From Candidatus Poribacteria bacterium (GTDB lineage: Bacteria > Poribacteria > WGA-4E > WGA-3G): 64,000 bases of DNA. A model generated the notes under the pieces. That model searched no databases. It saw only the letters and a program-made list of their open reading frames with translations, and had not been told where the DNA came from. The translations under genes and the position numbers were made by a program. Numbering within the stretch: the first letter of the stretch is position 1; each line of letters starts with the position of its first letter. Where the stretch lies: assembly GCA_028821605.1 (NCBI GenBank), contig JAPPFM010000059.1, positions 310,001 to 374,000 of the forward strand, given 5' to 3'. Below, in pieces: positions 1 through 64,000 of the stretch.

Positions 1-808
1 GTTCACGTTTCGCTTCCGGGATAAAAAAGTGTGTGTCTGTCATACCGAGGGGTTTGAAAATACGCTCAGCGAAAAACTGATCAAGTGGCATGCCTGATAC
101 GACCTCGACGAGATAACCGAGTACATCTATTGAGAGACCGTACTCAACTCTATCACCCGGTTGATGCAATAACGGGATCGTCGCCAATACTTTCATCTTC
201 TCCGCAAGGGTGCTTTCATCCTGCAAAAGCCCGTGGGTGATACCCGCATCGTTGTATTTCGGACCGAGTCGCTCATTCCAGTGATACGTTAGACCAGACG
301 TGTGGGTGAGCAGATTCCAGATGGTAATCTGCCGTGTTGCCGGTACAGGGGCTGCCGAATCTTCGGCATCTTCCGGTGGTAGCACAAGCATCTCCTTGAA
401 AGCCGGAATGAAATTTGAGACCGGCTCATGTAACCGAAAATGCCCTTCTTCATAAAGCATCATTACAGCGACACTCGTAATCTGCTTGGTCATTGATGCA
501 ATACGGAAAATGGTGTCGGGCATCATCGGCTTTTCTGCTTCAACATCCATCATACCGTGAGCCCCGAGATACGCGATCTTTCCGTACCTCGCAATCAGTA
601 TAACACCGCCAGCGATTTTCTGCTGCGCGATGTGCTTTTCCATTACTTTATCAATTCTTGAGAGCCTTTCGGTAGAAAGCCCAACTGCTTCAGGCTCCAC
701 CATCGGGAGCTCATGACTGAAGGCAGATACCGTCAGAACCAACAAAAATGATATGTATACTGAAATCCTGTCGGTTTTTCTCAACTTTGCAACCTCACTT
801 TTTCTCAT
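1..808 (-). CDS. Serine hydrolase, class C beta-lactamase/esterase family (3' end outside window)
   Basis: The reading frame is open from an ATG at 808 to the window edge, giving 269 residues without a stop. Residues 16-31 form a hydrophobic signal-like segment, so the protein is probably exported. The catalytic Ser-x-x-Lys box is S105-M-T-K108, and a Tyr-containing second motif (Y223-G-L-S) follows the usual T-H-T-S-G-L stretch at about 168-173. This fits the penicillin-binding/beta-lactamase class C superfamily, whose bacterial members are mostly esterases or D-aminopeptidases. The third, C-terminal motif lies beyond the window, so true beta-lactamase activity cannot be judged. The function beyond 'serine hydrolase' is unknown. 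Confidence 0.85.
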
Positions 809-818
809 AAAGCCACAA

Positions 819-919
819 GGGTAGGCACGAGACCTACCCCTACAGTATAATTTTACAGCAAGGCGATTATTCCTGTGCGCAGACGCATAGTAGGCACGAG
901 ACCTACCCTTACAGTATAA
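819..919. repeat. Direct pair of short palindromic repeats
   Basis: Two copies of a 30-bp unit lie at 819-850 and 890-919. Each contains the hairpin GTAGG-CACGAGA-CCTAC followed by a conserved tail CTACAGTATAA (one mismatch between copies). They occupy the gap between the DUF1501 gene and the serine hydrolase gene. The same hairpin family appears, in opposite orientation and degenerate, at 19969-20038. Confidence 0.7.
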
Positions 920-969
920 GTGGTGCGTTCAAACGTATAGAGACCGTTAGGTAGCAACTCGAATTACCT

Positions 970-2409
970 TTAAGCCAAAATGTCGCGGACGACATGCCCA
1001 TGGACATCGGTGAGGCGGAAGTCTCGCCCTTGGAAGCGATAGACGAGTTTCTCATGGTTAATCCCGAAGAGGTGCAGCATCGTGGCGTGGAAGTCGTGGA
1101 CATGCACAATATTTTCAACGGCATTATATCCCAACTCATCGGTGTTACCGTAACTAACACCACCTTTGATGCCACCACCCGCCATCCACATCGAAAATCC
1201 TTTGATGTGATGGTCGCGTCCGGTGCCTTGTGCCATTGGTGTCCGACCAAACTCACCACCCCAGATCACCAAGGTTTCGTCTAACATGCCGCGTTGTTTC
1301 AGATCGTTAACAAGCGCAGCGGTTGCCTTATCAACATAGCCAGAGGTTGTCTTAATGGCGTTCTCAATGCCGCCGTGATGATCCCAGCCACGGTGGTAGA
1401 GTTGAATAAATCGCACGCCACGTTCGGCTAACCGTCGCGCGAGCAGACAGTTTGAGGCATAGGAACCATCACCCGGCTTCGCGCCGTACGCATCCAGAAC
1501 GTGCTGTGGCTCTTTAGAGATGTCGGTCAGCTCCGGGACACTCGTCTGCATGCGGAACGCCATCTCGTATTGACTGATGCGTGTTGAGATAGCCGGATCG
1601 TCCACAGTCTCATCAAATATGCCGTTCAATGTTTGCACGGCATCTACCACATCGCGTTGTTGTTCGGCGTTCACGCCGCCAGGATTCGTAACATAATGAA
1701 CGGGATCGCCTGTTGAATGGAATTGGACACCTTGAAACTGACCCGGGAGGAACCCGCTATGCCACTGTCGGGTTGCAATCGGTTGATCCTGACCACCACC
1801 AGAGGAAATAAGTACTACATAACCGGGTAGGTTTTCGTTTTCACTGCCGAGTCCGTAAAGCAGCCACGAGCCCATGCTCGGTCTGCCAGCGATTGCAGTG
1901 CCAGTGTTCATAAAGGTGTGTGCCGGATCGTGGTTAATCTGCTCGGTTTTCAGAGAGCGGACGATGCAGATATCATCAGCAAGACTTCCAATATGTGGAA
2001 ACGCCGTACTCATCTCCTGCCCCGATTGCCCATACTTTTTGAATTCATGTGTTGGACCAAGGCATTTGAGTGAATCCGCTTGTCCTTGAAGTTGTGCAAT
2101 CGGCTGCCCTTCAGTGAAAGACTTTGGCATCGGTTGCCCGTGGAGTTCTGCGAGTTTCGGTTTGTAATCCAAAGTCTCCAGATGCGATGGACCACCTGCC
2201 ATGCAGAGGTGGATAATAGTTTTTGCTTTCGGTGGTACATGTGGTGTGGTAACAATACCTGGCCACCGCTCAATCTCCGGTGCAGCATTGACAAGTGATG
2301 GTGTCAGTAAAGATGCAAGTGCGAGCGATCCGACACTCCGCACCGTTTTTCCCAAAAATGTCCGCCTCGTAAGGCGTAAGTTGGTTTCTTCATGAATATC
2401 CATAGCCAT
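970..2409 (-). CDS. DUF1501 domain-containing protein, Tat-exported
   Basis: This is a member of the DUF1501 family, which belongs to the alkaline-phosphatase/sulfatase-like superfamily and in planctomycete-type bacteria is normally encoded beside DUF1549/DUF1553 proteins. The N-terminus carries a twin-arginine-like signal (LTRRTFLG) followed by a hydrophobic stretch ending in a VNAA-type cleavage site. Family motifs include CMAGGPSHLETLD near residue 70 and WGGEFGRTP in the C-terminal half. The ATG at 2409 is preferred because AGGAGGT lies 7 nt upstream; a TTG at 2415 is too close to it. The biochemical role of the family is not established. The expected DUF1549/DUF1553 partner is present at 3769-6852 but is separated by three small genes. 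Confidence 0.9.
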   Translation of the reverse strand: MAMDIHEETNLRLTRRTFLGKTVRSVGSLALASLLTPSLVNAAPEIERWPGIVTTPHVPPKAKTIIHLCMAGGPSHLETLDYKPKLAELHGQPMPKSFTEGQPIAQLQGQADSLKCLGPTHEFKKYGQSGQEMSTAFPHIGSLADDICIVRSLKTEQINHDPAHTFMNTGTAIAGRPSMGSWLLYGLGSENENLPGYVVLISSGGGQDQPIATRQWHSGFLPGQFQGVQFHSTGDPVHYVTNPGGVNAEQQRDVVDAVQTLNGIFDETVDDPAISTRISQYEMAFRMQTSVPELTDISKEPQHVLDAYGAKPGDGSYASNCLLARRLAERGVRFIQLYHRGWDHHGGIENAIKTTSGYVDKATAALVNDLKQRGMLDETLVIWGGEFGRTPMAQGTGRDHHIKGFSMWMAGGGIKGGVSYGNTDELGYNAVENIVHVHDFHATMLHLFGINHEKLVYRFQGRDFRLTDVHGHVVRDILA

Positions 2410-2515
2410 ACCCAAAACCTCCTATTCGTCTGATTATCGCAATAGAAAAGTTGAATAGTTCATATTCAATCCTTTGGACTTCGCTTTATAAAAAATACCT
2501 CACGCTGATTTATTA

Positions 2516-2881
2516 TCAAGCAGGCAGCGCATTCGGACCAACCTCCACTTCCTCTATGTCTTCAAGTGCTACTTCACTCCATTGGTCCCAAAGTTTCGTT
2601 CGCTCCGCCTCAGATAACTCAAGGTATTGCCCAAGGGTGAATCCACCTAAGAAAGGTTCATCCGAGGATAACGCCTCTCCTCCGAGTTCTGTCAAAAGAG
2701 CCTCTTTGAGTTGCTCAACATTTTGATCCGCCTCGTCAATCAACGTTTTTTGTTTGACTGCATCAGTGACCAGTTCTGGCACCATCGCCAGCAACTGTTG
2801 TCGGTCTTCTGGGTGCATTCGCTTAATCAAGGCGGCAATCTGTTCAAGACTGACTGGTAAAGTGAGTATGTTTGTTTGCAT
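2516..2881 (-). CDS. Hypothetical acidic protein, possible TA-cassette component
   Basis: This 121-residue acidic protein has no recognised domain. It has a helical N-terminal half (SLEQIAALIKRMHPEDRQQL) and a middle segment with Asp/Glu-rich helices, similar in style to small antitoxin-like proteins often found near toxin genes. It lies 26 bp downstream of the HicB-like gene on the same strand and is probably cotranscribed with it. No toxin motif is visible. The functional assignment is a guess based on size and neighbourhood. Confidence 0.55.
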   Translation of the reverse strand: MQTNILTLPVSLEQIAALIKRMHPEDRQQLLAMVPELVTDAVKQKTLIDEADQNVEQLKEALLTELGGEALSSDEPFLGGFTLGQYLELSEAERTKLWDQWSEVALEDIEEVEVGPNALPA

Positions 2882-2907
2882 GATTTTTTCCTATAACTTA
2901 ATGGAGC

Positions 2908-3243
2908 TTAGGTTTTCGACGGAACAGCAACCGCATGCGTGAAAATTTCTGTTGCCCACTGGTCAAGGTCTTTTCCACTTGCTTCTGCAGCTTCTGCAAT
3001 CGCTACATGGATGTCCGGCGGAATCCGCAATCTTAACTTTCCAGAATATGACTTTTGAGGCGGTTTATTTAATTTCTGACATGTTTCCAGATAATCTTCC
3101 ACGGCTTCTTCAAAAGCCGCTTGAAGTTCAGAATCAGTGTCCGCGTGAAACCCGATGATGTCGGTTATACCTGCAATATGACCGACGAAGCAGCCGTCTT
3201 CTTCACTGTACTCAATATGTGCACTATACTCTTTGTACTTCAT
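2908..3243 (-). CDS. HicB family antitoxin-like protein (orphan)
   Basis: The N-terminal part (MKYKEYSAHIEYSEEDGCFVG, about residues 1-60) has the pattern of the HicB partial RNase H-like domain. The C-terminal part (GKLRLRIPPDIHVAIAEAA, about 72-105) matches the HicB ribbon-helix-helix DNA-binding module. HicB proteins normally neutralise the mRNA interferase HicA and repress their own operon. No HicA is encoded next to it; the neighbours are a membrane protein gene 4 bp upstream (3248-3688) and a hypothetical gene downstream. It may be a solitary regulator or a decayed TA module. Confidence 0.8.
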   Translation of the reverse strand: MKYKEYSAHIEYSEEDGCFVGHIAGITDIIGFHADTDSELQAAFEEAVEDYLETCQKLNKPPQKSYSGKLRLRIPPDIHVAIAEAAEASGKDLDQWATEIFTHAVAVPSKT

Positions 3244-3247
3244 TCAG

Positions 3248-3688
3248 TTATCTTTGCTCTTCCAGAAAACGCCGAGCATCCTTCACTTGGTAAGGGTGTG
3301 CTTCCTGTTGACTGTGAGGACGGTGAAGCGTTACGATAGTACCATTCAATTCAAACCTGACCCTCGATTCTTTTCCCTTAATAGATTTTGCTCCATACGT
3401 AATCAAGAAAGACTCTAACCGCCACCATTTTAATATTATCGGGTCCGGTCCTCTGAAAATAGCGTCTAAAGTTCCCTGGATCGTAAAGCGTCTTACGATT
3501 AACTCAATAATGCCGTAAATGGTTCCAATTATGGCAAATAATGCCAAACCCCATAAGCCTATAAGAAATACATCCCAACTATTCCTAAGAATTCCATTAA
3601 GTAACCCAAGTGCCAGACAGAGACCAGTTAAAATGAGAAAAACACACGCCAACCCATATAAAATTTTTTTGAAATTAATGGATTTCAT
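3248..3688 (-). CDS. Small membrane protein of unknown function
   Basis: This 146-residue protein has two predicted transmembrane helices (about residues 8-32 and 42-64) followed by a basic cytoplasmic-type region of about 80 residues. The soluble part has a beta-rich PH-like look (IQGTLDAIF, then RVRFELNGTIVTLHRP), but no family is recognised with confidence. The gene ends 4 bp before the HicB-like gene on the same strand, so the two are probably cotranscribed. An inverted repeat lies just upstream at 3726-3744. Confidence 0.6.
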   Translation of the reverse strand: MKSINFKKILYGLACVFLILTGLCLALGLLNGILRNSWDVFLIGLWGLALFAIIGTIYGIIELIVRRFTIQGTLDAIFRGPDPIILKWWRLESFLITYGAKSIKGKESRVRFELNGTIVTLHRPHSQQEAHPYQVKDARRFLEEQR

Positions 3689-3725
3689 TGAGAATCGCCC
3701 AGAATCACTTCAATACGTAATGGAA

Positions 3726-3744
3726 GCGCGGTTGAAAACCGCGC
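3726..3744. repeat. Palindromic repeat (GCGCGGTT-GAA-AACCGCGC)
   Basis: A perfect 8-bp inverted repeat with a 3-nt loop, located between the small-gene cassette and the large DUF1549/DUF1553 gene. A near-identical palindrome is at 16407-16429. It belongs to the dispersed hairpin families seen throughout the window's intergenic gaps. Confidence 0.7.
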
Positions 3745-3768
3745 CTACCAGTTCTAAAAGACCAAAGA

Positions 3769-6700
3769 TTAATACCGGGTAATTGTCTCATGCAAATTCA
3801 GTATCACCCGTGCCACGGAAGTCCACGCCGCTAATTCGTCTGACGCAATATCTTCGGTCGCAGGTGCTTCGCCTGTCGCGACTAACGCGTCAGCAGCGTC
3901 AAGATTGGCGGTGTACTCAGTTTGGTGTTTCTCATAGAGATTTGTCATAATCTCCAGTTCCTGCGGCTGCGGCATTCGAGACAGTACCCGCTGGTACGCC
4001 CAGTTGATACGCTCTGCAATGGATTCACCGCCTTCACTGAGTATCCGCGCAGCAAAGACACGCGCCACTTCAACGTAAGTTGGATCGTTAAGTAAAGTCA
4101 GTGCCTGCATCGGCGTATTAGAGGTCGCACGTTCGGCGGTGCACTCCTGACGGCTCGGTGCATCAAATGCCATCATGCTTGGGTGCAAGAAAGTGCGCTG
4201 CCAATGCGTATAAAGCCCACGGCGATACTGATTTTCTCCTGTATCGTGAGCGTAGACCCGTTTCGGAAAGTTTAGGTTTGAATAGTAACCCTTCGGTTGG
4301 TAAGGTTTCACACTCGGACCGCCGATTTTGGGGACAAGTAGCCCACTCAAAAACAGCGCGTTATCGCGCACGATCTCTGCATCTAATCGCCAACGTGACT
4401 GACGGGCAACCAAACGGTTGTAAGGGTCCTTTTCGCTCAACACTTCCGTCGGTTTCGAGGATTGACGGTAGGCATTCGAGGTGACGATAAGTTTTACGAT
4501 ATGTTTGACGTTCCAACCGCTCTCCATAAATTCGACAGCAAGCCAGTCAAGTAATTCAGGATGTACAGGTGCTTCACCTTGTGCACCGAGGTCATCCAAG
4601 ACGCGGGACAATCCCATTCCGAAGTAGAGTGCCCACAAACGATTCACAAAAGCACGCGCCGTCAATGGATTTTCCTTCGACACGACCCACCGCGCAAGCT
4701 CTAATCGAGTCGGACGGCGGTTTTTGATACCCAAGTCCCCAAGGAACGTCGGTATCATCGGTTCGACGATCTCACCTGAATCGTCCAGCCAGTTGCCTCG
4801 TGGTAAAACACGGGTCGTGCGCGGTTGTGTGGATTCAGTCGTGAGTGAGTAAGGGATTTCTTTTTCTACCTCGGATTTCTGCTTCCGTAAATCTGCCATC
4901 TGATTGCGGATACCGTCGAGTGCTGGTGTGATGCGCCGATATTCCGCTGCAATCTGCTCGCGTTGACTTGTCGTTCTAACGGAGGCATCTACCTGAATTG
5001 CTGCAATCACCTGTTCCGTATGGGTGTGTTTCACTGCTGAACCGCGAGTGGTCGCGATGCCAGCCACGTCCCAATAAGCGGTGCCACCAAACTGGGTGAA
5101 AGCCATCCCATTAAGGACACTTCCCGATTTTAATCCAACATCCGTCGGATCTACCTCAAGTCGCACCCATTCACCAGCTGCTGGCAGGGGTCCCATCGGT
5201 TTATGAGCAGGTGTGTCGTTTCCAATCCCACCAGACTCGATTTTATCTTCACCCCAAAACGCTCGGTGGTCCCAATTGCCGTCATTCCATTGGAGCATGA
5301 CTGTTTCTGGGGGTGCCTCTGGGTCAATCCAGATGTAAGCAAAAAGTTGATCGTCTTCAGCGAGGGTAAACTTCCGATTAGCACCTCGGAAGGCGTGCTG
5401 GACTGTCTGCTCAGCTTCCGCTGTCTGGCGACGTGATAACAATTTACTGAAAACAGGGGCTTCATTCTTGCCGACAAACGTCCATGTACCCTCGGTCCTA
5501 CCGCCGTTTGCCTGTGCATCGTCCACCCAAGCAAAATCAGTAGATTCTGTTGATTCGAGAAGTGAAAGAATCTCGTTCTCCCACGATGCCTGTTCTGCTG
5601 CCAATCCGGGGGACGATGCCTTGAACACCTGTTCTAACTTTGCCAATTCGTCGTTAATTTCTCGCAATGTTGATTCCTGCATACGGGTGGGTAACATAAC
5701 GACAGGTTCCCACTTACTCCCACCGCCGTATACACCAGGTCCTTTAACATCGGCAAAGAATGCAGCAAAACTATAAAAATCCTTGGCAGTGTAGGGGTCA
5801 AATTTGTGGTCGTGACACTGCGCACAACCGAGGGTTGCACCTAACCAGACGGATGCAGTTGTCCGCACCCGATCTGCAGCGTAGATTGCGAGATATTCCT
5901 TCGCTTGTGCACCGCCCTCTGAGGTTGTCTGATTTAGACGGTTATAACCGGCAGCCACCTTCTGTGTAACTGTCGGATTCGGTAAGAGATCGCCTGCAAG
6001 ATTTTCGAGTGTGAACTGATCAAACGGCATGTTGTCATTAAACGCTTTTATCACATAATCGCGATAGGGCCAGATGCTCACATTTTCATCAGCATGGTAA
6101 CCGCTCGTATCCGCATAGCGCACGAGATCGAGCCAGTACATTGCCAACTGCTCACCGTACTGCGGTTTAGACAGAAGCCTGTTAACGAGTGAGTCGTAGG
6201 CATCCGGGGTTTCATCTCTTAAAAAATGCTCTACCTCAGCAGGCGTAGGTAGCAATCCAGTAAGGTCAAAATTCAAACGACGGATGAGCGTCCGCTTATC
6301 CGCCTCTATTGACGGTGTGAGTCCCTCTGCCTCTAACTTTCCAAGTATAAACGCGTCAATAGGATTGCGAACCCATGTGCTGTCTGTGACAGTAGGAGGT
6401 TCAACCCGATTCGGCAAACTGTAGACCCAATGATCTTCCCATTCAGCACCCTCGGCAATCCACTGAATGAGCGTGTCGATCTGTTCCTGTGTTGGCTGCC
6501 GATTGGAGATCTGTGGCGGCATCCGCTGGTCGATGTCTTCGTGTGTGATGCGCAGGACTAATTCGCTGTTCTCCGGTTCACCCGGGACGATGATTGGATA
6601 GCCACTCGGTGCAGAGAAGGCACCTTCTTTAGTGTCAAGTCGTAGGTTGGCTTGACGCACCGCCGAATCGGGACCGTGACACGCAAAACATTTATCTGAC

Positions 6701-6852
6701 AAGATTGGCAGAATATCTCGGTCAAATCGAAGTTTCTCGGCATCGGCGGGTTGCAATACAATTGCCACTCCCAACAGGAATATTATAAGACCTATGCAAC
6801 GCCTGCGAACTGATGTCGAACCGTTCAAACGTAATAACTGTGTCTGTGACAT
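3769..6852 (-). CDS. Planctomycete cytochrome c / DUF1549 / DUF1553 protein
   Basis: This 1027-residue exported protein has a signal peptide (hydrophobic residues 20-36), a c-type heme attachment motif C55-F-A-C58-H59 (PSCyt1 domain), a DUF1549 domain (about 155-365) containing a second C-A-Q-C-H box, a central lectin-like segment, and a C-terminal DUF1553 (PSD1) domain from about residue 690. Proteins of this architecture are abundant in Planctomycetes and relatives and are usually paired with DUF1501 proteins; a role in periplasmic oxidation or polysaccharide use has been proposed but not proven. The ATG at 6852 has GGAGGA 11 nt upstream. The DUF1501 partner follows only after an intervening three-gene cassette. 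Confidence 0.9.
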   Translation of the reverse strand: MSQTQLLRLNGSTSVRRRCIGLIIFLLGVAIVLQPADAEKLRFDRDILPILSDKCFACHGPDSAVRQANLRLDTKEGAFSAPSGYPIIVPGEPENSELVLRITHEDIDQRMPPQISNRQPTQEQIDTLIQWIAEGAEWEDHWVYSLPNRVEPPTVTDSTWVRNPIDAFILGKLEAEGLTPSIEADKRTLIRRLNFDLTGLLPTPAEVEHFLRDETPDAYDSLVNRLLSKPQYGEQLAMYWLDLVRYADTSGYHADENVSIWPYRDYVIKAFNDNMPFDQFTLENLAGDLLPNPTVTQKVAAGYNRLNQTTSEGGAQAKEYLAIYAADRVRTTASVWLGATLGCAQCHDHKFDPYTAKDFYSFAAFFADVKGPGVYGGGSKWEPVVMLPTRMQESTLREINDELAKLEQVFKASSPGLAAEQASWENEILSLLESTESTDFAWVDDAQANGGRTEGTWTFVGKNEAPVFSKLLSRRQTAEAEQTVQHAFRGANRKFTLAEDDQLFAYIWIDPEAPPETVMLQWNDGNWDHRAFWGEDKIESGGIGNDTPAHKPMGPLPAAGEWVRLEVDPTDVGLKSGSVLNGMAFTQFGGTAYWDVAGIATTRGSAVKHTHTEQVIAAIQVDASVRTTSQREQIAAEYRRITPALDGIRNQMADLRKQKSEVEKEIPYSLTTESTQPRTTRVLPRGNWLDDSGEIVEPMIPTFLGDLGIKNRRPTRLELARWVVSKENPLTARAFVNRLWALYFGMGLSRVLDDLGAQGEAPVHPELLDWLAVEFMESGWNVKHIVKLIVTSNAYRQSSKPTEVLSEKDPYNRLVARQSRWRLDAEIVRDNALFLSGLLVPKIGGPSVKPYQPKGYYSNLNFPKRVYAHDTGENQYRRGLYTHWQRTFLHPSMMAFDAPSRQECTAERATSNTPMQALTLLNDPTYVEVARVFAARILSEGGESIAERINWAYQRVLSRMPQPQELEIMTNLYEKHQTEYTANLDAADALVATGEAPATEDIASDELAAWTSVARVILNLHETITRY

Positions 6853-7013
6853 TATAAAATGTTTCCTCCGTTTTTCTGTACGGGTGATGTCCGATGTTCA
6901 CCTATCGTTAACTTCCATACATCAACGTCCGTCTCACTATCCTCAAGATTGTTCAATAGTATATCATTTAAAGTGAAATATGTGCAAGCACCATTAATTT
7001 TATTGGACTTTTA

Positions 7014-7053
7014 ATTATACTTTAGAGTATAATACTTTAGCGTATAATACTCT
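7014..7053 (+). promoter_or_regulatory. Iterated TATAATACTTTAG units / putative operator-promoter
   Basis: ATTATACT (7014-7021) and AGTATAAT (7026-7033) form a perfect 8-bp palindrome with a 4-nt spacer, followed by a second related unit ending in GTATAATACT. Each unit contains a TATAAT-like hexamer, so the array could hold the -10 element and an overlapping operator for the ATPase gene starting at 7080. A palindrome with identical arms lies upstream of the HAD gene at 23886-23909. Confidence 0.45.
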
Positions 7054-7079
7054 GAACCGAGCTTTGGGAGAGAAAATTC

Positions 7080-8483
7080 ATGTTCTTTGATCGCCACCAA
7101 GAATTAGCTGCTTTAGAGCGAATGTTTCAGTCAAAGGTAGCGGAATTTTTTGTGTTATACGGCAGGAGGCGGGTTGGGAAAACTGAACTATTAACGCAAT
7201 TCTGTAAGGGTAAAAGGAGCATTTATTTCCTCGCCAGCCAATTGAAAGAACGGGACCACCTCCAGCAGCTCACTGAAACTGCTCGACATCTTCTTGATGA
7301 CCCGTTACTTCAGAACCTCGTCTTTGACGATTGGGAAACCGTGCTGGTTTATTTTGCACAACAGGCACAAGAAGAACGACTCGTTTTGGTACTTGATGAG
7401 TTTCAATATCTCTGTGAGGATAACGCAGCACTCCCTTCGCTAATTCAACGTTTTTGGGACCTACACGGAAAAAACAGCAAACTCTTCTTGATTCTGTGCG
7501 GATCGCAAGTGAGTTTCATGGAGCAAGAGGTTTTGGCGGAACGGTCGCCTTTATATGGACGGCGTACTGGACAACTCCGTTTGATGCCGCTCTCCTATCG
7601 TGATAGTGGATATTTCTTTTCAGAATATTCTGCCAAGGAGAAACTAATTGCTTACGGTATCCTCGGCGGTATTCCAGCGTATCTCAATCAATTTGCGTTG
7701 CGTTCCTCAAACGATTCACAAAGAACGCTTGAACAGCATATCAAAGACGAACTACTCACGCCCCAAGGGTACTTATTCGATGAGGTTAATTTCTTGTTGC
7801 GCACAGAACTCAGGGAACCGAGAACTTATGCGAGTGTGTTACAGGCAATCGCCGGTGGTGCGACGCGATTAAATGAGATTTCTCAACGGGTCGGACTTGA
7901 GCCAACGAACGTGAATAAATATCTCAGCGTGCTTAGAGAACTGAGGTTAGTCAAACGCGAAACACCCGTCACTGACCGGGCACCCCAAAAAAGCAAAAAG
8001 GGACTTTATAAAATCGCTGACAACTACGTCAAATTCTGGTTTCGGTTCGTGCTACCGAATCGAAGTCTCATCGAATCTGGAAACGCAGATTTGGTATATG
8101 AGGAGATAATTGCTCCGAACCTCCCGGACTATATGGGGGAAATTTTTGAGGACATTTGTCGTCAATATATTAGCCTTTATTGGGCAGAAAAATTAAAGGT
8201 CGCTTCCAAACAGGTCGGGGCACATTGGGCACCCAGCATTGAGATAGATGTCCTAACAGAAAACGTTGACGAAAGCCACTCATTTGGTGAGTGCAAGTGG
8301 TGGAATGCTCCAGTCGGAGAAAACGTTCTAAATAATCTCATTGAAAAGACCGAGAAGGTTCCGGATCGATGGCATCGGAATCCGCGGTATTTGCTGTTTT
8401 CTGCGAGCGGCTTTACAGATGCGCTCAAACAGAGAGCAGAAAAAGAGGAGATCCTTCTCATTGAGACAAACGATCTGCTTTAG
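7080..8483 (+). CDS. AAA+ ATPase with DUF234-type C-terminus
   Basis: This 467-residue protein belongs to the archaeal-type STAND/AAA ATPase family with DUF234. The Walker A motif is GRRRVGKT at residues 28-35 and the Walker B motif is LVLVLDEFQYL near residue 100. A winged-helix segment follows (about 255-290), and the C-terminal DUF234 region carries D..TE....GECKW, reminiscent of a PD-(D/E)xK nuclease core. Such proteins are common in archaea and in bacteria with mobile gene pools; their function is unknown. It stands alone on the plus strand between minus-strand genes and is preceded by a repetitive operator-like region. The start ATG at 7080 follows GGGAG. Confidence 0.85.
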   Translation: MFFDRHQELAALERMFQSKVAEFFVLYGRRRVGKTELLTQFCKGKRSIYFLASQLKERDHLQQLTETARHLLDDPLLQNLVFDDWETVLVYFAQQAQEERLVLVLDEFQYLCEDNAALPSLIQRFWDLHGKNSKLFLILCGSQVSFMEQEVLAERSPLYGRRTGQLRLMPLSYRDSGYFFSEYSAKEKLIAYGILGGIPAYLNQFALRSSNDSQRTLEQHIKDELLTPQGYLFDEVNFLLRTELREPRTYASVLQAIAGGATRLNEISQRVGLEPTNVNKYLSVLRELRLVKRETPVTDRAPQKSKKGLYKIADNYVKFWFRFVLPNRSLIESGNADLVYEEIIAPNLPDYMGEIFEDICRQYISLYWAEKLKVASKQVGAHWAPSIEIDVLTENVDESHSFGECKWWNAPVGENVLNNLIEKTEKVPDRWHRNPRYLLFSASGFTDALKQRAEKEEILLIETNDLL

Positions 8484-8534
8484 TCTGTCTATTGAACCAA
8501 TACATACTTTTCAACAACAGATGGAGAAATGGAA

Positions 8535-9002
8535 ATGGCTAAGATTATTACAGGACCCCGTGTCGGGCAAAATGGCACAATCCGCGTTGGATGTTCGGCT
8601 GTTATTTTTGATAAGGACCGGGAAAAGATTCTATTAACGAGACGTGAAGATAACAACCAATGGTGTTTACCAAGCGGAGGAATGGAGCCGGGTGAAAGCG
8701 CGAGTGAGACGTGTATTCGAGAGGTCGAAGAAGAAACGGGTTTGCAAGTTAAAATAAAACACTTAATCGGCATCTACACAACTCCAGATGAGTTGGTCGT
8801 GTATCAAGACGGAAACAGAATCCAATTGGTGGCTCTATGCTTTGAAGCGGAGATTGTGGGTGGGGAACTCCGGCTGAGTTGCGAAACAACCGAATACGGA
8901 TATTTCTCCTATCAAGAGATACAAGAATTGGATCTGCTTTTGAACCATGTTCAACGGATCAAGGATGCCTATAGTGGAGAAATGACGACTTTTATCAGGT
9001 AA
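8535..9002 (+). CDS. Nudix hydrolase
   Basis: The Nudix box is complete: a Gly, five residues, Glu, seven residues, R-E-V-E-E-E-T-G-L (about residues 48-71), which binds Mg2+ and the pyrophosphate of a nucleoside diphosphate derivative. The protein is about 155 residues, a usual single-domain length. The exact substrate cannot be read from sequence. The ATG at 8535 is preferred to that at 8529 because GGAG lies 8 nt upstream of it. The gene begins about 50 bp after the ATPase gene, so cotranscription is possible. Confidence 0.9.
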   Translation: MAKIITGPRVGQNGTIRVGCSAVIFDKDREKILLTRREDNNQWCLPSGGMEPGESASETCIREVEEETGLQVKIKHLIGIYTTPDELVVYQDGNRIQLVALCFEAEIVGGELRLSCETTEYGYFSYQEIQELDLLLNHVQRIKDAYSGEMTTFIR

Positions 9003-9045
9003 CAGATCTTTTGGACAGAAAAATCTAAATTCGCGGCGTGCTACT

Positions 9046-10470
9046 CTAATTCGATAATGCAATGGGACGATGTGGGTCAATGAATTTGTTGTTCTCATCT
9101 TTACGGCGTGGTTCAGGTAAGGCATCGGCTTTGGTACGCAGCTTTGACAGTGCATCGGCATAGGCGGGTGTATCAATTAAGTTGTTTCGTTCATCCGGAT
9201 CCTTGGAAAGATCAAAAAGTTGTTCGGGCCACCCCTTATCGTTGTCAAATCGAAAATACTTTAAACTGCCCTCTTTGACCATCACAGAGGGTCCGTTTTG
9301 AGCACGCCACAGTTCGCTATAAACGGTGTCGTGCCATTCTACTGTATTATCTTCAATCAGCGGCACGAGAGAGTTACCATCAAGTTCATCAGGGGCTGGA
9401 ATCTCTGCTAACTCACATATAGTCGGAAACAGATCGACCAGCGATACGTTCTGCTCAACGATTCTCGGTTCTCGTCCAAACCGCTTCGGATACCAGATGA
9501 AAAGCGGCACCCGTGCTGAAGCCTCAAAGTAGCTTTGTTTCTCCCAAAGTCCTTTCGTGCCGAGCATCTCGCCGTGGTCAGAGAGGAAAACGATAATGAA
9601 ATCGTCTAAGACGTTCAAATGTTCCAGTTTCTCAATGACCCGACCGAATTGTGCGTCCATCCATTCAATCATTCCGTAATATGCTGCTGTCGCTCGGTGT
9701 GCTTGACGGTAGGTTACATCTTCGCCGACTCGGACCCTGAAAAAATCGTCGTATCCAAACTGCTCGTTCGGTTCCTCAACAATCGGTTCCACCCGCTGCA
9801 TATAATAAGTAAACAGGTCGAGTGGACACTGATACGGGTAATGTGGTGCTATGAGGCTTACTGCCATACAGAGCGGATTGAACTTCGGACGATCGTAAGA
9901 GGCGTTGACGAAATACTCTTCAAGAAACAGCAGCGCACCGTCCACATTGTATTGGTCGTGGAGCATCCATTGTCCCAAGCCGGGTTGTGCGTCTCGGACT
10001 TCCTGAATCACCTTGTCCTGCTTCGGTCCAGTAACCGGTTCTCGTTCGGTCTGCGCGTAGTGTTCATCCTTTACAGCAGGGTATGGATAGCCGTTATTAC
10101 CAATGATGTCGCGTCCCACCCGTTCCTGCCAGCCGTGCATCACATCTGTCCCGACGAAGTGCATCTTCCCCGCGCAGCAGGAATAGTACCCATAATTTCC
10201 TAACTGTCCGGGAATCGTTCGGACCTCTGTCGGCATCGGATCCCCGAAGTTGAGACTTCCGCAGTTCCGTGGATAGAGTCCAGAGAGAAAGCTCTGCCGC
10301 GCGGGGACACAAATCGGGGAAGGCGTATAGGCGTTGCGGAAATAGATTCCCTCATCCATAAACCGAGAGAGTGTCGGCGTGTGGATAGCCGTGTCTCCTT
10401 CGATTGGCAGGACATCGGGACGGTGTTCATCGTTGATAAGCAAGAGAATATTCGGTTTATTTTGTGGCAT
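9046..10470 (-). CDS. Sulfatase, formylglycine (type I) family
   Basis: This 474-residue protein has the sulfatase signature C54-V-P-A-R58, in which the cysteine would be converted to formylglycine by a sulfatase-maturing enzyme. Metal-binding residues occur in NDEHRPD near the N-terminus and in the SDHGE motif at about 300. No clear signal peptide is present, so it may act in the cytoplasm, although such starts can be misjudged. Related enzymes release sulfate from sulfated glycans, which are abundant in marine environments. A PhyH-family dioxygenase gene lies directly upstream on the same strand. The substrate is unknown. Confidence 0.92.
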   Translation of the reverse strand: MPQNKPNILLLINDEHRPDVLPIEGDTAIHTPTLSRFMDEGIYFRNAYTPSPICVPARQSFLSGLYPRNCGSLNFGDPMPTEVRTIPGQLGNYGYYSCCAGKMHFVGTDVMHGWQERVGRDIIGNNGYPYPAVKDEHYAQTEREPVTGPKQDKVIQEVRDAQPGLGQWMLHDQYNVDGALLFLEEYFVNASYDRPKFNPLCMAVSLIAPHYPYQCPLDLFTYYMQRVEPIVEEPNEQFGYDDFFRVRVGEDVTYRQAHRATAAYYGMIEWMDAQFGRVIEKLEHLNVLDDFIIVFLSDHGEMLGTKGLWEKQSYFEASARVPLFIWYPKRFGREPRIVEQNVSLVDLFPTICELAEIPAPDELDGNSLVPLIEDNTVEWHDTVYSELWRAQNGPSVMVKEGSLKYFRFDNDKGWPEQLFDLSKDPDERNNLIDTPAYADALSKLRTKADALPEPRRKDENNKFIDPHRPIALSN

Positions 10471-10509
10471 GATTGTTCCGGTTAGGTGCGCGGGGAGAGC
10501 CTACTACTT

Positions 10510-11268
10510 TTAATACAGAGACATCAATCCTTCTGCACCAGGGATCGGTTTTCGTTCAAATTCAGGGTTAATCCAACGGGCACCGGACGGTCTGCCCGGA
10601 TTCCGATAGGCATAGACCACACACCACCGCGTATCACTATGCTCTTTTCTTGGTGACACAGCATGTGCGGCATGTGTCCACATCAACGCGACTGTGCCGG
10701 CGGGTGCGGATAACGCCTCAATCTCAAGGGGTTCTCCTGTCTCTGGATGCTTTCTTCCAACGAGCCAACCTTCGCGCAGTGCTTCATCCGTCGGTGCATG
10801 GATCCTCGCATCCCGATAAAGATGACTGCCGGGAACAGCCTTCAAACCACCATCGTCGGGTTCAAATCCGTTGACATAGAAGAAAATACGAACGAACCCC
10901 AAACTCGGATCGTCATCGGCATATCCGTGGCTGTGCCACCCGATACCGCCATTACCGCCTGGGCGATTTAGACTCACACAGTGATCGTATCGAATATCTT
11001 CACCCAGAACCTTCCGTGCAAGTTCAAGCATCTGCGGATGGGCAATCAGGCTTTCGAGATAACTATCATATTCTGCAGAAAATCGGTTTGGCTCATGTCC
11101 TTCCTTCGACGTGCGCGAGAGTTCAAGAATATGTGAGAGTGCGTTCGTCAATTTTTCTTGTGCATCTGACACGAGCAAGCCGGGCAAAACCAAATGCCCA
11201 TCGCTATCTAACGTTCTTCGTTCCTCTTCACCAAATGTGTAGGCGTGAAAAATCGGGCTTTGTGGCAT
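10510..11268 (-). CDS. Phytanoyl-CoA dioxygenase (PhyH) family protein, variant metal motif
   Basis: The double-stranded beta-helix fold of Fe(II)/2-oxoglutarate dioxygenases is suggested by the GxGGIGWHSHGY segment (about 106-116), the PGSH motif (146-149) and a distal His in WTHAAHAVSPR (about 197-207). The usual His-x-Asp iron ligand pair appears as H112-S-H114, so the metal site is not typical. The ATG at 11268 has GGAGG 5-6 nt upstream. The gene lies between the sulfatase gene and a short hypothetical gene, with a second PhyH gene further upstream. The substrate is unknown; bacterial members act on diverse small molecules. Confidence 0.85.
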   Translation of the reverse strand: MPQSPIFHAYTFGEEERRTLDSDGHLVLPGLLVSDAQEKLTNALSHILELSRTSKEGHEPNRFSAEYDSYLESLIAHPQMLELARKVLGEDIRYDHCVSLNRPGGNGGIGWHSHGYADDDPSLGFVRIFFYVNGFEPDDGGLKAVPGSHLYRDARIHAPTDEALREGWLVGRKHPETGEPLEIEALSAPAGTVALMWTHAAHAVSPRKEHSDTRWCVVYAYRNPGRPSGARWINPEFERKPIPGAEGLMSLY

Positions 11269-11284
11269 GGCACCCTCCTTTCGT

Positions 11285-11482
11285 TTAGGTATCCTCGCCA
11301 GATCCTTCTGGAGGCTTGTAGTACGAGACGTATTTTACGCCTTGCCGTTTACGCTCTTCCTGCCGTGCTCTCAGATACGCAGAGAGTTCTTCAATAGAAT
11401 TGAACTTGGCAGCGAATGCCTCTTTCATCCGATAGCATTCCTCAAGGATGGGATCCGTGTAGTCTTCAGGGATCTCTTTCAT
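11285..11482 (-). CDS. Small hypothetical protein
   Basis: This is a 65-residue charged protein starting MKEIPEDYTDP. It is predicted to be largely helical, with a central Arg/Glu-rich helix. The start at 11482 is chosen because GGAGG lies 8 nt upstream; a longer frame beginning at 11530 would include that ribosome-binding site inside the coding region. It lies 16 bp upstream of the first PhyH gene and is probably cotranscribed. The function is unknown. Confidence 0.6.
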   Translation of the reverse strand: MKEIPEDYTDPILEECYRMKEAFAAKFNSIEELSAYLRARQEERKRQGVKYVSYYKPPEGSGEDT

Positions 11483-11653
11483 GTGAAATTCCTCCATTAA
11501 CTCTATAGGTGTGTAAATAGTTAGCAGCACTGGGCCGTGACACTAAATAACTCACAACCGTCGTCTCAATATAGACTTTCGGTTTCTCCGCTGCAAAGTA
11601 TATCATGAAATTCTGTTGTTTTCAAATGAAATTCAGTCGGTGTTGAAATACCT

Positions 11654-12493
11654 CTATTTCAGTTCAGGTCCCGGGTTCCGATTCCATTTTAGCGGTTCAA
11701 CGTCACTTTCACAGACCGGCGCAAGTTCAGCGATCCGTTTCCAATCTGCCTCCGACCAAGCGAGACTCTGCCGGAGTCGTCCGATATGTGCCTGCATTGG
11801 TGCTGGCAATAATGCAAAAAATGGGTGATACCACAGTGTAATCACAGTCCGACGTTCATCCGATTGATTGCCGTGTGAAGCGTGTAGCAGCCGAGAATCC
11901 CCGATAACCAAATCTCCTGCTTTCACGGGTATGTCAACCTCACCCGGAAATTGTTGAAATGCCGGATGCTTAGCATCATCAACGCGCTGGAGTGCTTCGC
12001 CGTGGGCATCGGGCAGTATATCATGCAGCGGATGTCGATTGAGATGTGAGCCTTTAATCACACGAAGACACCCATTATAAGGTGTTGTGTCAACCAAGTA
12101 ATACATGAGGAACAGTTGCTGAGGCAGTGCTGTGTAGCTGCACGGATCGTTCCAACCCCACCAGTCCTGATGCCAAAATAAGGGTGGACTCTGCGGCGGT
12201 TTGCTGATGACATACCCCGATGACCATTTCGGTCTCAAGAACCCCAAAGCCTCAAGAGCCCCCAGTGTCCGCGGATAAACAACGAGTTCTGCGAACAGTG
12301 AATGCATATACACACTAATCATGCTGCCAGAGGAGCGATAGGCTTCGCGTTGATCTTCCGTTTGGGCATCAAGCAATTCATCGGTCACCGTCCGAAGTTG
12401 AGTCAGCATCTCTTCCTTCAAGACATCCGCAACAACACAGTAACCGTCAGCGATTAATTGATCGTATTTCTCTTTCGGTTTTTCGACTTTCAT
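11654..12493 (-). CDS. Phytanoyl-CoA dioxygenase (PhyH) family protein
   Basis: This 279-residue protein is probably an Fe(II)/2-oxoglutarate-dependent oxygenase. The iron-binding triad is visible: H-x-D in FWHQDWWGW (about 108-116) and a distal His in LLHASHGNQS, with the conserved KGSH motif between them. The start ATG at 12493 has AGGAG 7 nt upstream. The upstream region is interrupted by the IS200/IS605-type element, whose right-end hairpin lies only about 30 bp from the start codon, so the original promoter may have been displaced. The substrate is unknown. Confidence 0.9.
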   Translation of the reverse strand: MKVEKPKEKYDQLIADGYCVVADVLKEEMLTQLRTVTDELLDAQTEDQREAYRSSGSMISVYMHSLFAELVVYPRTLGALEALGFLRPKWSSGYVISKPPQSPPLFWHQDWWGWNDPCSYTALPQQLFLMYYLVDTTPYNGCLRVIKGSHLNRHPLHDILPDAHGEALQRVDDAKHPAFQQFPGEVDIPVKAGDLVIGDSRLLHASHGNQSDERRTVITLWYHPFFALLPAPMQAHIGRLRQSLAWSEADWKRIAELAPVCESDVEPLKWNRNPGPELK

Positions 12494-12523
12494 GTTTGCT
12501 CCTGTCGCTATCACTTGTGATAC

Positions 12524-13803
12524 TCACACCGCCTCAAGGCGTGTGCTTCTTTGCTTCCTCGTGGGAGGCTTACTTGATTTGAGTCCCGAAAATGGCGACC
12601 AGTCTTTTTCAAGTCTACGCAGGTGTGGATGAAACCGAACACCTGTGGGGGATACCACCGCCCCGACTACAAGGTTGAACAACCAACCCTGATACGCTGT
12701 GAGAATATTACTTGCACCAACAACGTCTCTGTGTCCTTGCCAACCACACTTTGAACACTGATAGGTTCGCTTGCTTGGTTTCTTCTATGACCGCAGGAAG
12801 GACAAGTTTGAGACGTGTATGCTTCGTCTTGGCTATCAACTTGGATACCGCCGACTTTCGCTTTGTAGGTGATCATTTCTCTAATTTTAGAGAATGCCCA
12901 TTGGTGTAACTTCTCATTTCGCTTTTTTCCGTACTGGATGGATTGTCGAATGTGCTTAATATCACCAATGACAATCGTTTCTATCTTTCGCTCTCGGCAA
13001 GTAGAAACAAATCGAGACGTGATTTTATGACGCATATCACGCAGTTGGTTAGAAAGCGCAGCAAGCGTTCTGTCTTTCGCACGTTTGAGTTTTTTCCAAC
13101 GTCTACTGTAACGCTTGCACCGTGAGAGTTTTCGGTTAATATTTGTTTTAGACTTTTCGCGATACCGAACTTTGCTACGAACTTCGCGACCGTTATAGAT
13201 TTCGGAGGTGAAACCGTCAAAAGTAACTATCGGGTGTATTTCGCCCATGTCAACTGCAACAGTCGCGCCCCGATTTGTTTTGGTTTCCTTGGGTTGCATT
13301 ATGTAGGTTGCGTGGAACTCGTATTGTTTGGTGGTTTTATTATAGACGAGCGAGACTTCGGCTGGCACTTTCTTATGGAACTTCTTATCAATCTTTATCC
13401 AAAGTGGGTCTCTGCCTTTGCCCATAGAAAGCCGCAGTTTACCGCGTTTGTAGAAAATGCCGATTGCCCGCCACGTAAACGTGTGAAACTTACACGTTTT
13501 ATTGGGAGGCTTTGCATTTGGATTAGATTTTCGGTTCGCAAAGAAAGAACGCCGCGCACCACAATAATCGTCTATCACTGCTTGGACAGAATGTGCATGA
13601 CATGGATAATCTTTGAACTTCAGATATTTCTTGAGTCCACCCTCTGAAATCCAAAAGCCTTTCTGTGCATGGGTTTTGAACGCAAGTGAAACCGTTTTAG
13701 AGTAGATACGACCGCCAAGACGATTCATCTCGTCAAGTTGCTCGGTAGGCTTTGCTGTGGCTATAATATAGCTGCGATAGTCTTTATTTTCTGTTTTTCT
13801 CAT
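12524..13803 (-). pseudogene. tnpB: TnpB RNA-guided nuclease-like protein, frameshifted in the zinc ribbon
   Basis: The first 340 residues read as TnpB: an N-terminal domain, the RuvC-I aspartate D185 in VAVDMG, and the start of the zinc ribbon (C334-P-S-C337-G-H-R). The frame then shifts around 12784-12786 (probably one lost base). The intact continuation is in the next frame and includes QCSKCGW and HRDVVGASNIL with the third RuvC aspartate, running to a stop at 12524-12526. In the unshifted frame translation ends at 12667 with an unrelated tail. The usual RuvC-II glutamate of IVIED is replaced by glycine (IVIGD, 279-281), and a Glu is present instead at E327 in DEAYTSQTC. The gene product is probably inactive unless frameshifting occurs. 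Confidence 0.85.
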
Positions 13804-13812
13804 GGAATATCA

Positions 13813-13902
13813 CGTATCACGCTTTTATCCCCTTACGAGTGGGAGGAAACCAGCACGTTACCAAGCGGTAACGCTCGTAATGCTGGTTTCCAACGTGATA
13901 CG
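13813..13902. repeat. Large nested palindrome at the left end of the IS200/IS605-type element
   Basis: The outer arms CGTATCACG (13813-13821) and CGTGATACG (13894-13902) enclose GGAAACCAGCA (13845-13855) with TGCTGGTTTCC (13881-13891), which in turn enclose CGTTAC/GTAACG (13856-13861/13868-13873). The whole can fold into one long hairpin just upstream of tnpB, consistent with a transposition end. Confidence 0.65.
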
Positions 13903-13975
13903 CTAATTATACCATAAAATACCCGCATTTGTCAAATATATTTTACTTGCGAAAGCACGAATCAAGCGGGTTGGA

Positions 13976-13995
13976 CCCAAGTCTAAAGACTTGGG
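13976..13995 (+). repeat. Hairpin resembling an IS200/IS605 right end, orphan
   Basis: CCCAAGTCT and AGACTTGGG form a 9-bp stem with a 2-nt loop, followed by GAGTGTTAA. This looks like the typical right-end hairpin of IS605-family elements in plus orientation, opposite to the tnpB copy beside it. No coding remnant was found upstream. Confidence 0.4.
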
Positions 13996-14111
13996 AGTGT
14001 TAAGGAATTCCCTTCAGCCACTACGGAAAACCCATTATTGGACTTACTTAAGTTACTAAATCAAACCACATTCACAAACGGCTGTCAAGCGAATTCTTTA
14101 TCGCTCCGATC

Positions 14112-14139
14112 TTGACTTTTTTCTCAGATATGCTATCAT
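14112..14139 (+). promoter_or_regulatory. Sigma-70-like promoter for the oxidoreductase gene
   Basis: TTGACT at 14112-14117 and TATCAT at 14134-14139 are separated by 16 bp, 52 bp before the start codon at 14191. The rest of the 13906-14190 gap holds the orphan IS-type hairpin and nothing else recognised. Confidence 0.5.
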
Positions 14140-14190
14140 TACATTAACGCCGATCAAATAAATCAAGTTATCAATAGAAAGGAAAAAAGA

Positions 14191-15180
14191 ATGTCGAATC
14201 TTGTAAGCCAACAAATTCGTCTTAAGAACCGGATTGTGGGTATGCCCAAGGAAAGCGATTTTGAACTCGTAGAGGCACCCCTTCCTGAACCCGCGGCAGG
14301 AGAGGTACTCGTCCAAAACCTTTACACATCAGTAGACCCGTATATGCGCGGCGGCATGCGCTCCGCTGAACTCGGTAAACCATTGGAAGGTAGATGTGCA
14401 GGTCAAATTGTGCAATCAAATAGCGATCAATTTCAGGTTGGAGACTATGTGACAGGAATGTTAGGGTGGCGGGACCACTACGTCGCATCAGCAGGGAGCG
14501 TAACCGCCGTTGACACAACGATTGCGCCCCTCCAATCGTTTTTAGGGGCGGTTGGTATGCCCGGACGCACCGCTTACTTTGGATTTCTGGAAATCGGTCA
14601 ACCGAAAGCAGGCGAAACAGTCTTCGTGTCCGCTGCAGCGGGTGCGGTTGGCTCAATTGTGTGTCAAATCGCCAAAATCAAAGGGTGTCGAGTCGTCGCG
14701 AGTGCAGGCTCTGATCAGAAAGTCGCGTGGCTACTTGAAACAGCAGGCGTTGACGCGGCATTTAACTATAAAAATGTCGACGATTTGGAAGCCGAGCTTA
14801 GGAAGCATTGTCCAGATGGACTCGACATCTACTTCGAGAATGTGGGCGGCAGACATCTCCAAGCAGCACTCACAGTGATGAACATGCACGGACGTATTCC
14901 GTTGTGCGGAATGATCTCTCAATACAACGATGTTGAACCTACGCCCGGTCCGACAAACCTTAGTTCTGCTATTGGTAAGCGGATTCGGTTACAAGGGTTT
15001 ATCGTTACCGATTTCATGGAACGGAACCCGGAATTTTACAGCGATATGCGGCAGTGGATAACTGACGGTAAAATACAGTGGGAAGAGACGATCATAGAGG
15101 GCTTAGAGAATGCACCAAAGGCGTTTATCGCGCTTTTCACAGGCGAGAAGCTCGGCAAGATCATCGTCAAAGTTTCTTAA
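14191..15180 (+). CDS. NADP-dependent oxidoreductase, MDR superfamily (curcumin/prostaglandin reductase type)
   Basis: This 329-residue medium-chain dehydrogenase/reductase lacks the structural zinc site and has the YMRGGM motif in the N-terminal part and the nucleotide-binding AAAGAVGSIVCQIAKIKG sequence near residue 150. These place it with zinc-independent double-bond reductases (YncB/CurA, leukotriene B4 dehydrogenase-like), which reduce alpha,beta-unsaturated ketones with NADPH. AAGGA lies 8 nt before the ATG at 14191. It is followed by a zinc-type dehydrogenase gene on the same strand. Confidence 0.9.
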   Translation: MSNLVSQQIRLKNRIVGMPKESDFELVEAPLPEPAAGEVLVQNLYTSVDPYMRGGMRSAELGKPLEGRCAGQIVQSNSDQFQVGDYVTGMLGWRDHYVASAGSVTAVDTTIAPLQSFLGAVGMPGRTAYFGFLEIGQPKAGETVFVSAAAGAVGSIVCQIAKIKGCRVVASAGSDQKVAWLLETAGVDAAFNYKNVDDLEAELRKHCPDGLDIYFENVGGRHLQAALTVMNMHGRIPLCGMISQYNDVEPTPGPTNLSSAIGKRIRLQGFIVTDFMERNPEFYSDMRQWITDGKIQWEETIIEGLENAPKAFIALFTGEKLGKIIVKVS

Positions 15181-15305
15181 CGTTCCTTGCGATTTGTTGA
15201 GGCGGCATTGGCAAAATGGCAGTCAGCAAAGAGACTTCCACTACACGAGAGTTTTTTAATTGCTGGCTGATAGTCTCCGATAGCCGTAAAAAAAGGAGTT
15301 TTACA

Positions 15306-16361
15306 ATGGGAACCAGAACTGCACGTGCCACCGTAATGAGTGGCAAAGATTTTGAAATCCGAGAGTATCCAATCGTTGATCCTGAACCCGGCACAGTACT
15401 CGTGCGTCAGGAGTTAGGCGGTATTTGCGGCACTGACCTCCACAACTGGGAATTTCAGCGCATCAACCACGATATTATCCTCGGACACGAGAATGTCGGC
15501 GTGATTGATACTTTAGGGGAGGGGGTCGAAACGGACTACCTCGGAAATCCCGTTAAAGTAGGTGACAGAGTAGCGCTCTCACCCAGTGGTGGTCTCGGCT
15601 TTTCTCCGTCGGAAGAAGCACCGTATCTGCGCGGTGGCTTCAGTGAATACATCTACCTTTCAAATCCATCAACAAATATGTTTCTCAAAACCGATCTGCC
15701 ACCTGAAATTGCGGTTCTCGCGGAACCAGCTTCGTGTGCCGCACACTGTATATCACGCGGCAAAATCGAATTCGGGGATACAGTTGTGATTCAGGGGACC
15801 GGTCCCATCGGTCTGCTCGCGCTTAATTGGGCGAGAGTCTCTGGTGCCGGAAGACTCATCGTCGTAGGTGGACCTCCGGGAAGGCTTGAAATGGCGAAAA
15901 GGTTGGGGGCAGACCTCATCATTGACATCGCCGAAGTACCTGATCCTGAAGAACGAAAGCGGATCGTCCGAGAAAATACCTCACAAGGTGAAGGGGCGGA
16001 TGTCGTCTACGAATGTACAGGTTTCCTCGCTGCTATCCCGGAAGGCTTGGACTATATCAGGTACGGCGGGACTTACGTTGTATACGGGCATTTCGTGGAT
16101 GTCGGCAGCTTTGACTGCAATCCGAACCAGATGCTAATGCGCAAAAATCTTCGATTGGAAGCCGGATGGGGCTTTGAAAGGAAGCATTTCCTGCGTGCCA
16201 TTCCAATGCTTGAGAAACATGCGTCCCTCTTTGATGGGTTCGTCAGTCACATTCTTCCGTTAGAGGATGTATCCAAAGGGTTCGACGCACTCCACGGCAG
16301 CTATCACTTAGCCGGAAAAGACGCGATTAAGATCGCTGTTAAAGGCGGTGCTGCTGGGTAA
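15306..16361 (+). CDS. Zinc-dependent alcohol dehydrogenase family protein
   Basis: This 351-residue MDR-family dehydrogenase has the catalytic zinc ligands in GGICGTDLHNW (about residue 42) and GHE (about 66), the Rossmann motif GTGPIGLLALNWARVSG near 165-180, and a C-terminal part typical of threonine/sorbitol dehydrogenase-like proteins. The ATG at 15306 is chosen because GGAG lies 8 nt upstream; a longer frame from 15216 would include 30 unconserved residues. It probably oxidises a sugar alcohol or amino alcohol with NAD+; the substrate is not determined. Confidence 0.9.
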   Translation: MGTRTARATVMSGKDFEIREYPIVDPEPGTVLVRQELGGICGTDLHNWEFQRINHDIILGHENVGVIDTLGEGVETDYLGNPVKVGDRVALSPSGGLGFSPSEEAPYLRGGFSEYIYLSNPSTNMFLKTDLPPEIAVLAEPASCAAHCISRGKIEFGDTVVIQGTGPIGLLALNWARVSGAGRLIVVGGPPGRLEMAKRLGADLIIDIAEVPDPEERKRIVRENTSQGEGADVVYECTGFLAAIPEGLDYIRYGGTYVVYGHFVDVGSFDCNPNQMLMRKNLRLEAGWGFERKHFLRAIPMLEKHASLFDGFVSHILPLEDVSKGFDALHGSYHLAGKDAIKIAVKGGAAG

Positions 16362-16406
16362 TTCGGGGTTACAAACCTCTCGCACAAGCTGCTATATCTT
16401 AGTCGT

Positions 16407-16429
16407 AGGCGCGGCTGAAAACCGCGCCT
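16407..16429. repeat. Palindromic repeat (AGGCGCGG...CCGCGCCT)
   Basis: A 10-bp inverted repeat (one G/T mismatch) around GAA, lying in the gap between two convergent genes. It is almost identical to the palindrome at 3726-3744. It could act as a bidirectional terminator hairpin, but no U-tract follows. Confidence 0.65.
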
Positions 16430-16439
16430 GCAGCCCTGC

Positions 16440-17420
16440 TTAAGCAAATGCGTCCTCTTCCACATCATTCAGAAATACACGCGCGTTATTCTGCAAAGCC
16501 GATCTATGCAAGGCCGCCTCAAACACCAGTTCATTCCATGCCGCTTCACCATCTGCGGGGAAGGCTGTATCGGCATGCATCGCTTTGATCACACCATCAG
16601 CCATCCGCTTGAAAGACTCTGGCATCTCTGGGTTCCCCTCTTCTGCTTCCCACACTTCTTCTATTTCTGAACTATTCGCTTTTCTGCGGGAGTAGGAGCC
16701 TTCCAACCCTTTTGCCTCCGCATAAAATTCATCGCCGAGGACCTTAACTCGAAGGGGGTGGTCGTCGTAGCCCCAGAGATTTGTGCCACTCAAGGAGCCT
16801 ATGACACCGTTTTCCCAACCGATATGAATCAAACGTCTCCAACCACCACTTTCATTCGGATCCCCGACAACGCTTACCCACTCCGGTCTCCCAACCGTCC
16901 AGAGAATCTGATCAATCACGTGAGACCAACAGTTGAAGTGTGCACGCGCGTGTACCATGCGAATCTCACCCAACCGCCCCTCAGCCACATCGTCGTGCAG
17001 TTTACGGAAATGGTGCATAAACCGGTAGTTGAAATCAATCCCGAATTTAAGGTTAGAGTCGCGCCACGTTGCGATAGCAGGTGCCGCAATGCCGAGGTCC
17101 TCTTCACGGACACGATCCTGCCCCTCTAATCCACAGAGTGGTTTCTCAGTAAATACATTCTGTCCGGCTGCGAGCAATTCGCGCAGTGGTGGGATACGTC
17201 GGGTCTCATTGACAATGAGAAGCACAAGATCCGGGTCACAATTCGCTAAGAGCTCCTCAATCGTTGGGTACCCCGGTACCCCAAAGTGTTCTTTCGCGTT
17301 CGCGAGGAGTTCGGGATCCATATCGCAGACAGCCACGACCTCCGCATCCGGATGGGCGTGAAAGTTTCCGCCGTGCATCATTCCCATACCTCTACCGCTG
17401 ATAAGTGCACATTTCGTCAT
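16440..17420 (-). CDS. Gfo/Idh/MocA family oxidoreductase
   Basis: This 326-residue protein has an N-terminal Rossmann fold (GRGMGMMHG, about residues 9-17, then VVAVCDMD) and the family EKPL motif (F-T-E-K-P-L, about 92-97), whose lysine normally takes part in catalysis. The C-terminal half is the usual alpha/beta substrate domain. The family covers NAD(P)-dependent dehydrogenases of sugars and inositols. AGGA lies 8 nt before the ATG. It lies just downstream of a secreted protein gene on the same strand. The specific sugar is not known. Confidence 0.9.
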   Translation of the reverse strand: MTKCALISGRGMGMMHGGNFHAHPDAEVVAVCDMDPELLANAKEHFGVPGYPTIEELLANCDPDLVLLIVNETRRIPPLRELLAAGQNVFTEKPLCGLEGQDRVREEDLGIAAPAIATWRDSNLKFGIDFNYRFMHHFRKLHDDVAEGRLGEIRMVHARAHFNCWSHVIDQILWTVGRPEWVSVVGDPNESGGWRRLIHIGWENGVIGSLSGTNLWGYDDHPLRVKVLGDEFYAEAKGLEGSYSRRKANSSEIEEVWEAEEGNPEMPESFKRMADGVIKAMHADTAFPADGEAAWNELVFEAALHRSALQNNARVFLNDVEEDAFA

Positions 17421-17438
17421 GACTAAATTCCTTTCTGT

Positions 17439-18194
17439 TTACCAATTGTTCAACTTTAGGTGTCCCCACACAGTTGCGAGTTTTCCTTCAGGTTGAACGG
17501 CAAGTCCGTGCGGATCAAAGTTTTCGGCGAAGATTTCCGCCTCGTGCTCAGGCGTGGCTACAATAACGTTATCAACGCCATAGATACCGAATTTCCAACA
17601 GTCAAAACTGATATTTCCCGACTTGTAAGTATTGTCCTTGATTTCCCATTCGGCGACCTGTATCGGTTTTTTATCGGTGACATCCCATATATGAACAGTG
17701 ACGCGTTTTTCCTGGGTCATTAACGCCGCTTTCAGTATGAAACGATCTGATCCTTGCGCGTAGTTCGCCTGTGCTTGTCCGCCTTTCACCGGAAAAGGTT
17801 GCCAAGCGTTAACAGGTCCATCTTTATTCGTGGTTACCTTGACATTACTTCGTCCCCACCAGCGCATCCAATAAGAACCGTTCGGTGTCTGCCGTAACGC
17901 GCCGCCACCGTCTCCCTGTCCGCTCCATTCTATGATGAACCATTCATAATAAATGATGATATCATTGAAATGTTGAGCAGACCGAAGACTTACGTAGTCT
18001 CCGCCAGATTTTCCCTGGTCCAAATAGAGAATGCCATCCTTCGGGTAGACAAATTTAGGAGTGTTTGTCCGCCATTTAGTGGTTAAATCCAAATCTCCCT
18101 CAAAATCTTCCTGCAACAAGATTTCCGCTGTCGCGTCAAACGTTCCAAAAACAAGTATCGTCAGAATCAAAGCATATCCAATTATACGCATCAT
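17439..18194 (-). CDS. Secreted protein, concanavalin/DUF1080-like fold, with conserved C-terminal tail
   Basis: A signal peptide (residues 1-23, ending in ATA) precedes a beta-rich domain that starts with EDFEGDL and contains WFIIEWSGQGDGGG and YWMRWWGR, suggestive of the jelly-roll fold of DUF1080/LamG-like sugar-binding proteins. The C-terminus ends GKLATVWGHLKL plus three residues, nearly the same as the end of the LamG protein at 31472-32263. GGAG lies 7 nt before the ATG at 18194. The family assignment is tentative; the ligand is unknown. Confidence 0.75.
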   Translation of the reverse strand: MMRIIGYALILTILVFGTFDATAEILLQEDFEGDLDLTTKWRTNTPKFVYPKDGILYLDQGKSGGDYVSLRSAQHFNDIIIYYEWFIIEWSGQGDGGGALRQTPNGSYWMRWWGRSNVKVTTNKDGPVNAWQPFPVKGGQAQANYAQGSDRFILKAALMTQEKRVTVHIWDVTDKKPIQVAEWEIKDNTYKSGNISFDCWKFGIYGVDNVIVATPEHEAEIFAENFDPHGLAVQPEGKLATVWGHLKLNNW

Positions 18195-18460
18195 TTCTTA
18201 ACTCCTTTGTTAATATCCATTAGAATTATGGAAACGAGGCGAAATTCACCCATTCAAGTGGCATCGGAAACAGTCAGTGGGAGTATATCAGAGAGAATAA
18301 AAAACCTCAAGGAAAACTTTTTTAGGCACACCAAAACGGACTTGGCATTTTTCCGATTTTACTTGTGGACGCTTTCTCAACATGCTATACTCTGACACTA
18401 TATCCTGTGTTTGAAATGTTTAAAACTACAAAAAGGTAGGTGCGGAGCGTGTACAATATA

Positions 18461-19975
18461 ATGAATCCAGAAATGACGATTGAAAATTTACAAGAATACA
18501 TCGGAAACGCGCGCGAATTGCGAGAATGGCTTTGGACGGATCCGCACCGACCGCATTATCACCTAATCCCACCCGAAGGGTTTTTCAACGACGCAAACTG
18601 CACCATTTTTTGGAATGGACGATACCACGTCTTCTACCTCGGACGGATGCCAAATCCAAACGCAGATGAATGGCTTCCAGTTCTCGACCACTCCTCCAGC
18701 TACGACTTAGTGCATTGGATACACCACCCGCCCGCGATAAAACCGGTCACCGACGGTTCAATGCCACGCGGTATATACAGCGGAGACGCTATTGAAAACG
18801 CACCAGTTCCAACGCTAATTTATCATGTCCCGAATCAGGGCACTTGTATCGCAACCAGCGAAGATGATGATTTGATTCAGTGGACACCCTCGCCCGCGAA
18901 CCCAGTCATCCCGATACCAGATGAACCGCAAGAGTACCACGTTTTCGATCCGTGTGCTTGGTATGAAAACGGCACCTATTACGCGCTCATAGGGAACAAA
19001 AACAGCCGACTCGGATACGAAGGTGATGCGACCAGCCTTTTCCGTTCCGCCGATTGTATCCAGTGGGAATACCGGGGTCCATTCTATAAATCCTCGCGCC
19101 GCTGGACAGATGAAGTTGAGGATTGCGCCTGCCCCGATTTCTTTCCACTCGGTGACAAATATATGCTCCTGATGCACGGGCACCGTCCTTACGGTATGGC
19201 GCACTACTACCTCGGACGTTATGCCGATGAGCAGTTTTACCCCGAAACACACGGACGTATGAACTGGCAAGGCGGGCAACTCTCTGGACCTGAAACGCTC
19301 CTTGACGACAAAGGACGCCGTATCTTCTTCGGTTGGATTCGTGAAGCCCGACCTTGGGAGAAACACGGTTGGGCTTCCGTGATGACGCTGCCGCGGCTGC
19401 TATCGTTAAGTGACGATGGAGACCTCTGTGTTGAACCCGTGCCAGAACTCGAAAAACTCCGCACCAAGCATCATCACCAAGAAACGATTAGATTCAAGGC
19501 TGATACAGAAGTCAACATTGAAAAGGTGAGCGGCGACTGCCTTGAAGTGCAGTTGGAAATCGACCCACGAGGCGCGACAGAATTCGGTGTGAAGGTCCGC
19601 AAGTCACCGGACGGCGAAGAAGAAACCGCCATTTCCTTTTCACCAACCGACGAACGCCTTAAAATCGATCTCACAAAATCAACCTTAGATGATGAAGTCC
19701 AATATCCACGACTCACACCACGAGACGAAGATGGCGGCGAACGTTACACAAACTCGCAGGAAGCACCTTTCAAACTGGTTGAAGGTGAATCCCTGAAACT
19801 CCATATCTTCTTAGACAAATCTGTAATGGAAGTTTTTGTCAACAGTCGATTGTGCCTAACGCAGCGTATCTATCCGACGCGCGAGGATAGTCTGGGTGTC
19901 TCAATCTTCGCATGCGGCGGCGAAGCAATTTTAGACAGTTTGGAAGCATGGGTAATCACTCCAACGGTAGCGTAA
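18461..19975 (+). CDS. Glycoside hydrolase family 32 (invertase/levanase-like)
   Basis: The three GH32 acidic motifs are visible: the nucleophile in FFNDANC (D44; canonical WMNDPNG), the transition-state stabiliser in VFDPCAW (D163; canonical RDP), and the acid/base segment EDCACPDFF (E220; canonical ECPD). A C-terminal beta-sandwich with VFVNSRLCLTQR follows. It should cleave beta-fructofuranosides or a related substrate by a retaining mechanism. No signal peptide is evident. The start is uncertain: the ATG at 18461 is used, but GTG at 18440 or 18449 is possible. The neighbouring sugar oxidoreductases fit a carbohydrate-use role. Confidence 0.88.
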   Translation: MNPEMTIENLQEYIGNARELREWLWTDPHRPHYHLIPPEGFFNDANCTIFWNGRYHVFYLGRMPNPNADEWLPVLDHSSSYDLVHWIHHPPAIKPVTDGSMPRGIYSGDAIENAPVPTLIYHVPNQGTCIATSEDDDLIQWTPSPANPVIPIPDEPQEYHVFDPCAWYENGTYYALIGNKNSRLGYEGDATSLFRSADCIQWEYRGPFYKSSRRWTDEVEDCACPDFFPLGDKYMLLMHGHRPYGMAHYYLGRYADEQFYPETHGRMNWQGGQLSGPETLLDDKGRRIFFGWIREARPWEKHGWASVMTLPRLLSLSDDGDLCVEPVPELEKLRTKHHHQETIRFKADTEVNIEKVSGDCLEVQLEIDPRGATEFGVKVRKSPDGEEETAISFSPTDERLKIDLTKSTLDDEVQYPRLTPRDEDGGERYTNSQEAPFKLVEGESLKLHIFLDKSVMEVFVNSRLCLTQRIYPTREDSLGVSIFACGGEAILDSLEAWVITPTVA

Positions 19976-20038
19976 TCGTAGGGATAGGTCTTGTGCCTGT
20001 CCGAGCGTAATCGTAGGGATAGGTCTTGTGCCTGTCCG
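19969..20038. repeat. Two perfect tandem 35-bp repeats
   Basis: Units 19969-20003 and 20004-20038 are identical, starting AGCGTAATCGTAGGG and ending GCCTGTCCG. The first overlaps the stop codon of the GH32 gene, and the second ends 20 bp before the start of the next gene. Each contains a GGATAGG/CCTGTCC hairpin related to the 819-919 repeats in reverse orientation. Confidence 0.85.
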
Positions 20039-20058
20039 TTAACTCGGTGGTAAAAAAA

Positions 20059-20955
20059 ATGGAACCTCAACAACTCCCAACAATAGGCTTTATTGGACTC
20101 GGAAACATGGGCGGAAGGATGGCGAAGAACCTCCATAACGCTGGGTATCCGCTCATCGGATATGACATTGATGCCGCAAAATGTACAGCACTCGCTGCAA
20201 CCGGAGCGACTGCGGGGAACAATACTGCCGAAGTTGTTAAAAACAGTGATGTCGTCATCACCAGTTTGCGTTCCTCCGATGTCTTCTGCAGCGTTGCTGA
20301 ACAACACTTCATCCCCAATGCAAACGAGGATCAGATCTTTATTGATTTAGGCACGACAGAAGTAGAGAAAACAAAGGAACTGGCGACAGCATTCGCCGAA
20401 AAGGGTGCCACACTGATAGACGCTCCCGTGAGTGGTGGACCGCACGGATCCGAAACAGGCACGCTTCGTATCTTTGTCGGTGGCGATGCAGCAGCAGTCA
20501 CAAAGTGCCGTCCGATTTTAGAGGTTCTCGGAGAACTGAAATACGTGGTCTATTGCGGTCCGAGCGGTTCCGGACAAATCGTCAAAGGCGTAAACCAACT
20601 GGCGATGGGGCTTGGGGACGCAGCGTTCATGGAGGCGATGGCTTATGGCGTTTGTGCAGGCGTGGATCCAACCGCAATCCGTGAAGCGATCGGTATGGGC
20701 GATGGTTGGCGTGGACAATTCGATAGAATCGCCAAACGTATCATAGACGGAGAAGGTGGAACACTCGTCGTCAAATATCCAGAATTGCCCTATTTCCTCG
20801 CAGCAGCGGAAGCTGCGGGGTTTGAGATTCCGCTAACCGAAGCACTCTACGAGTTCTGTAAAAACGGGAATTACGAAATGTTTGACAATATGAACCGTCC
20901 CTCGCGTTCATTTTGGCGGACATTGACAAAAGGTTCGGAGACGGAAGAGGGTTAG
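20059..20955 (+). CDS. 3-hydroxyisobutyrate dehydrogenase family NAD(P)-dependent oxidoreductase
   Basis: This 298-residue beta-hydroxyacid dehydrogenase has the dinucleotide-binding GFIGLGNMGGRMAKNL at the N-terminus, the substrate-binding DAPVSGGPHGSETGTL motif at about 120-135, and the catalytic lysine in GSGQIVKGVNQL near 170. The canonical second Asn of K-x-x-N-N is Gln here. The start at 20059 is used because upstream codons would be encoded by the tandem repeat. The family includes 3-hydroxyisobutyrate, tartronate semialdehyde and glyoxylate/succinic semialdehyde reductases. The gene ends with a 4-bp convergent overlap with the ABC ATPase gene. Confidence 0.9.
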   Translation: MEPQQLPTIGFIGLGNMGGRMAKNLHNAGYPLIGYDIDAAKCTALAATGATAGNNTAEVVKNSDVVITSLRSSDVFCSVAEQHFIPNANEDQIFIDLGTTEVEKTKELATAFAEKGATLIDAPVSGGPHGSETGTLRIFVGGDAAAVTKCRPILEVLGELKYVVYCGPSGSGQIVKGVNQLAMGLGDAAFMEAMAYGVCAGVDPTAIREAIGMGDGWRGQFDRIAKRIIDGEGGTLVVKYPELPYFLAAAEAAGFEIPLTEALYEFCKNGNYEMFDNMNRPSRSFWRTLTKGSETEEG

Positions 20956-21722
20956 TCCACATCGAAAACTTGTGACATCTCAACCTGCAGTAATGCCAAG
21001 AGTTCACTTTTCAGGCGAATAACGGAAGTATCCGTGATGTCACGGGGACGGGGCAAGCGGACAGGAATCTCTGCTTTCAGTGATGCGGGTCTGGCTGTTA
21101 AGATATAGATTTTATCCGCGAGGAGAAGTGCCTCCTCAACATCGTGGGTGATAAGCAGCACCGTCTGTCGTCCTTCTGCCCAGATGTCAAGCAGGATCGA
21201 CTGCATGACGGTGCGTGTCATCGCATCCAGCGCACCGAAAGGTTCATCCAAAAGTAAGACTTCCTTTCGGAAAAGGAGCGTTCGGACGAGCGCGACGCGC
21301 TGCCGCATCCCTCCCGACAGTTGCATCGGGTAACTATTTTCAAAACCGCTTAATCCGAGTTGTACTAAACGCTTTTGTGCCTCCACCTTTACGGTGTCAA
21401 GCGACTCACCGCGAATTTCTGGACCGATGAGGACGTTCTTGAGAACACTCCGCCACGGTAAAAGCAGATCTTTTTGCTGCATGTAGGCGAAATCGCCTGT
21501 GTTGCCGTAGATGCGTTTGCCGTTGAGATAAATCTCTCCAGTATCCGGCACAGTCAACCCCGATATAATATTAAAAAGCGTACTTTTACCACACCCAGAG
21601 GGACCCAACAATGCAACAAACTGTCCCTTATCAACGGCAAAATTTAAATCGTCCAGCACCGGCAATCGGGTGCCTTTTTGAGCAAAGGTTTGTGTTAAAT
21701 TTTTTACCTCTAATCTGCTCAT
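20952..21722 (-). CDS. ABC transporter ATP-binding protein, NitT/TauT-like
   Basis: This 256-residue ATPase has Walker A GPSGCGKST (40-48), a Q-loop (YMQQKDLLLPW), the signature LSGGMRQRVAL, Walker B LLLDEPFGALD and the H-loop THDVEEAL. The pattern is that of importers for nitrate, sulfonates, thiamine precursors and similar solutes. It is the last gene of a minus-strand set with DUF58 and a TAXI-type binding protein, but no permease gene is present nearby, so its membrane partner is unknown. Confidence 0.9.
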   Translation of the reverse strand: MSRLEVKNLTQTFAQKGTRLPVLDDLNFAVDKGQFVALLGPSGCGKSTLFNIISGLTVPDTGEIYLNGKRIYGNTGDFAYMQQKDLLLPWRSVLKNVLIGPEIRGESLDTVKVEAQKRLVQLGLSGFENSYPMQLSGGMRQRVALVRTLLFRKEVLLLDEPFGALDAMTRTVMQSILLDIWAEGRQTVLLITHDVEEALLLADKIYILTARPASLKAEIPVRLPRPRDITDTSVIRLKSELLALLQVEMSQVFDVD

Positions 21723-21736
21723 AATCTATATGGACT

Positions 21737-22612
21737 TTAACCTCGCGCGGCACGTTGCCGAAAAAATCGGATAAGCGGTTTCACATACGACTCATCTGTT
21801 CTGATGTGAATAGAATCGACCTGACTTGCTCGAAAAACCTGTCGGCGTTCCGCATCGGCACGCTGATTGAGTTCCGTATACAACCGTCGCGCTTCCTCGG
21901 AACGTGTATCCACAATGACCGTCTCTCCGCTCTCAGCGTCCTCTAACTCGATGATCCCGACATCCGGCAACTCCACCTCACGCCTGTCCTGTAGCGTAAT
22001 TGCAATCAGCGAATGCCGTTTGCCGCTCAAGCGTAACTGCTTTTCATACCCCGCATCCTTAAAATCTGATATGAGAAACACAACGCTGTGCGGTTTGAGC
22101 ACACGATCAACGAACGACAACGCCGTTTCAATGTTTGTTCTGGATTGTTTCGGTTGAAAATGGAGAATATCTCGAACGACGCGTAACACGTGCCGCTTCC
22201 CTTTCCGGGGTGGGACGAAGTGTTCAACGGTATCTGTAAAACAGATAAGCCCGACTTTGTCGTTGTTTTTGATGGCGGAAAAGGCGAGGAGTGCCGCAAT
22301 TTCGGCGGCAATTTCTGCCTTCGTTTCGGCGATACTACCGAAACTGGTTGAGGCACTCATATCCACGACCAACATCATCACGAGTTCGCGTTCTTCTACG
22401 TACTTTTTGATGTACGCCTGTCCCATCCGTGCGGTGACATTCCAATCAATCGTCCGAATTTCATCGCCTACCTGATACTCGCGGACTTCATCAAAGGTAA
22501 GCCCTTGTCCTTTGAAAACACTCTCATACTCCCCAGCAAAGACGGTGTTAACAAGACGATTGGTAAATATTTCGATACGTTGGATTTTTTTGAGGATATC
22601 TTTTTCGCTCAT
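21737..22612 (-). CDS. DUF58 domain-containing protein
   Basis: This 291-residue protein contains the DUF58 signature GDEIRTIDWNVTARMG (about 48-63) followed by a von Willebrand factor A-like domain with a MIDAS-type D-M-S-A-S motif (about residue 89). DUF58 proteins usually accompany MoxR-type AAA ATPases and take part in chaperone-like or metal-insertion tasks. No MoxR gene is adjacent; the neighbours are a TAXI binding protein (25 bp upstream) and an ABC ATPase (14 bp downstream). The reason for this grouping is unclear. Confidence 0.88.
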   Translation of the reverse strand: MSEKDILKKIQRIEIFTNRLVNTVFAGEYESVFKGQGLTFDEVREYQVGDEIRTIDWNVTARMGQAYIKKYVEERELVMMLVVDMSASTSFGSIAETKAEIAAEIAALLAFSAIKNNDKVGLICFTDTVEHFVPPRKGKRHVLRVVRDILHFQPKQSRTNIETALSFVDRVLKPHSVVFLISDFKDAGYEKQLRLSGKRHSLIAITLQDRREVELPDVGIIELEDAESGETVIVDTRSEEARRLYTELNQRADAERRQVFRASQVDSIHIRTDESYVKPLIRFFRQRAARG

Positions 22613-22637
22613 GATCCCTTATCAAACTCAGGTTTCC

Positions 22638-23705
22638 TTAATCTACCGACATCGCGTATGTAGGAATTGAAAGGCCTCGTTCGTTCCAAAACTGGTAGGC
22701 CCCCAGGTGTAGCGGAATTACAAACACTTCTGGCGCATTTTCAACTGTTATGATATCTGCTGCTGCGCCGCCGGTGGCATCCTGCATCGCTTGCAACCCT
22801 TCTGAAGTGTAAACGTGCTGTAGGATTGCATAGATGATTTCGGCCGGTATATCTTTGTGAGCGATAAGCAATGTTGGCATTAACAGCGTGTTCACTGGTG
22901 CGACTTTGCCGCCGTATGCTCCCTCTGGCAGTGTGCCAGATAGATAGAACGGATACTGTTCGTAGAACCCGGATGCTTGTGCGGGCGCGTCCATGTCAAG
23001 CATTCTAATTTCGTTGGTTGCAGCAAGTTGCGCCATTGCATCGTTTGGCACACTGACTAACATTTGAAAAGCGTCTGCTTCTCCAGTCTGGAGTGCTGCT
23101 GCTCCCTCGTTGCTGCTTTTATACACCGGTATAATTTGGTCCCAGATGCCAACCGATTTCGCCAAACGTTCCATCGTTTGCGCCGACCCGGATCCCATTC
23201 TGCCATTTGCTATTTTTTTGCCAACCAAGTCTTCAAACTGATGGATATCGCTATTTGCAAGCACAGTTGTTTGGGCATAGGCGATATAGAGCAAAGTCAC
23301 TGCTCGTATATTGGTTTTGGCCCCTTCTTCAGCGAACACTTCCTGTCCGTGGTAACCCAAATGACTTTCTGAAGCAAAGGCAACGCCGAAGGCAGCCGAA
23401 TTTTCATTAACGCGTCGCGTGTTTTCAACGGAGCCTGGTGAAGTTTCAACACTTATTTCCAACTGAGGTTCACGCTGTGTCACGATGTCCCTGACTGCAG
23501 TTGCAAACGGCGAGAAACTTCCGCCGAGGGATCCACCTAAAATTGTAAGTGCTGTTGTCTGGGAGGCATCCTGTGTATCCGTTGTCATGAGAGGTTTCTG
23601 AATCCTCTCGCAGCTACTAAAGGCGATAACGAGCAACAGAGCGATAGTTCCCACTAAGCTAACATGGATTTGTGCTTCACTAAAACGTCTAAAATTGATA
23701 TGCAT
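22638..23705 (-). CDS. TAXI family solute-binding lipoprotein
   Basis: This 355-residue protein has an N-terminal hydrophobic segment (about 15-32) and a lipobox-like F-S-S-C at 30-33, followed by the TAXI pattern GGSLGGSFSPFATAV and SVETSPGSVENTRRV. TAXI proteins are extracytoplasmic receptors, typically for TRAP transporters with a fused 4TM-12TM permease, and they bind carboxylates such as glutamate. No TRAP permease is encoded nearby; an ABC-type ATPase follows two genes downstream. The ligand is unknown. Confidence 0.85.
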   Translation of the reverse strand: MHINFRRFSEAQIHVSLVGTIALLLVIAFSSCERIQKPLMTTDTQDASQTTALTILGGSLGGSFSPFATAVRDIVTQREPQLEISVETSPGSVENTRRVNENSAAFGVAFASESHLGYHGQEVFAEEGAKTNIRAVTLLYIAYAQTTVLANSDIHQFEDLVGKKIANGRMGSGSAQTMERLAKSVGIWDQIIPVYKSSNEGAAALQTGEADAFQMLVSVPNDAMAQLAATNEIRMLDMDAPAQASGFYEQYPFYLSGTLPEGAYGGKVAPVNTLLMPTLLIAHKDIPAEIIYAILQHVYTSEGLQAMQDATGGAAADIITVENAPEVFVIPLHLGAYQFWNERGLSIPTYAMSVD

Positions 23706-23757
23706 TCTTGGATTTCCTGTTGTGTTGATTTATATAAAACCCACAATTACCTATGCA

Positions 23758-23783
23758 CTGGCGGGGTTATGAAACCTCGCCAG
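23758..23783. repeat. Palindromic repeat (CTGGCG...CGCCAG)
   Basis: CTGGCGGGGTT and ACCTCGCCAG pair with one mismatch around a short loop. This is one of the GCGAGGTT/AACCTCGC family hairpins; others are at 30301-30315, 32321-32380 and inside the MITE at 63137-63226. It is placed in the divergent gap between the TAXI and HAD genes. Confidence 0.6.
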
Positions 23784-23885
23784 CAAGGGGAGTGTGATGT
23801 TGTCATTCATTGAAATGTCAACATAATTTTCGGTTTCACCATATTTTCTGTAATGCAAAAGTGCTTGCTTAACTATCCAAACGCT

Positions 23886-23909
23886 ATTATACTATCAAAA
23901 CAGTATAAT
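23886..23909 (+). promoter_or_regulatory. ATTATACT-N8-AGTATAAT inverted repeat, putative operator
   Basis: A perfect 8-bp inverted repeat with an 8-nt spacer lies 55 bp before the HAD gene. The right arm contains a TATAAT hexamer that could serve as a -10 element. The arms are identical to those at 7014-7033. Confidence 0.4.
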
Positions 23910-23963
23910 GAAAGCAATGTTTTTTCAAGGGCTGAAAGCCGATAATCAAGGTCAGAATACATA

Positions 23964-24794
23964 ATGCAAAACGTTTTTTTGGATAATACTTCAATTGAAA
24001 TCCATCGTGAAATCCAAACCGGGAACATCCGTCACGTCGTTTTCGATTTCGACGGGACAATCTCACTTATCCGAGACGGCTGGCAGAATGTGATGGTACC
24101 GCTGATGGTTGAATGCCTTCAGACGGAAACGGACACCACCGAGACAGAAGCACAACTTGAGGCGATTGTCGTTGAATTTGTGGATAGACTGACCGGCAAA
24201 CAGACGATCTATCAGATGATGCAGTTAAGCGAAGAAATTGAGAAACGTGGCGGCACACCGAAAGAACCGCTCGCGTACAAAGACGAATATAACCGCCGAT
24301 TGCTGCCTATTGTTGAGGAACGGATTGCTGGACTCGCAGCAGGAACACTACCCGCCGACCCACTTCGGGTGCCAATGTCCCTTGAATTTCTTCAAACGCT
24401 GCGTGGGATGGGAATAAACTGCTATCTTGCCAGCGGAACAGACGTTGAATTCGTCAAAAACGAAGCGTCGCTACTCGGTGTTGCCCCGTATTTTGACGGC
24501 GGCATTTTCGGTGCGTTGCGGGAATATAAGAAGTTTTCCAAAGCCATGGTTATCCAGAAAATTATCACAGATTTCCAGTTAAGCGGAAGCGAGTTGCTCA
24601 TCATCGGAGACGGGTACGTGGAGATTGAAAACGCGAAAACGGTCGGAGCAATCGCTGTCGGTGTTGCGTCTGTTGAGGATAATATATACAATATGAACGC
24701 CGACAAACGGGAACGTTTGATCCGTGCCGGTGCAGACATCATCATCCCCGACTTCCGTGAAGGCACACAATTGCTGAACTATCTGTTCACTTAA
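23964..24794 (+). CDS. HAD family hydrolase (phosphoglycolate phosphatase-like)
   Basis: This 276-residue protein has HAD motif I as VVFDFDGT (D28 nucleophile, D30 acid/base), motif II as ASGTD at about residue 155, a lysine in the region of motif III, and motif IV in IIGDGYVEIENAK at about 210-222. An alpha-helical cap of about 110 residues lies between motifs I and II. It should hydrolyse a small phosphorylated metabolite; the substrate is not known. It is followed by a HicAB module on the same strand. Confidence 0.88.
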   Translation: MQNVFLDNTSIEIHREIQTGNIRHVVFDFDGTISLIRDGWQNVMVPLMVECLQTETDTTETEAQLEAIVVEFVDRLTGKQTIYQMMQLSEEIEKRGGTPKEPLAYKDEYNRRLLPIVEERIAGLAAGTLPADPLRVPMSLEFLQTLRGMGINCYLASGTDVEFVKNEASLLGVAPYFDGGIFGALREYKKFSKAMVIQKIITDFQLSGSELLIIGDGYVEIENAKTVGAIAVGVASVEDNIYNMNADKRERLIRAGADIIIPDFREGTQLLNYLFT

Positions 24795-24844
24795 TTTTTT
24801 TGCAATAAACGTAAAGAGAGTGTATAATTGGAAGTGAAGGCAGA

Positions 24845-25033
24845 ATGAAGTATAGACAGATTGTTAAAATAATTCAAGATGACGGGTGGTACTTGGACAG
24901 GACGCGAGGCAGTCATAAACAGTTTAAACATCCAACAAAGCCCGGAGTCGTGACAATCGCAGGAAAACCAAACGAGGATATCTCCAAGGGAACACTCAAT
25001 AATATTCTAAAGCAAGCAGCTCTTAAGAATTGA
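24845..25033 (+). CDS. hicA: HicA family mRNA interferase toxin
   Basis: This 62-residue protein has the double-stranded RNA-binding-like HicA fold: an N-terminal helix (KYRQIVKIIQDDGW), the catalytic histidine in RTRGSHKQFKHP, and VTIAGKPNEDI with the C-terminal helix SKGTLNNILKQA. HicA cleaves mRNA in the absence of its antitoxin. The gene is followed 12 bp later by hicB, the usual order. Confidence 0.93.
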   Translation: MKYRQIVKIIQDDGWYLDRTRGSHKQFKHPTKPGVVTIAGKPNEDISKGTLNNILKQAALKN

Positions 25034-25045
25034 GGAGAAAGTCTT

Positions 25046-25288
25046 ATGGAATATGTCGTTATTTTTGAAAAATGTGGAAATAACTATGGTGGATATGTCC
25101 CCGACCTTCCAGGATGCGCCGTTGTAGGTGAAACAATGGAAGAAGTACGGAAATTGATCGCTGAAGCTATCGATTTTCATATCGAAGGACTACAAGAAGC
25201 TGGTTATGATATTCCATTGCCATCGTTTACGCTGCCCGTTGAAACCCAGCAAGGTGTGTCATCCGAATTAATTGAGGCACGGATTTAG
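25046..25288 (+). CDS. hicB: HicB family antitoxin
   Basis: This 80-residue protein shows the HicB pattern: a beta-strand start (EYVVIFEKCGNNYGGYVPDLPGC), then the helix TMEEVRKLIAEAIDFHIEGL and a PLPSFT tail. It lacks an extended DNA-binding C-terminus, as is common for short HicB proteins. It neutralises the HicA toxin encoded just upstream. GGAG precedes the ATG. Confidence 0.93.
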   Translation: MEYVVIFEKCGNNYGGYVPDLPGCAVVGETMEEVRKLIAEAIDFHIEGLQEAGYDIPLPSFTLPVETQQGVSSELIEARI

Positions 25289-25367
25289 TGTGGGAAACGG
25301 AACGCTTCGCACTGTGGTGGAAAGACTGTACTCAACTTGTGGTCCTCTATACGCAATGGAGAACACT

Positions 25368-26495
25368 ATGACAAACTACGCGAAAGCGTCCGTTCATCCC
25401 TCAGAACTACGTGAATTTCAAGACGACCAAACGGGCGCCCATATTTATCAACTCACAAACGATACCTCTATCAATCATAACCTCTACTTCCTCACATCCT
25501 CTTTCACGCCTGACCAAGAACATCTTATCTTTACTTCCTACCGTTCAGGAAAACCGAATTTTTTCAAACTGGAATTTCCCAACGGCGATATTGTGCAGCT
25601 GACAGATGCCGATGAGGTTCACGGCTACTCCGGCGTGATTTCCAAAGACGGCACCGAACTCTTTTACACGCAAGCAGATGCTATAAAAGCAATCCATCTT
25701 GATACTTTTGAGGAACGCGTGCTTGCAGAATTCCCCGGTGGGAGTCTTGGCGAATGCAGCGTCAGTGCGGATGAGCAGTTTATCGTAACAGCAATGAAGC
25801 GCGACGACAAATCGCATATCACCGTCACTGCTACAGATGGCAGCGGCGGCGAGGTTATCTACACTTCTCCAGATCAGACGATTATCCATCCCCAGTTTCA
25901 TCCGAAACACCCTGATCTCATCGCATATTCCGGCGACCCTGCGCCACGGATGTGGACGATTCGGCGCGATGGCACAGAAAACCTGAGTCTTTATCAACAC
26001 GATAACAACGAGTTTCTTGTCCACGAAACCTTCCTCGGCGCGTTGGATGAACTGATCGTGACACATTGGCCATACGCATTGCGGCGGATGTCTTTGGAAA
26101 CCTTACAGATGCAAACGATTGCTGATTTCAATGCGTGGCACATCGCCAGTAATCGCGATGGGACAAAGGTATTGTGTGATACCGTCCACCCCGATATTGG
26201 TTTGCGACTCGTTGATGTGGAATCAGGTGAACATACACCTATCTGTCATCCGCAGAGTTCCTCCAGCGGCAGCCAGTGGAAAACAGATCGGTATGCACTC
26301 GCCGAAGATTGGGCAGCCGCACAGCAAGCAGGCGATAGAGAGAAGTCGCTCAGTTGGATGGAGATGAAGGTGGATACCGTTTACGGACCGCAATGGACAC
26401 ACCCGCATCCCTCTTTCAGCCCAGACGAAACCGCTGTCGTGTATACCTCAGATGTATCAGGGCATTCACAGGTGTATGTTGCTGTCATTCCATAA
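25368..26495 (+). CDS. Oligogalacturonate lyase-like beta-propeller protein
   Basis: This 375-residue protein has TolB/WD40-like beta-propeller repeats with motifs such as FTSYRSGKPNFFKL and SVSADEQFIVTA, and ends FSPDETAVVYTSDVSGHSQVY. This resembles the oligogalacturonate lyase family (PL22), which cleaves unsaturated pectin oligomers in the cytoplasm, although conserved metal-binding residues could not be aligned by eye. The ATG at 25368 has GGAG 7 nt upstream; a longer frame begins in the hicB tail. A dockerin-like remnant follows in the same frame after the stop. Confidence 0.7.
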   Translation: MTNYAKASVHPSELREFQDDQTGAHIYQLTNDTSINHNLYFLTSSFTPDQEHLIFTSYRSGKPNFFKLEFPNGDIVQLTDADEVHGYSGVISKDGTELFYTQADAIKAIHLDTFEERVLAEFPGGSLGECSVSADEQFIVTAMKRDDKSHITVTATDGSGGEVIYTSPDQTIIHPQFHPKHPDLIAYSGDPAPRMWTIRRDGTENLSLYQHDNNEFLVHETFLGALDELIVTHWPYALRRMSLETLQMQTIADFNAWHIASNRDGTKVLCDTVHPDIGLRLVDVESGEHTPICHPQSSSSGSQWKTDRYALAEDWAAAQQAGDREKSLSWMEMKVDTVYGPQWTHPHPSFSPDETAVVYTSDVSGHSQVYVAVIP

Positions 26496-26507
26496 GACAC
26501 GAAGATT

Positions 26508-26672
26508 ATGAGACGGATCTATGCATACTGTCCGTATCTCCTCGGCACTGTGAACATTCTGGATTTGGTGGCAGTTGCCAATGGATTCGGCAAAGATACT
26601 CCAGATGTCAACGGCGATGGTATTGTCAATATTTTAGATTTGGTCGCTGTGGCAAACGCGCTTGAACAGTAA
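26508..26672 (+). pseudogene. Dockerin type I remnant
   Basis: A 54-codon frame encodes VNILDLVAVANGFGK, DVNGDGIVNILDL and VAVANALEQ, which is one and a half calcium-binding dockerin loops with the EF-hand-like pattern D-x-N-x-D-G-x-V-N. The first loop is truncated. It is in the same frame as the oligogalacturonate lyase-like gene, four codons after that gene's TAA. Its N-terminal segment has no recognisable signal peptide or catalytic domain, so it is probably the tail of a lost dockerin-bearing protein. Confidence 0.65.
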
Positions 26673-26878
26673 ATCAACATTGTCATTTCAATACAGTTCA
26701 AGAAAGACTGCCTACGGGCTCATACACCATCGTAAAGAGAATTTGGACAGTTTTCAACATTGGCGGCAACAAAGTCCGTCTTCTGGCATCTATACAGTAT
26801 CAACTCCAATATGTCACTATTCGTAAAGTGCTAACGCACGCGGAATATGATAAGTGGAACAGGAGGATTTAAAACATA

Positions 26879-27793
26879 ATGTTAGCCGGCACACAAAGAG
26901 CAAAAAATGTATTGCCCCTATTGGCACCTCCGACACCTACGCAGCCGAGTATGTTTGAATCCCAAAAGCAAACTCCTTTTGTACCACAACCTTCTCTGCT
27001 TCTCAAAACTATGAAGGTTGCGCCTTATTCAGAAAATGATTATCGTTGGTTTGCCTACTTGCTGGAGTTGCTAATTGAGATCGGGAATCGAGATAAAGAT
27101 TTTAGTTTCAACACCGTCTTGAGAAGTGACTACCGACAACTTTCACCGCTGCTGGAAGAGTTAGTTTTTACAGTAGGTGAAAATGTACATCATCCTGCTA
27201 CTTCTCTGATGATGCTCGTCGGGCTTCTCGTTGAAAGGTATGAGACTGAAAACGTTCCAAAGTTGTCAGAGCTTCCGCCAGAACCGATAGAAGAGGAACC
27301 CGTTGAATGGAACGACGAATGGGAAATTATAGAAATAAGCGACTTAACACCAGAAGAAATACAGGAACTTGAAAAAGACCATGCCCCTGCTGCCATCCTA
27401 AAGTGGACCGAAACGGAGGTAGCTATTCACGCATTCTTCTCAATGGGTAATATCCTTTCGGAGGGTGGTTGGGTAAGAGAAGCCATTTCTGCATACGATA
27501 TGGCACTCCGCTTGAAACCCGATTATGCCGAAGCTTACTACAATCGTGGCACAGCGAAAACATTGATTGGCGAACACGAAACCGCCATCGCCGATTTTGA
27601 CGAAGCTATCTGTCTGAATCCAGAATTTGTAGAGGCACACTACAACCGCAGTCAAACAAAGGTTAGCCTTAGCCAGATCGAAGGGGCGCGATATGATTTG
27701 GAGATAGCGTTAAAACTGGCTGAAAAGCAAGAATGTGATCATATTAAAAGTAACATCCAGCGATGCCTTCAGGAATTGGTTAACATGGATTAA
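26879..27793 (+). CDS. TPR repeat protein
   Basis: This 304-residue protein has an unrecognised N-terminal half with an acidic stretch near 135-165 and about three tetratricopeptide repeats in residues 185-290 (for example AYDMALRLKPDYAEAYYNRG and DFDEAICLNPEFVEAHYNRS). TPR units mediate protein contacts. AGGAGG precedes the ATG. The gene ends in a 4-bp convergent overlap with the enolase-superfamily gene. The partner is unknown. Confidence 0.8.
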   Translation: MLAGTQRAKNVLPLLAPPTPTQPSMFESQKQTPFVPQPSLLLKTMKVAPYSENDYRWFAYLLELLIEIGNRDKDFSFNTVLRSDYRQLSPLLEELVFTVGENVHHPATSLMMLVGLLVERYETENVPKLSELPPEPIEEEPVEWNDEWEIIEISDLTPEEIQELEKDHAPAAILKWTETEVAIHAFFSMGNILSEGGWVREAISAYDMALRLKPDYAEAYYNRGTAKTLIGEHETAIADFDEAICLNPEFVEAHYNRSQTKVSLSQIEGARYDLEIALKLAEKQECDHIKSNIQRCLQELVNMD

Positions 27794-29049
27794 CTCCACA
27801 ACCTATCGTGCGAACGTTCCGAATCCCATTCTGTCGTCGGTGCGAAGTAGTCCGTCTCCTCTGAATGAAGATGCTCCCGGATGACCTCTTCGTTCAGATC
27901 AATGCCTAACCCCGGGGTATCTGGAACATTGATATAACCGTCTTGGATAATCGGGTTCGGCAAGCCTGTGACCATCTCATCCCACCAAGGATTGTCAACA
28001 GAGTGGTTCTCCAGCACCATAAAGTTTGATGTCGCTGCAGCGCAGTGGACGCTCGCCATAGCGCAGACAGGCGTGCCTGCCATGTGGAGTGCCATCGCAA
28101 TGCCGTGCTCCTCCGCCAAATCGCCGATCTTTTTCGTCTCCAAAATCCCGCCCGATGTCGCAATATCGGGGTGAGCAATCGCAATCCCTCGACTCTCAAA
28201 CAGCGGCATGAAATCCTCTTTACAGTAGATGTCCTCACCCGTGCAAATGGGTGTCGCACATGAATTGGAGAGACGAACATATTGGTCAGTATACTGCCAC
28301 GGCACCATATCTTCTAACCACGCGAGGTTATATTTCTCTAACGCTCTTGCGAGACGGATACAGTCCTCAATACCGATGTGCCCAAAATGATCCACCGAGA
28401 GCGGTATCTCATAGCCGATAATGCCCCGAACGGTTTCCACATATTCGCAGAGTATACCGATACCTTTTTCGGTCAAGCGGATGCCGGTAAACGGGTGCAT
28501 CAGGTTAGAGGTTTCTAAATTCCCCGCCGGTGCAGAAATCGTACCGGGAGTTCCGCGAAGCAGCCCAACACCGATGTCCATCTTCAGGAAAGTGAATCCC
28601 CTGTCCATACGTTCTTGGAGTATTTTACCCATCTCTTCGGGGTCTCTGAGGGACGGTGTATCGCTATAGCATCGGATTTTGTCTCGGAATTTGCCGCCAG
28701 CGAGTTGATAACACGGTACACCGTAAGCCTTACCTGCCAAATCCATCAGTGCCATTTCAATCCCGCAGATACCGCCACCTTGTCGAGCATGGTGACCGAA
28801 CTGTTTAATCTGCCGAAAGATTTTATCGACGTTACACGGATTTTCACCCAAAATCCGACTTTTGAGCATCAACGCATACGTCGGACTCGCCCCATCGCGA
28901 ACCTCACCGAGACCGTAAATGCCTTGGTTCGTGTCCAATTTCAAAATGGGACCACCCGTTTGCGTCCGAACGATACGCATATCGGTGATTTTTAGTGCTG
29001 AGGGTTGAGAAGCCGTATTGACATTTGACTGTATCTGTTGATCTTCCAT
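27790..29049 (-). CDS. Enolase-superfamily enzyme (mandelate racemase/muconate lactonizing type)
   Basis: This 419-residue protein shows the MR/MLE layout: an N-terminal capping domain and a TIM barrel with K156-M-D158, metal ligands D220 (SVDHFG), E246 (WLEDMVP) and E272 (TGEDIY), and a later HPD motif near 293-295. It probably dehydrates or epimerises an acid sugar. The upstream M14-like gene ends immediately before its start codon (29050 versus 29049), so the two are translationally linked. AAGGA lies 9 nt before the ATG. The substrate is unknown. Confidence 0.9.
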   Translation of the reverse strand: MEDQQIQSNVNTASQPSALKITDMRIVRTQTGGPILKLDTNQGIYGLGEVRDGASPTYALMLKSRILGENPCNVDKIFRQIKQFGHHARQGGGICGIEMALMDLAGKAYGVPCYQLAGGKFRDKIRCYSDTPSLRDPEEMGKILQERMDRGFTFLKMDIGVGLLRGTPGTISAPAGNLETSNLMHPFTGIRLTEKGIGILCEYVETVRGIIGYEIPLSVDHFGHIGIEDCIRLARALEKYNLAWLEDMVPWQYTDQYVRLSNSCATPICTGEDIYCKEDFMPLFESRGIAIAHPDIATSGGILETKKIGDLAEEHGIAMALHMAGTPVCAMASVHCAAATSNFMVLENHSVDNPWWDEMVTGLPNPIIQDGYINVPDTPGLGIDLNEEVIREHLHSEETDYFAPTTEWDSERSHDRLWS

Positions 29050-29790
29050 TTATACGTCCTTTCGAGAAATAATGTCGAGTGCGGTATCCAGTATTGTTAG
29101 ATGGAGTGCTACGCGTTGTTCCAGTTGCCAGACTGTCGGTGTTTCAGAGATAATAACATGTTCACTGTGAAAATGCAAGAGGTAAGGTGTCAAACCTTGG
29201 GTGCCCCATGAAGTGGCAACTTTGTAGACCCCTTCAGCAAGGTCCGGCGCATCTTCGCCGGGGTCCTCCGGATCCAGTGGACCGATTGCTTTAGCAGCGG
29301 TGGCAAGCCGAGGACCGATGTATTTCTCGTCCCGTTTGCCCTCGTAGAGGTAAAACCCGGTTGCATCGTAGTCCTCATGGAAATCTATCGCAAGCGAGAA
29401 CTGGGTTTGTCCCAAGGCTTTCTTGACGATAGCAACCTCGGCAACATCGTCTGTCTCAAAAGCGCGATTGATGTCTATGTCGTCAAACGTCTCGCGTGTG
29501 TTATGAACATAACCGTAGGGATTAATGCATGGGATCACCAAAAATGAGAAGTCTTTCAGGAGTGTGGTGTTGTCACGTTCAAGGAACCGCAAAACAGCCT
29601 CAACACCGGCAGGCTCATCACCGTGCATACCACCAGTGATAAGAACTCGTCGCGGGGTCCGGGCAGACGAGGCTAAGTGAATTTGATATATAGGCAAATT
29701 AATATTTTCTTTGGCGTGGACAGTGCCGAGCAGTTCTATTGGCACGTCCAAATATTTCAAGCGTTCAGTAATTTCAGTGTAATCGCGCAA
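29050..29790 (-). CDS. Succinylglutamate desuccinylase/aspartoacylase-like M14 family protein
   Basis: This 246-residue zinc hydrolase has H56-G-D-E59 in GGMHGDEPAG (zinc ligands), an Asn-Arg pair in INRAF near 107-111 and H138 in DFHED as the third ligand, with a late ISETPT segment. The family removes N-acyl groups or trims C-terminal residues. The start is a TTG at 29790, supported by GGAG 8 nt upstream. It forms a tight pair with the enolase-superfamily gene. The substrate is unknown. Confidence 0.85.
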   Translation of the reverse strand: MRDYTEITERLKYLDVPIELLGTVHAKENINLPIYQIHLASSARTPRRVLITGGMHGDEPAGVEAVLRFLERDNTTLLKDFSFLVIPCINPYGYVHNTRETFDDIDINRAFETDDVAEVAIVKKALGQTQFSLAIDFHEDYDATGFYLYEGKRDEKYIGPRLATAAKAIGPLDPEDPGEDAPDLAEGVYKVATSWGTQGLTPYLLHFHSEHVIISETPTVWQLEQRVALHLTILDTALDIISRKDV

Positions 29791-29950
29791 ACTTCGGAGC
29801 TCCTCAACAAGGTTAGCAAAGAATATACATATAGCATACTGTAAAGTGGTTCTGTGCGCAACCGATTTTTCAGAAGTGTTTTCTGTTTGACATTTACCAC
29901 CTTTTCTGATAGAATTTCGTTAAACCTTACATCCTAAAAGGACACATAAA

Positions 29951-30283
29951 ATGCCAACTGAAACGGAACTTTACGATGCCGCGCTCACGCATTTTGCTGA
30001 AAACGATCTCGAAGCGGCTGTTAATGCCTTTAAAGAACTGATTGACACCTACCCAGACTACATCGAAGGATTCCTTGGGTTAGGACATGCTTATGAACGG
30101 ATGAGTCTATACGATGAAGCCATTGAGGCTATCCAGAAGGCGATAGAAATCAACCCAAAGGATCCGCTTGTATATACCAGTTTATCCATGTGTTACCAAA
30201 GAAAAGGGATGATCCAAGAAGCAGAGGATGCGATGGCAAAGTCGCAGCAGTTGCAGATAGAGGCATCCGGTTCATCTACATAA
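29951..30283 (+). CDS. Small TPR protein
   Basis: This 110-residue protein consists almost entirely of three tetratricopeptide repeats (units starting near residues 4, 38 and 72). It has no signal peptide. AAGGA lies 9 nt before the ATG. It lies upstream of the selenoprotein gene on the same strand with a palindromic repeat between them. The role is presumably protein binding. Confidence 0.82.
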   Translation: MPTETELYDAALTHFAENDLEAAVNAFKELIDTYPDYIEGFLGLGHAYERMSLYDEAIEAIQKAIEINPKDPLVYTSLSMCYQRKGMIQEAEDAMAKSQQLQIEASGSST

Positions 30284-30300
30284 TGGCTTGGAGGATTGAC

Positions 30301-30315
30301 GAGGTTGCAAACCTC
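30301..30315. repeat. Palindromic repeat (GAGGTT-GCA-AACCTC)
   Basis: A short perfect inverted repeat with 6-bp arms between the TPR gene and the selenoprotein gene, extended by GCCAGC as in the related copies at 23758-23783 and 63161-63183. Confidence 0.55.
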
Positions 30316-30344
30316 GCCAGCAAAAGAATATAGAGGTTTTCATA

Positions 30345-30881
30345 ATGCCAAATACTACGTTACTCGATCCCACCTCTCAAGGCAATGTGTCCGCAAAATT
30401 TCTCGCACCGCGACTCGACAGCCTTGACGGAAAAGTGATGGGTTTACTGAATATCACAAAGAATGGCAGTGATATTTTTCTGGATCGCATTGCGGAATTG
30501 ATGCAGGAACGGTTCGACCTTGCCGAAGTGGTTCACGTCAAAAAACCGACGTTCTCGCGTCCCGCGCCGACAGAGCTGCTTGTTGAACTCGCGGAAGAAG
30601 CAGACTTTGTCATTGAAGGGCTTGCCGACTGAGGCTCCTGCATATCGTGCAGTATGCACGACGGAAGTGCTTTAGAGGAACGCGGTGTGCCAAGCGTCGC
30701 GGTTTGTACGGAAGTCTTCTTCGCTGCGGGGAAAGTCCAAGCACGTGTCTTGGGACACAGCGATTTGGAACCGCTCACTGTCCCGCATCCGATCCAGAGT
30801 CTGACACCGGAGCAGATTCAGGAGCGCGCGGAAGGTGCCGTTGAAGAAATCGTCGCACGGTTGACAAAAAACGGCGAATAG
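30345..30881 (+). CDS. UGSC family selenoprotein (in-frame UGA = selenocysteine at codon 96)
   Basis: The frame runs through one TGA at 30630-30632 and stops at 30881, giving 178 residues. Around the TGA the sequence reads A-D-U-G-S-C-I-S-C-S-M-H-D, the defining UGSC motif of a bacterial (seleno)protein family whose Cys homologues read CGSC. A SECIS-like hairpin begins 12 nt after the UGA. The coding pattern continues normally downstream (EERGVPSVAVCTEVFF, then LGHSDLEPLTVPHP). The family is thought to be thiol/selenol redox-active, but its reaction is not established. Without recoding the gene would appear as two fragments. GAGG precedes the ATG. Confidence 0.85.
30630..30661 (+). promoter_or_regulatory. 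Bacterial SECIS element downstream of UGA
   Basis: TCGTGC (30645-30650) and GCACGA (30656-30661) form a perfect 6-bp stem capped by AGTAT, with G at the second loop position. The loop begins 18 nt after the UGA, within the spacing known for SelB-dependent recoding in bacteria. Confidence 0.75.
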
Positions 30882-30970
30882 ATCGTAATTTACCCAAAAA
30901 TAACGAAACGCCGTAGGGTATAGTAGTAGGCACATTCCGTTGTGTCGTAACAAGAATACCCTGTGGCGTT

Positions 30971-31447
30971 TTATATTTTAAACTGCAGCACCATTGACTC
31001 GCCTGGCTGTAAATCGTGCCACTTCTGTAACAGGGCTTGCAATTTCTGCTGCATAGTTTCAAGCTGCACATCTGCGATCTTCACTGGCAGTAGTGCTCCG
31101 TAGTCGCGAAGCAGTTCGCAACGGTCTGCATTCCCTCTTAAACTTTCCAACAAATCTGTCTGTAAGAGTCCGACAATTACCTCAGTGTTTAGTGCTTCTT
31201 TGGGAATTTCAAAAGGGCGTTCCGCTTTAGGTTGGTTGAAATCAGAGATGTCGTATCCTTTTGCTATGAGGCCCAAAAAAGCGTTTTCAAGCCCGAGTGT
31301 CGTTTCGACAACGTAGTGTGCCAAATCCTGGATCGCAAACTCGCGATGAAGGTATGTCCACGTCACACTACCGTCGTCCCGAATACAAGTAAGCGTATCA
31401 GGTTTGTGTTTCCACTGATTTTTGCCTTTTTTGAAACGGATAACCAT
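30971..31447 (-). CDS. Hypothetical protein
   Basis: This 158-residue protein starts MVIRFKKGKNQW and contains TLTCIRDDGSVTWTYLHREFAIQDLAHYVVE, followed by a mixed alpha/beta region and a helical C-terminus. It has no signal peptide or known motif. The ATG at 31447 is preferred because AGGTGG lies about 9 nt upstream. It lies 24 bp downstream of the LamG protein gene on the same strand and may be cotranscribed. The function is unknown. Confidence 0.65.
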   Translation of the reverse strand: MVIRFKKGKNQWKHKPDTLTCIRDDGSVTWTYLHREFAIQDLAHYVVETTLGLENAFLGLIAKGYDISDFNQPKAERPFEIPKEALNTEVIVGLLQTDLLESLRGNADRCELLRDYGALLPVKIADVQLETMQQKLQALLQKWHDLQPGESMVLQFKI

Positions 31448-31471
31448 CTGTACGAACCACCTGCCAAACAC

Positions 31472-32263
31472 CTACTTAGAAAGTTTTAAGGTGCTCCATG
31501 TTGTCGCGAGTTTACCACGCGCTTCAACATCCAGCGTGTCCGCAACCAAATTGTTAATCTCTTTCTCGTCGAGGACAGCGTTGTAGATTCTTGCATCCTC
31601 CACACGAGCAACAACCCAACCGTAGGCAGTCCCACCGATGAGAGCACGCGGACCGAAAAGTGCCTCCACATCACCGGCTTTCCAAGATACGATGGGACCC
31701 TTCGTATAATCACCGATGACCTTGCCGTTCCGGTATATCGTAATCTTCGCGTTCCCGCCATCGTCCTCATAAGAAATCGCCAACTGAATTAACTTCCCTG
31801 TTTCTTTCTCCTCAAATCCGGGGGCGGCATCCTGTGTACGCCTAAAAAAGCTGCTACCAGCCATCCAGCGTTTCGGTTGACGTTCCGCATAGACGATCGC
31901 GTCAAAGGTATCTGCACTACTTTTATTGACCGCCAATGTGGCACCTCTTGTAACGTTCAAATCGTCTAAATAGAGCCACGTCACTAATGTCTTATCAGGT
32001 CCGATGTCAGGGCCTTTATACCCCGTAGTCATTGCCCATTCATTGTTGCCGATGTGCAATTTCCCATCCTTGACCTCAGCATCCAAGAGATCAATTTCAC
32101 TAAAATGGCCCGTCAAATCCTCCAATTCGGCACCTTTCTCAAAGGTCCAGTGCCCAATGAGGTCCTCCTTTTTCTCTGCCTGTCCGAACGCTGGTATCAC
32201 TAAACCGAGCAGAAGCAGCACAGAGAAACTGAATATGAAATAGCGTTCCAAGTGCATGATCAT
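31472..32263 (-). CDS. Secreted LamG-domain protein with conserved C-terminal tail
   Basis: This 263-residue protein has a signal peptide (about residues 1-28, ending in FGQA) and a LamG/concanavalin domain: GHWTFEKG at the start, a long beta-sandwich, and the terminal DARIYNAVLDEKEI pattern typical of LamG repeats. LamG domains bind glycans. The C-terminus reads ARGKLATTWSTLKLSK, matching the end of the secreted protein at 17439-18194. The ATG at 32263 is used because GGAGG lies 6-7 nt upstream; a frame starting at 32275 would overlap that site. Confidence 0.85.
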   Translation of the reverse strand: MIMHLERYFIFSFSVLLLLGLVIPAFGQAEKKEDLIGHWTFEKGAELEDLTGHFSEIDLLDAEVKDGKLHIGNNEWAMTTGYKGPDIGPDKTLVTWLYLDDLNVTRGATLAVNKSSADTFDAIVYAERQPKRWMAGSSFFRRTQDAAPGFEEKETGKLIQLAISYEDDGGNAKITIYRNGKVIGDYTKGPIVSWKAGDVEALFGPRALIGGTAYGWVVARVEDARIYNAVLDEKEINNLVADTLDVEARGKLATTWSTLKLSK

Positions 32264-32320
32264 TGAGTCCTCCAATGTTGCAATAAACTTTTCGGTGATC
32301 TTAAGGATATTTCGATGGTT

Positions 32321-32380
32321 GGCGGGGTTGTAACCCCACCAGCAAAGGGTGGAAACGGCGAGGCACGGAAACCTCGCCGT
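32321..32380. repeat. Two adjacent palindromic repeats
   Basis: GGCGGGGTT-GT-AACCCCACC (32321-32340) and ACGGCGAGG-N8-CCTCGCCGT (32355-32380) form two hairpins in the gap between the LamG gene and the DUF1549/DUF1553 gene. They belong to the same GAGGTT family as the copies near 23758 and 30301. Confidence 0.6.
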
Positions 32381-32400
32381 AACGGGTGTTCAGCGTTGTT

Positions 32401-34683
32401 TTATCGAACGAAGAGAAACGCCCGCGATGAGATGAGTGCCCATAAAAGATCCTCACATCCTGCGCGGCGTTTAGGGCTCTCTGCGATGTAAGCCTCAGCC
32501 GTCTGAAGTTCTGTATCAGTCGGAAATCGACTTAACGTGCTGAGATACAACTCGTTAATAAGTTCCTGATTTCCAAATTTCGCTTGAATCAACCGACTGA
32601 GCGATCCACCAGAACTCTTCAACTTCTTATTCACGTAACTGGAATTAATCATGTGGAGTGCTTGGGTGAGTGTTGGCTCCAACTTCGGATCTAAATCGCC
32701 AAGGAACTCCCGACCAGAACGTCCATAGAGTGACAAGAAACGTGAACTCACCGGCAGCGGTAACTCAACAGAACGCGTGCCAAGCGGATAGCGTCCGTAC
32801 TTCTCCTCGGTACCGGTGACATCGTTCAAGACATCCAATAACACTTGTGCCATCATCGGTCGTGGATAGAAACGCGAGAAGAATCGGTCATCCAGCTCAT
32901 TTGTTTCATTCGGTTCTGCGGAGAGTTGGTACGTCCGTGAATTGAGAATTCGTCGAATGACGTGTTTCGTATCAAATCCGCTTCGGACGAAATCTTCCGC
33001 CAACGCCTCCAAGAGTCCTTCAACGCTCGGTGGTGTCGTCGCGCGCATGTCGTCAACCGGATCAACGATACCTCTACTGAAATAGTGGCTCCAGATACGA
33101 TTCACAGTCGCTGTCGCGAAGTATGGGTTTGTCGAGGATGTCATCCAGTCTGCCAGCACTTGCAGGACATCTCCCTGATAATCCGCATCAAGCGACTCAC
33201 CGCCAAGGAAGGTTGGCAATGCCACTTCACCTCGGTTGCCTTGCACGGACTGATTGATAACACGTCCGGTCGGGTCATAGTAAATAACCTGCTCGTTGTA
33301 GAGTTCACCACCACGGACACCTACCTTCCCAGTGAAGGCGGCAAAATTCCAATAGTCGTCCGTCGTCCACTGGTCAAACGGATGTTTATGACATCGCGCA
33401 CAACTCAAACGGATACCCAGAAATACCTGAGCGGTCGTCTCTGCTCTACCCGCAGGTTGCTGCTCAATGCGATAGTAGTTCGTGGGACCGTGCTGATAAG
33501 TGCTCCCTCGCGCTGTGATGAGTTCTTGGACAACCGCGTCGTAAGGTCTATTCTGCGCGACAGCCTCACGTACCCACTCGTGGAAGAGCGTCGCACCGCG
33601 TTCGCCGAATGCGCCGTTCCCTAACTGACGCGGATGGATGCGCAACATATCGGCTAATTTTAGCGTGCGTAAGTTCACCCACTCTGGCGTGTCAAGAAGG
33701 GTATCAATGAGTTTCGAGCGTTTATCGGGATCTGTATTTGCAAAAAACGCTTTCACCTCATCAGACGTTGGCAGCCGACCTATGGTGTCCAAATAGACTC
33801 TACGCATAAACGTATCATCGGTCGTTAGGGCGGAAGGACGAATATTCAGTTTTTTAAGTTTGGCAAGGACAAACTCATCAATGAAGTTATTGGGTGTGAA
33901 TTCTGGGGCTTGCGATGCCACATCTGTCTTGGAAACCCGTGGAATTGTTACAAATGATGCATCGACAACCCCCAAAAAGCGCGCAATAACCGCTGTCCCT
34001 CCCCAGCGGACGCTCGTCACCTCACCGGTAAGGGATACCTCAGCGACGGGTGTATCCTTAGACTCATAGACGGCTTTTTCGGTTACATCTTCAACGGATC
34101 CGTCAGAAAAATAGGCGAGCACTTTCAGTTGTGCTGTCTCCCCGACATCAGACAAAACAAAAGTGCTCGGCTCAATTTCAAGTTTCCTAAGACGCGGCTC
34201 GTCCTCAGAAAAAGGCGCGCCCGCTTCAATCCAGCGGAGAATCGTTAGTGCTTCATCTGAACTGGGGTCAAATCGCAAACCACCTTCATGTACGATCTGT
34301 CCAGTGGGTTTGAGAAAAAAGAGACTCTGCTCTGGTTCAATCAAATTGATGCGTCTGCCACGACTGTGATGGACGATTGGCGCATAATCCGATTCCGGAT
34401 TCAAGGTTAACAGAGAGAGATTTAGCCCACCCTGCCCGCCAAATTTTCCGTGGCACATACCCGCTGAACACCCATGTTTATCAAGGATAGGCGCGACATC
34501 CTTTAGAAATCTGACGGCGGGTTCTGGTTCATCAACTTCACCAAGTGTAGGGGGTGTCGTTGTGGTTGTGAGATTGGCACTGTCTGCTGTGTTCGTGTAT
34601 GCTGTGAACAGAACGACGCACAGAAAGCATACAAACAGATTTCTGATAGTGGAAATTGAATTCAGGGTCAATATGCGTTTCAT
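32401..34683 (-). CDS. DUF1549/DUF1553 protein with cytochrome-like and Ig-like domains
   Basis: This 760-residue exported protein has a signal peptide (about residues 15-36), a heme-attachment-like C72-S-A-G-M-C77-H78 (C-x4-C-H spacing), a bacterial Ig-like (Big2) segment around 175-245, a DUF1549 domain with a C-A-R-C-H box near 425 and a C-terminal DUF1553 domain. It resembles the protein at 3769-6852 but has the extra Ig-like domain. The start codon overlaps the lon stop codon (ATGA), so translation may be coupled to lon. No DUF1501 partner is nearby. The function is unproven. Confidence 0.88.
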   Translation of the reverse strand: MKRILTLNSISTIRNLFVCFLCVVLFTAYTNTADSANLTTTTTPPTLGEVDEPEPAVRFLKDVAPILDKHGCSAGMCHGKFGGQGGLNLSLLTLNPESDYAPIVHHSRGRRINLIEPEQSLFFLKPTGQIVHEGGLRFDPSSDEALTILRWIEAGAPFSEDEPRLRKLEIEPSTFVLSDVGETAQLKVLAYFSDGSVEDVTEKAVYESKDTPVAEVSLTGEVTSVRWGGTAVIARFLGVVDASFVTIPRVSKTDVASQAPEFTPNNFIDEFVLAKLKKLNIRPSALTTDDTFMRRVYLDTIGRLPTSDEVKAFFANTDPDKRSKLIDTLLDTPEWVNLRTLKLADMLRIHPRQLGNGAFGERGATLFHEWVREAVAQNRPYDAVVQELITARGSTYQHGPTNYYRIEQQPAGRAETTAQVFLGIRLSCARCHKHPFDQWTTDDYWNFAAFTGKVGVRGGELYNEQVIYYDPTGRVINQSVQGNRGEVALPTFLGGESLDADYQGDVLQVLADWMTSSTNPYFATATVNRIWSHYFSRGIVDPVDDMRATTPPSVEGLLEALAEDFVRSGFDTKHVIRRILNSRTYQLSAEPNETNELDDRFFSRFYPRPMMAQVLLDVLNDVTGTEEKYGRYPLGTRSVELPLPVSSRFLSLYGRSGREFLGDLDPKLEPTLTQALHMINSSYVNKKLKSSGGSLSRLIQAKFGNQELINELYLSTLSRFPTDTELQTAEAYIAESPKRRAGCEDLLWALISSRAFLFVR

Positions 34684-37094
34684 CTGAAAACCTCCTTGAA
34701 AACCTCGGTGACATGTCCTACAAACTGAAATTCAAGACCAGCTTGAATGTCTTCAGGCACTTCAATGAAGTGTTTTTTGTTGCCTTTTGGCATAATGACT
34801 TTCTTGATACCTGCCTGCTTCGCGGCAAGAATCTTTTCCTTCACGCCGCCGATAGGTAACACTCTCCCTCTGAGCGTGAGTTCACCTGTCATGGCGACTT
34901 CCGGATTGACTTGTTGCTGTGTGGCAATGGAGGCAAGGGCGGTTGCAATGGTAATACCCGCCGAAGGACCGTCCTTCGGGATCGCCCCTGCTGGCACATG
35001 AATATGAATATCGTTTTCCAATAGCTTCGGATCAAATTTGAGGGCATCAGATTGGGATTTGACATAACTGAGCGCGGCTTGTGCGGATTCCTGCATAATC
35101 TCACCGATCTGTCCAGTGACACGAAGTTGCGTCTGGGCATTCACTTTCTTAGTCGTCGCAACCTCAATGAAGAGGATTTCGCCACCTGCAGGCGTGACAG
35201 ATAGTCCTGTTGCCACACCAACGTCGGCTTTACGACTCGCGATTTCGGAATCAAACTTCGCTGGTCCCAAATACCCTTGAATATCCTTCGCTCCAATCGT
35301 TGTTCGCTCGGTGTTCCCCTCAGCAACACCGCGTGCGACCTTTCGGCAAAGGGTGCCGAGTTCACGCTCTAAATTTCGCACACCTGCCTCGCGAGTATAC
35401 TCACCGATGACTTTGTTGATTGCAGTATTCCTGATAGTAATTAACTTACTTTTTAGTCCGTTTTCCGCTAATTGACGCGGTATCAAATACTGCTTGGCGA
35501 TCATCAGTTTCTCGTTGGAAGTATAGCCGGGAAGTTCTATTGTTTCCATCCGGTCCCGTAATGGCGGTGGAATAGTGTGGAGCTGATTCGCCGTCGTGAC
35601 AAACATCACTTTCGACAGATCGAACGGTACATCAAGGTAGTTGTCCGTGAACGAATGATTCTGTTCCGGGTCAAGGACTTCCAGAAGTGCGGAAGCCGGG
35701 TCACCACGAAAATCAGATCCGAGTTTGTCAATTTCATCAAGCATAAAAACAGGATTGTTCGACTCAGCCTGCCGAATCCCTTTGACGATGCGCCCCGGCA
35801 TCGAGCCGATATAAGTACGTCGATGCCCGCGGATTTCAGCTTCATCGTGCATACCGCCCAATGAGATACGGACAAACTTCCGGTTCATTGAGCGAGCGAT
35901 AGACCTACCGAGCGAGGTTTTCCCAACCCCGGGCGGTCCAACAAAACAGAAGATCGGTCCCTTCATATCGTCTTTGAGCATGCAAACAGCGAGGTATTCC
36001 AAAATCCGTTCCTTGACTTTCTCCAGATCGTAGTGATCCGCATCAAGAATCTCTTGTGCTGCGGCAATATCCAAAGCATCTTCAGTACTGACACACCAAG
36101 GGAGATTTAACAACCAATCCAGATAGTTCCGAGAAACGGTTGATTCGGGTGAGAAAGACTGCATTTTGGCGAGCCGTTTCAATTCTTTTTCCGCCGCCTG
36201 TCTCGCTTTGTCTGGCATTTCAGTTTCGCTCAGCTGCTCCCGCATTTCATCAATCTCAAGTCCAAGGTCGTCCGCTTCACCAAGCTCAGTTTGAATAGCC
36301 TTGAGTTGTTCCCGGAGATAGTATTCACGCTGCCCCTTATTAATAACGGCTTGTGCATTATTTTGGATTTTGCTTTCTAATTCGTGCAGGTCCAGTTCTT
36401 TAGCGAGAATAACAGCAAGTGTATTTAAGCGTTCATGAACGGACACCGCCTCCAAAATGCGTTGCTTATCGTGCGGTTTCAGATCCAGCATAGCGGCGAT
36501 ATAGTCCGCAAGGCGACCCGGTTCATCAATCATAGTTTTGGTCAGGCTACCGTACTCCTCTTGGTAGCGCGATGACATCTGAACAATACGTTGGAACATC
36601 TCATCATTGCTGCGAACAAGTGCTTCCACCTCCAAGTCTATTTCGGCGTTAGCAACCGGATCTTCATCATCGCTATCAATGATATGGATGCGAGCCTTAA
36701 CGAACGGCTCCGTATGTAAAATTTCTTCAATTTGGACGCGCTCCCGTCCATGTGCAAGGAACAATACATCTTCATCATCAGTTTTGTAACGGAGGATGTG
36801 AATCAAACTCCCGACTGGGCTGAGGTCGCTCTTTTTAATCTCTTTAATCTTTTCCTTTGAGAGATCTCTTTTTGGACGAAAGATACAAAGTCCCCTGTCA
36901 TGCTCCATAGCATCCTCAACAGCCGTGGTCGCCATCTTCCCAGAGAGTGCGACGTGATGCGGTGGAAATGGCGGCACCGGCGGCATGTACGGGAAAACAA
37001 CAAGATCGTCCAACGGAAGAAGCGGGAGTTCCTGTATGAATTCTTCTTCAGCAGTATTTTCGTCTATGTTTTCTTCTTTCTCTTTGGTTGCCAT
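34680..37094 (-). CDS. lon: ATP-dependent Lon protease
   Basis: This 804-residue, complete LonA has an N-terminal substrate-binding domain (LPLLPLDDLVVFPYM onward), a helical linker, an AAA+ module with Walker A GPPGVGKT (386-393) and Walker B VFMLDEIDKL, and a C-terminal peptidase domain with the catalytic Ser711 in PKDGPSAG and Lys752 in GGVKEK. Lon degrades misfolded and regulatory proteins in the cytoplasm. The start ATG at 37094 has AAGGAG upstream. The gene overlaps the DUF1549/DUF1553 gene downstream by 4 bp. The 204-bp upstream gap holds no gene that could be recognised. Confidence 0.97.
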   Translation of the reverse strand: MATKEKEENIDENTAEEEFIQELPLLPLDDLVVFPYMPPVPPFPPHHVALSGKMATTAVEDAMEHDRGLCIFRPKRDLSKEKIKEIKKSDLSPVGSLIHILRYKTDDEDVLFLAHGRERVQIEEILHTEPFVKARIHIIDSDDEDPVANAEIDLEVEALVRSNDEMFQRIVQMSSRYQEEYGSLTKTMIDEPGRLADYIAAMLDLKPHDKQRILEAVSVHERLNTLAVILAKELDLHELESKIQNNAQAVINKGQREYYLREQLKAIQTELGEADDLGLEIDEMREQLSETEMPDKARQAAEKELKRLAKMQSFSPESTVSRNYLDWLLNLPWCVSTEDALDIAAAQEILDADHYDLEKVKERILEYLAVCMLKDDMKGPIFCFVGPPGVGKTSLGRSIARSMNRKFVRISLGGMHDEAEIRGHRRTYIGSMPGRIVKGIRQAESNNPVFMLDEIDKLGSDFRGDPASALLEVLDPEQNHSFTDNYLDVPFDLSKVMFVTTANQLHTIPPPLRDRMETIELPGYTSNEKLMIAKQYLIPRQLAENGLKSKLITIRNTAINKVIGEYTREAGVRNLERELGTLCRKVARGVAEGNTERTTIGAKDIQGYLGPAKFDSEIASRKADVGVATGLSVTPAGGEILFIEVATTKKVNAQTQLRVTGQIGEIMQESAQAALSYVKSQSDALKFDPKLLENDIHIHVPAGAIPKDGPSAGITIATALASIATQQQVNPEVAMTGELTLRGRVLPIGGVKEKILAAKQAGIKKVIMPKGNKKHFIEVPEDIQAGLEFQFVGHVTEVFKEVFR

Positions 37095-37298
37095 GTTTTT
37101 CTCCTTTTTAAAATAGATGTGTCGTTATGATTGCGCCGCTAAGTCAATCGTCAGTTTTTGATACAAACTGCCTTTTTAGGTATTTTTAACGAGGATTTCT
37201 TGCTACGATTACTCCTTGTGATCGACCATCAACTTTTTTATGGATGTGCAGTTTCAATATCGCGTTAACACGGGTCAGATAACACCATCAAGTATATA

Positions 37299-39257
37299 TC
37301 AAGGCCAGAATTGATACAACGTGGTATTCGCTAAAATGCTACCGATGCTCCACAAACTTCCACTTATGTAGTCTCCGAGCGCAAGTCCGAGAAAGAAGGG
37401 CACCATCCGTCTGTAGGCTTTAAGCCCACCTTGGTGCAATACAATTGCCTTCGCGACCCATGCGACGAAGAGACAACTCCAGAGGTTGTACATGCCCCAA
37501 CTATTTGCCATAGCATAGCCGAGTGGGTGCAGGGGCCACCAGAGAAATCGGGTTCGCAATAACATTAACCCAAAAGCAACTCCTGCGCCACCGCCCATAA
37601 AGATAAGAGCAGGGACATCAGTGCCTTGCGGATAATTCAACCAGTTTTCAAGTTGCCGATAAACACCTCTGCCGAATCCTAACGCCCAAGGCCCGTAATA
37701 GCCGGTTTCTGCACCATGCCTATAGTAACTATCCAAGAGTAGCCAGAATATAACAACTGCCCCGATTAAAGTTGCGATGAGAATCGCAGCGGCGGTGTGC
37801 TGCGGACGTATTTGCCGCCGCTCTGAAATCTTCAACGCTTCCAATTCCTGCGGCATCGGATGCGCCCGATACGCTCGGTTAAAGAACATATACAACGAAA
37901 AAACTGTTTTCGTACTCGTTGTCAACCGCTGGGTGCCGAACGCCGTCACGATTAATCCGTGTGGGTCAACCCTGTGCAAATCGTGGACCAAGAACCCCAA
38001 TTCCGCACGAAGTCGTGCAATCATCGTCGCGAGCAAAAAATAAAGCCCGAAAAAAATAGGAATCACCCAGAGCGACATGCCCGCCTTATAGGAGAACACG
38101 GTCAAAAACAACATTCCGCCCACAATGCCGAGGAAAGCGATGTGATACGGCATCGGCTCACGCTGCATATCTGTCTGAGAAGTCCCTCGAAGCCCCTCCA
38201 CAACACCGGTAAAAATTCGTTTGACGTGCGTCCTTCCAACCCATCCAGCCGTACCAAGGAGCACCATATATGCTCCGAAACTCTGTGCATCGGCATAAGG
38301 GAATCCGGGTAAATTCCGTACCCCAAGAATACTGCCCGCCATCAATTCAAATTTGTACACCCAATAGAACGCCCAACACGAAAAAAGCAGATCCAACGGA
38401 ATAAGGAAACTTATCCCAATCGCAAAAGGATAAAACGAGAGACGCACACCACCCATCGCGTTCCAAGGGCGACCAGTGAAATACTGATGGATGTTTTGTC
38501 GTTTAACAGGCAGATACGGAACTGCCGGATAAATCGAATTCAGCAAATTCAAGATGCTAATGGCTGCGGCAATGCTGAACCCCAGCCACATCAGTTTATT
38601 CTTGAAAAAACTTGTATTCGTCTCTGTCATCGCGAGCGGCAGTTGGATAATCGGATACGTTAGCCGCTCTCGCTCGGTCCATTGAATGCGAAGGAGCGTG
38701 TTGATGCACAACATAACAAACATCAACACGAGAATAAAAAGTATCCACCATGCAGCAGGTAGTGCCCAAGCGGTAAGATGTGCCTCCCGATAAAGGGTTG
38801 ATTGTCCTTCATAATACCCTGATAAAACACTTGCATCTTGAACGGTTAGCCATGCCGGAAGCTCCCTCCAAAAAAGTTGCTGCCATTCATTCTCGGGCGT
38901 TGCAAATCGAAACGGATGTCCGAGGATGGTGACCAAGATCTCCATCATATCGTGCGAACAGAGTGAGGAAACGATGCACAACATGACGTAGATTGTGAGC
39001 AATTCCGCCGGTGTCAATCGCAGTTTCGAGGACAATTTTCCCAACGCCGCGCTGAACACCATCAACCAAAAAATAATGAAAATGACATTGGAAAGCGGAT
39101 GAATCAGCGTCGGATGTGTATAACGGACGACCTCCAATTGGATGATCCAGAAGACGTTAAGCGGAATCAGGAGTAAAGCAATGAGAAAAGCCTTAGGCGT
39201 TAACCCGCGTTCACCTTTTCTAATGTTCCTTGCGGTTCGTTCAGGTAAGTCTTGCAA
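37299..39257 (-). CDS. DUF6785 family polytopic membrane protein
   Basis: This 652-residue protein has about 12 predicted transmembrane segments spread over the whole length and conserved blocks such as SLCSHDMMEILV, ERERLTYPIIQLPLAM and GYAMANSWG. This matches the DUF6784/DUF6785 proteins known mostly from planctomycete-like and related genomes, which have a distant resemblance to oligopeptide transporters. The start is a TTG at 39257 with AGGG about 6 nt upstream. The transported molecule is unknown. Confidence 0.8.
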   Translation of the reverse strand: MQDLPERTARNIRKGERGLTPKAFLIALLLIPLNVFWIIQLEVVRYTHPTLIHPLSNVIFIIFWLMVFSAALGKLSSKLRLTPAELLTIYVMLCIVSSLCSHDMMEILVTILGHPFRFATPENEWQQLFWRELPAWLTVQDASVLSGYYEGQSTLYREAHLTAWALPAAWWILFILVLMFVMLCINTLLRIQWTERERLTYPIIQLPLAMTETNTSFFKNKLMWLGFSIAAAISILNLLNSIYPAVPYLPVKRQNIHQYFTGRPWNAMGGVRLSFYPFAIGISFLIPLDLLFSCWAFYWVYKFELMAGSILGVRNLPGFPYADAQSFGAYMVLLGTAGWVGRTHVKRIFTGVVEGLRGTSQTDMQREPMPYHIAFLGIVGGMLFLTVFSYKAGMSLWVIPIFFGLYFLLATMIARLRAELGFLVHDLHRVDPHGLIVTAFGTQRLTTSTKTVFSLYMFFNRAYRAHPMPQELEALKISERRQIRPQHTAAAILIATLIGAVVIFWLLLDSYYRHGAETGYYGPWALGFGRGVYRQLENWLNYPQGTDVPALIFMGGGAGVAFGLMLLRTRFLWWPLHPLGYAMANSWGMYNLWSCLFVAWVAKAIVLHQGGLKAYRRMVPFFLGLALGDYISGSLWSIGSILANTTLYQFWP

Positions 39258-39415
39258 AAAACGCCCTCTCCGTATATCCGGTTTCCCAGCGCGTTGCTTG
39301 GGCTTACGCGTTTTATCGGGAGATCACTCCTACCTTCCCCTCATTGCTTGTCATATCCTTGGCTCTCGTTCCTATCGAAGCGTTATGATCAGGAAACCAT
39401 GTCTATTCCTATTAA

Positions 39416-40579
39416 CTACCGAATCCACCCTCGTTCACCTTCAATGAACACCTCCGTCCCCAATTCTGCGCAACGTCGTTTATAGTCCTGCAAGGTTTCT
39501 ATCGCCGCTTCCCCCATTAGGACGCTCGGAAACTGCTTCTCAATATCGGGTTTTTTTGGGGGTTCCGTGGACTTTCCAGGGCGTACCGGCGTTTTCGCCG
39601 GATCCGTCAAAATCGGAATTAATTCAATCGACTTCAGAAGTCTGGAATCAAACGTCGCTTTCGGGATAACTATGTGTGAGTGCTGTTTATCGTAAGTGTC
39701 ATAGATAAAATCTGAGAGACTGTAGACAATCGGTTTGCCTTGATACAACTCAATACCGCCAAACGTATGAAGCTGCTGACATAACACCATGTCCGCCCCT
39801 GCGTCAATCAGTGCTTGCGCAAAAATTCGTTGCCGCCCGATTGTATCATTCGTAGAGTGCCCTTTGCTTCCCCAATGCAACCAGACAATCACAAGTTTCG
39901 CTTCTGCCTCCGCTTGCTCAACAGCAGCTGTCATTTCACTATAAACAGCGTAAGCGAGCGGATCCTCAGTGTAGCGTGTGAACTCATTCATCCGATAATA
40001 TGCCAACAATGCAACTTTGGCAGGTTCGGATTCCTTGAATTTGACTGGTACCCATGCCGGAAGTTTTGCTGTTTCGGCATTCAGACCAGCACCGATCGGT
40101 TTAACATCATACCACTCCAACTCGGTGATTGTATCCTCCAACGCCTCAAGACCGAAGTCCATTATGTGTGGAGTGGCTAAAGAAACAGCATCAAACCCTG
40201 CATTCCCAAGTGCTCTCCCAAGTCCCGGTGCTGACCGAAATGGCTTTTCAATACCGTATCGCGGTTCACCTCTTTCCGAGATGCTGGTGTTCAGGGAAGC
40301 GGTCGCGACATCCGCGGACCGAATCAGGGCAGCTGTTCCTTGAAAAAACACACCCGCTCCCTCATTTTCAATCAAGGGTGTCATACGAGCACTTACAGTA
40401 ATATCACCGACAGCAAGAACCGAAATCTCATCAACGGAAACTGTATCACTCGCTGGGAGTTCCACGAGCGATGTTCCGAAGATTATGATGCACAACAGAC
40501 TACAAATCAAAAGAGAGAATTGAAACCTTTGACGTTGTAATACACATACAGAGTTTTCAACATACTTAATTTTCATCAT
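39416..40579 (-). CDS. CapA family protein (metallophosphoesterase-like)
   Basis: This 387-residue protein has an N-terminal membrane anchor or signal (residues 20-36) and a CapA/PgsA-like fold: AVGDITVSARM near the start, FDAVSLATPHIMDFG in place of the usual N-N-H motif, VWLHWGSKGH and ADMVLCQQLHTFGG. CapA proteins are linked to polyglutamate capsule synthesis, but many members have other roles. Several canonical residues are changed (for example Asn-Asn-His becomes Thr-Pro-His), so catalytic activity is uncertain. The start overlaps the end of the upstream coiled-coil gene by 14 bp. Confidence 0.78.
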   Translation of the reverse strand: MMKIKYVENSVCVLQRQRFQFSLLICSLLCIIIFGTSLVELPASDTVSVDEISVLAVGDITVSARMTPLIENEGAGVFFQGTAALIRSADVATASLNTSISERGEPRYGIEKPFRSAPGLGRALGNAGFDAVSLATPHIMDFGLEALEDTITELEWYDVKPIGAGLNAETAKLPAWVPVKFKESEPAKVALLAYYRMNEFTRYTEDPLAYAVYSEMTAAVEQAEAEAKLVIVWLHWGSKGHSTNDTIGRQRIFAQALIDAGADMVLCQQLHTFGGIELYQGKPIVYSLSDFIYDTYDKQHSHIVIPKATFDSRLLKSIELIPILTDPAKTPVRPGKSTEPPKKPDIEKQFPSVLMGEAAIETLQDYKRRCAELGTEVFIEGERGWIR

Positions 40580-41237
40580 CTTCCGAACCGTCTAAGACAT
40601 CATCAAGTGTAAGATCCGTGACCAATTCATCCAGTAGGTTATCCTCTTTGAGTTTCACGCCAAGCGCAATGAGGGTTTCAGATAAAGCGATCCGATCAAC
40701 CTTCGTGGTTTCAAGTGCTTCAGTTTCAGATGTTACGTCCGCTCGCAAAGACTCCTGGCTTTGGCGAGTCTGTTCGCGCAGGAGTTTCGTCTCATTGCTG
40801 ATCCGTTCAATTTGTGCTTGGAATTCGCTGGCAAACTCGTTTATTAGCGTTGACAACCTCTGAAGATCTGCCTCGTCACGTCCGGTAATCCCATCCAATC
40901 GGACATCAATCCGCGCGTTAATAAGTGTCTCAATTTTCTCTAATGTTAACGCCGAATTGTCGTCTTCAAGTTTATCGGAAAGGTTGCGGACATCGGTTTT
41001 AACCTCTGTTATTCCCTGGGCGAAGCGTTTCTCTATATCTCTAATCTTATCATCGATCTGCTGTCGAGTTTGCTCCAATTCTTGGCTGAGGGTCCGCAAG
41101 CGTTTGTTATAATTCCGAATGTATCTTCCGATAACGCTGTCGCGAAGATGCATTTCCAGCTGTTGTCGCTCTAAATCTGTTTCTGTTGCAGGGTCATGTT
41201 CGGGTTCCCGGTCTTGGACATCTATAGGTGTTTGCAT
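40566..41237 (-). CDS. Coiled-coil protein of unknown function
   Basis: This 223-residue, highly charged protein has long heptad-like helices (about residues 40-75, 95-180) and an acidic C-terminus. There is no signal peptide. GGGAGG lies just before the ATG. Its 3' end overlaps the start of the CapA-like gene, so the two are probably cotranscribed and translationally coupled. No family was recognised. Confidence 0.7.
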   Translation of the reverse strand: MQTPIDVQDREPEHDPATETDLERQQLEMHLRDSVIGRYIRNYNKRLRTLSQELEQTRQQIDDKIRDIEKRFAQGITEVKTDVRNLSDKLEDDNSALTLEKIETLINARIDVRLDGITGRDEADLQRLSTLINEFASEFQAQIERISNETKLLREQTRQSQESLRADVTSETEALETTKVDRIALSETLIALGVKLKEDNLLDELVTDLTLDDVLDGSEDDEN

Positions 41238-41319
41238 ACATTATTCCTCCCATTCTGCCGGTATATGTGTTCAATCTGTTTCACGGGCAAGATTAGAAAC
41301 CTCGTCAGCGAAGTCGGGT

Positions 41320-42372
41320 CTAAGGGTAATTATAGACGTTTTCAGACTGCACTGGGGTATCAATATCCTCGAAATCTGGATCTGGTTTAGCAGATGCCTC
41401 ACGGTTTGCGTTGAACTCGCGTAAGATACAACTGACAATCTCCTCCGTATAGGCTTGTGCATCAACACGTTGCTGATTCGCCTCCCACGCCATTCGCGCC
41501 GCGGCTTCAAAATACTCCGCATGTTTGTAAGCATCAAGGAGATCCTTGCCGCGTGAAAATGTTCCATGCCCCACCCAATAGAGAATATGACGCTCCGCAT
41601 TCCGGCCATTCTGGAACAGCCGCAAGCTTTCATAGGATAGTTCTGGGATACCGGGTGCTCGTTCTTCTACGAACCCAATACCGCTGGATGCGTCGTATAT
41701 AATAGGCGTTTCCGGTTCATACCCTCTGAGGAAGTTGTAAAATCGGTCCGGCGCGCCGTGCTCCGTACGAGAGATGAGGTTCAAAAACTTCGGTTGCAGG
41801 TGAACAAGCGCATTAAACCCTTGTTCCTCTAACTGGTCAAAAATAAGCATATAATGGAACATCTCACTCGTCGGTGCTGGCGGCGAAATACCGTTTCTAT
41901 CCTGATCCAAAGTCGTCTGATCCGGTGTACCGAAACGCATCCGGTAATACACGCCATCGGGTTCAACCTCAATAATGGTTAAGTTAAGGGCAGGATGTTC
42001 AATGCCAATCATGTCCAGACGTGAGCCCGATTTTGTGAGTAGCACGTGTCGTCCTGCTAACCCCTTAACAACAATCTGCGGAGGCAATTGGTAGCGCGGC
42101 GATGCCTCGTAAGGGATAAGGCATGCGTCCTCAACCGCCTCTGTTAAAACTGATCCCATATTACCAGCGGTTGCCCATAAGTATTCACGAGCGTGCGCAT
42201 GCGCACCTACCCAGCCCATTTGTCCTATTAACGTTCCACATTCACTGTCAGAAGAAATTGGACGTAAGTCGGGATGATAACCCCGCTCTTGCCAACGTTT
42301 GTAACGATAACTCTGCGGCGGCGGTGACGTTAAGGCATTTACCAGATATGGATTGGTTAATGTTGAATCCAC
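41320..42372 (-). CDS. Class II aldolase/adducin-like protein
   Basis: This 350-residue protein has segments resembling class II aldolases: GWVGAHAHAREYLWATAGNMG in the N-terminal part and VGHGTFSRGKDLLDAYKHAEYFEAAAR near 268-295, which recalls the His-rich metal site and the C-terminal helix of rhamnulose-1-phosphate aldolase. An alternative is that it is a remote homologue without aldolase activity. The start is GTG at 42372 with GGAG upstream. It stands upstream of the coiled-coil gene on the same strand. The substrate is unknown. Confidence 0.5.
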   Translation of the reverse strand: MDSTLTNPYLVNALTSPPPQSYRYKRWQERGYHPDLRPISSDSECGTLIGQMGWVGAHAHAREYLWATAGNMGSVLTEAVEDACLIPYEASPRYQLPPQIVVKGLAGRHVLLTKSGSRLDMIGIEHPALNLTIIEVEPDGVYYRMRFGTPDQTTLDQDRNGISPPAPTSEMFHYMLIFDQLEEQGFNALVHLQPKFLNLISRTEHGAPDRFYNFLRGYEPETPIIYDASSGIGFVEERAPGIPELSYESLRLFQNGRNAERHILYWVGHGTFSRGKDLLDAYKHAEYFEAAARMAWEANQQRVDAQAYTEEIVSCILREFNANREASAKPDPDFEDIDTPVQSENVYNYP

Positions 42373-42575
42373 CCGCGATTCTACTCCTCAGTTTAATTTG
42401 TCGTGCGATCCCAGATTCTGACATTTTCTCTATTCTTTAACTATACCATGTCTAAGATAAAATAGCAAATTTTAAGCGCACTTTAGGCGGAGAGTCGCTC
42501 CTATAGCGAAAGCCTCAGGCAGAAAACTAAAATTACTGTGGAACTGAATATCTCTGACATCCACCGCGATTGAGG

Positions 42576-42605
42576 TTGAAATAACTGACCAAAATATGAT
42601 AAAAT
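42576..42605 (+). promoter_or_regulatory. Possible fumC promoter; otherwise empty 305-bp gap
   Basis: TTGAAA (42576-42581) and TAAAAT (42600-42605) are separated by 18 bp, about 70 bp before the fumC ATG. The remainder of 42373-42677 shows only a weak hairpin near 42487-42510 and no gene. Confidence 0.35.
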
Positions 42606-42677
42606 TTGACTATACAGCATAAGGGAACAGAATGCGAATTACCAGAATCCTATGTTAATGAAAGGCATAAATAGATA

Positions 42678-44066
42678 ATGCGAACCGAAACAGATAGTAT
42701 GGGAACACTTCACGTCCCAGACGACCGGTATTGGGGGGCACAAACACAACGCGCGCTCCAAAATTTTAAGATCGGTGAAGAACGCTTGCCACGTCCCGCT
42801 ATATGGGCACTCGGCACCATCAAACAGGCAGTCGCACAGGTCAACGCAGACCTCGGGTTGCTTGAAAACCGACTGGCAGACACAATCAGCGAGGCAGCAC
42901 AAGAAGTTATTGACGGCACCTTAGACGACCATTTTCCCCTCCGTATCTGGCAAACAGGCAGTGGAACCCAGACAAACATGAATGTCAATGAGGTCATCGC
43001 AAACCGGGCAATTGAAATGCTTGGCGGTGAAATGGGGAGTAAGGATCCAATCCATCCGAATGACCACGTCAACAAGTCGCAATCGACAAACGATGTCTTC
43101 CCGACCGCTATACATCTGGCAATGGTCCGACAGATTCAAGAACATCTCTTACCACGTCTGAGCACATTACAAGAGGCATTTGCAGAAAAGACATCCGCGT
43201 TCGGAGAAATCGTTAAAATTGGGCGAACGCACCTGATGGATGCGACACCTCTCACACTCGGACAGGAATTTAGTGCTTACACACAACAACTTACTGCCGC
43301 AGAACAACGCATCAAGGCATCACTGCCCCATCTCTCCGAACTGCCGATCGGTGGGACAGCCGTCGGAACGGGATTAAATACACACCCGGATTACACAGAG
43401 CGAGTTGTGGCGCGGCTCTCGGAAACAACAGGCTATCAACTCCAACGCGCGCCAAACGCGTTTGAGGCACTCGCCTGTCGGGACGCGGTGGTTAGCGCAA
43501 GCGGGGCGTTGAAAACATTGGCGGTCGCGCTCTTCAAAATTGCAAACGACATCCGATGGCTCGCTTCGGGACCGCGGTGTGGTCTCGGTGAACTGCAGTT
43601 ACCCGAGATGGAACCGGGAAGCTCAATTATGCCCGGAAAGGTAAATCCGACCCAATGCGAAGCCGTCACAATGGTATGTGCGCAGGTGATCGGAAACGAT
43701 ACTACATTGGCATTTGCAGGAGCAAACGGGGCATTGCAACTGAATGTGTTTATGCCTGTGATAGCGTATAACGCTTTACAATCTATACAACTCCTCGGCG
43801 ATGCGTGCGAATCGTTTCGCGTGAATTGCGTAGAAGGCATCGTACCGAACACTGAAGCGATAGGACAGCACCTCTCCGAATCCTTGATGCTTGTGACGGC
43901 ACTAACCCCACATATCGGGTATGATAAGGCGGCGAAAGTCGCGCAACACGCACATGAACAAGGATGTACGCTGCGTGAGGCTGCTATTGCGCTTGAAGTC
44001 CTGACTGGGGAGGCTTTTGATGAACTCGTCGTGCCGGGGCATATGACACGACCAAATTTGGGGTAA
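42678..44066 (+). CDS. fumC: Class II fumarate hydratase
   Basis: This 462-residue enzyme interconverts fumarate and malate in the TCA cycle. The superfamily signature [10 protein letters not shown] is at 314-323, the catalytic-site histidine lies in GRTHLMD (H185), and the substrate-binding GSGTQTNMN (94-102) and [10 protein letters not shown] (133-142) motifs are intact. The length is normal for FumC, and the SGTQTNMN and ND-V-F-P pattern separates it from aspartase and argininosuccinate lyase. It stands alone on the plus strand, convergent with rpoC. Confidence 0.95.
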
Positions 44067-44087
44067 ATGGTTTTCAGTCATTAGTTA

Positions 44088-44145
44088 TCGGTCGTCGGTT
44101 AAAGAGGTTTTGACTTAACTAAACCGTGCCTTAACCGACAACCGA
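44088..44145. repeat. Inverted-repeat (MITE-like) element between fumC and rpoC
   Basis: TCGGTCGTCGGTTAA (44088-44102) and TTAACCGACAACCGA (44131-44145) are complementary with one mismatch; a TCTGC/GCAGA hairpin and GTACTGACGAC follow up to the rpoC stop. The right half is about 84% identical over 19 bp to 50004-50022 in the rpoB-rpoC gap, so the two belong to one family. It may serve as a terminator region for the convergent genes. Confidence 0.6.
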
Positions 44146-44184
44146 AAGCACATCTGCGTAGCAGATTTCCGTACTGACGACTAC

Positions 44185-47100
44185 TTAATCATCATCACCG
44201 GTTTCGCTAATCTCCGACTCAATAGGTGAGACCTCTAAGTTCTGGAAACCAGAGAATCCACTCCCTGCTGGAATAAGTCTACCGAGAATAACGTTTTCTT
44301 TCAGCCCGAAGAGTCTATCGGTCTGTCCACCAACAGCGGCATCCGTTAGGACTTTCGTCGTCTGCTGGAAGGATGCGGCGGAGATGAAACTATCCGTGCT
44401 CAAGGAGGCTTTACTAATGCTCTGGAGAATAGGTTCACCAGTAGCAGGCGTGCCCCCCTTTTCCACGATTTCACTGTTGATACGTTCAAATTGCCTGCGT
44501 TGCACTTCATCGTTCGGATAGAAGTTCGTGTCGCCGGGGTCAGTGATACGGATTTTGGTCAGCATCTGCCGCACGATCGCTTCAACGTGTTTATCGTTGA
44601 TAGCACCGTTCGGATAGACCTTCTGAACTTCATCAACGAGATATGACCAGACCGCCTCTTCACCTTCAACAGACACCCCTTCAATGGTAGTACGTCCGAT
44701 ACTCAAAATATCGTGCGGATTGAGAAAACCGTCGGTGAGAGGTTCACCAGCATTCACCCAATCCCCCTCAGCAACGCGTCGCTTCTCATCAGGAATCTGG
44801 TAGACGCGACTCTGGTATCCCTCATGTTCAATGCGGTAGGCAGGAATACCTGACTTCGTGCCAGCAGATCGGACATAACCTTCGATCTCAGCAATTTGAG
44901 CGGCACTCTCGCGTTTCGGACGACGCGCTTCAAACAACTCAGTGACACGCGGAATACCCACAACAATGTCGAGGTTTGCTGTCCTTTCATGGAGTTCCGC
45001 AAGCGCATCTCCCTTCCGAATGCTATCACCTTCCGATAAAGAGAAGGAGTAGTCGGCAGGAATAACATGCGGCACACGGCTTCCATCCGCTGTTTCCACC
45101 TCAATACGCATCCGCAAGGTAAGTTCATCGACTTCAAACCCAGGGAACTTTGCTTTCGCGTTCTCGTAGTCTTCTGATGACAATTCATCATCGACAGCAT
45201 ACGAACAATTTGGGTGATGGACTTCAGTGACAGTGTGGGTCACCTGCAAGTTCGCCTTGTCAATGACACGGAATTCTTTCGAGGTCAGAATCGTACCGGG
45301 TTCAAGCTGCTCATCAACATCTCGCTTGTCCTCAAGGACTCGGTGGACAAGTTCAACATCAAATCCCTTGAACTGCCGATGAAACGCCTTATATTCCTTG
45401 TCAGTTAGTTCGGCACCAACCTCTAAATTCAATTCAGGATGATGTACACTAACGACATGGTAGTGGCTCGTGACCTTTTCCACCAATGTGGGATCCGTTT
45501 TCCGGTGCGCCTTATACTCAATTTCGGTAAGACGTTGACCCGCTTCTAACGCCGTGGTGCCATCTTCGATGTGTGTCACTTCATAATGACGATTAACTTC
45601 CAATCCCTTATACTGTCGGCGATTCGCAGATGATTCCTTCTGGGTCAAAAGTTCGCCAACTTCCAATGGACAGTCAGGATGATTAACAGCCGTAACACGA
45701 TATAAGCGTTCCGCCTCAAAGCTGCCAGCGGTGCTCTCACTCTGAGACGTAATGAACCCCGGATAACGCTCACCAAACTGTTTTGCCTCGTTGTCGCTAA
45801 TCAGATCCCCTGGCTTGAGCGGACAGTCAGGATGGTAAACCTGCGTTATACGGTGTCGTAACCTTTGGGCATCGAAACCTGTAAACCGCTTACGTGCTCG
45901 CGTTAAGGCTGTCCCGCTTAACTCTTCACCGATTTCAAACGGACATTCGGGATGATACAAAGTCGTCACAAAGTGTCTTTCAACATCCTGCTTCTCAACT
46001 TTAAATGCGCGTTCAAGCTGCTGATACTCCGTGCGGGCATCTTCGTATTCACGCGCCGTTAACGTCTGTCCAACAGCAAATTCGGCAACTTCTGTATTAA
46101 CAACGTAAACAGGCTTTGTATCCACCTCAAACGGATTAAGCAATGGCGCGATTTTCTCCGGTTCAATTTCGTCTCCTACCTTAAATCCGAAGTCTTTGCT
46201 TGTTTTTTTATCTATCTCAGTTATACAATACACACGCTTAAAACTCGCATCGCGCCCAGAGGCTTCGTCTTCTCCGTTATCAGTGCGTTCAGGAGAAGCA
46301 TTACCTTGGGTTGCCGTAAGGTTCTCAACAGCAATACGCTCACCTGTTTCAGCATTCAAGTAGTGCCATTCTCCCTCAATCCCCTGACGGATATCTGCTT
46401 TCAATTGCTCTATCTCTTCCTCAGTCAGTTCCGTACCAGTGGTCAGGGAGAGTTTAGGATGTTGCACCCGCGTCACACGGTATTTTGGCGTTACAAACCT
46501 CTGAAATCCATAATCCATCTGTGCCTTGATATATTCTGCCTGTGACAGTCGATCACCGACCTTCAAGTCGCAGCCGTTATCTGAGACAGCTGTGATTTCA
46601 TACAGCCACGTCTTCGTATCAAAGCCTTTATAACGTTCGGCATTTTCCGTATACTGCTTTTCACTGAGCAATTCACCTTCACGCAATTGACACTCGGGGT
46701 GATTAACCTGTTCTACCTTGTAGGCGGGTCCATCAAGATTTGCCCTGTTTTCAGTAGCTACCCAGAGTCCACCCTCTTTTTCGACCGTCCGTCCCGGTTG
46801 GAAATCTCGGAAATGTATAGTGCCACTCACCTTAGACAGAATTCTGCGCTGTCTCGCCTCCGAAACGTCTTCAACAGCACCGCCGGTGTGGAACGTCCGC
46901 ATGGTGAGCTGCGTGCCGGGTTCACCGATAGATTGTGCAGCAATAATACCGACCGCTTCACCAACATTGACGAGGTCATTCGTCGTTAAATCGTTACCAT
47001 AGCATTTTGAGCAAACGCCTTCATTAGCTTGACAGGTAAGCACGGAACGTACTTTCACCACTTTTATACTGAGCGCGTCAATCTGGTCTGCCATCTGTGC

Positions 47101-49866
47101 GGAGATAACAGTATCTGCTGAAACAAGCAGATCGCCGGTCTCTGGATTGAGGATATCCTCACCAGCAGTGCGTCCGCTGATCTTAAAGGCGAGGTCGCCT
47201 CCCTCTGTCGCAAACTTTTGGATGTTGTTCAGCGTACCGCAATCCTCAACAGTAACACGGACATCCTGAGCAACATCTACAAGTTTTCGGGTAAGGTATC
47301 CAGATGCAGCGGTTTTCATCGCCGTATCAACCAAACCTTTACGCGACCCGTAGGTAGAGTTGAAATAGTCAAGCACATCCAAACCGTCGCGATAAGATGT
47401 CGTAATTGGTGGAATGAGGATTTCGCCGCTCTGTTTCGCCTTCAACCCAATAACCGCACTGATTTGCGTAAACGGATTTTTCCGTGCGCGCGCACCACTA
47501 TCCGCCATGATATGTACTGGGCTGAAGCCTTCCACCGTCCCGTCAGCCACCTCTTCCCCATAGGGATCAACATACGGATGAATCTTCCGTGGGTCACCTC
47601 GCTCAACAAGGGATGTCTCTATCTGGGGCAGGTCAGAGAACATTGTGTTCTCTACTTCCGTAATCGCATCCAACCAGATACGAATCTGTTCGTTTTCATG
47701 CTCTTCGCGTTCGGTTGTCGCGGCACCATCAAGGAGGGAACCAATTTGTTCCCGCGCCTCATTCAGCAATTCGTCCCGATTGTCAGGTGTAATGTAATCC
47801 GTGATACCCGGCGAAATGCCACTCAACGTCGCATATTCAAAAGCGAGCTTTTGTACTTTCTCAAGCACCTCGGTTGTGGCGCGGGTGCCCAACTCGTTGA
47901 AACAGCGATGGATTAGATCAGATAATTCCCTTCCCCCAGCTTCGGCATTGAAAAACGGAATATTCTGCTGGGAATGTTCATCTTCCCATTCTAATTCAGA
48001 CGGCAGCACTTCGTTAAAAATAACCCTACCCACTGTGGTGAGAATCGGCTCCGCTGTTTTTCCATTTCCGTTAGATGCACAGAAGAGTTGGATACTGTCG
48101 TGCAGCTTGAGTTGACCTGCTGCATGAGCAATGATCGCCTCTTCTGGATGCGTGTAGCGGCGGTGATGCCACGGTTTTTCACGGAGGGCATCAAAAGCGG
48201 AGGCATCGTCCGTTGTGTATGCGGTATGCAAAAGCATCGCATCCTCAGCATGCTCTGGCAGCTCTTTTGTGAGGAAACTGGGTCCAAGCACCATATCGAG
48301 TTCCGGCACAGCAATCGGATCACCGTGTGAGGGTTTGAGGATGTTATGACTACTGAGCATCAGGAGTTTCGCCTCAGCCTGCGCTTCTACGGTGAGCGGC
48401 ACATGAACCGCCATCTGGTCGCCATCAAAGTCGGCATTGAACGCCTTACAAACAAGTGGCGGAATTCTGATAGACTTGCCCTCTACCAAAACAGGCAAAA
48501 ACGCCTGAATCCCGAGTCGGTGCAACGTCGGCGGACGGTTGAGTAAGACCGGATGATCCGCAATGACTTCCTCTACCACTTCCCACACAGGCGAATTGGA
48601 GTCAACGTGTTCAGCAATATGCTTTGCACGCTTAATCGTTTGCGTATATCCATAAGCTTGAAGTCGTTCAATAATGAACGGCTTAAACAACTCCACTGCC
48701 ATCCGTTTCGGAATTCCGCATTGGTGCAACCCTAATTCGGGTCCGACAACGATAACACTCCGTCCGGAATAGTCAACCCGTTTGCCGAGAAGATTTTGAC
48801 GGAACCGTCCAATCTTACCCTTGAGGACATCGGCAAGGGATTTGAGGGGGCGGTTACCCGGACCGGTGACACGTCTACCGTGCCGTCCATTGTCGAAGAA
48901 GGCATCGACCGCTTCCTGCAGCATCCGCTTCTCGTTTCGGAGAATCACCTCTGGAGAGCGAAGCTGTATCAGTTTACGGAGTCGGTTGTTCCGATTGATG
49001 ACACGGCGATATAGATCGTTGAGATCACTGGTAGCAAAACGTCCACCTTCGAGTGGAACAAGGGGGCGTAAATCTGGCGGAATGACAGGGATAACATCCA
49101 AAATCATCCACTCAGGGCGTTGACCGACCTCCGCAAAGTCAGCCATCTGTTTCAACTGCTTGGCGATCTTAAGCTTCTTCTGATGGCTTGTCGTTTCTTC
49201 TAAGTCTTTGGTTAACTTCTCCATCTCCTCTTCAAGATCAATGCCGCTCAGAATCTCGCGAATGACTTCTGCACCGGTGCCAGCACGAAATCCACCCCAG
49301 TGCTTGTTGCTGTGCTCTATATACTCGATCTCGGTTAACACCTGCCCAGGTTCAAGAGGACAATCCGGATCGGTTACCTCAACAACAATGAACCCTTCAA
49401 AATAGAGTACACGTTCAACATCACGCGAGGAAAGCTCACAGAAAGTACCAATACGAGACGGAATACCTTTGAAGTACCATATATGTGAGACAGGTGCGGC
49501 AAGCTGGATGTAACCGAGTCGGTCCCTACGAACGCGCTGTTGTGTAATTTCAACACCACAGCGGTCGCATATCATCCCTTTATGCTTAATCCGTTTATAC
49601 TTACCACAGTTACACTCCCAGTCCTTTTGTGGTCCAAAGATAGCTTCACAGAAGAGACCCTCAGGTTCAGGACGAAAGGAGCGGTAGTTAATAGTTTCCG
49701 CTTTCTTAACCTCGCCGCAGCTACACGTCCCTTTCTCAGGGCAGATAAAAGGACCATCTGTTGCTTGAGCAGGATTTCGACGTCTACAACTGGTCTGCTT
49801 CGCCTCATCTTTAATTTGATCAGGCGAGGCTATCTTTATGGAGATACTGTCAAATGTCGTATTCAT
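44185..49866 (-). CDS. rpoC: RNA polymerase subunit beta' with a repeat-built trigger-loop insertion
   Basis: At 1893 residues this beta' is about 500 residues longer than the E. coli protein. Core features are intact: zinc ribbon C85/C87/C100/C103, the active-site N-A-D-F-D-G-D at 477-483, the bridge helix near 839-870, the second zinc site C876/C945/C952/C955, the trigger-loop start (QSIGEPGTQLTMRTFHTGG, 978-996) and the C-terminal FQ-TTKVLTDAA region. Between about 1049 and 1580 lies an insertion of some twelve copies of a 35-45 residue motif, at the position occupied by SI3 in proteobacteria. An extra cysteine-rich segment (C27, C42, C48, C50) precedes the GEVKK motif near the N-terminus. 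Transcribed downstream of rpoB after a 184-bp gap. Confidence 0.97.
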   Translation of the reverse strand: MNTTFDSISIKIASPDQIKDEAKQTSCRRRNPAQATDGPFICPEKGTCSCGEVKKAETINYRSFRPEPEGLFCEAIFGPQKDWECNCGKYKRIKHKGMICDRCGVEITQQRVRRDRLGYIQLAAPVSHIWYFKGIPSRIGTFCELSSRDVERVLYFEGFIVVEVTDPDCPLEPGQVLTEIEYIEHSNKHWGGFRAGTGAEVIREILSGIDLEEEMEKLTKDLEETTSHQKKLKIAKQLKQMADFAEVGQRPEWMILDVIPVIPPDLRPLVPLEGGRFATSDLNDLYRRVINRNNRLRKLIQLRSPEVILRNEKRMLQEAVDAFFDNGRHGRRVTGPGNRPLKSLADVLKGKIGRFRQNLLGKRVDYSGRSVIVVGPELGLHQCGIPKRMAVELFKPFIIERLQAYGYTQTIKRAKHIAEHVDSNSPVWEVVEEVIADHPVLLNRPPTLHRLGIQAFLPVLVEGKSIRIPPLVCKAFNADFDGDQMAVHVPLTVEAQAEAKLLMLSSHNILKPSHGDPIAVPELDMVLGPSFLTKELPEHAEDAMLLHTAYTTDDASAFDALREKPWHHRRYTHPEEAIIAHAAGQLKLHDSIQLFCASNGNGKTAEPILTTVGRVIFNEVLPSELEWEDEHSQQNIPFFNAEAGGRELSDLIHRCFNELGTRATTEVLEKVQKLAFEYATLSGISPGITDYITPDNRDELLNEAREQIGSLLDGAATTEREEHENEQIRIWLDAITEVENTMFSDLPQIETSLVERGDPRKIHPYVDPYGEEVADGTVEGFSPVHIMADSGARARKNPFTQISAVIGLKAKQSGEILIPPITTSYRDGLDVLDYFNSTYGSRKGLVDTAMKTAASGYLTRKLVDVAQDVRVTVEDCGTLNNIQKFATEGGDLAFKISGRTAGEDILNPETGDLLVSADTVISAQMADQIDALSIKVVKVRSVLTCQANEGVCSKCYGNDLTTNDLVNVGEAVGIIAAQSIGEPGTQLTMRTFHTGGAVEDVSEARQRRILSKVSGTIHFRDFQPGRTVEKEGGLWVATENRANLDGPAYKVEQVNHPECQLREGELLSEKQYTENAERYKGFDTKTWLYEITAVSDNGCDLKVGDRLSQAEYIKAQMDYGFQRFVTPKYRVTRVQHPKLSLTTGTELTEEEIEQLKADIRQGIEGEWHYLNAETGERIAVENLTATQGNASPERTDNGEDEASGRDASFKRVYCITEIDKKTSKDFGFKVGDEIEPEKIAPLLNPFEVDTKPVYVVNTEVAEFAVGQTLTAREYEDARTEYQQLERAFKVEKQDVERHFVTTLYHPECPFEIGEELSGTALTRARKRFTGFDAQRLRHRITQVYHPDCPLKPGDLISDNEAKQFGERYPGFITSQSESTAGSFEAERLYRVTAVNHPDCPLEVGELLTQKESSANRRQYKGLEVNRHYEVTHIEDGTTALEAGQRLTEIEYKAHRKTDPTLVEKVTSHYHVVSVHHPELNLEVGAELTDKEYKAFHRQFKGFDVELVHRVLEDKRDVDEQLEPGTILTSKEFRVIDKANLQVTHTVTEVHHPNCSYAVDDELSSEDYENAKAKFPGFEVDELTLRMRIEVETADGSRVPHVIPADYSFSLSEGDSIRKGDALAELHERTANLDIVVGIPRVTELFEARRPKRESAAQIAEIEGYVRSAGTKSGIPAYRIEHEGYQSRVYQIPDEKRRVAEGDWVNAGEPLTDGFLNPHDILSIGRTTIEGVSVEGEEAVWSYLVDEVQKVYPNGAINDKHVEAIVRQMLTKIRITDPGDTNFYPNDEVQRRQFERINSEIVEKGGTPATGEPILQSISKASLSTDSFISAASFQQTTKVLTDAAVGGQTDRLFGLKENVILGRLIPAGSGFSGFQNLEVSPIESEISETGDDD
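45127..46722 (-). repeat. RpoC trigger-loop insertion: about 12 degenerate 35-45 aa repeats
   Basis: Repeat starts are at about residues 1049, 1089, 1129, 1213, 1254, 1299, 1338, 1389, 1428, 1469, 1507 and 1544. The consensus is Y-x-V-T-x-V-x-H-P-x-C-P-L-x-x-G-x-x-L-T-x-x-E-Y, six or seven residues, then Y/F-x-G-F. The best copies are 6, 7 and 8 (HPECPFEIGEEL, HPDCPLKPGDLI, HPDCPLEVGELLT). Copies are well diverged in protein and DNA, so this is an old array. Confidence 0.9.
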
Positions 49867-49909
49867 CTTTTTATTTTCCTTTTTTAGCAGTCAGTCGTAA
49901 GAGTTGTCA

Positions 49910-50037
49910 GTTATCAGTACGATTTTTCTGCGAAAAATCTTTCAGGCCCCAGTTACTACATTATGGCGGTTACCTTTCCTGTTACTACCATAAGATACCT
50001 CTTTAACTGAAAACTGAAAGCGCAGCGTACTGATAAC
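49910..50037. repeat. Structured intercistronic element between rpoB and rpoC
   Basis: GTTATCAGTAC (49910-49920) and GTACTGATAAC (50027-50037) are perfect 11-bp inverted repeats enclosing a GATTTTTC-TGC-GAAAAATC hairpin (49921-49939). It shares sequence with the element at 44088-44145. It separates two genes that are usually closely spaced, and could affect processing or relative expression of beta and beta'. Confidence 0.6.
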
Positions 50038-50050
50038 TGATAACTAATTG

Positions 50051-53000
50051 CTATTCTTCATCCGTGTCAAGAGACACATGGAGGCCAAGGGTTTGGAGTT
50101 CACGGACCAAGACTTTGAACGATTCTGGGGTACCGGGCGGATCAGGGTTCAGGCCCTTTACAACGGACTCATAGATTTCCCTTCTGCCGAGAACATCGTC
50201 CGATTTGAGTGTAAGCATTTCCTGGAGCGTATGTGCTGCGCCATAAGCCTCCAGTGCCCAGACCTCCATCTCACCAAGTCGTTGGCCACCGTGCTGCGCC
50301 TTACCACCCAACGGCTGCTGTGTAACGAGAGAATAGGGTCCTGTAGAACGAGCATGCATCTTATCAGCAACGAGGTGATTCAACTTGAGGAAATAAACGT
50401 ATCCGACCGTCACTTCCTGTGCAAACGGTTCACCCGTCCTACCATCAAAGAGGATGCTCTTACCCGTCCGCTTACTGCGCTCCGGGAGATCGGTCCTGCC
50501 GAGCATGTCAAAAATTTCTTCCTCTGTTGCACCATCAAATACAGGAGATTCTACATGAATGCCAAGTTCATGGCACGCCCATCCAAGGTGAATTTCCAAG
50601 ATCTGACCGACGTTCATTCGAGAAGGCACACCCAACGGATTTAGTACCAACTCAACTGGCGTACCATCTGGAAGGTAGGGCATATCCTCGGCAGGTAAAA
50701 TTTTGGCAACAACACCTTTGTTACCGTAGCGACCAGCCATCTTATCTCCAACAGAGATCGGTCGTTTGCTGGCGACATAAACCTTGACGCGTTTGATAAC
50801 ACCCGGTTTCAACTCATCACCCATGTCTAACTGCTGAAGTGCCCGTTCTTTCTCCTCGGTGTAAGTGGCTATTCTGCCTTGCGCCATCTCCTCAACACGC
50901 TGGATGTGTTCCTTGGCATCGGCATCGGTTACACTGATATCTGAGAAGGACAAACTAAACGATTTGCGCGCCTGCTGATAGTCGTCATCAGAAACATAGT
51001 CCCCAACAGACAGCGTACACTCCGGATCAAAGACAGCAGTAACGTGCCAAGTACTATCCGTGTTCAGATTTGTTGTGGTGCGGGTAAGCGACGCTAACTC
51101 ATCCGTAGTGAGTCGTTGACCTGCTGCTATAGGACGTGCGGGAAATTCCTTAGACACCTGCAGATAGTCATTGTCAGAGATTTCCTCTCCCTCAGTCAAT
51201 GGACACTCGGAATCAAAAACTTCTTTAACTTCCCAAAATAACTCGGCTTGCAAACCGGGATAGATTTCACTGAAGTTCGCCCACTCCTGTTCGGTCAGTC
51301 TTTGCGTCTCCACGACAGGACATCCAGCTGCTTCAAGTTGTTCAGCAACCGCGCTCTCAAATTCAGAGCGTTCACGCGGCTGCAAGGCGGTGCTACCTAC
51401 CAACTGATAGAAATCCCAATTATCAGGATCAGCGTCTCCATCGGTTACCAATATCCCAAGTTTTGCCTCCGTTGCGACGAGCATTTCCGAGAGACGATCG
51501 GAAAGATCGCCACCTTCAGTGTCTTCATCGTCAGTGTCAGCACCCTCGCACATCACGACAGCAACTACACTTCCATCGTAACCGCGAAGCACAACATTAG
51601 CATCCTTCACTTGTTCATTTAGAGGTTCTGATTTTTCTAAAAATGGTTCAGCATCTTCCAATAGTGGCTTGCAAACTTCGCCAAGATATTCTTGCGCTGC
51701 ACTGATGACTCCGGACACCGCCTCATCGCGATCGTCTTCAGTTGAAAAATCCAAAGGATGTACCACTATAGTAGGAACCGGATCGGGTATATCGGTTACT
51801 CTATAGCACGCTTCGGCGACAAATGCCTCAATGGCTGTATTTTCGGTTACTGTATGATATGCATCCGCCGTGAAACCGGAAACATAAGCATCTAAAGTCT
51901 CAGCAGTCAAGGTATCACCGGCGTTAGCGAAAGGTTCAACATCAGTGGCCCCGTCAGGACCAATTGTATAAAGTGAATCAGCAAGCTCACATCCGATGAG
52001 TGTGTTGCGAATCTCTTCGATTTTTCGGCGACGGATAGAAGCAGTTTGTTCGCGCCAAGTCTCATCAATCTCCTTGCGTTTCGACTCATACCGCAAGTTG
52101 TCAGCCATCGACACGTTTGAGTCACCTTGTGTCCAACCGCCACGGCGTGACGCACCATCTGGTTTACGGGAAAATACCTTTACGTCAATGACGACACCTT
52201 CAACGCCAGGACGAACGTAAGTCGAAGCGTCCCTCACCTCTTTAACTTTTTCACCAAAGATCGCGCGTAGGAGTTTTTCCTCCGGTCCATATTCGCTTTC
52301 ACCCTTCGGCGTAATTTTTCCTACGAGAATGCTACCCGCACCAACAACACTACCGACGCGAATAATACCCTCTTCATCAAGTTGTGTGAGCCGCTGCTCG
52401 CTAACGTTCGGAATATCACGCGTGATTTCCTCTGGACCCACTTTCGTTTCGCGCGCCTCTACCTCAAATTCCTCAATGTGGATAGAGGTGAAGGTATCCT
52501 CCTTGATGAGTGTCTCACTTATCAGGATAGAGTCCTCATAGTTATGACCACCCCAGGGCATGTAAGCACAGAGGACATTCCGTCCAAGAGCGAGTTCACC
52601 ACCTTCTGTAGATGTACCATCCGCAATCACCTGTCCGGCTTCAACCTCATCACCCACCGCAACGATGGGACGTTGGTGGATACAGGTACCACTGTTACTC
52701 CGTTTGAACGTCTGGAGTTTGTAAACATCGTAGCCCATCTCACTGAAGGTATTCTCACCCTTATCCGCGTGAAGTGCTTCACCCGTATGTATGAGGATTT
52801 CATCAGCCGAGACACTCGTGACAGTGCCAGCACGGGTCGCAGTAATGAGCGCACCCGAATACAACGCAGCGGGTGCTTCCATCCCTGTCCCAACGAGTGG
52901 AGCTTCTGGGCTGATGAGCGGCACAGCCTGACGCTGATGGTTCGCGCCCATCAATGCGCGGTTGGCATCCTCATGCTCGAGAAACGGAACAAGTGCGGCA

Positions 53001-55243
53001 GAAATTCCGACGATCTGCTGTGGAGAGACACCGATATAATCCACCTTTTCTATTGGGAGAGACAAAACATCCTCGCCACTGCGGACAGGTAGGATCTGTT
53101 CCGAACCATTTGTATCGCCATTTCCAGACTTTGCGGCAATATAGGCTGTATCCTCGCTATCCGCCGTGAGATACTCTACCCCCTCCAGTTTCAAACCCTC
53201 CTCAACTCTATGATAGGGGGTTTCTATAAAACCGTAGGGATTTATCCGTCCATAACAAGCCAGAGAAACGATGAGACCAATTGACGGACCCTCGGGAGTT
53301 TCTAACGGACAGACACGCCCATAATGCGTCCGGTGTACATCCCGGACAGCGGCTGTCGCCCTATCTCGATGAAGCCCACCCGGACCGATCGCTGAGATAC
53401 GACGTTTGTGCGTCAATTCATCAAGCGGATTAATCTGTTGCATAAACTGCGACAACTGGTTCGAGCCAAAGAATTCTCGGAGTGCCATCATTAGCGGCTT
53501 CGGGTTCACGAGCGAAGACGGGACGACTTTCGCGATATCGTTGTTAGTGCTCAACCGTTCGCGTGTGGCCCTGCGAATCTGGAACAATCCCATTCGGAAT
53601 TGGTTTTCAAGCAATTCACCGATAACCCGTACACGACGATTACCGAGATGGTCAAGATCGTCTTTCGGAGCGAGTCCGTTGTGAACTTTAAGAAGGTAAT
53701 CCACTGTAGCGGCAATATCTTCGGGGCGAAGGGTGCGAAATGTCTCTTCGGGTGGCACGCCGTAAACCGATATCTTCTGAAACTTTCGATTAAGCTTGTA
53801 TCGCCCGACCACACCTAAATCGTACCGGTGCGAATCAAAGAGCAGCCATGAAAGATGTTTACGAGCGTTCTCGACACCAGCGGGATCGCCAGGTCTCAGG
53901 GTGCGGAAAATCGTAAGCAGTGCGGCATCTCGCAAAGTATACGGTTCTTCATAATCCGCTTGTCGGTCGCGCTCCAATGTATTACGCAGAAACCGGATAT
54001 GTTGGCAATCCTCTGCATCCAGTACCGTGAGTGCTTCAACACCAGCCTCTTTGAGGCGTTCCAACTCTGTTTCAGTGAGCAAAGTATTTGCTGTGAGGAG
54101 CACTTCACCAGTCTCCTGGTGGATAACGTCGTCAGCACAGACACTACCGACACTCTCCTGACCATCCTCAGATAAAATCTGTTCAGCCTCAAATGCTTTG
54201 CTTCCGTAGCGGGTACGCGCCTCTTGGTATTCTGAATTCGTTAGTACCTGTCCGAGAGTGAGTTCACATGCGCTGTCATGCGTATCAACGACGCGTCGGA
54301 GAAGTTCCGTTTCAAAGCCCTTCCATTTTCTGCGGAGACTCGTGCGTTCTTTAGATGTAACCTCTTGCCCAACCTCCAACGGGCAGTCCTCATCGGTTAC
54401 TTCCGTAACGCGATAATAATTCTCTGTCTCAAGGTCGGGATAGTCTTTACTTGCCTGACGAAATTCCGTAGCATCTAACAGATCACCGGGTTTGACTTGC
54501 TTCACCGGTCCTTCTACATGGGTAACACGCCACCCAGCAAGCACAAGTCGTTCTGTTTTGGCAAAGAGTTTTAGAATATCGGCATCCGACTCCCAACCAA
54601 GCGCGCGAAGCAGAACAGTGGCGGGAAGTTTTCTACGCTTGTCAAGACGCACATAAATCTGATCTTTCGTGTCTATTTCAAATTCAACCCATGCACCTCG
54701 ATAGGGAATAATCTGAGCGGTCGGTGTGCGCCGCCCCGTTGGCAACGACTTTTCAAGGAAAATAACACCCGGTGAACGATGCAGCTGGCTTACGATGACA
54801 CGTTCACTGCCGTTGACAATAAAACTACCATTTTCGGTCATTAAAGGGACTTCGCCGAGATAAACATCGGATTCTCGGATATCCACGACGTGCGGTTCAT
54901 CGGCATCTGAGTCTGCCTCACGCAGCACAAGCATAATCCGCGCGGTGAGGGATACTTGATACGTTACACCGCGGGCAACACATTCCTGGAGCGTATATTT
55001 CGGTGTACCAAGACTATAATTCACGAATTCAAGACTGTTGACCTCCGAAAAATCGTGAATTGGAAATACTTCTTTAAATACGGCTTGAAGGCCCGTTTCT
55101 AAGCGTTCAGTGGGTGGGACATTTCGTTGTAAAAAGGCATCATACGCAAGTTTTTGGGTCTCAATGAGATTCGGGAGCGGGGTCCGAACCGGCGTTTTGG
55201 CAAAAGACTCTCTCTCATTTTTCTGGCTGGACTTTTTGTTCAC
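50051..55243 (-). CDS. rpoB: RNA polymerase subunit beta with two repeat-containing insertions
   Basis: At 1730 residues this beta is about 390 longer than that of E. coli. Core motifs are present: the protrusion and lobe (HRSPGVIF, 155-162), the rifampicin region (GSNQLSQFMQQINPL, 593-607; THKRRISAIGPGGL, 611-624), ETPEGPSIGLI (648-658), KMAGRYGNKG (1501-1510) and the C-terminal KLNHLVADKMHARSTGPYS and GGQRLGEMEVWALEAYGA. Inserts with the same motif as in RpoC lie at about 238-348 (lobe) and 1085-1440 (beta-i9/SI2 position). The start is GTG at 55243 with GGAG upstream. The gene has its own promoter and is not preceded by rplJ/rplL. Confidence 0.97.
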   Translation of the reverse strand: MNKKSSQKNERESFAKTPVRTPLPNLIETQKLAYDAFLQRNVPPTERLETGLQAVFKEVFPIHDFSEVNSLEFVNYSLGTPKYTLQECVARGVTYQVSLTARIMLVLREADSDADEPHVVDIRESDVYLGEVPLMTENGSFIVNGSERVIVSQLHRSPGVIFLEKSLPTGRRTPTAQIIPYRGAWVEFEIDTKDQIYVRLDKRRKLPATVLLRALGWESDADILKLFAKTERLVLAGWRVTHVEGPVKQVKPGDLLDATEFRQASKDYPDLETENYYRVTEVTDEDCPLEVGQEVTSKERTSLRRKWKGFETELLRRVVDTHDSACELTLGQVLTNSEYQEARTRYGSKAFEAEQILSEDGQESVGSVCADDVIHQETGEVLLTANTLLTETELERLKEAGVEALTVLDAEDCQHIRFLRNTLERDRQADYEEPYTLRDAALLTIFRTLRPGDPAGVENARKHLSWLLFDSHRYDLGVVGRYKLNRKFQKISVYGVPPEETFRTLRPEDIAATVDYLLKVHNGLAPKDDLDHLGNRRVRVIGELLENQFRMGLFQIRRATRERLSTNNDIAKVVPSSLVNPKPLMMALREFFGSNQLSQFMQQINPLDELTHKRRISAIGPGGLHRDRATAAVRDVHRTHYGRVCPLETPEGPSIGLIVSLACYGRINPYGFIETPYHRVEEGLKLEGVEYLTADSEDTAYIAAKSGNGDTNGSEQILPVRSGEDVLSLPIEKVDYIGVSPQQIVGISAALVPFLEHEDANRALMGANHQRQAVPLISPEAPLVGTGMEAPAALYSGALITATRAGTVTSVSADEILIHTGEALHADKGENTFSEMGYDVYKLQTFKRSNSGTCIHQRPIVAVGDEVEAGQVIADGTSTEGGELALGRNVLCAYMPWGGHNYEDSILISETLIKEDTFTSIHIEEFEVEARETKVGPEEITRDIPNVSEQRLTQLDEEGIIRVGSVVGAGSILVGKITPKGESEYGPEEKLLRAIFGEKVKEVRDASTYVRPGVEGVVIDVKVFSRKPDGASRRGGWTQGDSNVSMADNLRYESKRKEIDETWREQTASIRRRKIEEIRNTLIGCELADSLYTIGPDGATDVEPFANAGDTLTAETLDAYVSGFTADAYHTVTENTAIEAFVAEACYRVTDIPDPVPTIVVHPLDFSTEDDRDEAVSGVISAAQEYLGEVCKPLLEDAEPFLEKSEPLNEQVKDANVVLRGYDGSVVAVVMCEGADTDDEDTEGGDLSDRLSEMLVATEAKLGILVTDGDADPDNWDFYQLVGSTALQPRERSEFESAVAEQLEAAGCPVVETQRLTEQEWANFSEIYPGLQAELFWEVKEVFDSECPLTEGEEISDNDYLQVSKEFPARPIAAGQRLTTDELASLTRTTTNLNTDSTWHVTAVFDPECTLSVGDYVSDDDYQQARKSFSLSFSDISVTDADAKEHIQRVEEMAQGRIATYTEEKERALQQLDMGDELKPGVIKRVKVYVASKRPISVGDKMAGRYGNKGVVAKILPAEDMPYLPDGTPVELVLNPLGVPSRMNVGQILEIHLGWACHELGIHVESPVFDGATEEEIFDMLGRTDLPERSKRTGKSILFDGRTGEPFAQEVTVGYVYFLKLNHLVADKMHARSTGPYSLVTQQPLGGKAQHGGQRLGEMEVWALEAYGAAHTLQEMLTLKSDDVLGRREIYESVVKGLNPDPPGTPESFKVLVRELQTLGLHVSLDTDEE
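50924..51991 (-). repeat. RpoB beta-i9/SI2-position insertion: mixed domain plus repeats
   Basis: Residues 1085-1440 interrupt the region between the conserved RRRKIEEIRN helix and GDELKPGVIKRVKVYVA. The first two thirds contain an alpha/beta stretch (VVLRGYDGSVVAVVMCEG, later EAKLGILVTDG and WDFYQLV) that recalls a restriction-nuclease-like fold without its catalytic lysine. The last third has about four repeat copies (near 1307, 1337, 1370 and 1399), for example SECPLTEGEEISDNDY and PECTLSVGDYVSDDDY. Confidence 0.8.
54194..54532 (-). repeat. RpoB lobe insertion: three copies of the RNA polymerase repeat
   Basis: Copies span about residues 238-271 (WRVTHVEGPVKQVKPGDLL), 276-310 (EDCPLEVGQEVTSKE) and 315-348 (ACELTLGQVLTNSEY). 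They lie after LLRALGWESDADIL, where E. coli beta has its own lineage-specific segment, and end before a conserved GEVLLTANTLLTETEL stretch. Confidence 0.85.
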
Positions 55244-55364
55244 TGAATGAAGTCTCCCTATTTGGCGGTGGTTGCGCAGCTGAAGCTTATAAAATAGACT
55301 TTTGAAAAAGCCTGCTTCCCAGCTGCTTTTTCCATCTTAATATGGTGACACAGCATAACAGAAT

Positions 55365-55393
55365 ATTATATATTATAATTCGGGAAAAGTCAA
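55365..55393 (-). promoter_or_regulatory. rpoB promoter (TTGACT-17-TATAAT)
   Basis: On the minus strand, -35 TTGACT (55393-55388) and -10 TATAAT (55370-55365) are separated by 17 bp, giving a leader of about 115 nt before the GTG at 55243. The rest of 55244-55947 is AT-rich and holds two plus-strand promoters, plus a possible minus-strand decayed frame (about 55620-55780) ending FKELYQVLEASADE. Confidence 0.7.
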
Positions 55394-55573
55394 GAAAAAA
55401 ATTTGAAAAAATTACATTTTTTTCGACTTAACCGAAAATTTTTTCACTTTGATTACGTTTAAATCAGCAATTTTTCTAAGCGCACGCGAGAATATTTAAA
55501 CGTGAGTTTGATAAATGTAGCACAAACTTTCCAGTTTGCGCAAGATACACCACACACCCGACAACAAAAAACA

Positions 55574-55602
55574 TTGACAAGGCACCTCCGGTCCGGTATA
55601 CT
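55574..55602 (+). promoter_or_regulatory. Orphan sigma-70-like promoter (TTGACA-17-TATACT)
   Basis: A near-consensus promoter on the plus strand, about 345 bp before the DUF4416 gene. No convincing ORF or terminator was found directly downstream, so it could drive a longer leader or a small RNA. Confidence 0.45.
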
Positions 55603-55793
55603 TCAGCAAAGGGCGTGTTTTGAACAATTTCTTATTCATCTGCACTCGCTTCAAGCACTTGATAAAGCTCCTTGAAACCTGTGAGCATAGTTCTACACTT
55701 CTTTTCTGACTTTATAGATTTGCATTGGCTATCGTGTATCGTGTATTTATTCTCTGTCAAGTAAGAGGCAGGCACATAGCCGAGTGACTACGC

Positions 55794-55823
55794 TTGACAC
55801 GCCTGCCAACACGATATTATAAT
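55794..55823 (+). promoter_or_regulatory. Promoter of the DUF4416 gene (TTGACA-18-TATAAT)
   Basis: Consensus -35 (55794-55799) and -10 (55818-55823) hexamers with 18-bp spacing. A GGCAGGC/GCCTGCC inverted repeat (55767-55773/55801-55807) overlaps the promoter and might be an operator. Confidence 0.65.
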
Positions 55824-55947
55824 TATACCAAAAAGATAAATAAAAGTCAAATTTTTTAAGAAAAAACAGAAACCTTCAGTTTTCCTAAGTTTTTCTATAG
55901 GAAGGAACTCCGATTCCCAACTCTCTTTTTTATTTTATAAGGACAAC

Positions 55948-56496
55948 ATGGGAACAATTATAATGCCGCAACCCGTTAAAGCCATCATAGGTGTGCTAAC
56001 TGTGGACCCCAACCTCTTGTCAACCGTCTACAGGGAGTTGACCGAGCGTCTCGGTCCCATTGATTTCACAAGCGAACTATTGCCTTTCACCAGCACGACT
56101 TATTATGAAACTGAGATGGGACCAGATATTCAACGGCAGTTTATCAGTTTTGAAAAACTCGTTGATGGCGGCACATTAGCGGAAATGAAACTATTCACAA
56201 ACAAAGTGGAGCAAGCCTTTGCCATAAAAACTCCTAAAGGGGATGCGCGGCGTGTTAATTTGGATGTAGGTTACATCTGCTTAGCAAAACTGGTACTTGC
56301 TTCAACGAAAGATCACGCACACCGCATCTATCTCAGCGATGGCATTTATGCCGAAATTACACTCCGTTTCTATCGCAAAACCTTTCAACCGTGGGAGTGG
56401 AGTTATCCAGATTACCGTTCACCAACGTATATCGCCATTTTTAACCAAATCCGCAAAATCTACAGGAATCAATTGGAAAATGCAAAAATTTCTTGA
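55948..56496 (+). CDS. DUF4416 family protein
   Basis: This 182-residue protein matches the DUF4416 pattern: PVKAIIGVLTVD at the start, then FTSTTYYETEMG, RRVNLDVGYICLAKLVLAST and a C-terminal RSPTYIAIFNQIRKIYRNQL. The family is widespread in anaerobic and planctomycete-like bacteria and has no known function. GGAC precedes the ATG, and a consensus promoter lies 125 bp upstream. It overlaps the next gene by 17 bp. Confidence 0.85.
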   Translation: MGTIIMPQPVKAIIGVLTVDPNLLSTVYRELTERLGPIDFTSELLPFTSTTYYETEMGPDIQRQFISFEKLVDGGTLAEMKLFTNKVEQAFAIKTPKGDARRVNLDVGYICLAKLVLASTKDHAHRIYLSDGIYAEITLRFYRKTFQPWEWSYPDYRSPTYIAIFNQIRKIYRNQLENAKIS

Positions 56497-57661
56497 AAAG
56501 ACGCGAGGGACCGTATCCTTTTATTGCATAAATATGTTGCTTCTTATCGTTCTTATTGGTATTTTGGGGACACATTCTATATGCAGTGCCGATACTGAAA
56601 CTACAGCCCCAAACGCACGCGCACGGGCACGCGACATCGGTATTCAGATCGGTAGCATCCCAACCGGCACACACAATGCAATCACCGACGTAGCAGGTGT
56701 GAAGGTCGGACACGTCACCCTGAATGAAGGTGATTCAATCCGCACCGGTGTTACTGCGATCCTTCCGAGTGACGACATTTGGACAGCACGCCTGTTCGGC
56801 GCAGCACATACCATTCATGGTAACGGTGAAGCAACCGGTATCCCTCGTATTAATCAAGCAGGATGGATTGAATCCCCCATCATGCTCACAAATACACTCA
56901 GTGTCGGGGCAGTCCATGACGGCGTTGTGCGCTACATTGTGAATCGGTATCCAGATAACAACATCGTGCTACCGATTGTGGCGGAGTGCTACGATGGCGG
57001 TTTGAACGACATCAGCGGACTCCATGTTACAGCGCAGCACGCGATTGAAGCCATTGAGAGTGCTACTGACGGTCCCGTAACCGAGGGAAGTGTAGGCGGA
57101 GGCACTGGGATGCGGTGTTACGGCTTCAAAGCCGGCATCGGCACATCCTCCCGCGTTTTGCCTGAGGAGCAAGGCGGATGGACAGTCGGTGTACTTGTTA
57201 ATTCCAATGGGGGTCGGCGGCATCAGTTGCGAATCGACGGTGTTCCTGTTGGGAGGGAAATTATCGGGTCCCCACCAAAACCGACCAGAGACGGCTCGTT
57301 CATTATTGTCATCGCGACGGATGCCCCGTTGACGCACCGTCAATTGAAACAGTTAGCGATGCGTGCAACACACGGACTTGCCCGCACAGGCACACCGAGT
57401 ACCGACGGTAGCGGTGAATTTGTCATCGCATTTTCCACCGCAAATATCTTTGCAACCAGCACTGAGGCGGGCACCTTCCAGATCCAGATGCTCGTCAACC
57501 GTCGTTTAAGTTCACTCTTTCAAGCAGTTATTGAAGCCACAGAAGAGGCTATCGTCAACTCAATGACAATGGCAACGACAACCACGGGCCGCAACGGTAG
57601 AACGATGTACGCTATTCCATTGGCGGAGCTGCAAAAGGTAATGAAAGCGCACGGACGTTGA
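56480..57661 (+). CDS. P1 family peptidase (DmpA/L-aminopeptidase-like), exported
   Basis: This 393-residue protein has a hydrophobic signal segment (about residues 13-36) and a DmpA-type Ntn-hydrolase fold: GTHNAITDVAGVKVGH near the start, TVGVLVNSNGG, and the autocleavage site G272-S273 in RDGSFIIVIATDAPL, where Ser becomes the new N-terminal nucleophile. Family members release N-terminal D- or L-amino acids or hydrolyse beta-peptides. The ATG at 56480 lies inside the DUF4416 gene end, so coupling is likely; an internal start is possible. The substrate is unknown. Confidence 0.88.
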   Translation: MQKFLEKTRGTVSFYCINMLLLIVLIGILGTHSICSADTETTAPNARARARDIGIQIGSIPTGTHNAITDVAGVKVGHVTLNEGDSIRTGVTAILPSDDIWTARLFGAAHTIHGNGEATGIPRINQAGWIESPIMLTNTLSVGAVHDGVVRYIVNRYPDNNIVLPIVAECYDGGLNDISGLHVTAQHAIEAIESATDGPVTEGSVGGGTGMRCYGFKAGIGTSSRVLPEEQGGWTVGVLVNSNGGRRHQLRIDGVPVGREIIGSPPKPTRDGSFIIVIATDAPLTHRQLKQLAMRATHGLARTGTPSTDGSGEFVIAFSTANIFATSTEAGTFQIQMLVNRRLSSLFQAVIEATEEAIVNSMTMATTTTGRNGRTMYAIPLAELQKVMKAHGR

Positions 57662-57667
57662 GCCACA

Positions 57668-59824
57668 CTAAGCAGAACCCGCAAAATTCGCATCAGGAGC
57701 AAGGGCGGACGGAACCACTTCGTAATGTGAAAATTCCAATGTGAACGCGCCACGTCCCTGGGTCATTGATCGGAGCTGCGTCGTGTACTGAAACGTCTCT
57801 GACAGCGGAACGGAGGCGTTAATCACACTCTGTGTTGACTGCGAAGTGTGTCCTACAGCGGATGTGTCCTGCGTTGTGCTCTCGTTAATCTGCGCCCTAC
57901 GTGCGTTGAGATCTCCGATGACCTTACCGACATATTCATCAGGAACAGTGATGTGCATCCGCATAATTGGTTCCAAGAGCAAAGGAGTCGCCTTTCTGGT
58001 CGCGTTTTCAAACGCCAGTACCGCCGCCGCTTCAAATGCCACCTCCGAAGAATCCGTTGGATGATAGGAACCACCCGTAAGTGTCACCTTCACGTCTTGC
58101 ATCGGGTATCCAATGCGGGGACCTGTTCCCATTGCACCTTCCAACGCTTTCTCAATAAACGGTATATACTGTCGTGGGATTTGGGTCTCGTCCGTGTTGT
58201 CCTCAAACTGAAACCCCTCGCCGCGTTCCAACGGCTCAACTGTCAGTAGTACATCGCCATAGATGCCCTCTTCATCTGTTTTATGGATGTGCGTACCCTG
58301 AGCCTCCGCGAAACTACTGATCGTTTCACGATACGCCACTTGGAGTTTGCTCACCCGAGCGTTGACTCCGAATTCGCGTATCATCCGGTCCGCGAGAATC
58401 TCTAAATGAAGCTCACCCATACCAGAAATAATCCGCTGTCCAGTCTCGTTGTCAATCCCTACAGTGAACGTTGGGTCTTCATCCATCAATTTCTCAAGCG
58501 TTTCCTCCAATGCATCAGCATCGCTTGCCCGCTCAGGCTCAATAGCAACGGAGATGACAGGTTCTGGAAAAGTGATGGACTCCAGCAGAAGAGGCTCCTT
58601 TGGATCGGTGATAGTATCTCCTGTCTTGGTATCCTTAAGCCCGACGAGGGCAACAATATCACCAGCATAAGCCGCATCACACACCGCTTCCTTGTTGGCG
58701 TGCATCTGTAAGATGCGATTCGTTCGTTCCCGTTTTTCAGAACGGACGTTGTAGATAGCTTCCCCGCGCTTGAGCACACCTGAGTAGACTCGACAGTAAA
58801 CGAGTTTGTCTACCGTCGGGTGGCTCGCTACTTTGAACGCTAACGCCGAAAATGGAGCATCGTCGTCTGCAAGACGTGTCACTTTATCCTGTTCAGCGGA
58901 CGCATCTTCAGTGCGCTTGGAACGACTGCTGCCAGAGGTGGAACTGGGGACAGTCCCTTCAATAGGTGGCACCTCAACGGGGGATGGCAAAAAATCAATC
59001 ACAGCGTCAAGCAGCGGTTGAACGCCCTGATTTTTCAAGGAGCTGCCGCACAGCACAGGGATTAATGCGCCACTTAACGTCGCTGCGCGGATAACCCCTA
59101 ACAATTCATCGTGGGTTATCTCTTCACCACCCAAATACTTTTCAAACAAGGTCTCATCTTCAACAGCAACACTCTCAAAAAGAGTCTCCCGTGCCAACGC
59201 CACTTCATCCGCAAATTCAGGCGGAATCTCTACCTCTACATAAGTCTGTCCGAGATCAGAATCATCCCAACGCATCGCCTTTTGTGTTAGCAGATCAATA
59301 ACACCTGAGAAATCGGCACCTTCGCCCATCGGTAATTGGAGCGGGAGCGGGTTCGCGCCCAACCGTTCCTTCATCATCTCCAGAACGCGTGCGAAATTCG
59401 CGCCAACCCTATCCATTTTATTAACGAAAACGATGCGTGGAACATTATAGCGTTCCGCTTGATGCCAGACAGTTTCCGACTGCGGCTCCACCCCACCAAC
59501 AGCACAGAAAAGCGCGATAGCCCCATCCAAAATCCGTAAGGAGCGTTCCACTTCTACCGTGAAATCGACATGTCCGGGTGTGTCAATAAGGTGAATTGCG
59601 TGTTCTCGCCAGAAACAGGTTGTCGCAGCGGCGGTAATCGTAACACCGCGCTCTCGTTCTTGGACCATCCAGTCCATCTCAGCGGTACCATCATCGACTG
59701 CACCGATCTTATGCTTTTTACCGGTATAGAAGAGGATCCGTTCAGTTGTGGTCGTTTTGCCGGCATCAATGTGGGCTGCAATGCCGATGTTACGTACGTT
59801 TTCTATCGGATATTCGCGTGCCAT
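57668..59824 (-). CDS. fusA: Translation elongation factor G
   Basis: This 718-residue GTPase has G1 AHIDAGKT (17-24), G3 DTPGHVDF, G4 NKMD and all five EF-G domains, including [11 protein letters not shown] and the domain [11 protein letters not shown] motif. EF-G catalyses ribosomal translocation. Two polar insertions are unusual: a Ser/Thr/Lys-rich stretch in the domain I/II junction (about 300-320) and an extended loop in domain V ([20 protein letters not shown]). The gene is not next to rpsL, rpsG or tuf, so a second paralogue elsewhere is possible. AAGGA lies before the ATG. Confidence 0.93.
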
Positions 59825-59845
59825 TTTTTCCTTGCAGATTCGTGT

Positions 59846-60847
59846 CTACATGCTGTTGTTCCATTGAAGAACGACACCAAGTAAGCCAGGGTTCCATTCC
59901 ATAAGCAGTTGATATGCCTTCGGTGCGTCTTCTCCAGGGACGCGATGACTAATCAATGGAGAAACGTTGAACCGCTTCTGTGTAATGAGCGATAACAGTA
60001 ATACACTGTCATCTTCAAGTGTCCAGAAGTTCGGTGACGACTCTTGACGCGGGCGGATAGAATTGTGCGCCCCATAAAGGATAAGACCTTTTTTATGCAC
60101 ATCGCGATAGAAGTTCACACTCGGTGTCTCGCCACGGGTACTTGCCAGAAGTACCACCCGTGCATCTCTTCCCGCGACATCCAAAGCGGTGCTAATCGCA
60201 TCAGGGTGTCCAGTCGCCTCGATAACAACTGCGGGTCCACTACCTTCTGTAACGCCATTCAATTGTTCGGAGAAATTGGCATCCTCTGGGTTGAGGGTGT
60301 AGTCCGCTCCCACGCTTTTAGAGATGTCAAGACGACTATCGGTGAGGTCTGCAGCAATGACTGGCAGTGCACCACTCAATTTTGAAAGCTGCATTGCCAA
60401 CAAACCGATAAGTCCTTGCCCCAAAACCAAAGTCGCTTCACCCAATTCAATTTGCGCCTTCCGAACCCCTTGCAATGCAATCGCGCCAAGGTTAAAAAAG
60501 ACGGCTTCCTCGGCGGGAACATCAGGCGATGCCACCTTTAACAAACGACTCGGTGAAGTCACAAAATGGCTTGTATGTCCCTGGGTCGAAGCAACGCGAT
60601 CCCCTATCTCACAGTCGGCGACTGCTTTTCCGACCTCTATCACCGTGCCGATATTACTATAACCCGGGCGGGATGGGTATCTCCCTTGGGCATTTGGGAG
60701 TCCCAACAAAAACGCGCGTTCCGTGCCGGGACTGATGAGTGTGCATTCCGTAGCCACAAGTACTTCATCATCTCCAATAGGCAGTAACGCAAACGTTTCA
60801 ACGTCAACTTTGGCGCGATCAGGCCAAACGACCCGTTGTGCTTTCAT
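59846..60847 (-). CDS. Zinc-binding-type dehydrogenase (MDR superfamily)
   Basis: This 333-residue MDR-family protein starts MKAQRVVWPDRAKVDVE and has SPGTERAFLLG, a Rossmann motif VLGQGLIGLLAMQLSKLSGA and VVIEATGHPDAI. The usual structural zinc cysteines are absent, and the N-terminal pattern is that of the bi-domain oxidoreductase/L-sorbose-1-phosphate-reductase-like group. The start at 60847 is used because upstream codons overlap a palindromic repeat. It probably oxidises a sugar or alcohol; the substrate is unknown. Confidence 0.82.
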   Translation of the reverse strand: MKAQRVVWPDRAKVDVETFALLPIGDDEVLVATECTLISPGTERAFLLGLPNAQGRYPSRPGYSNIGTVIEVGKAVADCEIGDRVASTQGHTSHFVTSPSRLLKVASPDVPAEEAVFFNLGAIALQGVRKAQIELGEATLVLGQGLIGLLAMQLSKLSGALPVIAADLTDSRLDISKSVGADYTLNPEDANFSEQLNGVTEGSGPAVVIEATGHPDAISTALDVAGRDARVVLLASTRGETPSVNFYRDVHKKGLILYGAHNSIRPRQESSPNFWTLEDDSVLLLSLITQKRFNVSPLISHRVPGEDAPKAYQLLMEWNPGLLGVVLQWNNSM

Positions 60848-60872
60848 TAGAAATCTGAACCTCTTAATATAA

Positions 60873-60922
60873 TGACGGATAGTTATTTTTCGGTAGTCTA
60901 CCAGCAAAACAACTATCCGTCA
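60873..60922. repeat. Perfect 12-bp inverted repeat
   Basis: TGACGGATAGTT (60873-60884) and AACTATCCGTCA (60911-60922) are exact complements around a 26-nt loop that itself contains GGTAG/CTACC. It lies between degP and the dehydrogenase gene. There is no U-run, so it is more likely a mobile palindrome or operator than a standard terminator. Confidence 0.65.
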
Positions 60923-60968
60923 AGTTTTAACTCGCAAATTCCACAATCAAGTGGAACTCGCTTCACAA

Positions 60969-62561
60969 TTACCGGTCAGATGTGGGCACCTTTATCGTAA
61001 CATAGCCACCGCCCTGTCCATGTGGCGATTTGACAAAGAAGAGCACTTGTTCTTTCTTCTCGTCCTTTAATCGATTCGCAAGACGTGAATAGGTCTCAAG
61101 ATCGTCAATCGGTTCCCATTCCATTTCTTGAATGAGGGATCCGAGGTTAATACCTTTCCTTGCCGCATCGCTGTCACGCTCGACTCCCGTGACAATCACA
61201 CCTTTTTCGTCCGACGCATAGCCGTATTCCTCAGCATACAACGGAGTCAGGTTTTGTACCTGAAAACCTGCAAAGAATTCCTGCTGTTCGGCGTTGAGTC
61301 TTGCAATAACTTCCTCTGTCCGTTTCTCCAATTTAACAGTTAACCGTTCTTCCCGATTGCTTTCCCGGAGGACAGTCAAGTCAACAGGTTTGCCAATCTC
61401 CGCCGCACCCACAAGAAGCATCAGATGAGAGGTATTTCGGACTGTTTCGCCATCAAATTCAACAATAACGTCTTCTGGCTGAATGCCACCTTTTTCGGCA
61501 GGACTACCTTTGCCAACTGCGGTGACATGGGCACCGCGCGGCGCGTCAAAGTTTAATTTTTCTGTCAATTCCTGATTAACATTTTCCATACTAATGCCGA
61601 GCCAAGCGCGTTCTACTTTGCCATTTTTAATAAGCTGCGGCAAGACTTGTTGTGCCATATTACTCGGAACAGCAAAGCCGAGACCGACATTGCCCATAGT
61701 AAAACCACCGGTGGCAATTAACGTATTAATACCGACTAATTCGCCGCGGATGTTTATGAGGGCACCGCCGCTGTTTCCGCGATTAATGGGAGCATCCGTT
61801 TGAATGAAGTTACCGTACGCAATGCCGCTGAATCCTCCCGATCGTCCTTTCGCACTCACAATACCGCGTGTTACAGTTTGTGAGAAACTAAATGGATTAC
61901 CGATGGCTATAACCCACTCACCAACTTCAAGTGCATCTGAGTCACCAAAAGAAAGTACAGGAAGTCCTTCAGCATCAATTTTTAGAAGTGCCAAATCGGT
62001 ACCGCTGACCTCGGTCCCAGCGGCATCCCGACCGACGAGTTTCGCCGGATACTCTTTGCTATTCGCTAAGATAACCTTAATTTCATCTGCACGTTCAATG
62101 ACATGGTTATTCGTAAGAATGTAACCATCATCACTGACAATCACCCCGGAACCGAGACCTCTTAAAAAAGGCTCTGGATTTGGATTTAGATCGCGCGGCG
62201 TACGCTCTCTAAAAAAACGTCTAAAAAGATCATCTCCGAAAAAACGCCTAAGCGTATCTTCGTCTTCGGGCGACATTTGTTCTCTTTGTGGTTCCTCGCG
62301 CCTATTCTGTCTCATTTTCGTTGTAATTTGCACGACAGCAGGTCGCGTCTGTGCTACCAAATCAATAAACGCTTGATTGGCGCGTTCTAAGTGCAGAAAA
62401 TCTTCCGATTTTTCAAATGTGTCGTTCGTTTGTCCAATTGCGGTTTGTAATGTGAACTCATCTGTCCCTCGGTCAATGACAAGTGCCGCCGCGACGATGA
62501 GTGCCACTAACACCAAAAGCACTCTTACTGGAATTTGAAATTTGGTTCCAAGTCTGAACAT
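60969..62561 (-). CDS. DegP/HtrA-type periplasmic serine protease with two PDZ domains
   Basis: This 530-residue protein is anchored or exported by an N-terminal hydrophobic segment (about 11-29). The catalytic triad is H153 (TNNHVIE), D189 (GTDLALL) and S264 (RGNSGGAL). Two PDZ domains follow (about 300-400 and 430-520). It should act as an envelope quality-control protease/chaperone. A charged Glu/Arg-rich linker (85-135) precedes the protease domain. GGAGG lies 8 nt before the ATG at 62561. The gene is not adjacent to a sensor kinase. Confidence 0.95.
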   Translation of the reverse strand: MFRLGTKFQIPVRVLLVLVALIVAAALVIDRGTDEFTLQTAIGQTNDTFEKSEDFLHLERANQAFIDLVAQTRPAVVQITTKMRQNRREEPQREQMSPEDEDTLRRFFGDDLFRRFFRERTPRDLNPNPEPFLRGLGSGVIVSDDGYILTNNHVIERADEIKVILANSKEYPAKLVGRDAAGTEVSGTDLALLKIDAEGLPVLSFGDSDALEVGEWVIAIGNPFSFSQTVTRGIVSAKGRSGGFSGIAYGNFIQTDAPINRGNSGGALINIRGELVGINTLIATGGFTMGNVGLGFAVPSNMAQQVLPQLIKNGKVERAWLGISMENVNQELTEKLNFDAPRGAHVTAVGKGSPAEKGGIQPEDVIVEFDGETVRNTSHLMLLVGAAEIGKPVDLTVLRESNREERLTVKLEKRTEEVIARLNAEQQEFFAGFQVQNLTPLYAEEYGYASDEKGVIVTGVERDSDAARKGINLGSLIQEMEWEPIDDLETYSRLANRLKDEKKEQVLFFVKSPHGQGGGYVTIKVPTSDR

Positions 62562-62738
62562 GATGTAAAACCTCCAATACAGTTCAGGGATGGTTCCGAT
62601 CTCGGAGGCGGACCGAAACCACTTTTTTTAATTTTTTTGTATTTATATCCTAAAGACACACCTATTGGAAAATAAAGTTGCAAAAAAGTTCAAAAAAACG
62701 GTGCATCTAAAAAATGCTGCGTGTCCGATGACCTTCTT

Positions 62739-63089
62739 TCACTCTTTACGCGAAATCCGATCCACATGTTCACGGACAATGTGCTCTGGACAGAGACGAA
62801 TAAAAAGCCATGCCCCCGGCACAAGAATCACAAAAGCACCAACGATAAGATCGTCAATACGACCAAGGATGGGGAGAAAATCAAAATCGAGTGGATTCAG
62901 CAAGTACGCAACAGCGAATATAACAGCTAATAATTCGGCAAGCACAAGAATCGCCTTCCGATAGACCGGAACGCGTTCATCAATAAACAGTCGCCACGCC
63001 AATCTGACGAAATTTGGAAGATGAAGAAGGAGGCGGAAAAATCGAAAGGATCCTCGACTTTTACCACCGAAGAAAAAAGAGTTAAACAT
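62739..63089 (-). CDS. YkvA family protein (DUF1232)
   Basis: This 116-residue membrane protein has the DUF1232 pattern RVPVYRKAILVL, AYLLNPLDFDFLPILGRIDD (about 62-80) and a C-terminal IRLCPEHIVREH. It has two or three hydrophobic helices. Members are widespread and without a defined role. No strong ribosome-binding site precedes the ATG at 63089. The gene stands alone next to a MITE-rich gap. Confidence 0.85.
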   Translation of the reverse strand: MFNSFFFGGKSRGSFRFFRLLLHLPNFVRLAWRLFIDERVPVYRKAILVLAELLAVIFAVAYLLNPLDFDFLPILGRIDDLIVGAFVILVPGAWLFIRLCPEHIVREHVDRISRKE

Positions 63090-63136
63090 ACCTTAAAGTT
63101 TACCAAACCCGTTTTTTATATGCAAATCAATTCTTC

Positions 63137-63226
63137 AGGACTTACGCAGCTTCTTCGCTGGCGAGGTTTGGAACCTCGCCAGCGGCGTGTAGGAACCGCT
63201 GTTGGTAAGAAAATTGCGTAAGTCCT
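63137..63226. mobile_element. 90-bp MITE with 12-bp terminal inverted repeats
   Basis: AGGACTTACGCA (63137-63148) and TGCGTAAGTCCT (63215-63226) are perfect terminal inverted repeats. The interior carries a GCTGGCGAGGTT/AACCTCGCCAGC hairpin (63157-63183) of the window's palindromic family. ATTCTT flanks both sides (offset by one base on the left) and may be a target duplication. Confidence 0.75.
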
Positions 63227-63296
63227 ATTCTTATACTAAGCTTTGAACAATTTTCGAGCGGGGCGGGAGACCTCGAAGAAACACCCCAGCAAAAAC

Positions 63297-63593
63297 CCCC
63301 TACGAAAAACACAGAGGTGTAGGGGTTGGGAATGTAATACAAGGAATGGATTTAGTCTATTCCCAGACTAAATCCCCAATCCGCAGGAAAGCGTTTGTTT
63401 TTCTATGAGTGTCGTGAACGTGGGAAAATCATAAAAAAATAGACAGACCTTTGAAAACGCAACGACCATCGGACAAGAATTGTCCAAACTTTAGTATTCT
63501 TATAGTAAAATCCGAAAATATGTTTACATGCCGCGATAGGTCCCCACATTACACCCTTGTAGGGGCTGGGTTTCCCAGACCGTTCGGTCCTAC
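63297..63593. repeat. Palindromic repeats in the 63.2-63.6 kb gap
   Basis: CCCCTAC and GTAGGGG (within 63297-63325) form one hairpin. A second, more elaborate structure at 63559-63593 has outer GTAGG/CCTAC arms with inner CTGGGTTTCCCAG and ACCGTTCGGT hairpins. They are in a gene-poor stretch (63090-63959). Confidence 0.5.
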
Positions 63594-63754
63594 CGCGTGT
63601 CCAAGTAATTACGGGATCTACTATAACACATTCTTATGGTTTGCTCAATATGACTTCATTTCTGGTTCGCAATCCATATTAACTTGAACCTTATGCTCTA
63701 TTTTGGTATACTATCCGCAAATAGTATATGGTATATGCCAAACAGAAGGAGAGA

Positions 63755-63958
63755 TTGTCAATAACCCCCCTAAAGGACGGGCTTGTGGAAGATGGTAGCC
63801 ACCCTATAACTTCTACGAGGGAAACTTATTGACTACAGTAATATATCACAGTATCTTGGTGTGGCAACCAGAATAATGTTTCGGATGCTCCCCAAGTCTG
63901 ATTCCTCTTAGATACTGTGATCTGGATGGGGCAATACAGACTCGAAAGAGGTTTACGT
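63755..63958 (+). ncRNA. HEARO-type omega RNA of IscB
   Basis: The region between CAATAACCCCCC and the IscB coding start resembles the HEARO/omega RNA that precedes iscB genes. Direct structural support: TCACAGTATC (63846-63855) pairs perfectly with GATACTGTGA (63911-63920), CCTCTT pairs with AAGAGG (63904-63909/63946-63951), AGTCTG pairs with CAGACT (63896-63901/63937-63942), and a TGGT/ACCA hairpin lies at 63857-63870. GGATGCT (63883-63889) can also pair with AGCATCC (63988-63994) inside the ORF. Both ends are approximate. Confidence 0.75.
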
Positions 63959-63959
63959 C

Positions 63960-64000
63960 ATCTTCGTTCCAGTTGTAGATAAGAATCAGCATCCTCTAAT
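63960..64000 (+). CDS. iscB: IscB RNA-guided endonuclease, N-terminal fragment (cut by window end)
   Basis: The frame ending at the window edge reads IFVPVVDKNQHPL, followed by AT, which matches the conserved start of IscB (V-F-V-x-D-x-N-x-x-P-L-M-P, PLMP domain). IscB is the HNH/RuvC nuclease ancestral to Cas9 and uses the omega RNA encoded upstream. No ATG, GTG or TTG occurs in this frame after the stop at 63918-63920, so either a near-cognate AUC at 63960 is used or the gene is damaged at its start. Only 13 residues are visible. Confidence 0.65.
   Translation, partial: MFVPVVDKNQHPL

Follow-up and report, generated by a model that had tools for sequence, protein, structure and literature searches.

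Genes and Features of the Locus

The window analyzed here, a stretch of 64,000 nucleotides from the genome of a Candidatus Poribacteria bacterium, carries a gene of the UGSC family (30345..30881, + strand) that runs in one frame of 178 codons from an ATG at 30345 to a TAG stop at 30879-30881, with an in-frame TGA at 30630..30632 (+ strand) and, shortly after it, a small hairpin at 30645..30661 (+ strand) that resembles a bacterial SECIS element. Translated through the TGA, the gene would encode a selenoprotein of 178 aa with selenocysteine (Sec) at residue 96 (U96), in the context ...EGLAD-U-GSCISCSMHDG.... A preliminary description of this DNA had proposed a UGSC selenoprotein with its TGA in the context A-D-U-G-S-C-I-S-C and had expected standard annotation to split the gene; the frame is exactly as claimed, and the standard ORF list does give the gene in two pieces, of 95 aa and 75 aa.

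The read-through product matches, over its full length and above curated cut-offs, both the Pfam family UGSC (PF24696; E 3.6e-51, 174.1 bits vs a cut-off of 25, residues 6-174) and the NCBIfam model NF041046, 'UGSC family (seleno)protein' (158.4 bits vs a cut-off of 125), bearing out the proposed assignment, and its motif U96-G97-S98-C99 conforms to the [U/C]-G-S-C pattern of the family. The window gene is an additional member of this already published family. A small TPR-repeat protein, recognized by its Pfam TPR hits, is encoded 61 bp upstream (29951..30283, + strand); a similar ORF precedes UGSC in 43 poribacterial loci and was not found in the UGSC loci of other phyla.

The Hairpin Downstream of the TGA

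The hairpin (TCGTGC-AGTAT-GCACGA) is the 6-bp stem with loop AGTAT that the preliminary description had noted at a suitable distance from the TGA. Its stem, TCGTGC/GCACGA, forms six Watson-Crick pairs, to which closing of the loop to GUA would add a seventh (A-U), and the apical AGTAT holds a GU; 12 nt separate the TGA from the stem and 18 nt from the 5-nt loop. RNA folding recovers this small hairpin (-8.8 kcal/mol, z -2.4). Among the 2379 TGA triplets on both strands of the window, an equally good hairpin follows 36 and 60 open codons flank 24 on each side, and only the TGA at 30630-30632 combines a hairpin at suitable distance with open frames. A scan of the whole window at the Rfam gathering thresholds returned zero family matches.

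The codons that form the hairpin are frozen across 60 poribacterial genes (TCG 59/60, TGC 59/60, AGT 60/60, CAC 60/60). The frozen span comprises codons +5 to +9, where the synonymous entropy of +5 S, +6 C, +7 S and +9 H is only 0-0.12 bit, compared with 64 other degenerate codons of equal amino-acid conservation, which average 1.29 bit and all lie at 0.1 or above. The loop GU is invariant among 59 distinct poribacterial sequences. In a more divergent set of 22 Sec forms, paralogues included, 96.2% of cells are paired and 8 cells are changed on both sides, a level that none of 500 shuffles reached and to which slid registers were not comparable; the compensatory changes fall at two stem pairs (C-G to G-C or U-A; U-A to A-U or G-U), and the loop U is lost in a single form (L203, GGGCT). 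In three forms with Cys at the site the stem is broken and the loop position lacks the GU. By its predicted fold, synonymous freeze, compensatory pairs and breakage in the Cys forms, the element at 30645-30661 behaves as a bacterial SECIS, conserved as an RNA structure. The Asp codon before the TGA (30627-30629 in the window, and its equivalents) is GAC in 60/60 poribacterial genes, GAT being synonymous; this constancy could possibly reflect a 5' context effect on decoding.

Conservation of the TGA and Its Relation to SelB

The UGSC gene occurs in 63 of 85 poribacterial genomes. TGA is present in all matches that cover the site (60/60 among full-length genes), and the hairpin is conserved with it. 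Sense-codon relatives without a SECIS hairpin, which the preliminary description had named as the contrary outcome, were therefore not what the poribacterial relatives presented. A wider scan of bacterial genomes likewise gave TGA in 80/80 loci kept, 27 of them outside Poribacteria (Rokubacteria, Binatia, Acidobacteria, Gemmatimonadota, Latescibacterota and Pseudomonadota), with one to eight TGA-containing paralogues per genome in these other phyla, and the protein sequence is conserved on both sides of the TGA.

Sense-codon relatives do exist; in our sample they are confined to genomes without SelB over the cut-off, where Cys accompanies a broken hairpin, which is the expected pattern of a true Sec site. 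They come from a sample of 399 Pseudomonadota genomes, six of which contain UGSC. TGA stands at the site in the three genomes whose SelB exceeds the cut-off (G085, G229, G401), and TGC (Cys) in the three without such a SelB (G465, G233, G367). Cys homologues in organisms without Sec decoding, a hallmark by which bacterial selenoprotein genes are recognized, are thus present in 3/3 cases. As the codon follows SelB, a stop codon, a sequencing error and a general reassignment of TGA are ruled out.

Two readings of the TGA other than Sec were weighed against these data. Were it a real stop, the locus would hold overlapping fragments, a pseudogene or a sequencing error, as the two short ORFs obtained under the standard code would allow; we attach next to no probability to this reading, given that all poribacterial relatives covering the site, and the paralogues of other phyla, have the TGA, that the protein is conserved after it, and that the genome holds the full set of tRNA-Sec and SelA, SelB and SelD. 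A genome-wide reassignment of TGA, for example to Trp or Gly, would fit equally well with a frame that stays open across the codon, and yet it appears just as negligible, since relatives without SelB carry Cys at the site, a dedicated tRNA-Sec and SelB are found, and a SECIS hairpin would be needless. That the window gene belongs to the UGSC family and that its TGA is decoded as Sec is, on these comparative grounds, nearly certain.

Selenocysteine Machinery of the Genome

The preliminary description had predicted a Sec decoding system (selA, selB, selC, selD) elsewhere in the genome and had regarded a lack of SelB or tRNA-Sec as evidence to the contrary; both were detected, and all four components exceed curated cut-offs in this 6.0 Mb genome (98% complete). 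A single tRNA-Sec scores 78 bits, over the Rfam cut-off, with the anticodon tca assigned by ARAGORN; SelB is encoded about 290 bp from it on the same contig and strand, and SelA and SelD score 600 and 359 bits, respectively.

This machinery serves at least three genes, namely UGSC, SelD and a PrdB-like gene. SelD itself (contig 30, 71300-72223, - strand; L015) contains an in-frame TGA in the context VKCAG-U-ASKLAP, and the PrdB-like protein (contig 49, - strand; L185:1228-1971) contains one in the context FLTPV-U-PMCNQSVGL. Similar PrdB-like genes are found in 67 of the 85 genomes; their match to PF07355 reaches roughly as far as the Sec codon and no further, since both the open frames and the profile alignment end at that point.

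A Probable Partner Protein of UGSC

A divergent poribacterial copy of UGSC (G005, L078) is a 562-aa fusion in which the UGSC domain is followed by about 350 aa without any Pfam or NCBIfam match. Relatives of this second part form a family of proteins of 313-480 aa, hereafter the partner, which adjoins UGSC in 26 of the 27 non-poribacterial loci (the exception is L148) and also in L077 and L189. The pairing is clearest in genomes with many paralogues (L199-L211): a Rokubacteria genome (G086) holds seven UGSC and eight partner genes and a Binatia genome (G087) eight of each, and each of the 15 UGSC paralogues in the two genomes has a same-strand partner gene no more than 300 bp away, placed before or after it. 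A partner match also lies beside or near UGSC in 6/6 of the Pseudomonadota UGSC genomes, Sec and Cys forms alike. We found no general conserved neighbor of UGSC in other phyla besides the partner. The genes around the paralogous pairs of G086 and G087 encode amidohydrolases, TRAP transporters, a luciferase-like monooxygenase and a CoA-transferase, in combinations that are not constant; they may hint, tentatively, that the expanded pairs act in the catabolism of imported organic compounds.

Most Poribacteria encode the partner at a site unlinked to UGSC; in the organism of the window it is a 313-aa protein encoded on contig 18 (27517-28455; L186:3518-4459). By eye, CBS-domain-like proteins and a 2-oxoacid:ferredoxin oxidoreductase-like pair are encoded downstream of this copy. 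Among the 85 poribacterial genomes, 61 have both UGSC and the partner, 20 have neither and four are discordant (2 + 2), a co-occurrence with a Fisher p of 4e-15 that ignores shared ancestry. At least four of the losses appear to be independent events (genera g4, g7, g9, g11). Both genes are missing in genera with close relatives that carry the pair (g4, g9, g11), and also in genomes that retain SelB; the joint loss is therefore not a by-product of losing Sec.

The partner has four invariant residues (Cys 80, Cys 178, His 103, His 252), and some members begin with a thioredoxin-like segment containing a CxxC, which points to a path by which electrons could arrive. Searches of Pfam, NCBIfam and PDB sequences with the partner gave nothing beyond weak thioredoxin matches for this N-terminal extension. 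Its structural model (pLDDT 79.9) retrieved class I fumarate hydratases from the PDB at E 3e-5, but with a TM of about 0.3 and an rmsd of 16 A, and a comparison of UGSC with the partner by hhalign indicated no relation between them.

Predicted Fold and the Two-Subunit Proposal

An AlphaFold model of UGSC (pLDDT 89.9) consists of five alternating strands and helices with Sec placed after strand 3. Foldseek related this model to flavodoxin-like or Rossmannoid structures (TM about 0.4-0.5), with no thioredoxin among the matches listed, and a search of PDB sequences with the UGSC profile gave zero matches. The fold is thus predicted to be flavodoxin-like rather than thioredoxin-like, and the model speaks against the 'likely Trx-like fold' assigned to the family in 2008 (PMC2398784). 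This bears on the suggestion made at that time, by which UGSC would be a genuine selenoprotein acting as a stand-alone thioredoxin-fold thiol oxidoreductase, the neighboring protein being incidental. Its UxxC motif is indeed that of many redox selenoproteins, but with a predicted model and listed Foldseek matches that are non-thioredoxin, and with a partner that stands beside 15/15 paralogues and is lost together with UGSC, we regard this suggestion as improbable.

The pairing and the co-occurrence of UGSC and the partner lead us to infer that the two act as a single functional unit, for which a two-subunit enzyme is the simplest form. UGSC is likely the selenium subunit of such a two-component enzyme, with one UGSC per partner copy; the system would then probably exist as seven or eight pairs per genome in G086 and G087, and as a split pair that is nonetheless co-inherited and co-lost in Poribacteria. 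On the sequence evidence, SelB carrying Sec-tRNA(Sec) decodes the UGA at 30630-30632 as Sec, directed by the SECIS hairpin 12 nt downstream. In the modelled alpha/beta protein the Sec residue sits at the start of the helix that follows the third strand, next to the invariant Cys three residues on (UxxC). In the mechanism we propose, UGSC would form the selenium-bearing subunit and the partner would supply the other one, which in the organism of the window would be encoded elsewhere, by the gene on contig 18. The Se-S pair would attack a bound substrate or reduce it, and the pair would then be returned to its reduced state by thioredoxin-type thiols, with electrons that the thioredoxin-like CxxC domain of the partner, where present, could deliver.

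In another reading, UGSC would be related, in reduced form, to the catalytic Sec domain of the glycine/proline reductase selenoproteins GrdB/PrdB and would carry out a similar reductive cleavage with a partner subunit; both would be two-component Sec enzymes. A weak match of residues 82-153 to the NCBIfam model of glycine reductase selenoprotein B (E 0.0076) and an hhalign comparison with poribacterial PrdB-like proteins, which puts UxxC on UxxC (E 0.036), point in this direction. However, the hhalign probability is 1.4%, the TIGR01917 score is 15 bits against a cut-off of 602, a Pfam search gave no match of the window UGSC protein to PF07355, and the partner shows no match to known reductase subunits. 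We consider such a distant kinship possible, though less likely than not.

Comparison With Known Systems

The UGSC family was described in 2008 from ocean metagenomes (GOS) with 255 Sec and 21 Cys sequences (Zhang and Gladyshev, 2008; PMC2398784) and is one of the better represented selenoprotein families in metagenomes from aquatic habitats (PMC2398784). Selenoproteins with a UGSC motif were reported in 2017 from Geodermatophilaceae, where the tRNA-Sec has the anticodon CUA (PMC5330540), and a 2026 review lists UGSC among the families with largely uncharacterised functions (PMC13188914). Poribacteria are unmentioned in the UGSC literature examined, and a literature search for Poribacteria and selenocysteine turned up only sponge-metagenome work. 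Neither the publication of the family since 2008 nor the partner protein featured in the preliminary description. The Sec decoding and the family assignment are sound and, at their core, ordinary for the field, and the window gene offers a clear new example of a gene type that standard annotation breaks in two; the partner raises the interest moderately. The pairing of UGSC with the partner in operons and among paralogues, and their co-loss, are new as far as the literature examined shows, and a constant partner gives a concrete handle on UGSC function.

Compared with the published family (NF041046/PF24696; PMC2398784), the window gene is of the same kind, with the same motif, Sec/Cys interchange and a bacterial SECIS, and the present work adds Poribacteria, in which the gene is common in its order and mostly unlinked from the partner. 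Figure S1A of PMC2398784 depicts a domain, 'Unknown_1', fused to UGSC in GOS data; this fusion and the poribacterial one in G005 both join UGSC to a large domain without a known family. With GrdB and PrdB (PF07355) of glycine and D-proline reductase, UGSC has in common a UxxC with Sec and a weak Sec-on-Sec alignment, but it lacks the remainder of the GrdB protein and does not reach the cut-offs of those families. The UxxC is likewise shared with the thioredoxin-fold selenoproteins (Trx-like, Prx-like), from which UGSC differs in its predicted fold.

Follow-up and report, generated by a model that had tools for sequence, protein, structure and literature searches.

Which RNA-guided system lies at the right edge of this stretch of DNA, and why is it placed directly in front of another gene? 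The window, by which we mean the whole stretch of 64,000 nucleotides that was analysed (G000:C59:310001-374000), ends inside an element of 1265 bp that runs from window position 63757 to L003:3022, with its right end beyond the window; the contig continues for a further 67 kb past the window end. An IscB-omegaRNA system had been proposed from the sequence for the last 246 bases. An OMEGA-type RNA together with a PLMP/RuvC protein is indeed present, but the name IscB did not survive: the system is an ordinary IsrB, of a known kind, that had been misnamed. IsrBs are RNA-guided nickases, relatives of IscB and Cas9 that lack HNH. As read from the sequence, the element has an omegaRNA of ~200 nt with two pseudoknots, a 335-aa IsrB that has PLMP, RuvC and TAM-interacting regions and lacks HNH, and an exactly defined insertion site. 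The main features are as follows.

63684 to 63712, plus strand: promoter-like TTGAAC-17-TATACT, upstream of the guide (consensus scan)
63737 to 63756, plus strand: predicted 20-nt guide GCCAAACAGAAGGAGAGATT, which is the host gene's displaced 5' leader and includes the Shine-Dalgarno AAGGAG (empty-site comparison)
63757 to 63956, plus strand: omegaRNA (HEARO-like) scaffold (cmscan with RF02033, covariation with n = 89, boundary from the empty site)
63960 to 64000, plus strand: start of isrB, codons for IFVPVVDKNQHPLM, the ORF running on to L003:2968

The protein is an IsrB

The first residues of a PLMP-domain protein had been recognized at the window edge, and this was confirmed at 63960-64000, where an ORF of 335 codons opens with ATC and continues off the window. 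The LMP of the PLMP domain is invariant in 112 copies, and the alignment with DtIsrB (Desulfovirgula thermocuniculi, 8dmb; PMC9581776) starts at residue 3. A phmmer search of the PDB gave DtIsrB as the best match (1.7e-35, residues 3-280), with two IscBs weaker (3e-11 and 9e-07). Similarly, a 25-sequence profile matched DtIsrB across 289 positions (3.6e-42) and IscBs only with the N-terminal part. Based on the top PDB match and the missing HNH, the protein is an IsrB, and its 335 aa are close to the family size of about 350 aa.

An IscB, that is a PLMP-RuvC-HNH nuclease with an omegaRNA, would account for part of this, since the PLMP domain, RuvC-I, the bridge helix (here RRELRRGRR) and a HEARO-type RNA are common to IscBs such as OgeuIscB (7xht), whose chains match the N-terminal half. 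IscB, however, carries HNH between RuvC-II and RuvC-III, and here Pfam finds RRXRR (PF14239) alone. The score with the NCBIfam IscB model is 87, short of the required 175, and E153 of RuvC-II and H221 of RuvC-III are just 68 residues apart, so that space for an HNH is lacking. Extension of the contig to the right, which had been recommended as a search for HNH and RuvC motifs, recovered RuvC (D60, E153, H221, D224) in the downstream ORF and no HNH; the expectation held for one domain and failed for the other. The sequence past the window end refutes IscB, and we give that reading practically no chance.

The four RuvC residues are invariant in 112/112 intact copies and median dN/dS is 0.12 (238 close pairs), indicating that the IsrB family is maintained by selection. 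Modelling with AlphaFold2 on the basis of 25 related sequences gave a poor structure (pLDDT 49). The window protein resembles DtIsrB in its PLMP domain, its split RuvC with bridge helix, its absence of HNH and its size (~340 aa).

The omegaRNA and its two pseudoknots

A HEARO-like RNA had also been predicted, and cmscan with RF02033 located it at 63757-63956 over the whole model (1-211), with 33.8 bits and an E value of 4.4e-05. The Rfam check therefore succeeded as a covariance-model match and fell short of the gathering score of 83 bits. Among 15 related loci scanned in the same way, five scored 32-38 bits and the rest gave nothing at E 0.01. These low scores place the lineage outside Rfam acceptance; what we have is a clear IsrB protein and RNA system below Rfam's threshold. 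Covariation was assessed in 89 distinct aligned copies, with the named helices counted against shuffles.

63757 to 63761, plus strand: 5' strand of stem S1 (partner 63829-63833); pairing in 80% of cells, with 3 pairs showing double changes
63798 to 63801, plus strand: GCCA of the adaptor pseudoknot, in the SL2 loop (partner UGGC 63862-63865)
63847 to 63855, plus strand: 5' strand of stem S2 (partner 63911-63919); 95% paired, 59 double-change cells
63862 to 63865, plus strand: UGGC of the adaptor pseudoknot, in the SL4 loop (covariation, 89 copies)
63881 to 63901, plus strand: SL5 stem-loop; stem 99% paired, 35 double-change cells, CCCCA in the loop
63890 to 63894, plus strand: CCCCA of the nexus pseudoknot, in the SL5 loop (partner UGGGG 63927-63931, after S2)
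63941 to 63951, plus strand: terminal hairpin CUC-GAAA-GAG(G), carrying the isrB Shine-Dalgarno (AGAGG) (sequence and folding of the window copy)

The double changes in S1, S2, SL4 and SL5 were reached by no shuffle, and SL4 pairs in 95% of cells. Both pseudoknots covary as well: GCCA/UGGC is paired in 95% of cells with G-C to A-U double changes, CCCCA/UGGGG is paired in 96%, with A-U replaced by U-A in 26 copies, and 0/500 shuffles reached either. The omegaRNA directly upstream, with covarying adaptor and nexus pseudoknots, is a trait of IsrB.

DtIsrB likewise has its omegaRNA upstream, with two pseudoknots. Its scaffold, however, is 262 nt as against ~200 nt in the window copy, and its pseudoknots join SL2 to SL5 and SL4 to a single strand, whereas ours join SL2 to SL4 and SL5 to a single strand. 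The arrangement of pseudoknot partners is identical to the window copy's in CsIsrB, K2IsrB and BbIsrB (PMC9581776), a likeness drawn from published description rather than from sequence, and the window copy differs from all three in belonging to a Poribacteria lineage.

A helix between GGATGCT and AGCATCC had been thought to extend the RNA into the ORF and thereby to couple RNA folding with translation. Both motifs are present (63883-63889 and 63988-63994), GGATGCT being part of the SL5 stem-loop, but only 51% of cells in the 89 copies are paired, compared with 50% after shuffling, and we regard the helix as chance. Coupling by this route can be dropped; by analogy, however, RNA folding may affect translation through the terminal hairpin that holds the isrB Shine-Dalgarno, as the SL7 hairpin of DtIsrB holds a Shine-Dalgarno (PMC9581776). 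The terminal hairpin received no covariation support in the 89-copy alignment, which is itself poor in that region.

Insertion site, predicted guide and TAM

The gene downstream of the element encodes a xylose-isomerase-like TIM barrel and starts at L003:3023. Close relatives of this gene occur in nearly all genomes of the genus; for 29 of them the upstream sequence was inspected, and the element was absent each time. The empty site of the nearest relative (99% identity) reads ATGCCAAACAGAAGGAGATATT^ATGGCAACAC, that is GCCAAACAGAAGGAGATATT followed directly by ATGG, while the filled site in the window reads ATGCCAAACAGAAGGAGAGATT, then the element from GTCAATAACC to GAAGATATAG, then ATGGCAACAC. 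Comparison of the two therefore defines a 1265-bp insertion, free of duplication, exactly between the Shine-Dalgarno AAGGAG and the ATG. The C46 copy, which precedes an aldolase-like gene, has the same arrangement, the empty site in relatives being CAAAAACAGAGGAGCAATTC^ATGAG. A short fixed motif adjoining the element and the absence of target duplication at both empty sites are traits of IS200/IS605-type insertion; subterminal hairpins with a CTAAAG loop are visible at both ends.

Across 115 distinct sites (the copies have common ancestry, but the sites differ), the right flank was ATGA in 84, ATAA in 10, GTGA in 10, ATGG in 8 and other in 3, so that RTGR is found in 102/115; the last element base was G in 109/115. 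The displaced host leader, with its Shine-Dalgarno, is the predicted guide. Its 20 nt differ at one position from the empty site of the sister, and no other exact match was found in the genome. Since the guide is followed by ATGG in the empty site, ATGG is the predicted TAM. An NTG(A/G) TAM, as suggested by these insertion sites, is in keeping with the NTGA/NTG TAM of known IsrBs, including the NTGA-kind TAM of DtIsrB (PMC9581776).

Identity of the predicted guide with the neighboring gene's leader would also suit a domesticated regulator without nuclease activity that, like the TnpB-derived TldR proteins, is directed by its guide to the promoter region of the host gene. The invariant RuvC residues argue against this, as do the varying insertion sites among copies and the empty state of the relatives read at two sites, which leave no conserved regulatory locus; moreover, the TAM is missing beside the guide at the filled site. 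We consider such a regulator very improbable.

Insertion between Shine-Dalgarno and start codon

With the exact site in hand, we asked how often elements of this family sit before a gene. The right flank opens a frame of >=60 codons in 70/115 distinct sites (61%), 69 of them with a start codon; frames shifted by +1 and +2 were open in 2 and 15 of the 115 sites. Among the window's RTGR sites that lie outside genes, 39/216 opened such an ORF (18%; Fisher p about 1e-14); as this control draws on a single window and crude gene calls, the effect size is approximate. Such an ORF was accompanied by a Shine-Dalgarno within the final 18 nt of the left flank in 47/112 insertions (42%), against 15/216 control sites (7%; Fisher p about 8e-14).

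In the start-codon insertions, the left flank pairs with the anti-Shine-Dalgarno at a mean of -5.4 kcal/mol. A replacement Shine-Dalgarno was not found in the right end, where the value was -1.2 kcal/mol, weaker than the shuffled -2.2. The distance from the isrB stop to the host start is 26-30 nt in 63/70 start-codon insertions and 54 nt in the window copy. At least two cyanobacterial plasmid elements, from Stanieria and Leptolyngbya (L254, L255), also have a right end that adjoins an ATGA start codon; their proteins are 52-54% identical to ours and their omegaRNA is likewise upstream. In both, the right end brings GGAGG or GGAG to a place upstream of the host start, where it may serve as a new ribosome-binding site; the Poribacteria right ends have no such motif.

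The habit could be a passive by-product: the transposase would cut at RTGA, ATGA is often a start codon, and insertions that break genes would be lost to selection. The target motif, RTGR or ATAA, fits the NTGA/NTG TAM of known IsrBs (PMC9581776). The excesses over control sites in both comparisons point the other way, with the reservation that other selective filters may contribute to them. On balance, we rate a passive origin at even odds.

Literature searches, whose results did not include the original HEARO and OMEGA papers, did not turn up any previous description of IscB/IsrB elements inserting at start codons. The HEARO paper is said to have already named ATGA/GTGA as the integration motif, and priority for start-codon insertion is therefore not established. 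The insertion habit and the series of TAM residues described below deserve follow-up.

Natural variation in TAM-reading residues

L003:2900-2911: IsrB residues 314-317, which covary with flank bases 3 and 4 (112 copies)

With G as the third flank base, residue 314 is always R (102/102 copies), and the intact copies that lie before ATAA all have Q there (8/8). L035 is a ninth case in agreement, and the switch had two or more separate origins. For residue 317, R was seen in 8/10 copies with G at the fourth flank position, the window copy included, and one of Q, T, L or F in 101/102 copies with A. In DtIsrB, the bases G3 and A4 are recognized by R323 and Q326, respectively, and the Q326R variant accepts G (PMC9581776). 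The window copy differs from DtIsrB in lying before ATGG and in having Arg where Q326 would be, and its flank matches the NTGG TAM of BbIsrB (PMC9581776). Based upon these observations, we predict that 314 and 317 are natural TAM switches equivalent to R323 and Q326, an assignment by spacing and place, as the alignment with DtIsrB ends at residue 291.

The search for these columns was post hoc; nonetheless, they are the positions that the DtIsrB structure predicts. Further columns (e.g. 299) also set the ATAA group apart, and the fourth-base comparison includes few independent switches, with one contrary and one neutral among four independent pairs. The predicted switches are directly testable and could be of use in retargeting IsrB nickases.

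Family and state of the window copy

The source genome holds eight copies of the element, the other seven being 69-80% identical to the window copy. Relatives were found in 37/60 related genomes, at 1-20 copies each and mostly in one genus, and those that bear names are Candidatus Poribacteria MAGs; identity to the cyanobacterial plasmid IsrBs reaches 51-54% at best. These copies form a natural experiment, in which a 5'-guided OMEGA element takes its guide, and presumably its promoter, from the leader of a host gene. A solo omegaRNA at L170:1373-1720 (G000:C19 near 22884) has a scaffold and a right-end-like hairpin before ATAA, with isrB missing between them. A pattern match at L171 was dismissed as chance.

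The ATC start of the window copy is the sole case in 117 copies, nearly all others having ATG, with one GTG and one TTG. Judging from this codon, the copy's own IsrB may be poorly made. The copy could be decaying, the change from ATG to ATC having stopped efficient translation, so that its RNA, if used, would be served by IsrB from other copies. The rarity of ATC, the seven further copies in the genome and the existence of a solo omegaRNA agree with this; on the other side, the 335-codon frame is open with all catalytic residues retained, and ATC could be a sequencing error in the MAG. We find decay somewhat doubtful.

The 5' two thirds of the window copy are about 76-93% identical to ATGA-type copies, while no match above 68% was found for its TAM domain and right end. 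The copy may thus be a mosaic in which TAM domain and right end were swapped as one module. Over L003:2800-3022, identity to L006 drops from about 0.9 to 0.5.

Proposed mechanism

Taken together, these analyses favor, at a probability of about 93%, an IsrB-type OMEGA element inserted between Shine-Dalgarno and start codon, for which the host leader would serve as guide and nicking as the means of retention. The exact empty sites at two copies, and the sharp ends and RTGR flank across the 115 sites, support this reading. Counting against it are the ATC start, with a window copy that is possibly impaired, the HEARO score below the Rfam cut-off and a tnpA partner that was not found in the genome.

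No promoter within the element could drive transcription of a 5' guide; the promoter has to lie in the flank, and insertion in a gene leader supplies one. The TTGAAC-17-TATACT site is probably the promoter of the host gene, judging from its sequence; a comparable -10 box lies at the matching place upstream of the TIM-barrel gene in many insert-free relatives. One transcript from this promoter would comprise the leader, the omegaRNA, isrB and the host gene, and the leader 5' of the scaffold, with the displaced Shine-Dalgarno, would act as guide. The IsrB-omegaRNA complex would nick the empty allele on the sister chromosome, where the leader is followed by an RTGR TAM (ATGG in this case). Repair would then use the filled chromosome as template, so that copying the element back is favored. 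A retention model of this type is known for TnpB and IscB elements. The filled site would be spared because the element, and not the TAM, adjoins the guide. Mobility would depend on a Y1 TnpA acting in trans.

We propose more tentatively, and leaning somewhat against it, that capture of leaders is the practice of the whole lineage. Insertion between Shine-Dalgarno and start would let host promoter and leader provide the transcript and a 5' guide that the element itself cannot encode. The host gene, deprived of its Shine-Dalgarno, would become translationally coupled to isrB, and loss of isrB would be penalized. A change of target motif would come about by joint exchange of TAM domain and right end.

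Transposase genes and other repeats

A Y1 TnpA of its own would be expected of an IS200/IS605-type element, but no such gene was found on the contigs of the eight element copies. The genome's two Y1 genes lie on C37 and C12, apart from every copy, and the repeats near the C37 gene differ from the element's ends; neither gene was accepted as the partner. The C37 gene (L050, G000:C37:2409-2753) has CCCCGTAGGGGCGGCAT repeats on its flanks and is probably a REP-associated transposase rather than the partner of the IsrB element. A snoR145 match at window positions 63326-63433 (25 bits, E 0.12, cut-off 57) was attributed to chance. Intergenic REP-like repeats, bounded by ACTTACGCA and TGCGTAAGT, lie at window positions 63138-63228 and at L170:1144-1264, and repeats of this kind occur at several places in these genomes.
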